From a virus: 21,610 nucleotides of DNA. The translations under genes and the position numbers were made by a program. The DNA lies in IMG/VR virus record IMGVR_UViG_3300044960_000349, positions 1 to 21,610 of that record; one strand, written 5' to 3'. Within the stretch, counting starts at the first letter, position 1. Each line of letters opens with the position of its first letter. Below the pieces are notes generated by a model that saw only the letters and a program-made list of their open reading frames with translations, made no database searches and was not told the origin of the DNA. This document shows positions 1 to 21,610 of this stretch, piece by piece.

Positions 1-545
1 AGCCGCCGGACGTCGTCGGCGGTCGGCGGCTCGCGCCGGGCCCCGGTCGTCCGGAGCCTGGCGAGCGCCGCGGGGTTGTCCGGGATCAGCCGGTCGCGGA
101 CGGCGAGCGAGAGAGCGGTCCGGAGCACGGAGCGCAGGCCGGCGATCGTGTGGGGGCTCCACGGCAGACCGGCGAGGGCCTCCTCGATGTGGCTCGCCCG
201 CAGGTCCGCGAGCCGGATGCGGCCGAGCAGCTCGGAGAGCATCGCGGCGGCGCGGGCATACGTCCCCCACGTCGTATGACGGACCGTCCCGCGTATGATC
301 TCGAGCCACCGCTCCAGCCATTCGGCGAGCGTCGGGCTCGGGCCGACGCTGTAGCCGCGTCGGGCCTGCGCCGCCATCTCAGCGAGCATCGCGAGCGCCT
401 CCTGCCGGGAGCGGGCGAAGCGGGCGCGTCGGATCGGCTTGCCGTCGGGCCGCCAGCCGACGACGACGACCGCCGCCCATGGTCGCCGGCGCCTTCCGCT
501 GGCTCGGTAGACCGTGCCCTCGCCGTTCGCTCTCCGCCGAGGCAT
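1..545 (-). CDS. Tyrosine-type site-specific integrase (3' end beyond window)
   Basis: The reading frame from ATG at 545 runs off the left edge (about 181 residues visible). It begins MPRRRANGEGTVYR, the short basic N-terminal region with a G-E-G-[ST]-[VI]-Y/R signature typical of phage tyrosine integrases. A SAM-like core-binding domain follows, with the motifs TLAEWLERWL, TWGTYARA and LPWSPHTIAGLRSVLRTAL, then RDRLIPDNPA, the usual link into the catalytic domain. The catalytic R-H-R-Y residues lie outside the window, so activity cannot be judged. No clear Shine-Dalgarno site precedes the ATG. The start lies 167 nt inside the upstream excisionase-like gene, so translation may be coupled. The protein would integrate and excise the element at attP/attB; no att site is identifiable here. 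Confidence 0.92.
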   Translation of the reverse strand, partial: MPRRRANGEGTVYRASGRRRRPWAAVVVVGWRPDGKPIRRARFARSRQEALAMLAEMAAQARRGYSVGPSPTLAEWLERWLEIIRGTVRHTTWGTYARAAAMLSELLGRIRLADLRASHIEEALAGLPWSPHTIAGLRSVLRTALSLAVRDRLIPDNPAALARLRTTGARREPPTADDVRR

Positions 546-714
546 GGTCGACAGTGTAGACGAGTCGCTCGACCGCCGCGGCGGGGATCCGCAGGAGCCG
601 GCCGACCCGGACGGCCGGGAGGGAGCCGCCGCGGACGAGGGCGCGGATCGTGTCGTCGGAGACGCCAAGCAACTCGGCGACCTCGGCGGCACTGTATGCG
701 AGCCGCGTCGTCAC
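379..714 (-). CDS. Excisionase-like HTH DNA-binding protein
   Basis: GTG start at 714 overlaps the stop of the upstream gene (GTGA). Residues 5-50 form a MerR/excisionase-type winged helix-turn-helix: YSAAEVAELLGVSDDTIRAL, then a G-S-L-P-A-V-R-V-G-R-L-L-R-I wing and PAAAVERLV. Small proteins with this domain next to an integrase usually act as recombination directionality factors or excisionases. The recognisable domain ends just where the integrase ATG occurs, and the remaining ~56 residues are Arg/Pro-rich and overlap the integrase in another frame. That tail may be readthrough of a stop-poor high-GC sequence rather than selected protein. A MerR-like regulator is the main alternative role. 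Confidence 0.8.
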   Translation of the reverse strand: MTTRLAYSAAEVAELLGVSDDTIRALVRGGSLPAVRVGRLLRIPAAAVERLVYTVDHASAESERRGHGLPSQRKAPATMGGGRRRRLAARRQADPTRPLRPLPAGGARDAR

Positions 715-1190
715 AGCTCCCGCTCCCACCGCACCTTCGGGCCTTCCGGCACTCGCTCTGGGACGAGCCCGAGGGGCATCAGACGGGGCCTGGCTGGGTG
801 CCACTCGGGCGAGCGATCCTGTGTGATGACCGGGCGAAAGCCTGCGGCGCGCAGACTCACTCCTGGCTCGCCGGCCAGCGTGTACGTGATCGCCCGTCTG
901 TATCCGAGCGCTTTCGCCGCTCTGCAGAGCGCGCCGTAGAGCCGGCTGGCGGCGTTCGGTCGCCCGACAAGGACGCAGCAGCGGCTGATCTCGATCGTCC
1001 ATCCGTCGTCGAGCGGTCTCGCCACGGGCCGACCGGCGATCGCGACCCCGACGAGCGCGCCGCTCTCGTCCTCGAGACCGACGCCGAACCGCCAGATTCG
1101 CCCAACGCGGTTCGCGTGGCGGTGGTGTGCGGCGACGAAGGCGCGGGCCTCGTCGAGGGTCACCGGTCGGAGTCTCATCGTGACGGTCAT
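711..1190 (-). CDS. XF1762-family (GNAT-like) phage protein
   Basis: The product of about 159 residues matches my memory of the phage-associated XF1762 family: MRLRPVTLDEARAFVAAHHR, a GVAIAGRPVARPLDDG segment, CCVLVGRPNAASRLYGALCR, and a C-terminal GYRRAITYTLAGEPGVSLRA with a GF end. The GRPxxRxLDDG segment and the small-residue-rich helix before LGY resemble an N-acetyltransferase fold. The substrate is unknown. ATG at 1190 overlaps the upstream stop (ATGA). An alternative ATG at 1178 begins exactly at the family's usual N terminus and has GAGGGA 11 nt upstream, so the true start may be four codons shorter. It sits between the small-gene cluster and the excisionase-like gene. Confidence 0.8.
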   Translation of the reverse strand: MTVTMRLRPVTLDEARAFVAAHHRHANRVGRIWRFGVGLEDESGALVGVAIAGRPVARPLDDGWTIEISRCCVLVGRPNAASRLYGALCRAAKALGYRRAITYTLAGEPGVSLRAAGFRPVITQDRSPEWHPARPRLMPLGLVPERVPEGPKVRWEREL

Positions 1191-1342
1191 CCCTCGGGCC
1201 CCCAGTAGCGCTCGAAGCAGGGCACGCAATCCGGCGACGCGGCGCAGACGATGTGGCAGCGCCGGCGGCCCTCGGAGACGGCCACGACCCACGATGGGAA
1301 CGGCCAGCGCCCCCGCAGCTTCGGGCCGATCCCGAGCCTCAC
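1187..1342 (-). CDS. Small Cys-rich hypothetical protein (51 aa)
   Basis: Both ends fit the operon's overlap pattern: GTG at 1342 overlaps the upstream stop (GTGA), and its TGA overlaps the downstream ATG (ATGA). The 51-residue product has a basic/aromatic first half (KLRGRWPFPSWVVAV) and a C-terminal C-H-I-V-C ... C-V-P-C cluster that could bind one zinc ion. No family was recognised. A short DNA- or RNA-binding zinc protein is a reasonable inference, not a demonstrated function. Confidence 0.6.
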   Translation of the reverse strand: MRLGIGPKLRGRWPFPSWVVAVSEGRRRCHIVCAASPDCVPCFERYWGPEG

Positions 1343-1539
1343 CGCGTCACCTCCCGGACCGGCCAGCGGATCGGCTGGCCGCCCTCGGCGACGAGAGCGC
1401 GCTGGAGCAGGACGCGGGCGCCGGCGAGCTCCCAGTCAGTCGCCGTCCACGGCCGACGGCGGAGCCAGCGGTCGATCTCCGCGAGCCTGCGGGCGTAGTA
1501 GTCTCGGGCCGCAGCGCCCGGGTCTGACTGGCCATTCAT
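1339..1539 (-). CDS. Hypothetical protein (66 aa)
   Basis: ATG at 1539 opens a 66-residue frame ending in TGA overlapping the next GTG. The product begins MNGQSDPGAAARDYYARRLA and continues EIDRWLRRRPWTATDW, then ELAGARVLLQRALVAEGG. It looks like a compact soluble three-helix protein with acidic and basic faces. No catalytic motif, membrane segment or family was recognised. The start overlaps the 3' end of the upstream gene by 4 nt, which supports the call. Confidence 0.6.
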   Translation of the reverse strand: MNGQSDPGAAARDYYARRLAEIDRWLRRRPWTATDWELAGARVLLQRALVAEGGQPIRWPVREVTR

Positions 1540-1829
1540 GGCTCGAGGAGTCGCAGTTGCGCTGGGGCCGACTCTGCCTGCGCCGGCCCCAGCTCCAGCG
1601 ACACGGAGGCGCGCCGCCTCCGAGGCGCCACGACCCCAGCACGCGGCGCCCTGGTCGATCCCGGGCTGACCCGGACGACCGGGGCGCCGTCGCCCCACGG
1701 CTCCGGCAGCTCGGTCGTGGCGTAGACGGCGCGGCCGACGTGTCGAGCGTGCGGGCAGAACCAGCGCCCCGACGGCAGGTCGAGGAGCCGGCCGTGGTTC
1801 TGGTCCTGGAGGCAGGGCGGGCCGATCAT
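1536..1829 (-). CDS. Hypothetical protein with Cys/His N terminus (97 aa)
   Basis: ATG at 1829 overlaps the upstream TGA (ATGA). The 97-residue protein has a folded-looking N-terminal half: MIGPPCLQDQNHGRLLDLPS, then RWFCPHARHVGR and AVYATTELPE. It contains C6, H12, C25 and H27/H30, a possible zinc site. The second half (PVVRVSPGSTRAPR onward) is Pro/Arg/Ala-rich and probably disordered. The opening resembles short phage proteins that read as a zinc-binding 'printed form' domain, but I cannot assign a family. Confidence 0.6.
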   Translation of the reverse strand: MIGPPCLQDQNHGRLLDLPSGRWFCPHARHVGRAVYATTELPEPWGDGAPVVRVSPGSTRAPRAGVVAPRRRRASVSLELGPAQAESAPAQLRLLEP

Positions 1830-2161
1830 CGCTGCGCGTTGGCTTCGGCCGACCACATCCTGACCAGGGTGTCGATGATCTCGACGGCAGCCGGGAACTC
1901 GACACACCGGGCCCTCACCGTCTCGCCGGTGTGCGGCCCGAAGGCGTCGATCCACCAGCCGCCCTCGTCTGGGCGAGTCCTCACATCCCAGAGCGGCGCA
2001 GCACTGCGGTCGACCCAGTAGAGCGACGAGTCTCGAAGCTGCGGAACCGGCAGCCACGGCACCCCCAGCTTCCTGGCCATGCGCAGCAGCTCACCTTCGC
2101 TAGCACCCTCGAGCTCAACGAAGAGGGCTTCCCATGCGGCTTCATTTTCGTCCCAGCTCAT
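1826..2161 (-). CDS. Hypothetical protein (111 aa)
   Basis: ATG at 2161 shares its A with the upstream TGA (TGATG). The 111-residue protein is acidic with a Trp-rich middle: MSWDENEAAWEALFVELEGA, then LGVPWLPVPQL, LYWVDRSAAPLWDV, DEGGWWIDAFGPHTGETV and a final helical VEIIDTLVRMW. The pattern suggests a small alpha/beta domain. No known family, signal peptide or membrane segment is visible. It ends in an ATGA overlap, consistent with co-translation along this operon. Confidence 0.65.
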   Translation of the reverse strand: MSWDENEAAWEALFVELEGASEGELLRMARKLGVPWLPVPQLRDSSLYWVDRSAAPLWDVRTRPDEGGWWIDAFGPHTGETVRARCVEFPAAVEIIDTLVRMWSAEANAQR

Positions 2162-2568
2162 CACCCACCTCCATGGAGCGCCGCCCAGTCCTCGAGCGGC
2201 ACGCAGACGAGTACGCGCCGGCGCCGGCCCGGGCCCGGCGCATCGGCGATCACGACAGCCCGCGTCTGACCGGCCGGGGCCGGCGGCAGGGCATCCCAGA
2301 TCCAATCGGGGAAGCGGCGTCGGACCTTCGACTGGACGACGAGCCAGTCGGACGTCAGGTCCTCGGGGCCGCCGTACTGGCCGACGCGGACGAGCCCGAG
2401 CTTCCGGGCCAGCTCGCGCTCGAAGTCATTGCCGCGGCGGCGGGCGGAGCGTCCACGAGCCGCCGCCGGCTCGGAGCGCTCGCGGTTGCAGCGTTCGCAG
2501 CGGGTCCGGACCCCGTCGGAGACCCAGACATGGCGGCGGCAGCGGCGGGGGAAGACGAGATCGGTCAT
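2161..2568 (-). CDS. PDDEXK-type nuclease, Holliday-junction-resolvase-like
   Basis: The 135-residue product has two parts. Residues 10-27 carry C-x2-H and C-E-R-C pairs (a zinc knuckle). Residues 45-130 resemble phage resolvase/VRR-NUC-like PDDEXK proteins: RRGNDFERELARKLG (E50), GGPEDLTSDW (D70 or D74), then LVVQSKVRR (Q-S-K at 79-81), followed by an alternating RAVVIADAPG and RVLVCVPLEDW strand pair. The E...D...Q/E-x-K constellation is the expected metal site. In a phage this would cut branched recombination or replication intermediates before packaging. The nuclease class is inferred from motifs; the exact substrate is unknown. ATG at 2568 overlaps the upstream stop. Confidence 0.72.
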   Translation of the reverse strand: MTDLVFPRRCRRHVWVSDGVRTRCERCNRERSEPAAARGRSARRRGNDFERELARKLGLVRVGQYGGPEDLTSDWLVVQSKVRRRFPDWIWDALPPAPAGQTRAVVIADAPGPGRRRRVLVCVPLEDWAALHGGG

Positions 2569-2873
2569 GGACGGCTCCGACGGAGAACGCCACCGCGCAG
2601 CTCGTGGCGGGTCCCTCGGCCGGCTTCTAGGTCCCGCTCAGCCTGGCGAAGGTCCTCGTTGAAGCCGGGAAGGGATTCGAGCCGATCCCAAAGCGCCGCC
2701 GACCACCGGAGATGCTGCTCGGTCAGGTTGTGCCGGAGGACGGCGTCCCGGATCATCCCCGGCGTCCCCTTCGAGGCGAGGATCCAGCCGCCGCACGCGC
2801 AGGGAGCTCGTCGAGGGCAGATGCAGGGGTTGGCACCGCACCAGTGGCAGAGGGTCTCGACGAAATCGGTCAT
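2565..2873 (-). CDS. Zinc-ribbon-like hypothetical protein (102 aa)
   Basis: ATG at 2873 overlaps the upstream TGA, and its own TGA overlaps the nuclease start. The N terminus holds six cysteines in about 20 residues: C-H-W-C, then C-I-C and C-A-C-G-G-W, likely one or two zinc sites. The remainder is helical: a GMIRDAVLRHNLTEQHL segment, WSAALWDRLESLPGF, then a charged C-terminal coil. No family recognised. The position suggests a DNA-metabolism accessory role, which is inference only. Confidence 0.62.
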   Translation of the reverse strand: MTDFVETLCHWCGANPCICPRRAPCACGGWILASKGTPGMIRDAVLRHNLTEQHLRWSAALWDRLESLPGFNEDLRQAERDLEAGRGTRHELRGGVLRRSRP

Positions 2874-3094
2874 GGCCGGCGTCTCCGCTCGACGATCCGC
2901 GGCTTCTCCCGCGTCCCGTTCCGGGGAGCCCAGAGCGTGACGATCCAGTCGCCGATCTCGACGTCGGCGAACGTGCCGTCGAGGACGCGGCGGCGCCAGC
3001 GGTACGCGGTCCGGAGCGAGACGCCGCAGGCGACCGCGATCGCTCGTGGCTTCCAGCCGTTGCGGATGCGGAGCCGGACCCAGGGGTCGATCAC
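2870..3094 (-). CDS. Small helix-turn-helix protein (74 aa)
   Basis: GTG at 3094 overlaps the upstream stop and TGA overlaps the next ATG. Residues 5-40 read WVRLRIRNGWKPRAIAVACG then VSLRTAYRWRRRVLDG: a first helix, a G-x-x-x-x turn and a basic recognition helix, as in short resolvase- or transposase-type HTH domains. The C terminus is strongly basic (ERRRRP). It lies directly downstream of the replication initiator and could be a regulator or replication accessory. The start has no separate strong Shine-Dalgarno site; coupling to the upstream gene is likely. Confidence 0.65.
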   Translation of the reverse strand: MIDPWVRLRIRNGWKPRAIAVACGVSLRTAYRWRRRVLDGTFADVEIGDWIVTLWAPRNGTREKPRIVERRRRP

Positions 3095-3621
3095 GGCTCG
3101 TCCTCCGGGGCTACCCCGAGGGCGGCCATCCGCGCCCGGAACTCCGAAGTTTTTTGACGCGGGCCCCCTATATGTTCCGTTCCGTTACGTTCCGTTACTA
3201 GTTCCGTTACGTTACTATGCGGACTTTTCGTCACTTCTCGGGAAGTTCCGGATCGGTCCAGATCTTCCCGTACCGGTCCAGCACCGCAGCGTGTGGCGTG
3301 CTCGGACCTGACCCAGTACGACCTCTTGCCGCCGACCCGCTGGTAGCGCTCCATCGTCGGGATGTGCGAGTGCCCGCAGTCGTGGCGGACAACGCGGCCG
3401 GCAGCGGCGAGGGACTCGAGGGCGGAGCGGATCATCCGCTCGCGCCGTGCTCGCGGCTCGTAGCCGAGGAGGGAGAGGGCGATCTCCGGGATCGACTCGC
3501 GGAACCATCCCGCGTCGTCGGCGACCTGCCAAAGGCCGATGTAGACCAGCCGCGTCTCGACCGGCAGGCCGGCGATCACGGCATCGGTCCAGAACGCCGG
3601 GGTGATCTGCCGGATCCGCAT
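3091..3621 (-). CDS. Phage replication initiator, winged-helix (O/DnaD-N-like)
   Basis: The 176-residue protein starts MRIRQITPAFWTDAVIAGLP, matching the N terminus of many phage replisome-organiser proteins (R-x-I-x-P-x-F-W-x-D). Then come VETRLVYIGLWQVADDAGWF, a helix-rich middle and a C-terminal GRVVRHDCGHSHIPTMERYQ wing ending in RSYWVRSEH. Residues 1-110 fit a winged helix that would bind origin DNA. The C-terminal third is low-complexity and encoded by the pentamer repeats at 3174-3215, so the origin may lie within the gene, as in lambda O. GGAGG lies 6 nt before ATG 3621, inside a palindrome. No helicase or helicase loader is visible in the window, so host machinery is probably recruited. 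Confidence 0.7.
   Translation of the reverse strand: MRIRQITPAFWTDAVIAGLPVETRLVYIGLWQVADDAGWFRESIPEIALSLLGYEPRARRERMIRSALESLAAAGRVVRHDCGHSHIPTMERYQRVGGKRSYWVRSEHATRCGAGPVREDLDRSGTSREVTKSPHSNVTELVTERNGTEHIGGPRQKTSEFRARMAALGVAPEDEP
3174..3215 (+). repeat. Iteron-like GTTMC pentamer array, candidate origin of replication
   Basis: Eight GTTCC/GTTAC pentamers stand in tandem, split 5+3 by a TA dinucleotide. They form three perfect copies of GTTCCGTTAC at 3179-3188, 3189-3198 and 3201-3210. A GTTCC half-unit is at 3174-3178 and a GTTAC at 3211-3215. The stretch and its flanks (T-run at 3150-3155, TTTT further right) are clearly AT-richer than the ~70% GC surroundings. It is inside the replication-initiator gene, which suggests iterons bound by that protein. 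Coding repeats of no regulatory role are the alternative. Confidence 0.6.
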
Positions 3622-3633
3622 CGGAGGCCTCCG
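3622..3633 (-). promoter_or_regulatory. Palindromic ribosome-binding site of the replication initiator
   Basis: CGGAGGCCTCCG is a perfect 12-bp palindrome immediately upstream of the initiator ATG (3621). On the minus strand its GGAGG is the Shine-Dalgarno site, with 6 nt spacing. The CCTCC half is complementary to it, and is itself like the anti-SD sequence of 16S rRNA. Pairing between two transcripts, or protein binding to the palindrome, could lower initiator translation. Intramolecular folding is unlikely because there is no loop. Confidence 0.4.
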
Positions 3634-3675
3634 AACTACTCAGTACGTTGAGGAAGATTGCTCACTTCGCGCCAC

Positions 3676-3733
3676 GTCTGGGCCTGGCCACAGGCGTTCC
3701 GGATCGCATCTGATTGACCGGCCAGGCCCAGAC
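3676..3733 (-). repeat. 30-nt-loop hairpin, copy A
   Basis: Perfect 14-bp inverted repeat: GTCTGGGCCTGGCC at 3676-3689 and its complement at 3720-3733, with a loop of 30 nt (3690-3719). On the + strand the loop starts with A, has GGatcGCA at positions 12-19 and ends with C. The stem is closed by GCC/GGC. It lies downstream (in transcription) of the IS110-like gene, 4 nt from copy B, and before the replication initiator. Confidence 0.85.
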
Positions 3734-3737
3734 ATCG

Positions 3738-3797
3738 CGGACGGACCACGCCACGAGGTCCTTCGATCTCACCAGGTCCGTCGGCGTGGTCCGTCCG
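3738..3797 (-). repeat. 30-nt-loop hairpin, copy B
   Basis: Perfect 15-bp inverted repeat (CGGACGGACCACGCC at 3738-3752, complement at 3783-3797) around a 30-nt loop (3753-3782). On the + strand the loop begins with A, carries tCGatctCA at positions 11-19 and ends with C. It begins 1 nt after the stop codon of the IS110-like gene in the direction of transcription, so it could act in that gene's 3' end. There is no T-tract after it, so a plain intrinsic terminator is unlikely. Confidence 0.85.
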
Positions 3798-3798
3798 T

Positions 3799-4536
3799 TC
3801 ATGCCGCGGCCACCGCGTCGACAGTGCGCGCCTTCCAGGCGATGAGCAGGTCACCGAGGAAGGCCTTTGCCACGATGACGCGACCGCGGCGGTGGATGCG
3901 GAGGGCCGAGCCAGCGGATGTATCGCTCTCACGAACGGATTCGGCTCGGCTCATCCGCTCCCGATAGGCGTCGTAGATGCCGCGGTACGGCTGGATGCGG
4001 TGCATGATCAGCTGGTCCGCGATGCCCTTCGGCATGAGGAGCGCCGTCTTCAGGTCTGGCCGGTAGGTGGCCTGGTGACCGCGGCGGCGATGCAGAAGCC
4101 GGCCGTCGGGGCCGGGAATGAGACCGGCGTAGTGCCAGAGCGATCGAACGCCGGTTCCGGGGCGAACCGGCCCGAGCGGTGCACCGCAGGGCATTCCATG
4201 GTCGCAGACGTCGTCGCCATCGCCCCAGATCTCGGCAGGACACGCCTCGCCGTCGTACCGTGAGCTGACGTGATGACCATTCCGACAGAGCCGTCCCGGA
4301 AAGCGCCATGGGTCGCGGATGATCGCGATTACCCTGGCGACCTGGACGCCGCGGATCGGCAGCCAGTCGTAGAGCGGATGGGCTCGCAGCTCCCGGTCGA
4401 TGTACCGCTCCATGTTGTCCTCGATCTTCCGAAGTTCGGCCTCCACCTGGACGAGACCGCGCTGGCCCGCCGAGATCCGCGCCTGCTCGACGTCCCGGTG
4501 GGACGCGACCAGCAGTAGAAGCGGCGACGCGTTCAT
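3799..4536 (-). CDS. Stand-alone IS110-type C-terminal (transposase_20-like) domain protein
   Basis: The 245-residue protein starts at ATG 4536, overlapping the upstream stop (ATGA). Residues 25-50 form a charged helix. Residues 59-80 (LPIRGVQVARVIAII, then DPWRF) match the helix-hairpin-helix opening of the IS110 C-terminal domain. LWHYAGLIPG at 133-142, a basic RRRGHQATYRPDLKTALL segment, PYRGIYDAYRERM and the closing HRRGRVIVAKAFLGDLLIAW also fit that family. A Cys/His insert (C84, H88, C99, C111, H113, C117) may bind zinc. The N-terminal DEDD/RuvC-like catalytic half of real IS110 recombinases is absent, and the GL-x-P region has no serine, so it is probably not an active transposase. It may be a nucleic-acid-binding phage protein. 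Hairpins flank its two-gene cassette. Confidence 0.6.
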   Translation of the reverse strand: MNASPLLLLVASHRDVEQARISAGQRGLVQVEAELRKIEDNMERYIDRELRAHPLYDWLPIRGVQVARVIAIIRDPWRFPGRLCRNGHHVSSRYDGEACPAEIWGDGDDVCDHGMPCGAPLGPVRPGTGVRSLWHYAGLIPGPDGRLLHRRRGHQATYRPDLKTALLMPKGIADQLIMHRIQPYRGIYDAYRERMSRAESVRESDTSAGSALRIHRRGRVIVAKAFLGDLLIAWKARTVDAVAAA

Positions 4537-5075
4537 GCCTGCGCCTCCACGACCACGTCGTTCAGCTCGCGCTTCGCATCGTCCGGCAGCTCCTCGGTCA
4601 GATCGACGCCGTGCTTGCCGAGGAGCGCGAGCGCCGTATCGCACATGGTTACCCGGCACGTCCAGCCGGCGACCTGCGCGACGGACTTCGACCGCAGCGC
4701 TCTCCAATCCTCCGGTGTGAAGTACGCGAGCGGCTTCTGCCGGCCGTCGGCGCCTTCGTAGAACGTGGTGTAGAGCCGGGTGTACGAACTCGGGGCGGTC
4801 CCTCGGCGGTTGACCCAGGCGTTGCGTCCGCTCCGGACCTTCGGCTCCTCCTCCTCCGTCTGCTCCGGCAGACCACGCGAGCGGTGCAGGGTATCGGAGA
4901 CGACCTTCGCCGCTCCGATCCTCGCCAGCTCCTCGAGGCTCGCCGGATCGAGCGACCGCCTGGCGAACCAATCCCGGACCGCCTGATCGATCGAGACGTG
5001 CGCCTCGACGATTTCCTCCATCACCTCGGCGACCATCTCATCGATCGTCGCCAGCTTCGTTGCTACGATTGCCAT
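4533..5075 (-). CDS. Hypothetical phage protein, first gene of hairpin-flanked cassette (180 aa)
   Basis: ATG at 5075 follows a strong Shine-Dalgarno site (AAAGGAG, 5082-5088, 6 nt spacing), so translation starts anew here after the non-coding hairpin region. The N-terminal ~60 residues are helical and acidic (IDEMVAEVMEEIVEAHVS). A polyacidic linker (QTEEEEP) follows, then a domain with SYTRLYTTFYEGADGRQKPL and AYFTPEDWRALRSKSVAQVA, and a C-terminal LALLGKHGVDLTEELP helix pair. No family was recognised and no catalytic motif is evident. It is translationally coupled to the IS110-like gene, so the two may work together. Confidence 0.75.
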   Translation of the reverse strand: MAIVATKLATIDEMVAEVMEEIVEAHVSIDQAVRDWFARRSLDPASLEELARIGAAKVVSDTLHRSRGLPEQTEEEEPKVRSGRNAWVNRRGTAPSSYTRLYTTFYEGADGRQKPLAYFTPEDWRALRSKSVAQVAGWTCRVTMCDTALALLGKHGVDLTEELPDDAKRELNDVVVEAQA

Positions 5076-5095
5076 CGTTCGCTCCTTTCATGTTC

Positions 5096-5153
5096 CCGGC
5101 GGCCGAGCCACTGCGAATATCGCTCGCAATCGCGCAATCGGCTCGGCCGCCGG
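5096..5153 (-). repeat. 30-nt-loop hairpin, copy 1
   Basis: Perfect 14-bp inverted repeat (CCGGCGGCCGAGCC at 5096-5109, complement at 5140-5153) with a 30-nt loop. On the + strand the loop starts with A, carries tCGctcGCA at positions 11-19 and ends with C; GCC/GGC closes it. It is 7 nt upstream of the Shine-Dalgarno site of the cassette's first gene, so folding could influence its translation. Confidence 0.87.
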
Positions 5154-5181
5154 CTGTCGTGGGCTCCTGGAGCCCGCATCT

Positions 5182-5238
5182 GGCGGGGGACGGCCATTTG
5201 ACGGCTCGGACACACTCGTTCGCCCGGCCGTCCCCGCC
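5182..5238 (-). repeat. 30-nt-loop hairpin, copy 2
   Basis: GGCGGGGGACGGCC (5182-5195) faces GGCCGTCCCCGCC (5226-5238): 13 bp with one bulged base in the G-run. The loop is 30 nt, begins with A, holds tCGgacaCA at positions 11-19 and ends with C on the + strand. GCC/GGC closes it as in the other copies. Confidence 0.83.
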
Positions 5239-5305
5239 GAACCACGCCACGCCCTCGGCGCGGTCGTCAATCATCTACCCGCGATGTGCTGCCCTCCTTT
5301 CCGGG

Positions 5306-5359
5306 CGAGCCCGCGCCACATAGGCTCTCGATCGCACGGCTGCATCCGACGCGGGCTCG
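5306..5359 (-). repeat. 30-nt-loop hairpin, copy 3
   Basis: CGAGCCCGCGCC (5306-5317) faces GACGCGGGCTCG (5348-5359). There are 11 Watson-Crick pairs plus one C/A mismatch on the + strand, which is a G-U pair in the leftward transcript. The 30-nt loop begins with A, holds tCGatcGCA at positions 11-19 and ends with C. Confidence 0.83.
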
Positions 5360-5364
5360 ATGGG

Positions 5365-5418
5365 CCGGATCGCGCCATCCTCGACCTCGATTGCACCGTA
5401 TCCGTCGGCGCGATCCGG
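5365..5418 (-). repeat. 30-nt-loop hairpin, copy 4
   Basis: Perfect 12-bp inverted repeat: CCGGATCGCGCC at 5365-5376 and its complement at 5407-5418, with a 30-nt loop. The loop begins with A, holds tCGattGCA at positions 11-19 and ends with C. It lies 5 nt from copy 3. Confidence 0.87.
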
Positions 5419-5434
5419 CGCAGAGGCACACTGC

Positions 5435-5502
5435 CTCCGGAGAGGGCCGGGCCATCCAGACTTCCGACCGCAACCCTGACGTCGGCCCGACCCTCTCCGG
5501 AG
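5435..5502 (-). repeat. 30-nt-loop hairpin, copy 5 (longest stem)
   Basis: A 19-bp stem spans 5435-5453 and 5484-5502 around a 30-nt loop. Its one mismatch (C at 5447, A at 5490) is a G-U pair in the leftward transcript. The loop begins with A, holds cCGaccGCA at positions 11-19 and ends with C. It starts 4 nt after the RecT-like stop codon in transcription order. Confidence 0.87.
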
Positions 5503-5506
5503 CGGC

Positions 5507-6388
5507 TCACGCCTCACCTCCCGCTCGCTCTTCGGCCACGGCCCACACATGGGCGCGCTGGACGTCGGACAGCTCGGAGAGCTTCGCGACCCCCGGGTAG
5601 AGCTCCTTGGCCACGGCAGCCACGACGGACCGCGACACCTGGCCCGTCCCGAGGCGGCGCAGGAACTCCTGCTGGGTCATCCCGTCGCAGCGGTCGCAGA
5701 CCCGCCGGTCCCCGACCTGGCGGTGGTAGCGCTGGTGAGCGCGGTATTGCTCGGGGTCGGCAAAGCAGGCCGGCTCCGCGGCTTCGGCGTCCTCCTCCGC
5801 AGGTTCGCTCTCCTCCGCTGGGGGCTGGATCGCTACGGAGTTCTCCGCCGCCGGGGCCTCGATCTCGGCGACCCGCGCCGCGATCTGCTCGGCGAGCGAT
5901 GGGCGCTCGGGCTCGGCTCCGGGGATCGACTCGATCTCCGTCTCGTCGGTCCAGCCGAGGCCGGCGAGCGACAGCGTGAGCCGGCGCTTCGCCTTCGTCT
6001 CCGCCCGCATCATGGCGTTCGCGAGCGCCTCGCCTCGGAGCCCGGCGATCGAGACGGCGCCGGTGGCGACGTCCTCGCGACCGCTCGCATCCCGGCCGGC
6101 GGCGACGACGACGTAGAGGTCGTCGATCTTCCGCGGCTCCAACGAGGTGATCGTGATCCCGCGGACCCGGCGGAGCTGGTCGGCTGCGTCCCGCTTCGCG
6201 TAGAGCGTCAGCTTGCCGTTCAAGCGAATGTACTCGAACGGCCGAGTCAGCGGGTTGAGGCCCAGCGACTCGCAGACGCGCTGGTAGTAGATGACCCGTT
6301 GCTCCTCGGTCAGCCTGGACAGGTCGCCCTCGACGAGGGCGCGCTCCAGGGCGCCGGCGGCAGACGTCGGCACGATCTCAGTCGCCAT
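5507..6388 (-). CDS. RecT-like single-strand annealing protein with zinc-finger tail
   Basis: The 293-residue protein starts at ATG 6388, 8 nt after GAGGAGG; GTG 6397 is an alternative. Residues 15-160 contain the annealing-protein core as found in a common phage family: LSRLTEEQRVIYYQRVCESL, GLNPLTRPFEYIRLNGKLTL, YAKRDAADQLRR, AVSIAGLRGEALANAMMRAE and TKAKRRLTLSLAGLGWTDE. An acidic linker (~165-205) is followed by C208-x9-H218-x3-H222-x8-C231-x2-C234, a likely zinc finger, and a helical C terminus. It lies directly after the YqaJ exonuclease, the classic two-component phage recombination pair: the exonuclease resects and this protein anneals single strands. Membership in RecT proper versus a related annealase family is uncertain. 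Confidence 0.82.
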   Translation of the reverse strand: MATEIVPTSAAGALERALVEGDLSRLTEEQRVIYYQRVCESLGLNPLTRPFEYIRLNGKLTLYAKRDAADQLRRVRGITITSLEPRKIDDLYVVVAAGRDASGREDVATGAVSIAGLRGEALANAMMRAETKAKRRLTLSLAGLGWTDETEIESIPGAEPERPSLAEQIAARVAEIEAPAAENSVAIQPPAEESEPAEEDAEAAEPACFADPEQYRAHQRYHRQVGDRRVCDRCDGMTQQEFLRRLGTGQVSRSVVAAVAKELYPGVAKLSELSDVQRAHVWAVAEERAGGEA

Positions 6389-7298
6389 CTTCGTCACCTC
6401 CTCGAACGATGAAGCGCCGAACCCCGGGCTTCGTCGTCGTGTGCTGCCGGATCAGCTCGGCGCGCTCCTGCTCGGGCAGCGACCGCAGGAGCGCCGTGGC
6501 GACGGCTCGCCAGTCGGTGATCTCGGAATCGCGGACGTTCCGCCAGGTGACGACGAAGCCCTCGCCGACGAGACGGCTCGCCGGCCCCATCCGGCCCTTG
6601 ATCGTCGTCTCCAGCCGGTCCGCGCTCTCTTTGAGCCGCTCGATCTGCGAGCGGACATCGAGGAGAGCGCGGACCGCGTCGGCGAGGTCACGATCGGCAA
6701 CGAGCTCGATGTCCTCGCCGCGGGGATACGCCCTGGCGATCGACTCCCGCGTCTCGGCGAACGGCCCCCCGGCCTCGAGACGTCGACGGAAGTCCTCGGC
6801 GATGCGGACGAGGGCGCGCCATTGGTCCTCGTCGTGCTCGACGTCGTAGATCGACAGGTCCCGGCCGACGAGGGCGGCGACCGAGGCGCGTCGCAGGCCC
6901 GTGACGCCGAGCTGCCAGCGGACCTGGCACTCGTACTCCTGCGGCAGACCGTCGCGCCACCGGCTCGGCGTGGCGGACCACTTGCACTCGACGAGGACGT
7001 CGCCGGCCCGGTAGTCGGGCGTGGCGCCGGCCCAGGGAAGCTCCGGATGCGTGACGAGCTCACCCCAGCGTTCGACCGGCTCGCCCGTCCGCTCCGACCA
7101 GAGCGCCGCAATGAGCGGCTCGAGCGTCGAGCCGACCCGCATCGGGATCGTCGGTTCGGGCTCGGCCCCTTCGAGCTTCGCCCGAGCCACGTCGCCCTCG
7201 GAGCGCCAAGGGTCGATGCCGAGGATCGCCGGCAAGTCGGTGGCCGTGATCAAGCGCCGGCGCGCCTCGAGCCACTCCGGAGTGCCAGCCGTGATCAT
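6378..7298 (-). CDS. YqaJ/lambda-exonuclease-type recombinase nuclease
   Basis: The 306-residue protein begins at ATG 7298 with AGGAGG 4-5 nt upstream, and the start also overlaps the upstream stop. It has the YqaJ layout: EWLEARRRLITATDLPAILG at the N terminus, GSTLEPLIAALW (E60), GATPDY (D95), LVECKWS (E104-x-K106) and a downstream EYECQVRWQL helix with Q125. These make the two-metal PDDEXK site of 5'-3' exonucleases that process double-stranded ends. The C-terminal half is a coiled-coil-rich region ending in a GVRRFIVRG strand. Its last 11 nt overlap the annealing-protein gene. Confidence 0.9.
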   Translation of the reverse strand: MITAGTPEWLEARRRLITATDLPAILGIDPWRSEGDVARAKLEGAEPEPTIPMRVGSTLEPLIAALWSERTGEPVERWGELVTHPELPWAGATPDYRAGDVLVECKWSATPSRWRDGLPQEYECQVRWQLGVTGLRRASVAALVGRDLSIYDVEHDEDQWRALVRIAEDFRRRLEAGGPFAETRESIARAYPRGEDIELVADRDLADAVRALLDVRSQIERLKESADRLETTIKGRMGPASRLVGEGFVVTWRNVRDSEITDWRAVATALLRSLPEQERAELIRQHTTTKPGVRRFIVRGGDEDGD

Positions 7299-7624
7299 CC
7301 TTCCTCCTGGGTCAGCCCCAACCGGACTTCCTCGTCGGCTTCGAGTCGCAGCACGTCCCACCAGTCCGGCGGGGGGCGGTCCTCCACGCCGCCCCCCGTC
7401 TCCGTGCCCCTGGAGCCTCCGGGGCGCTCTCGCATCCGGCCGTCCGCCCAGCGCGGCGGCCTCCGCAGGGCCGCGCCGCCCGGCCCTGCGGAGGTCTCGT
7501 CGTGGCAGAGGGGGCAGATGCAGTCCGCGAAGTGCGGCCGCTGGTCGGCGCAGTCGCAGGGCGGCTGCCGGCGCAGGGGGTCACCGGCAGCCGCCTGGGA
7601 GGAGGAGGACCGAGACGTGCTCAT
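7295..7624 (-). CDS. Cys-rich hypothetical protein (109 aa)
   Basis: ATG at 7624 overlaps the upstream stop, and its TGA overlaps the exonuclease ATG. The N terminus is Ser-rich, followed by a cysteine cluster: C-D-C-A-D, then CICPLCH, a probable zinc site. The middle is Gly/Arg/Pro-rich and likely disordered, and the C-terminal DRPPPDWWDVLRLEADEEVR is acidic. No family recognised. Its placement just upstream of the exonuclease suggests a recombination accessory, which is inference. Confidence 0.6.
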   Translation of the reverse strand: MSTSRSSSSQAAAGDPLRRQPPCDCADQRPHFADCICPLCHDETSAGPGGAALRRPPRWADGRMRERPGGSRGTETGGGVEDRPPPDWWDVLRLEADEEVRLGLTQEEG

Positions 7625-7953
7625 TGGGATCGCCGCTTTGCGAGCCATTGCCGGTCTGCGCGTTCGGCGGCGGCCGCCGCCAGGCGAAGCCCCTTGATGC
7701 ACGCGTCGCGGTAATCCGGAGAGCCAAGGTCGTCATCCACATAGAGGCGCCGGGCGAACGCCAGGGCCGCCTCCAGGAACAGCGCCTCGACCCAGAGCTC
7801 CGCCCAGCTGTGGAGGTCCTGACCGGGGGTGCGAGGCGTACGCCTCTGCAGCCGCCGCACAGCCAAGCGGCGCAGCCGCGTGAGCTTGTGGAACGGCTCG
7901 CAGTCGACCGCCCACGGCTTTAGCTTGCGGGCCGCGCAGCAGGGCCGATTCAT
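7621..7953 (-). CDS. Hypothetical protein (110 aa)
   Basis: ATG at 7953 overlaps the upstream stop. The N terminus is basic with paired cysteines (MNRPCCAARKLKPWAVDCEP) and a Arg-rich stretch (RLRRLAVRRLQRR). The C-terminal 60 residues form amphipathic helices: WAELWVEALFLEAALAFARR, then DACIKGLRLAAAAAERADRQ. It is soluble, probably helical and possibly nucleic-acid-binding. No family was recognised. Confidence 0.62.
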   Translation of the reverse strand: MNRPCCAARKLKPWAVDCEPFHKLTRLRRLAVRRLQRRTPRTPGQDLHSWAELWVEALFLEAALAFARRLYVDDDLGSPDYRDACIKGLRLAAAAAERADRQWLAKRRSQ

Positions 7954-8117
7954 CGCACCACCAGTAGCACCAGCGTTGTGGCCACGATCGTCGCGGCGAC
8001 GGTCACGATGGCGAGAATCGGATGGATGCCGAGGGCGACGACCACGATCGCCGCGAGTAGTCCTGCGCCCTCCGCGACGAGGACGACGCCGAGGGGGTCG
8101 AGGTCGAGCCGGTTCAC
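7950..8117 (-). CDS. Small two-segment membrane protein (55 aa)
   Basis: GTG at 8117 overlaps the upstream stop and TGA overlaps the next ATG. After a short polar start (NRLDLDPLG) the product is almost wholly hydrophobic: VVLVAEGAGLLAAIVVVALG, a short IHP turn, then ILAIVTVAATIVATTLVLLV. This makes two membrane segments with little outside. A holin cannot be excluded, but no endolysin lies nearby and the gene is in the early operon. Confidence 0.6.
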   Translation of the reverse strand: MNRLDLDPLGVVLVAEGAGLLAAIVVVALGIHPILAIVTVAATIVATTLVLLVVR

Positions 8118-8254
8118 GGCGTCACCAGCGGCACACCGAGGCGCCGCGCCACGGCGACGCAGGCCTCGCAGAGGAGCAGCTCCCGGCGGCCGACCAAGCG
8201 GTAGCGGCGGACCAAGCCGTGGCAGCGAGCGGCGAGGAGGGCGGTGCAGGTCAT
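8114..8254 (-). CDS. Very small zinc-ribbon-like protein (46 aa)
   Basis: ATG at 8254 overlaps the upstream TGA (ATGA), and its TGA lies within GTGA of the next gene. The 46 residues include C-T-A near the start, an R-C-H-G motif and a later L-C-E-A-C pair separated by a basic RYRLVGRRELL strand. This is the layout of a minimal zinc ribbon. The overlaps on both sides are the main support. Confidence 0.55.
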   Translation of the reverse strand: MTCTALLAARCHGLVRRYRLVGRRELLLCEACVAVARRLGVPLVTP

Positions 8255-8538
8255 CGCCGCGTCTCCTTCCATCCTGCCTCCTCCATGAGGCGAATGAACT
8301 GTCGCAGCGCCTCCGGGCTCCCGACGACCATTCGCAGATGATCGATCCGATTTCGCAGCCGACGCGCCTCATCGCGGAGCTTCAGGTCTCCTCGGCGGCG
8401 TCGTCGAGTACATTCAATGGAGCGCCGAACATACCGCTCGTAGGCGCGCTCCCAGATGCGATCGTATCTCCACATGACGGGCGCCCATCGGCAGGTTCGA
8501 TCGTGAGCGCCGATGCAGTCACAGATGATGTTCTCCAT
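8251..8538 (-). CDS. Hypothetical basic protein (95 aa)
   Basis: I chose ATG 8538 because GGAG lies 7 nt upstream; ATG 8556, in frame, would add MSWRER. The product starts MENIICDCIGAHDRTCRW (C, C, H, C: possible metal site). It continues with a highly basic helical middle (YERYVRRSIECTRRRRR) and ends in EALRQFIRLMEEAGWKE. It may bind nucleic acid. No family recognised. An 11-bp tandem duplication lies over the alternative start. Confidence 0.58.
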   Translation of the reverse strand: MENIICDCIGAHDRTCRWAPVMWRYDRIWERAYERYVRRSIECTRRRRRGDLKLRDEARRLRNRIDHLRMVVGSPEALRQFIRLMEEAGWKETRR

Positions 8539-8550
8539 CCGCTCTCTCCA

Positions 8551-8572
8551 GCTCATTTCCAGCTCATTTCCA
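8551..8572 (+). repeat. 11-bp tandem duplication at a gene junction
   Basis: GCTCATTTCCA occurs twice in direct tandem (8551-8561 and 8562-8572), followed by a partial third copy TCTCATTC. Each unit contributes an ATGA on the minus strand, giving several ATG codons in different frames between the coiled-coil gene and the next. The unit length is not a multiple of three, so it reads as a recent slippage event in a spacer. Confidence 0.6.
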
Positions 8573-8574
8573 TC

Positions 8575-8889
8575 TCATTCAGGCGCCACCGCTGCGCCTC
8601 GTGTTGCGCCGCCGTCAGGAACTCCTCGCTCGCCTTCGGCCTCGGCGCGGGCGAGGGCCGCTTGGGCCTCGGCGAGGCGGGCCTTCGCTCGGGCAAGAGC
8701 GGTGCGGGCGTCGGCCGCTGCGGCAGCGAGGTCGTAGGCGACTCGGGCCGCGGCGAGGCGGACAAGGGCCGCGGCGCGGCGGGTGAGGTGCGCCTCGTCT
8801 CGCCATTCGGCGAGGAAGAGGCGCATGTCCAGGTCGTCGAGATCGTCGGCGACGCGGGCGAGGTCGTCGGCGAGGGTGGGGCGGTCCAT
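8575..8889 (-). CDS. Ala-rich coiled-coil protein (104 aa)
   Basis: ATG at 8889 has AGGAGG 8 nt upstream. After MDRPTLADDLARVADDLDDL the protein is mainly Ala/Arg/Glu/Leu: RRAAALVRLAAARVAYDLAA, then ALARAKARLAEAQAALARAE, a long helix with heptad spacing. It ends in a flexible Gly-rich tail. It could be a small structural or scaffolding-type accessory of the early region. Low-complexity composition prevents family assignment, but the ribosome-binding site and helical periodicity support it as a gene. Confidence 0.6.
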   Translation of the reverse strand: MDRPTLADDLARVADDLDDLDMRLFLAEWRDEAHLTRRAAALVRLAAARVAYDLAAAAADARTALARAKARLAEAQAALARAEAEGERGVPDGGATRGAAVAPE

Positions 8890-8901
8890 AGGTCTGGCCT
8901 C

Positions 8902-9147
8902 CTATGGTCGGGCCGGTTCGGCCTCGATCTTGAGGACGTAGCGGCGCGGGACGATCACGGGCAGCCATTCGCCCCTGTAATCGTCCGGCATGTTCCAGCC
9001 GCCGTCGTAGTACCACACGAGCCCCTCGACGTACCGTCCTCGGGGGTTGGGGCTCCCGAAGCGATCGACGTATCGGGCGCGGGTGAGCCAGTACGAGCCG
9101 TGTCCGGGGTCGATCACCAGAACGTCCCCGAGCCGCTGTTCGTTCAT
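8902..9147 (-). CDS. Hypothetical aromatic-rich protein (81 aa)
   Basis: ATG at 9147 overlaps the upstream stop. The 81-residue product is beta-rich: LGDVLVIDPGHGSYWLTRAR, then GRYVEGLVWYYDGGW, MPDDYRGEWLPVIVPRRYV and LKIEAE. The alternation suggests a small beta-barrel or SH3-like domain. No family or catalytic motif recognised. Confidence 0.63.
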   Translation of the reverse strand: MNEQRLGDVLVIDPGHGSYWLTRARYVDRFGSPNPRGRYVEGLVWYYDGGWNMPDDYRGEWLPVIVPRRYVLKIEAEPARP

Positions 9148-9407
9148 CGCCGCGTCTCCTTCCATCGCTGGACCTCCGCCGCCACTGCGGCCGCGAGGTA
9201 GAGGACGATCACGCCGGCGCAGACGGCCATCGCCAGGCCGAAGAGGACCCACCAAAGGTGCGGTTTGGCGGCCATGAGGAGTACGGCCCCGAGCATGGCG
9301 CCCATGACCGGCCGCCGGAGCCGAGGAGCCTCGAACTCGAGGACGAACCCGAGGAGGAGCACGAGCCCGACGGCGAGGGCGACGAGGAGCCAACCGCCGA
9401 GGGTCAT
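9144..9407 (-). CDS. Small integral membrane protein (87 aa)
   Basis: ATG at 9407 follows GGGAGG by 7 nt; GTG 9410 is one codon upstream. Three hydrophobic stretches are visible: GGWLLVALAVGLVLLLGFVL, then MGAMLGAVLLMAA followed by WWVLFGLAMAVCAGVIVLYL. A short basic end (QRWKETRR) probably faces the cytoplasm. The role is unknown; a membrane-active early protein such as superinfection exclusion is one possibility, unsupported beyond topology. Confidence 0.62.
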   Translation of the reverse strand: MTLGGWLLVALAVGLVLLLGFVLEFEAPRLRRPVMGAMLGAVLLMAAKPHLWWVLFGLAMAVCAGVIVLYLAAAVAAEVQRWKETRR

Positions 9408-9712
9408 CACGCCGCCTCCCCATGCCCGATCGCTCGGCCCTCGACGTCCGGGCAGACCCGCGTCTCACGGGCCCGGGCCCCGAGGGCCGTCATCGCACTC
9501 TGGTGCCGGGCAGCGAGCCGCTCGAGCGCATCGAGCGTCGTGGCCGGCGAGCGCTCCGCGGCCAGCTGGAGCTGTGCAATCCGGGCGAGCCGCAGGACCG
9601 CCCCGGCGAAGTCGCGGCCGTCGTCCGCCACGGCGACGAGGTCGTCGCGCAAGTCGCGAGCCAGCTCGACGTGCCGGGGCTGGCGGCCGCGGGGGAAGCT
9701 GACGACGGTCAC
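9407..9712 (-). CDS. Hypothetical helical protein (101 aa)
   Basis: GTG at 9712 overlaps the upstream stop (GTGA). The protein begins TVVSFPRGRQPRHVELARD and is helical throughout: LRDDLVAVADDGRDFAGAVL, then RLARIAQLQLAAERSPATTL and DALERLAARHQSAMTALGAR. It is soluble. As second gene of the leftward operon it is probably expressed early with the Cro-like protein. No family recognised. Confidence 0.6.
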   Translation of the reverse strand: MTVVSFPRGRQPRHVELARDLRDDLVAVADDGRDFAGAVLRLARIAQLQLAAERSPATTLDALERLAARHQSAMTALGARARETRVCPDVEGRAIGHGEAA

Positions 9713-9903
9713 GCCGCCTCCTCGGGGAAGAGGAGCGACTCGGGGACGTCGAGGACCTCGGCGATCCGGCGCCGCAGCTCGGGCCGCGCCCGGCGCTTGC
9801 CGTCCACGATCAAGTGAAGGAGGGAGGGGCTGCAGCCGACCTTGCCGGCGAGCCATCGCACCGAGCGCTCGCGCTGCCGCAAGACCTCCTCGACCGGATG
9901 CAT
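9709..9903 (-). CDS. Cro/CI-type HTH regulator leading the leftward operon (64 aa)
   Basis: I chose ATG 9903 (GGGAG 5 nt upstream); ATG 9915 would add MGDR. The 64 residues are a single XRE-type helix-turn-helix: VEEVLRQRERSVRWLAGKVG, CSPSLLHLIVDGKRRARPEL, then RRRIAEVLDVPESLLFP. It has no C-terminal dimerisation or protease domain, and it is the first gene of the early operon, opposite a second HTH gene. By analogy with lambdoid switches this is the Cro-side regulator. The palindrome at 9937-9951, 34 nt upstream, is a likely operator. Confidence 0.75.
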   Translation of the reverse strand: MHPVEEVLRQRERSVRWLAGKVGCSPSLLHLIVDGKRRARPELRRRIAEVLDVPESLLFPEEAA

Positions 9904-9936
9904 TCGATCTCCCATTCGCTCCACTGCGCCCTTATC

Positions 9937-9951
9937 CTGACACTGTGTCAG
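9937..9951. promoter_or_regulatory. Perfect palindrome, candidate operator of the lysis-lysogeny switch
   Basis: CTGACACTGTGTCAG is a 7-bp inverted repeat around a central T, located between the divergent HTH genes. Odd-length palindromes of this size are typical of HTH dimer sites. I could not place convincing -35/-10 pairs on either strand. Confidence 0.6.
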
Positions 9952-9993
9952 TACTTCCCGCACAGTTGACGGAGCACACCGTACACCTGCGGC

Positions 9994-10005
9994 TGACGGT
10001 TGTCA
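9994..10005. promoter_or_regulatory. Second TGAC-N4-GTCA site, possible weaker operator
   Basis: TGACGGTTGTCA has the same TGAC...GTCA half-sites as the palindrome at 9937-9951 with one base less between them. It sits 15 nt before the rightward HTH gene. A single match of this size could be chance. Confidence 0.35.
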
Positions 10006-10019
10006 ATACCCTGCGCACG

Positions 10020-10364
10020 GTGAGTACGGAGAAAGGCCGCAGACTCCGTCAGTTCATCGAGGCGCGCTGGGGTCGCGGACGGGGTGGGATGCGGGGGCTC
10101 TGCGAAGCGAGCGGGATCACCCCCGAGACGCTCTACGCCTGGTTCCGAGGGGACAACGAACCAAGCCTCGGCTTGCTCGCGCAGCTCGCCGAGGCGCTCG
10201 GAGTCAGTCGTTGGGAGATCGTCGCCGCGATGGACGGGGAGATCGCTGCTCGGCCTGGCGATCCGAGACTGGAGGCCTATGTCCGGAGCCTCGTCGATCG
10301 CGAGCTGGCGGCCCGAGGACTTCCTCCACCCGCCGCCGAACCACCATCGCGAGCCAAGCCATGA
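10020..10364 (+). CDS. Rightward HTH protein, candidate lysogeny repressor (114 aa)
   Basis: This is one of only two rightward genes. From GTG 10020 the protein has 114 residues. An XRE-like HTH spans about 20-65: MRGLCEASGITPETLYAWFR, then EPSLGLLAQLAEALGVSRWE. A C-terminal region with VRSLVDRELAARG and a Pro-rich tail follows. The opposite orientation to the early operon and the shared operator interval suggest a CI-like repressor. It lacks the LexA-type autocleavage domain, so induction would be RecA-independent or indirect. The start is uncertain: no strong Shine-Dalgarno precedes GTG, and the transcript may be leaderless. Confidence 0.7.
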   Translation: MSTEKGRRLRQFIEARWGRGRGGMRGLCEASGITPETLYAWFRGDNEPSLGLLAQLAEALGVSRWEIVAAMDGEIAARPGDPRLEAYVRSLVDRELAARGLPPPAAEPPSRAKP

Positions 10365-10464
10365 GCCGCCGATCCATCGCCCTCACCCTCGCAAATCCAC
10401 TCGGACTGTCCCGCTGATACCGTTGGACCGTGCCACCTAGCTCGACACGAAAGGAGGTGACTCC

Positions 10465-10710
10465 GTGGAGCTCGTCGTCCTCGTCTGGCTCGCCAGCGCC
10501 GGCCTCGCCGGCTGGATCGCCCGGACCCGCGGAACTGACGTCGGCCGCTGGGTCGTCGTCGGCTTCCTCCTGGGGCCGCTCGGCGTCTTTCTCGCCGCCG
10601 CGTTCGCCGGGCAGCCGTGGGCCGACGTCAAGCGCCGGCCGACGACCGCCGTGATCCTGGCCCTGCTGGTCGTCCTCGGCTGGTTCGTCCTCCAGGACCT
10701 TCTGCGCTAA
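10465..10710 (+). CDS. Small membrane protein of the lysogeny island (81 aa)
   Basis: GTG at 10465 is preceded by AAGGAGGTG, a near-ideal Shine-Dalgarno site at good spacing. The protein has an N-terminal hydrophobic segment (ELVVLVWLASAGLAGWIA), then RGTDVGRWVVVGFLLGPLGV with FLAAAF, a basic loop (DVKRRPT), and a last segment AVILALLVVLGWFVLQDLL. Membrane proteins beside a repressor often serve superinfection exclusion or immunity. A holin is the alternative. Its stop overlaps that of the convergent gene by 4 nt. Confidence 0.7.
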   Translation: MELVVLVWLASAGLAGWIARTRGTDVGRWVVVGFLLGPLGVFLAAAFAGQPWADVKRRPTTAVILALLVVLGWFVLQDLLR

Positions 10711-10919
10711 CGCCAGGGCTCGACCGGCTGCGGCGTCGCCACGATCTCGCGGGCGAGCGTCGAGACGTCGAGGTAGGCCCCGCAGGGGCACGACCGGGCG
10801 ACGAAGTGGACCGGCCCCTCCTCGGCCTCGCCCCTGCGCTCGTACCAGCTCATCCGCGGGTGCCCGAGCCGCCGACACAGCCGCTCGACGGCGGTTCGGA
10901 AACGGGTCGCGTCTGTCAT
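10707..10919 (-). CDS. Small hypothetical protein after the tail genes (70 aa)
   Basis: ATG at 10919 overlaps the stop of the tip/fibre gene (ATGA). The 70-residue product is helical at the start (ATRFRTAVERLCRRLGHPRM) and then carries SCPCGAYLDVSTLAREIVAT, with a C-x-C-G motif. No family recognised. It is the last gene of the leftward late operon, and its 3' end converges with the membrane-protein gene. No terminator hairpin was seen between them. Confidence 0.62.
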   Translation of the reverse strand: MTDATRFRTAVERLCRRLGHPRMSWYERRGEAEEGPVHFVARSCPCGAYLDVSTLAREIVATPQPVEPWR

Positions 10920-13717
10920 GCCTTCATGATCCAGGCGAGGACGTAGTACTGGTAGACCGAGTGGGCGGAGTGCGCGTCATGGGTGTGGCCGCCGGCCGAG
11001 TCGGTGCTGTGCGAATGACCGTGGGCCGCGGCGTCTGAAATGCCAGTGCCTCTCGGCACAGCAGCGGAGCCAGTGGGTCCGGCGGTGTGCGTGTGCGACC
11101 CGCCCGAGGCATGCGTCGCGTGCGTCGGCAGCGCCGACCGCGGCGAGACGGTGCCGCCCGACTGACCGGCCGCCGGAGTCGAACCGCCGGCGAGGTTGCC
11201 GCCGACGATGAACCGGTCGCGGAGATCGGGGGTGCCATTCGAGCCGTCGCAGAGCATCCAGCCGGGCGGGAGCTGCGAGCCGGACCAGGCGGCGATGAGA
11301 CCCGGCGGCACGAAGCCGGTCGGCGTGCCCTCCATCATCATGTTGCAGGAGTAGAGCCGGACGGTCTTCGCGCCCGAGAGGCACCGCAGGCGAACCTGAA
11401 ACCTGACGTACCGCGCCGCGGCCGGCGGGGACAGGACGTCCGTCTCGATATACCAGGCGTCCGGCACGTCGGTGAATGCGGTCCCGTCGAACGAGAGCTG
11501 TGCCTTGCCCGCGTCGTACCAGAAGGCGCGGACGCTCGCCTGCACCTGGCCGGTTCCGCTCACGACTTTCCAGTAGCTCGAGAGCCGCAGGAACTGGCGG
11601 CCAGTGCTCGCGATGAAGTCTGACGTCACCCAGCTGTCCGTCGTCGAAGCGGCCGACGCGGCGTATTCGAGGGCATTGCCCGACCCCCAGCCGGTGCCGG
11701 TCACGACGTTGATGGGGAAGGTTCCGTTCGTGACCGTCCAGCCGGCGGCGGTGTTGCCGGCGACACGGCTGAAGTTCCCGTTGTAGACGCCGGCGTTGAT
11801 GAAGTCCTGCCAAGCGTCCCCGAACCCCCCTCCGTCCATCGCCGTCGCGCCGTAGTTGTCGACGAACGTCAGCTTGCCGTTCTGGATCGTGATCCCGGAG
11901 CTGTCGATCCGGACGTTGCCGCCGGCATGGTCGATGTCCTGGTCGGCCTCGTGGAACTCCATGTCGTCGAGGTAGATGACGCCGGTGCCGCCGGTGTCTC
12001 CGGGGTTGATCCAGAACACAAAGGCGAACGCCGCGTTCGTGGGAGCGGTCAGCACGTTCGCGAACTGGGTATACGTATTGACCGTCCCGATCGCAGCCGA
12101 CGCCACGGTCACGTCGCTGATCTGGGCCTTCGACGCGTCGAACCATCGCACGCGCAGCGTGACCGTGAAGTTCACGCTGTTCTGTGAGGAGCTGCCCCGC
12201 GCCCAGCCGCGCACCTGGTATCGCCGGCCGCCGCTGACCGGGACGCGTCCGGAGACCGCGAAGCCGTTCGAGCCGCTGCTGTTCGAGTGCCTGCCGTTCC
12301 AGCCGCCGGACCTGGGCGCCTCCTGCGACCGCGTGAGCGTGCCGCCGCTCGCGTACCAGTCCGCTTGATCAGGAAACCCGGAGCCGAGGGTCGAGATCGG
12401 CAGCTCGAAGCCGGGGTTGGCGAGGAGATTGCGCGGCGACCCCGTCCAGAGCCCGGCGACGAGCGAGTTGACGGCGACCTTGTCGGCCGTCACCGCGCCG
12501 GCGGCAAGCTCGTTCGTCCCGATCGCCGCGGCGGCCACCTTGCCGGCGACGACGCTGTTCGCGGCGAGCCCGTTCGCGGTTACGGCGCCGGCTGCGAGTT
12601 TGTCGGTCGTGACGGCGTTCGCGGCGAGCTTCGGAGTCGAGATCGCCCCGTCGCTGATCTGGGTCTCCGTGATCTGGCCGTCGAGCTCGCCCAGGTTGAC
12701 GATCGTCGTCCAGGTCGTGCCGTCGCTCGTCTTGTAGAGCTTGCCGTCGGTCGTGAGGTAGACGATCGAGCCGGCGGGGTACAGGCCGTTCGGCAGCGTC
12801 GGCAGTGACGCGACGACCGCCGGCGGGCGGATCGAGGCGGCGAACTGGGCGATCGACGCGATCCGCGGCGGCGGCAGCGACGGCGACGAGGCGAGCGCAG
12901 TCGTGATGAGCCGCGCTGGCGCCCCGAGCCCGAGGCGCCAGCGGCGGACGCTGTCCGTGTGGAACTCCAGGCCGACGGAGGCGAGGTAGTACGTCGCGTT
13001 CGTGAGCCCGAGCGCCGTCGAGTTCACCGTGACGGTCTGGCCGGGCTGCCAGCCGTCGGCGCCGACGACGATGGCCTCGCCCCGGGTCGTCGCCGTGCCC
13101 GAGGCGGTCGCGTCGGTGTCGAAGGCGAGCGACTCGTAGTCGGTCTGGCCGGCCGACGGGGCGCCGTCGACGAGGACGAACGGCGCGGCGCCGAGGGAGG
13201 TGGCGCGGTAGACGAGCGCCGGCGAGACGTTGACCCAGTAGTAACGGGTCGCGCCGATCGCTTCGATGAGCTGCTCGATCGCCTGGCGTCGGCTCGTCGC
13301 CTGGATCGTGAGGGCCGAGGCCAGGGCGCTGTTCGCATCGCCGGTGACCGTCAGCCCGGTCCCCGAGAGGATCGAGGTCAGGACCGTTTGCTCGGTCGTC
13401 CCCGCAGCGAACGTCGTGTTGATCGTCGCATCGTCGTCGAGGAGGATCCCGTAGTCCCGGGCAGTGACGCGGTAGCGGCGCATGCCGCCGGCGATGACCT
13501 CGGCCCGGAACGCAGCGATGAGCCCGCGCCAGAGCGTCGTCGCACCGTCCGCGATGACGACAGTCTGCCGCGCCGCGAGCGTGACCTGGCGCGACGTGTC
13601 GTCCAAGACGAACGAACACTCCCCGGAGATGTTCGCTCCGGGGAGTGTGCAGACGATGGAGGTGAGATCGACGAGGCCGGTCCGGTTGACCCCGTTGATC
13701 GTGAGCGTGACGGCCAT
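10916..13717 (-). CDS. Large tail-tip hub / receptor-binding fibre protein with collar domain
   Basis: The 933-residue protein follows the tape measure directly. Residues ~1-300 look like a baseplate-hub or tail-tip domain (MAVTLTINGVNRTGLVDLTS, QTVVIADGATTLWRGLIAAF, YRVTARDYGILL). Residues 356-422 are a fibre repeat of ~10-residue units such as NAVTTDKLAAGAVTANGLA. Two jelly-roll, carbohydrate-binding-like domains follow (~430-590 starting NLLANPGFELP; ~645-800 containing NGNFSRVAGNTAAGWTV). Residues ~805-860 form a phage collar domain: GLIAAWSGSQLPPGWMLCDG, then TPDLRDRFIVGG. The end is His-rich (SHTHT, HGHSHS, GHTHDAH), like metal-holding fibre tips, ending YQYYVLAWIMKA. It probably joins tail tip and host-receptor binding in one chain. 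Confidence 0.85.
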   Translation of the reverse strand: MAVTLTINGVNRTGLVDLTSIVCTLPGANISGECSFVLDDTSRQVTLAARQTVVIADGATTLWRGLIAAFRAEVIAGGMRRYRVTARDYGILLDDDATINTTFAAGTTEQTVLTSILSGTGLTVTGDANSALASALTIQATSRRQAIEQLIEAIGATRYYWVNVSPALVYRATSLGAAPFVLVDGAPSAGQTDYESLAFDTDATASGTATTRGEAIVVGADGWQPGQTVTVNSTALGLTNATYYLASVGLEFHTDSVRRWRLGLGAPARLITTALASSPSLPPPRIASIAQFAASIRPPAVVASLPTLPNGLYPAGSIVYLTTDGKLYKTSDGTTWTTIVNLGELDGQITETQISDGAISTPKLAANAVTTDKLAAGAVTANGLAANSVVAGKVAAAAIGTNELAAGAVTADKVAVNSLVAGLWTGSPRNLLANPGFELPISTLGSGFPDQADWYASGGTLTRSQEAPRSGGWNGRHSNSSGSNGFAVSGRVPVSGGRRYQVRGWARGSSSQNSVNFTVTLRVRWFDASKAQISDVTVASAAIGTVNTYTQFANVLTAPTNAAFAFVFWINPGDTGGTGVIYLDDMEFHEADQDIDHAGGNVRIDSSGITIQNGKLTFVDNYGATAMDGGGFGDAWQDFINAGVYNGNFSRVAGNTAAGWTVTNGTFPINVVTGTGWGSGNALEYAASAASTTDSWVTSDFIASTGRQFLRLSSYWKVVSGTGQVQASVRAFWYDAGKAQLSFDGTAFTDVPDAWYIETDVLSPPAAARYVRFQVRLRCLSGAKTVRLYSCNMMMEGTPTGFVPPGLIAAWSGSQLPPGWMLCDGSNGTPDLRDRFIVGGNLAGGSTPAAGQSGGTVSPRSALPTHATHASGGSHTHTAGPTGSAAVPRGTGISDAAAHGHSHSTDSAGGHTHDAHSAHSVYQYYVLAWIMKA
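12451..12650 (-). repeat. Coding repeat encoding the fibre shaft
   Basis: Degenerate ~30-bp units encode about seven copies of a G-A-[VI]-[ST]-x-x-[KG]-[LV]-A-A pattern, residues 356-422 of the tip/fibre protein. The most similar units are AAGAVTANGLA and AAGAVTADKVA. Such arrays form trimeric shaft segments and vary in copy number between related phages. Confidence 0.65.
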
Positions 13718-15501
13718 CAGATCGCCCTCGTCGTCCGGGCCGCCGTCGCGTACCGCCAGCCGAGATGCTCGTCGACGACCTCGGCGAGCCGGCGGCCGTC
13801 GAGGTTGATCTGCGTGTGGACGACGACGCGGTCGGGTCCGCCGGCTGGCGCATGGGCGACGATCCGGCCCGACATCGCCGGGACGAACAGCTCGGGACCC
13901 CGCTCACCGACGAGGTAGGCGTGGCCGGCTGTCACCGGGCCGCCGTGCTGGCGGGCTCGGACGGTGAAGGGGGTCGGCATCCCGGACACCTGTGCCGACA
14001 GGCCCATGAGCCGGGCGAAGTTCTGAACGAGCTTCTTCGTCTCCTCGTTCAGCTTCGAGGTGTCGTCCAGCAAGCCCTGGACCCACGGGCGCAGCTTGTC
14101 CTTCGCCGTCTGATCGCCGAGGAGGGCGAGCTTCAGCCGGGTCTCGACGAGCTGCGACCGGGTGTCGGCGAGGTCGCCCTTGAGCTCCTTGATCCGGAGC
14201 GGGTCCCGCTCCTTCCGCATCTCGTCCTTGATCTCGCGGAGCCGCCGCTGCAGCCCCGCCTCCCGGCCGGCGAGGATCGCGGGGCCGAAGATCGCTTCCG
14301 AGATCGCCGCCCCTAGGTCCTCCCAGGAGGCTCGGGCGTCCTTGGCTGTGGTGGCGGCGTCCTTCGTCTGGCGCCGGAGCTTCCTCGTGCTGGCTGCGGC
14401 GTCCTCGGCCTGCTGCCCTGTCTTCTGGTACGCGTCGGCCAGCCCCTGGAGCCTAGCCGCAGCCGCCTGGTCCGCCCGCTCGGTCGCCTCCTGCGACTGC
14501 CGCAGCTCCTGCTCGCGCTGGAGCCGGTCGCGGATGAGGTCGTTGAGGAACTCCATGCGGAGGCCGAGCGCATCGGTGGCCACCTTCGCCACGGCGAGCG
14601 CCGTCGCCTGATCGCGGAGCGAGTCGGCCGACTGGTCGCCCGAGCGCGTCAGCGCATTGAACGTCGAGTTCAGCGTCATGACGCCGTCGACGAGGCTGAT
14701 CTGACCCCTCGTCACCATCAGCTGCGCCGGCAGGAGCTTCTCGCCGAGGGCGGCCTGGGCGTTGATGAGTTCGGCGTTGAGACGCCGCTGGCTGTTCGCG
14801 AGACCGTCGGCCGTCCGGGCGAAGTCGCCCTGGGCGGTCTTCGTCTCCTCCATGATGATCTGGTACCGCGCCAGGACCTTCGCGCCTTCGGAGAGCTCGC
14901 CGTGGGCGTCGGCGAGGCCCATCTCCAGCGCCTTCGCCTTCACCTTCGCCTCGCTCAAGAAGACGCCGAGCGAGCGCATCGGTTCGGCCTCCCCGGAGAG
15001 TCCGGAGCGCAGCTTTTGGAGGACCTCGGTCGGGTCGAGGTTGTTGAACGACGCGAGGTCGGAGGCGAGCTGGACGAGCTGCATGCTCATCTCGGCCGCC
15101 TTCTGGCGGGAGCCGACGAGGGAGGTCAGGAAGTTCCCGAACGTGGCCGCGGCCTCGACGGCGGCCTGGGTCGAGAGACCGCCGGCCTCGGCCATCGTCC
15201 GGCCCCACTCCTCGACGGCGCGGGCGCTGGTGCCGAAGATGACCCGGGACTTGCTGATCGACTCGTTGAGGTCGGAGGCGGCCTCGATCGACTGCTTCAT
15301 GAAGTCGCCGACGCCGCTGATCGCACCGCCGAGGATGTCGAAGGCCTTGGCGCCGGCGGCGAGGCCGACGCCGGTCATGACCGACTTGAGATCGCGGGAC
15401 TTGACGGCGTCCTCGAGCTTGTGGAACTGGCCCTGCAGGCCGCCGACGGCCTTGCTGATGCCGTCGTCGAAGACGCCGCGGATGCGGACGACGTTAGCCA
15501 C
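13717..15501 (-). CDS. Tape measure protein
   Basis: GTG at 15501 follows GGAGG by 9 nt and overlaps the chaperone gene. The 594-residue protein is mostly helical with coiled coils (for instance ERADQAAAARLQGLADAYQK). It includes the conserved tape-measure block KSRVIFGTSARAVEEWGRTM, TFGNFLTSLVGSR and FNNLDPTEVLQKLRSGLSGE. The C terminus has the common GHAYLVGERGPELFVPAMSG motif. It sets tail length: at ~1.5 angstrom per residue a tail near 90 nm is expected (estimate). Placement between the chaperones and the tip gene is canonical. Confidence 0.93.
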   Translation of the reverse strand: MANVVRIRGVFDDGISKAVGGLQGQFHKLEDAVKSRDLKSVMTGVGLAAGAKAFDILGGAISGVGDFMKQSIEAASDLNESISKSRVIFGTSARAVEEWGRTMAEAGGLSTQAAVEAAATFGNFLTSLVGSRQKAAEMSMQLVQLASDLASFNNLDPTEVLQKLRSGLSGEAEPMRSLGVFLSEAKVKAKALEMGLADAHGELSEGAKVLARYQIIMEETKTAQGDFARTADGLANSQRRLNAELINAQAALGEKLLPAQLMVTRGQISLVDGVMTLNSTFNALTRSGDQSADSLRDQATALAVAKVATDALGLRMEFLNDLIRDRLQREQELRQSQEATERADQAAAARLQGLADAYQKTGQQAEDAAASTRKLRRQTKDAATTAKDARASWEDLGAAISEAIFGPAILAGREAGLQRRLREIKDEMRKERDPLRIKELKGDLADTRSQLVETRLKLALLGDQTAKDKLRPWVQGLLDDTSKLNEETKKLVQNFARLMGLSAQVSGMPTPFTVRARQHGGPVTAGHAYLVGERGPELFVPAMSGRIVAHAPAGGPDRVVVHTQINLDGRRLAEVVDEHLGWRYATAARTTRAI

Positions 15502-15664
15502 GGTGTTCAGCCTCCAGGCGGATCAGCTCGAGACCGAGCAGAAGCCAATCGGCGTCGGGGGCCTCCGCGAGCTGCCACGGCGGCACGCCCCAGCGCCGGG
15601 CGAGGGCCTCGAGGGCGACGGAGCCGGGCACCGGCACCTGCGCGCCGCGCAGGGCCGCGGTCAC
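15494..15664 (-). CDS. Downstream tail-assembly chaperone segment (GT-like, 56 aa)
   Basis: This 56-residue frame starts with GTG overlapping the upstream stop, but it is also in frame with the -1 slippage product of the upstream gene. Its sequence reads GAQVPVPGSVALEALARRWG, then VPPWQLAEAPDADWLLLGLE, a Trp-containing helical domain typical of the T part of G/GT chaperones and shaped to contact the tape measure. Made by frameshift, the fusion would have about 141 residues (80 upstream plus 61). Independent initiation at the GTG is the alternative. It overlaps the tape-measure start by 8 nt. Confidence 0.8.
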   Translation of the reverse strand: MTAALRGAQVPVPGSVALEALARRWGVPPWQLAEAPDADWLLLGLELIRLEAEHRG

Positions 15665-15918
15665 CGCCGCCCGCGCTGAGGGGGGAGGGCGGATTCCCGC
15701 ACGGCCGTCAGCCAGGCCTGTCCGACGGCCTCGACGAAGTCCCAGGGTGCGTCGAGCAGGTCGCCCGGCAGATCGTGCTCGATGCAGCCGCGGACGATCA
15801 GCTCGATCTGGTCCGCGGCGTCCATCTGCCCCCGGAGGAGGGCGACGACGTCCCGAGCGGTCATCGGTCCCATGACGAGCCGATGACCCTCGACCTCCAG
15901 CTCGTAGCGACGGTCCAT
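15661..15918 (-). CDS. Tail-assembly chaperone (G-like, 85 aa)
   Basis: ATG at 15918 shares its A with the upstream TGA. The protein reads MDRRYELEVEGHRLVMGPMT, then ARDVVALLRGQMDAADQIEL, IVRGCIEHDLPGDLLDAP and WDFVEAVGQAWLTAVRESAL. This small acidic helical fold, with a beta-hairpin start, lies between tube and tape-measure genes, as for lambda gpG and HK97 gp14. A slippery site near its 3' end (15679-15685) would make an extended GT-like form. Both products normally coat the tape measure during tail assembly. Confidence 0.82.
   Translation of the reverse strand: MDRRYELEVEGHRLVMGPMTARDVVALLRGQMDAADQIELIVRGCIEHDLPGDLLDAPWDFVEAVGQAWLTAVRESALPPQRGRR
15679..15685 (-). promoter_or_regulatory. 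Programmed -1 frameshift site (slippery heptamer C CCC CCT)
   Basis: On the minus strand the zero frame reads CTC CCC CCT CAG, so C-CCC-CCT fits the X-XXY-YYZ rule in the correct register. A -1 slip leads, without a stop codon, into the exact frame of the 56-residue downstream ORF. Sequence after the site is GC-rich (GCGCGGGCGGCGG) and could act as a stimulator. Confidence 0.78.
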
Positions 15919-16322
15919 CAGGTCATCCCTCGGGTCATGTCTCGCTGGGCCCGGATCGCCCGGAGGAGCCGGGCCTTCGTGCGACGAAAGACCTTGCGGC
16001 GCGACTCGATCTCGGACGCCGCGGCCAGGAGAGCCTTGGCCTGGTCGGCGTCGAGTCCAGAGATGTCGGGGGAGATGACGAGGTTGTACTGCCAGCGCTT
16101 CTTGCGCAGGCTCTCGGTCCGGCCGCGGATGCGAGCCCGGGTTCGGCCCGTCCGGATGCCGTGCGGCGGGATCGCGGCGATCTGCGCGACGACGTCTTCC
16201 TGGCCGATCCGGGCGACCTCGTCCATGAGCGCCCGGACGTTCGCGAGCCAGGAGAGGCGGGCCTGCTTCGTGAAGATCGGGCCCTCGAGGATGACGGTCG
16301 GCCGGCTGACGCGAGACCTCAC
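15918..16322 (-). CDS. Hypothetical tail protein between tube and chaperones (134 aa)
   Basis: GTG at 16322 overlaps the tube gene's stop (GTGA). The 134-residue protein is very basic: RVSRPTVILEGPIFTKQARL, then SWLANVRALMDEVARIGQED, VVAQIAAIPPHGIRTGRTRA and a Lys/Arg-rich C terminus (ESRRKVFRRTKARLLRAI). The N-terminal half resembles HK97 gp10-type neck proteins (helix, then G-x-R-T-G-x-x-R), although that protein usually precedes the tube gene. I give the role as likely tail or neck accessory. Confidence 0.62.
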   Translation of the reverse strand: MRSRVSRPTVILEGPIFTKQARLSWLANVRALMDEVARIGQEDVVAQIAAIPPHGIRTGRTRARIRGRTESLRKKRWQYNLVISPDISGLDADQAKALLAAASEIESRRKVFRRTKARLLRAIRAQRDMTRGMT

Positions 16323-17317
16323 GGGAGCGAGCTGCGGTCGTTCACGACGACCGCCGCGATGTCGGCCGCCGGGCCGGTGTCGTACATCCCGTGGAGTCGG
16401 AGCGTCGCGGTCACGACCCCGTTGTCCTCGCCGAACTCGAGGGCCTCCCAGACGCCGGGCAGGTCGAGCGTCGCCTTGTACGCCGAGCTCCCGAGCGTCG
16501 GGCCGACCGATTCGATCCGGACGCGCTGGGCGCTCGCGGCCTGGAGGGCAGTGAAGTCCCCGATCGCATCGAACTCGACGACGAGCTGGGCGGAGACGAC
16601 CCGCGGCCCGAACACCCCGAGCCGCGACGGCGTGACGGAGCTGTCGAGGGTCCAGCGCCGGTCGGTCCCGACCTCGATCGTGACCTGCCCGGAGACGACG
16701 ACGCCGGCACGCTGAGTGGTCCCGAAGGCGCTGCCGCTCGAGTTGACGTAGACCTTCGTCGTCGCGCCCAAGACATCGACGAGCCCGGACAGCGGGTTGA
16801 TCGCGGCGGTCTTCGCCGCCTGGGTGAGCGCCCCGCCGATGAGCTCGATGTCGGCCATCCAGACGGCGTTCTGGACGATGTCGAGCGTGAGCCGCCTGCC
16901 CATGCAGCCGGCGACCTTGAACTCCCCGGGCCACGTGTCGCGACCGCCGACCTCGAGGGTCAGGGACTTGAGGTTGTCCGCCGAGTCCGACACGACCGTC
17001 GAGTCGAACGTCCAGGTCTTGTCGGCGCCGGCGCCCGTACCGGACGTTCGCGACCCCAGGAAGAGGTTCCACCAGGTCGGCAGCCACTGGTACGTCACGG
17101 GCTGCCGGAGCCGGACGCTGCCGCTCTGGCGGACCGAGTACGCCCGGTGCGCGGTGGCGAGCGACCCTGCGCGGCGGACGAACAGCTGTTCGGTTTCGAT
17201 CTGTAGGATCGCGGAGCCGGGCTCGAAGTCGAGCGCCGCGGTGGCGGCGACGGCCGTCCCGCGGGTGGTCTCAACCCCCTGCTGGACGACCTGGAGCGGA
17301 ATGATCGGGGCTGGCAT
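16319..17317 (-). CDS. Major tail (tube) protein
   Basis: ATG at 17317 has GGGAGG 9 nt upstream. The 332-residue protein is beta-rich: IIPLQVVQQGVETTRGTAVA at the start (a common tube-protein opening), WTFDSTVVSDSADNLKSLTL, VQNAVWMADIELIGGAL and a C-terminal GVVTATLRLHGMYDTGPA. It is predicted to form hexameric rings stacked around the tape measure. Size and position, after the terminator candidate and before the chaperones, agree with siphovirus tube proteins. The start overlaps the small upstream gene by 47 nt. Confidence 0.82.
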   Translation of the reverse strand: MPAPIIPLQVVQQGVETTRGTAVAATAALDFEPGSAILQIETEQLFVRRAGSLATAHRAYSVRQSGSVRLRQPVTYQWLPTWWNLFLGSRTSGTGAGADKTWTFDSTVVSDSADNLKSLTLEVGGRDTWPGEFKVAGCMGRRLTLDIVQNAVWMADIELIGGALTQAAKTAAINPLSGLVDVLGATTKVYVNSSGSAFGTTQRAGVVVSGQVTIEVGTDRRWTLDSSVTPSRLGVFGPRVVSAQLVVEFDAIGDFTALQAASAQRVRIESVGPTLGSSAYKATLDLPGVWEALEFGEDNGVVTATLRLHGMYDTGPAADIAAVVVNDRSSLP

Positions 17318-17519
17318 TGTCGGGGACCTCCCTCAAGGCTCGGACGTGGTCGGGATGCGGCCGGACGGCGCCGTCGATCGGACCATCGGCGACCGCAAAG
17401 GCCGGCGGAGACCAGCGCAGGAAGGCGTCGGCCTCGGCCGGCGTGCAGCGGAGCGGGACGAGCGGCACGCCGGGGATGTCGGCCGTGCCGGTCGGGACCA
17501 GGTAGACCCACTTCGTCAT
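17271..17519 (-). CDS. Small hypothetical protein upstream of the tube gene (82 aa)
   Basis: ATG at 17519 overlaps the upstream stop (ATGA). The folded part appears to be residues 1-60: MTKWVYLVPTGTADIPGVPL, then PLRCTPAEADAFLRWSPPAF. The last ~15 residues overlap the tube gene in another frame and are Pro/Gly/Ala-rich. Small proteins at this position occur in other phages without a known role. Confidence 0.6.
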   Translation of the reverse strand: MTKWVYLVPTGTADIPGVPLVPLRCTPAEADAFLRWSPPAFAVADGPIDGAVRPHPDHVRALREVPDNASPDHSAPGRPAGG

Positions 17520-17929
17520 GGCGTGTACCCTCGGGTTTGGCGGACCGTCGCCTCGACGACGAGGCTCGTGACGAGCCAGAGCGCGCCGCCGACCTCGAAC
17601 CAGCGGTTGCCGGTGCCGCCGGTGACGAAGGCGTGGGCCACGGAGCCGCCGAGCGTCACGGCGCCGGCGAGAGCGGCGCGAATCTCCTCGACGACGGTCT
17701 CGGCGAGGGCGATCGCGGCGTCGTCGGTATGGCGGCGCTCGACCCACACCTCGACGGTCGTGGTGTAGTGCGAGACCTCGCGCTCGCCCGGCACGACCGT
17801 CCAGGTGATCTCGCCGACGACGACGGCCGGCGACTGTGCCGGGACCTCCGGCGGTCGGGTGTAGACCTGCTTGACCGACGCGGTCGCGAGGCGAGCGGCG
17901 ATGGCGGCGCGAAGATCGCCGAGGCCCAT
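17516..17929 (-). CDS. Tail terminator / tail completion protein candidate (137 aa)
   Basis: ATG at 17929 shares its A with the upstream stop. The 137-residue product has the alpha/beta layout of tail terminators (lambda gpU, HK97 gp11 type). A starting helix (GLGDLRAAIAARLATASVKQ) is followed by VYTRPPEVPAQSPAVVVGEI, a SHYTTTVEVWVERRHTDDAA strand-helix unit with AIALAETVVEEIRAALA, and final strands (WFEVGGALWLVTSLVVEATV). Position after the adaptor and before the tube gene agrees. Sequence alone cannot exclude another neck protein. Confidence 0.72.
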   Translation of the reverse strand: MGLGDLRAAIAARLATASVKQVYTRPPEVPAQSPAVVVGEITWTVVPGEREVSHYTTTVEVWVERRHTDDAAIALAETVVEEIRAALAGAVTLGGSVAHAFVTGGTGNRWFEVGGALWLVTSLVVEATVRQTRGYTP

Positions 17930-18558
17930 CACGCCACCCGACGGACTCGGTACCGCTGGATCGTCTGCCAGTCCCGGGTGGACAAGAGCCGGCTGATCGT
18001 CCGTGTCCCGTCCTCGCCGACCGTGACGGTGTCGGCACCGCCGGCGCTCTTGCCGCGGTAGATGGCCACGGCTAGCCCGGTGGCCAGGTCGGCCAGGTCC
18101 TTGGGCACCGCCGGCCACCCGAACTGGCCAACGAGTCGCACTGTGTCGAAGCCGGCACTGAAGCGATCGATCGATCCGGTCGGAGTGTCGGAGAGCAGAA
18201 TGAGTGTGGCCGGCCATCCGGGCGGCCGGTAGGCGGGGAGCGGCCGGAGGAAGACGTCCTCGCTGGGCACAGCGACCCGCGCTGCGCCGGTCTGGGGTGC
18301 CACCTCGAGCGTGTCGAGCGACACCACTCCGAACGGAACCGGGAGGAGTCTCGGGAGGCCGTTGTCGTCCTCGATCGCATCCGAGCCATCGAGGATGAGC
18401 TCGGTTTCCGGTCGGGGGGCGATCGCGCGACCGATGGCCGATTCCACCCAGTCGTTCACCGCATCGACGATCGACTGGAGGAGGGCATCCTCGCTCGTGT
18501 CGGCAATGCCGAGGCGCGCCTTGAGCGAGGAGAGCGTCGTGTACTGACCGATCGCCAC
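17929..18558 (-). CDS. Head-tail connector (gp6-like adaptor)
   Basis: GTG at 18558 follows GGAGG by 9 nt. The 209-residue protein begins with the adaptor hallmark: YTTLSSLKARLGIADTSEDA, LLQSIVDAVNDWVESAIGR, then PETELILDGSDAIEDDNGLP and PFGVVSLDTLEVAP strands. The C-terminal helix region includes PKDLADLATGLAVAIYRG. These match HK97 gp6/SPP1 gp15-type connectors, where N-terminal helices pack under the portal and the strands contact the next ring. It is longer than minimal members (~100 aa), with an inserted beta domain. Confidence 0.85.
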   Translation of the reverse strand: MAIGQYTTLSSLKARLGIADTSEDALLQSIVDAVNDWVESAIGRAIAPRPETELILDGSDAIEDDNGLPRLLPVPFGVVSLDTLEVAPQTGAARVAVPSEDVFLRPLPAYRPPGWPATLILLSDTPTGSIDRFSAGFDTVRLVGQFGWPAVPKDLADLATGLAVAIYRGKSAGGADTVTVGEDGTRTISRLLSTRDWQTIQRYRVRRVA

Positions 18559-18561
18559 GGT

Positions 18562-18753
18562 CTAGGACCTCCGGCGTCGCTCGGGGGGTGGGGCGACGGC
18601 TCGCTCCGGCTCCCGCGGTTCGTCGATGCGGACCGCGCGTTCGCCGTCGGCCCACTTCGCGGCGACCTCCTCGGGAACCTCGATGATCTCGCCGGGGCTC
18701 GGGGATCCGATGTCGTCGCCGGCGACTGAAACGAGGATCCGGATTCGCGCCAT
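18562..18753 (-). CDS. Small hypothetical protein after the capsid gene (63 aa)
   Basis: ATG at 18753 has AGGAGG 6 nt upstream. The protein reads MARIRILVSVAGDDIGSPSP, then GEIIEVPEEVAAKWADGER, ending in a Pro/Arg-rich tail. The pattern (beta strand, G-x-x-x-x-x-G turn, then E-E-V-A-x-x-W/L-x-x-G) is common for small proteins encoded between capsid and connector in HK97-like phages. Its function there is not known to me. Confidence 0.72.
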   Translation of the reverse strand: MARIRILVSVAGDDIGSPSPGEIIEVPEEVAAKWADGERAVRIDEPREPERAVAPPPERRRRS

Positions 18754-18775
18754 GGCACGCCTCCTGGGGAAGATC

Positions 18776-18803
18776 GGGGGCCGGGGCCGGAGCCCCGGCC
18801 CCC
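18776..18803 (-). terminator. GC-rich stem-loop after the capsid gene
   Basis: GGGGGCCGGGGC and its complement enclose a 4-nt loop: a perfect 12-bp stem in the 61 nt between the capsid stop and the next start. There is no T-run on either side, so a full intrinsic terminator is doubtful. Partial attenuation or protection of the capsid mRNA 3' end, giving more capsid than connector, is plausible. Confidence 0.5.
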
Positions 18804-18814
18804 GGGCTGTACGG

Positions 18815-20020
18815 CTACGTGGCCGAGTTCTGGTAGTACTTGATCGCCGCGCTGTCCGCGACGAGCCCGTCACTCCGGACGAAGGCCAGGAAGCCGACCT
18901 GGAGGAAGTCGGCGTACCGCTCCTCCAGCCGCAGGAGGCTCACGTCGGCCACGTCGCGGATGACGTAGCCGGCGCGGAAGTTCCCGAAGAGGATGCTCTT
19001 CGCGTTCGCCGCCATCTGCGGGATCGCGGCGTCCGACACGACCGGGAACCCGAGGAGCGTGTCGGGCTGGCCCGCCATCACGGAGGGCTGCCAGAGCGGC
19101 TGCCCAGTGCTGTCCTTGAGCTTGCGGACCTTGGCGATCGTCGTGTCGTGCATGACGAACGCGGCGCCGTCTCGGTATGCCGAGTCGACGCTGTACACGA
19201 GGTCGACCAGGTCGTCGTACGTGACGCTCGTGGTCTGACCGGCTGCGCCGACCTTGCCCTGGGTGGCCCCGGTGACCGCACCCTGCGGCTGGTTCGTCCC
19301 GGTGCCGGTCGCCCAGTACGTCGCCTGGGCGCGGCCGATCCGCTGGCCCAGCTTGCGCCCGAGGAAGCCCTCGATGTCGATCCCGCTGTCCTGCAGGAGG
19401 TAGACCGAGACGCGAACGATCTTGGAGTTGAAGGGGTAGGCCCCCAGCGACTTCTGGCCGAACGTCACGTCCTGCTCGTTGAGCTGGGTGTTCTCGGCGA
19501 GGAGCTCGCCGACGTTCCCGGTGTCGTCGTTCGTCGGCCACGGCATCGGCTGGCCCGAGGTCGTCGAGATGACCTCGGCGAGCCGACGAATGCCGCCGAA
19601 GCTCTTCATCGTCTCGGTGATGATCGCCCGGAAGCCCGCCGGCACGGTGTACCCGCCGGCGGCACCGCTCCCGACGCCGAGGGCCCGCTGCTCGCCGAGC
19701 AGGGCGATCTGCTCGGGGGTCATGTGCCGGGGGCCGTGCCGCAGGTAGGCCAGGAAGGCCTGGCGGCGCTCGGCCTCCGGATCGCGGGTCGGCGCGACCG
19801 GCGGCGTGTCGACGACGGTCGCGATGGTCTTGCGGAGCTCGGCATCGCGCTCGGCGATCTCGATCTGCTTGGTCAGGTTGGAGAGCTCGGCCTCGAGGGC
19901 CTCCCAGCGGGTGATCTCCTCGGCGGAGAGCGTCCGCTTCTCGGCCTCGGCCCGCTCGGTGAGGTCCTGCATCTCCTGCCAGACGCTGGCGCGCTTCTGG
20001 CGGAGTTCGAAGGTGTTCAT
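18815..20020 (-). CDS. HK97-fold major capsid protein
   Basis: ATG at 20020 has AAAGGAG 9 nt upstream. The 401-residue protein opens with a coiled-coil delta domain (residues ~5-65: LRQKRASVWQEMQDLTERAE ...). The mature shell likely begins after ~110 (near VGSGAAGGYTVPAGF). Then come the phage_capsid blocks: MKSFGGIRRLAEVISTTSGQ, GELLAENTQLNEQDVTFGQK, SVYLLQDSGIDIEGFLGRKL, RDGAAFVMHDTTIAKVRKL, TLLGFPVVSDAAIPQMA, ILFGNFRAGYVIRD and ERYADFLQVGFLAFVRSDGL. The delta domain serves as internal scaffold and is removed by the neighbouring protease. No separate scaffold gene is needed. Confidence 0.95.
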   Translation of the reverse strand: MNTFELRQKRASVWQEMQDLTERAEAEKRTLSAEEITRWEALEAELSNLTKQIEIAERDAELRKTIATVVDTPPVAPTRDPEAERRQAFLAYLRHGPRHMTPEQIALLGEQRALGVGSGAAGGYTVPAGFRAIITETMKSFGGIRRLAEVISTTSGQPMPWPTNDDTGNVGELLAENTQLNEQDVTFGQKSLGAYPFNSKIVRVSVYLLQDSGIDIEGFLGRKLGQRIGRAQATYWATGTGTNQPQGAVTGATQGKVGAAGQTTSVTYDDLVDLVYSVDSAYRDGAAFVMHDTTIAKVRKLKDSTGQPLWQPSVMAGQPDTLLGFPVVSDAAIPQMAANAKSILFGNFRAGYVIRDVADVSLLRLEERYADFLQVGFLAFVRSDGLVADSAAIKYYQNSAT

Positions 20021-20865
20021 CGCTTACGACTCCTTTCGAGGTCGGCAGAAGCGGCAGCCAAGGCCCGCATCTGCCGCTTGATCAGTTCGGTCTTGCGCGC
20101 CCGTTCGAGCTCGTCCGGATCCTCAGGGGTGGCGGTGGCCGGCCCCAGGGAGGAGGCGAGATCGGCGAGTGCCTCGACGGCGGCTCGCAGGTAGGGCGCG
20201 ATGTCGGGTGTGATCGTGTGGGTCCGGAGGGCGCGGACGAGCGCGATGGCGTCCGGCTCCGGCATGTCCGCGGCCTCGAGGAGCAGTCCCAATCCGGCCG
20301 AGCGGACGGCCGCATCGGTCTCCTCGTAGGCCGGGAAGGTGACAGGCGAGACGTCGAAGAGCTGGACCTCGTGCAGAATCCGGAGGTCCGCTCCGTCCTC
20401 GGTCTTCGACCACTCTTCGCGGACCGGCAGGAAGGCGAAGCTCTGCTGGCTCACGACGCCCGAACGGATCGCCTCGGCCAGGTCGGCGGCATAGCTCGTC
20501 CGGATCCAGATCGCCTCATCCGCCAGTCCACGGGCGTCCTCAGCGAGGCGGAGCGAACCCGGCCCCTCGCGGACCGTCGTGCGAGCGAGCGGGTAGTTCG
20601 GGTCGTGGTTCTGGAGCATCCGGATGTCGGCCTCGGTGATCGTCTTGGCGAAGGCTGCGGGGGCGATCTCTTCCCAGTAGCCCCACTTCGGCGGCCCGAT
20701 CCAGGCACGGATGCCGAAGACGGCGGCATGGCCGCTGAAGCGCACTGCGCCGTCCTGACCGGTCTCGGCCCGCGCCTCGGTCCATGCAACGGTTCTCCGC
20801 TCCGGGCCATAAACGAGCCGATCTGGTCCGGCGAGCTGCGCGATGCTGCGTGCGACGTTCTTCAT
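20017..20865 (-). CDS. HK97-type prohead protease (peptidase S78)
   Basis: ATG at 20865 overlaps the portal stop. The 282-residue protein contains the S78 signatures: FSGHAAVFG, LQNHDPNYPLARTTV (catalytic H87), VVSQQSFAFLPV (nucleophile S142) and LFDVSPVTFPAYEETDA, with D171 or nearby E166 as the acidic member. It would cut the delta domain from capsid subunits. The N terminus is extended by ~40 residues compared with short members. The C terminus has a long helical tail (ELIKRQMRALAAASADLER), perhaps a scaffold-targeting segment. Confidence 0.9.
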   Translation of the reverse strand: MKNVARSIAQLAGPDRLVYGPERRTVAWTEARAETGQDGAVRFSGHAAVFGIRAWIGPPKWGYWEEIAPAAFAKTITEADIRMLQNHDPNYPLARTTVREGPGSLRLAEDARGLADEAIWIRTSYAADLAEAIRSGVVSQQSFAFLPVREEWSKTEDGADLRILHEVQLFDVSPVTFPAYEETDAAVRSAGLGLLLEAADMPEPDAIALVRALRTHTITPDIAPYLRAAVEALADLASSLGPATATPEDPDELERARKTELIKRQMRALAAASADLERSRKR

Positions 20866-21610
20866 CACTGGGACTCCTGTGTCAGCACCTTCCAGTTGAG
20901 CGGCACGACGGGCGCCTCGAGGCCGGGGATCGGCGGCTCGCCCTCGAGCTCGCGGATCTCCTGCCGCGTGCGCCATCCCGCCTCGATGGCCGAGCGATAG
21001 GCCTCGTACCGAGTCTTGATGTCGCCCCGGAGGAGACCCTCGGTGACGAAGTCGGCCTCGACGCCCCGCGGCAGGAGCTCGGCCGACAACCGCTGCTCGA
21101 TCCGGGTCATCCAGGGCGTGAGCGTGTAGATCACGAGCGCCAGCGTCTGCTGCTCGATCCCGGTCCCCCACGACGTCTGCTTGTCGGTGGCCGCCAGAAG
21201 ATGCGGCGGGACGCCGTACAGGCGAGCGATTTCCTCGATCTGGTGCAGCCGGGTCGCGACGTACTGGGCATCCTCGAGGGGCATGCCCAGTGTCTGGAAC
21301 TTCAGGCCGCCGTCGAGGACCGGAGGGGCGGAGAAGGCGTTCGCCAGCCCACTGAACCGCTGCTGCCATTGGCGTCGGATCTCGGCGACGGCCTCCGGGG
21401 CGAGCTGCTGATCGGTCTGCAGGACGCCGGCGAGGGCCGTGCCCTGGCCGTAGAAGCGGGCGCCGAACTCCTCGGCAGCGAGACCCAAGCCGATCGCCTG
21501 GCGCGCTACCCCGATCGGCGAGAGGCCGCGCAGGCCGTCGTAGCCCGGGCCTGGAATGTGGAGGATCTCCCATGGCGTGTACGTCGCGGTCTCCCCGTTC
21601 TCGAGCCGGA
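20865..21610 (-). CDS. Portal protein, C-terminal part (5' end beyond window)
   Basis: The frame is open to the right edge, giving 248 visible codons. It contains phage_portal motifs: YTPWEILHIPGPGYDGLRGL, SPIGVARQAIGLGLAAEEF, FYGQGTALAGVLQTDQQL, PLEDAQYVATRLHQIEEIAR, YGVPPHLLAATDKQTSWGTG and IEQQTLALVIYTLTPWMTRI. LLRGDIKTRYEAYRSAIEAG and EIRELEGEPPIPG follow at the C terminus. It forms the dodecameric ring for DNA entry and exit. The terminase genes should lie just beyond. Confidence 0.93.
   Translation of the reverse strand, partial: RLENGETATYTPWEILHIPGPGYDGLRGLSPIGVARQAIGLGLAAEEFGARFYGQGTALAGVLQTDQQLAPEAVAEIRRQWQQRFSGLANAFSAPPVLDGGLKFQTLGMPLEDAQYVATRLHQIEEIARLYGVPPHLLAATDKQTSWGTGIEQQTLALVIYTLTPWMTRIEQRLSAELLPRGVEADFVTEGLLRGDIKTRYEAYRSAIEAGWRTRQEIRELEGEPPIPGLEAPVVPLNWKVLTQESQ

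What the first reader, a model, noticed from the sequence alone, without database searches (positions are those of the whole stretch)
3676..5502. A family of seven hairpins, all with 30-nt loops and a conserved loop centre, flanking a two-gene cassette
Seen directly: inverted repeats at 3676-3733, 3738-3797, 5096-5153, 5182-5238, 5306-5359, 5365-5418 and 5435-5502. Stems of 12-19 bp differ in sequence between copies, but each loop is exactly 30 nt. On the + strand all seven loops start with A and end with C, have G at position 13 and CA at 18-19 (five of seven have tCG at 11-13; five have GCA at 17-19), and sit inside GCC/GGC closing pairs (copy 3: GCC/GAC). Variable paired stems plus fixed loop length and conserved loop bases is the mark of a structured element under selection. 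The two substitutions that break Watson-Crick pairing (copies 3 and 5) are both G-U pairs in the leftward transcript, favouring an RNA made with the operon. A DNA-hairpin role (single-strand origin, primase or recombinase site) is the alternative. I know no described element with this form.
Basis: partly seen in the sequence, partly recalled or inferred. Interest (0 to 1): 0.95.

Follow-up and report, generated by a model that had tools for sequence, protein, structure and literature searches.

The report
Phage guide-RNA hairpin array (TIGR-Tas)
The hairpins are a battery of eight small guide RNAs, each carrying two 9-letter address tags, beside the phage gene for the protein that uses them (a TIGR-Tas system, a recently described RNA-guided system), together with a second conserved partner gene that the main text of the founding paper does not mention.

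Summary
They are the stem-loop type of TIGR array (Tandem Interspaced Guide RNA; Faure et al. 2025, PMC12045711). On the minus (gene) strand each loop reads box C (CGA), 9-nt spacer A, box D (UG), 4 nt, box C, 9-nt spacer B, box D. The gene at 3799-4536 encodes TasA (Nop domain, no nuclease): its predicted structure matches TIGR-TasR 9MTY (Foldseek probability 1.00) and a family profile hits 9MTY at 1.7e-36. New, as far as I can check: the upstream gene (4533-5075) belongs to an uncharacterised family (phrog_4604) sitting just upstream of tasA in 64 of 68 related IMG/VR loci. The same arrays occur in cultured Mycobacterium and Gordonia phages, where stems persist and spacers turn over. Most likely mechanism: tigRNAs guide TasA to bind (not cut) foreign DNA. 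Targets were sought and not found; no self-targets were seen in the complete Morrissey genome, 94% of Corvo, or this fragment.

The parts
5435..5502 (-). tigRNA stem-loop 1 (19-bp stem with one G-U; loop 5454-5483; spacers CGTCAGGGT / AAGTCTGGA)
5364..5419 (-). tigRNA stem-loop 2 (13 bp; loop 5377-5406; spacers CGGATACGG / GGTCGAGGA)
5306..5359 (-). tigRNA stem-loop 3 (12 bp with one G-U; loop 5318-5347; spacers ATGCAGCCG / GAGCCTATG)
5182..5238 (-). tigRNA stem-loop 4 (10 bp plus bulge and 3 bp; loop 5196-5225; spacers GCGAACGAG / GCCGTCAAA)
5096..5153 (-). tigRNA stem-loop 5 (14 bp; loop 5110-5139; spacers TTGCGCGAT / TATTCGCAG)
4533..5075 (-). partner gene, 180 aa, phrog_4604-like family, function unknown; overlaps the tasA start by 4 nt
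   Evidence: 72-member family profile E=1.2e-6 among 12,735 ORFs, hhalign 88.8%; earlier smaller profiles were not significant
3799..4536 (-). tasA: 245-aa Nop-domain TIGR-associated protein without nuclease domain, with a Cys/His-rich insertion
   Evidence: PDB 9mty 6.2e-6 alone, 1.7e-36 as family profile; fold match to 9mty probability 1.00
3738..3797 (-). tigRNA stem-loop 7 (15 bp; loop 3753-3782; spacers CGGACCTGG / AGGACCTCG)
3670..3739 (-). tigRNA stem-loop 8 (14 bp core 3676-3733, longer with G-U and mismatch; loop 3690-3719; spacers TCAATCAGA / GAACGCCTG)

Best explanation
The locus is a phage-borne TIGR-Tas system of the stem-loop type: a partner gene (4533-5075), tasA (3799-4536) and eight tigRNA stem-loops before, inside and after the genes, all read leftward. 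The transcript is processed between stem-loops; each hairpin is held by a TasA dimer through paired box C (CGA) and box D (UG) motifs at the loop base and loop centre, exposing two 9-nt spacers that pair with opposite strands of an ~18-bp DNA target (top strand = spacer A + reverse complement of spacer B). Having no nuclease, TasA would bind and bend its target and block transcription or replication of foreign DNA (rival phages, plasmids) rather than cut it. Shown here: array anatomy, likely strand, protein family, partner gene, spread, spacer turnover in relatives. Inferred from Faure et al.: processing, dimer, tandem pairing, target geometry. Not shown: the biological target and the role of the partner protein.
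For: TasA: PDB 9mty and TasH sequence hits, best structural matches 9mty, TasH, then IS110. Array: 8 units of identical 30-nt design, stems covary, motif-only search. Published stem-loop TIGR arrays have this anatomy (PMC12045711). Strand: G-U excess on the gene strand, 3:1 in the window, 155:68 in relatives; same 9-nt register as TasR; a related TasA (34% identical) carries a classical dual-repeat TIGR array with edge TGCGAGCCA against the window's TGCGATCGA. Same arrays beside tasA in cultured actinophages and IMG/VR. Spacers replaced on fixed stems.
Against: No RNA data; no target found; box C is CGA rather than the published CCA; the window protein is divergent (about 30-37% to relatives) and close relatives of this very locus were not found.
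Confidence: 0.9

Rival explanations
1. The hairpins are TIGR guides but the plus strand is the RNA, antisense to tasA, with boxes (G/C)CA and UCG and 10-nt spacers ending in a fixed U.
For: The reverse complement of a two-fold symmetric unit is also symmetric; CG and CCA boxes occur in relatives.
Against: Relatives' arrays are on the tasA strand; G-U pairs favour the gene strand; the 9-nt register then departs from TasR; it would need antisense transcription through tasA.
Confidence: 0.06
2. It is a TIGR-TasA system used to regulate the phage's own or its host's genes, or to help integration, rather than to exclude rival DNA.
For: No nuclease; Faure et al. raise regulation and integrase assistance; relatives lie near repressor, excise or recombination genes.
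Against: No self-targets in Morrissey (complete), Corvo (94%) or the window; fast spacer turnover at fixed scaffolds is odd for fixed self or host sites. Host genomes were not tested.
Confidence: 0.3
3. DNA hairpins: single-strand origin, primase or recombinase (attC-like) sites.
For: Stable stems; single strands of phage DNA can fold; recombination genes nearby.
Against: Conserved letters are box C/D at two-fold positions and the rest of the loop is random across 327 distinct loops; G-U bias; constant link to a Nop RNA-binding protein; several units inside genes.
Confidence: 0.03
4. Remnant of an IS110 transposon with bridge-RNA pieces.
For: Tnp20/Nop domain is shared with IS110; the related PHROG is called transposase.
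Against: No DEDD domain or Pfam transposase hit in the 245-aa protein; eight separate two-spacer units; closer to TasR and TasH than to IS110.
Confidence: 0.01

Closest known systems
TIGR-TasA with stem-loop array (Peromyscus gut contig; Faure et al. 2025, PMC12045711, Fig. 7)
   Same: Nuclease-free Nop protein; array of hairpins with variable palindromic stems; [quoted passage not shown] units in sub-arrays around the gene
   Different: Here loops are uniformly 30 nt with a conserved 9-nt loop repeat, box C is CGA, units also lie inside coding sequence, and a conserved partner gene precedes tasA (not described in the main text)
Dual-repeat TIGR array (Microcystis phage Mvi-JY20, found here; TaTIGR and FpTIGR of Faure et al.)
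   Same: 9-nt spacers, box C/D register, homologous Tas protein (34% for Mvi-JY20)
   Different: Edge repeats are short and constant there; here replaced by stems differing in each unit; no partner gene beside Mvi-JY20 tas
Stem-loop TasA loci of actinophages (Corvo, BPBiebs31, Rich, Morrissey, Spooky, LonelyBoi)
   Same: 30-31-nt loops, partner gene upstream of tasA, units overlapping genes
   Different: Box C CCA and box D CG there; TasA only about 30-35% identical to the window's; no Cys/His insertion at that place
IS110 bridge RNA and box C/D snoRNP
   Same: Nop-type RNA-binding domain; split guides flanked by box C/D-like motifs
   Different: No DEDD recombinase or methyltransferase partner; many separate guides; no element ends

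Membership tests
TIGR-Tas, stem-loop type | Nop-domain Tas protein encoded beside the array | tested here: met
[quoted passage not shown]
   eight units, 9+9 nt; the box letters (CGA/UG) differ slightly from TasR CCA/UG
TIGR-Tas, stem-loop type | Variable palindromic stems in place of edge repeats | tested here: met
TIGR-Tas, stem-loop type | Spacers vary while scaffold persists | tested here: met
   between units in the window and between phages in relatives; no close relative of the window itself
TIGR-Tas, stem-loop type | Array transcribed and processed into Tas-bound hairpin RNAs | not testable with these tools
   needs small-RNA sequencing or pull-down
TIGR-Tas, stem-loop type | RNA-guided binding of both strands of a target | tested here: inconclusive
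   no target found in limited searches
TIGR-Tas, dual-repeat type | Constant alternating edge and loop repeats | tested here: not met
   stems differ in every unit
IS110 transposon with bridge RNA | DEDD recombinase domain | tested here: not met
   245 aa, helices of a Nop domain only
phrog_4604 (partner protein) | Profile match and position directly upstream of tasA | tested here: met
   own 72-member family profile E=1.2e-6; the direct PHROGs scan gave no hit to phrog_4604 itself, while 12 of 12 relatives hit it

The most novel reading that the evidence does not exclude
Stem-loop TIGR systems of tailed phages are two-protein machines: the phrog_4604 protein is a dedicated partner of TasA (guide maturation, guide exchange or the effector step), and the cassette is a rapidly retargeted, non-cutting RNA-guided exclusion system used between phages.
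Probability: 0.35. Interest if true: 0.88.

Novelty: new variant of a known kind. Interest (0 to 1): 0.62.

Why it matters
What nuclease-free TasA systems do, what they target and how their spacers change were left open by the founding paper, partly because most loci are metagenomic. This work ties the window to cultured phages of M. smegmatis and Gordonia terrae (for example Corvo, BPBiebs31, Rich, Morrissey, Spooky) with the same architecture, shows spacer replacement on fixed hairpin scaffolds between closely related phages, and adds a second conserved gene to test. Those questions become directly testable in standard laboratory hosts.

Tried and rejected
Single-sequence searches with the window TasA and partner in IMG/VR, GTDB, INPHARED and PLSDB gave nothing usable; weak tblastn hits (Microcystis phage E 0.05, Gordonia phage E 5) opened the family. 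A loop-motif scan of IMG/VR returned contigs without arrays or Tas. Rfam: four matches, all far below threshold. An IMG/VR scan with an alignment including the divergent window protein found no column block conserved enough. Target searches: own fragment, Morrissey, Corvo, Bxb1, TM4 and 1.96 Mb of loci against mispaired-spacer or shuffled controls, no excess; a single near-match in L096 (1 mismatch, gap 2) was judged chance; BLAST of four Corvo targets against all phages found none, but sensitivity is low; one Parafrankia target in its own genome, none. Partner protein: no Pfam family, no solved fold. DNA-hairpin, attC and IS110 readings rejected as listed under rivals.

Full report
Observation. 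The seven inverted repeats exist with exactly 30-nt loops, and an eighth (loop 3913-3942) lies inside the gene at 3799-4536. Chance is excluded: with >=10 perfect bp, five hairpins share loop length 30, while the maximum at any loop length was 1-2 in 199 of 200 shuffles and 3 once. A motif-only search recovers seven of the eight with stems of 6-15 bp, and one hit elsewhere with 1 bp. Stem columns covary strongly, and every unit folds better than shuffled sequence (z -2.7 to -6.8).

Identity. The 245-aa product of 3799-4536 has no Pfam hit but matches the TIGR-TasR structure 9MTY at 6.2e-6 and TasH weakly. An alignment with phage homologues matches 9MTY at 1.7e-36 and TasH at 2.5e-20. The AlphaFold model (pLDDT 79; residues 80-127 poorly modelled) has 9MTY as best structural match (probability 1.00, E 1.4e-6), then TasH, then IS110 recombinases. 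Faure et al. (PMC12045711) describe TIGR arrays and, in two clades, stem-loop arrays whose edge repeats are replaced by variable palindromes, with two 8-12-nt spacers flanked by boxes C and D; their tested example has a nuclease-free TasA. The window fits each sequence-level feature.

Anatomy. On the minus strand each loop is G-A/G, N9, UG, N4, C-G-A (with a few departures), N9, U, closed by a C-G pair: box C CGA, spacer A, box D UG, box C, spacer B, box D. The G13-C18 pair in loop numbering on that strand is invariant and lies where Faure et al. describe a base pair between the UG and CCA motifs; that placement is my reading. Strand choice rests on the 9-nt register shared with TasR, on G-U pairs (3 to 1 in the window; 155 to 68 in relatives), and on Microcystis phage Mvi-JY20, whose TasA is 34% identical to the window's and whose dual-repeat edge TGCGAGCCA resembles the window's loop repeat TGCGATCGA.

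Relatives. tblastn with Morrissey gp42 finds Tas homologues in 88 phage records, 76 of them Mycobacterium phages. Gordonia phages Morrissey, Spooky, LonelyBoi and BENtherdunthat, Mycobacterium phages Rich and prophiFSAT01-1, cluster A-type mycobacteriophages, and four actinobacterial contigs (Parafrankia, Nocardia and two MAGs) carry hairpin arrays with loops of mostly 30-31 nt around tasA. An IMG/VR scan gave 68 more loci. Of 424 units found by a motif-based scan over 85 loci, 365 have exactly 30-nt loops; 47 lie inside the tasA profile match. That scan demands the box letters, so only loop length, spacer randomness and G-U bias are independent results. In Fromanvirus mycobacteriophages the stems are shared, but three unit positions show 9, 8 and 12 different loops in 16, 16 and 15 phages, sometimes with one spacer kept and the other replaced.

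Partner gene. The gene directly upstream of tasA is homologous in all 12 actinobacterial loci first inspected; all 12 match phrog_4604, function unknown, and 64 of 68 IMG/VR loci have it (not de-duplicated). A profile of 72 members finds the window's 180-aa protein at E 1.2e-6 among 12,735 ORFs, the next unrelated ORF at 0.05; with the first, smaller profile it was not significant (E 1; hhalign 21.6%). The family model (pLDDT 92) matches no solved fold. It was absent beside the two dual-repeat-type arrays inspected (Mvi-JY20; the L226-L228 trio). Faure et al. state that TasA lacks clear associations with other proteins and is only occasionally next to ParB; I could not read their supplements, so the novelty of the partner is provisional.

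Context. The cassette lies between a gene adjacent to a YqaJ exonuclease gene (PF09588) and a replication-initiation-like gene (phrog_2149). Twenty-one phages with a homologue of the 5507-6397 gene show no Tas, partner or hairpins in the stretches held, so the cassette is an optional module. The window is a 21.6-kb virus record with no further contigs.

Function. No target was found. Best matches in the phages' own DNA equal the controls; 381 unit pairs gave no exact target in 1.96 Mb and no excess in Morrissey, Corvo, Bxb1 and TM4. These are small samples. With no nuclease domain, TasA probably binds and bends DNA and blocks it; the turnover of guides suggests moving targets such as other phages. 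That last step is inference.

Verdict. Already-described kind of system (TIGR-Tas, stem-loop array), in a variant with a conserved second gene, slightly different box letters and guides overlapping genes.

Noticed in passing
L155 3548-5944 (Nocardia suismassiliense): The tasA gene appears to be interrupted by an intein-like insertion (WAYC / VPRGERVSTPSG...VVHN / CGFHV) in the conserved ELWAYCG motif.
   Followed up: no
L147, L148, L160 (Gordonia phages Spooky, LonelyBoi, BENtherdunthat), 5' part of the annotated tasA ORF: Five to seven guide hairpins at 57-60-nt spacing lie within the 5' part of the annotated tasA ORF, so the guides double as coding sequence (or the annotated start is too far upstream).
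   Followed up: partly
L143 4388-4740 (Microcystis phage Mvi-JY20): Unannotated classical dual-repeat TIGR array (edge TGCGAGCCA, loop CGAAACCCA, 9-nt spacers) downstream of a tas gene annotated hypothetical, ending in a terminator-like hairpin.
   Followed up: partly
L226-L228 2684-2946: Another repeat array, built on GCAGCCAA with a period of about 32, upstream of a distant Tas homologue in three IMG/VR contigs; no partner gene there.
   Followed up: partly
L231 (Bxb1) 42422-43126 against L230 (Corvo) 44673-46506: Between the exonuclease and repressor genes Corvo carries the tasA-partner cassette, while Bxb1 has other small genes (gp63-gp65), next to a gene annotated superinfection immunity protein (gp66): a possible module exchange.
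   Followed up: no
window 4156-4299: The window's TasA has a Cys/His-rich insertion (about residues 80-127: CRNGHH...C...CDHGMPC) where the other Tas proteins have none; possibly zinc-binding, poorly modelled.
   Followed up: no
window 5507-6397: Conserved 296-aa gene next to the YqaJ exonuclease, without Pfam or PHROG hit but with 21 IMG/VR homologues; by position a candidate single-strand annealing protein.
   Followed up: partly
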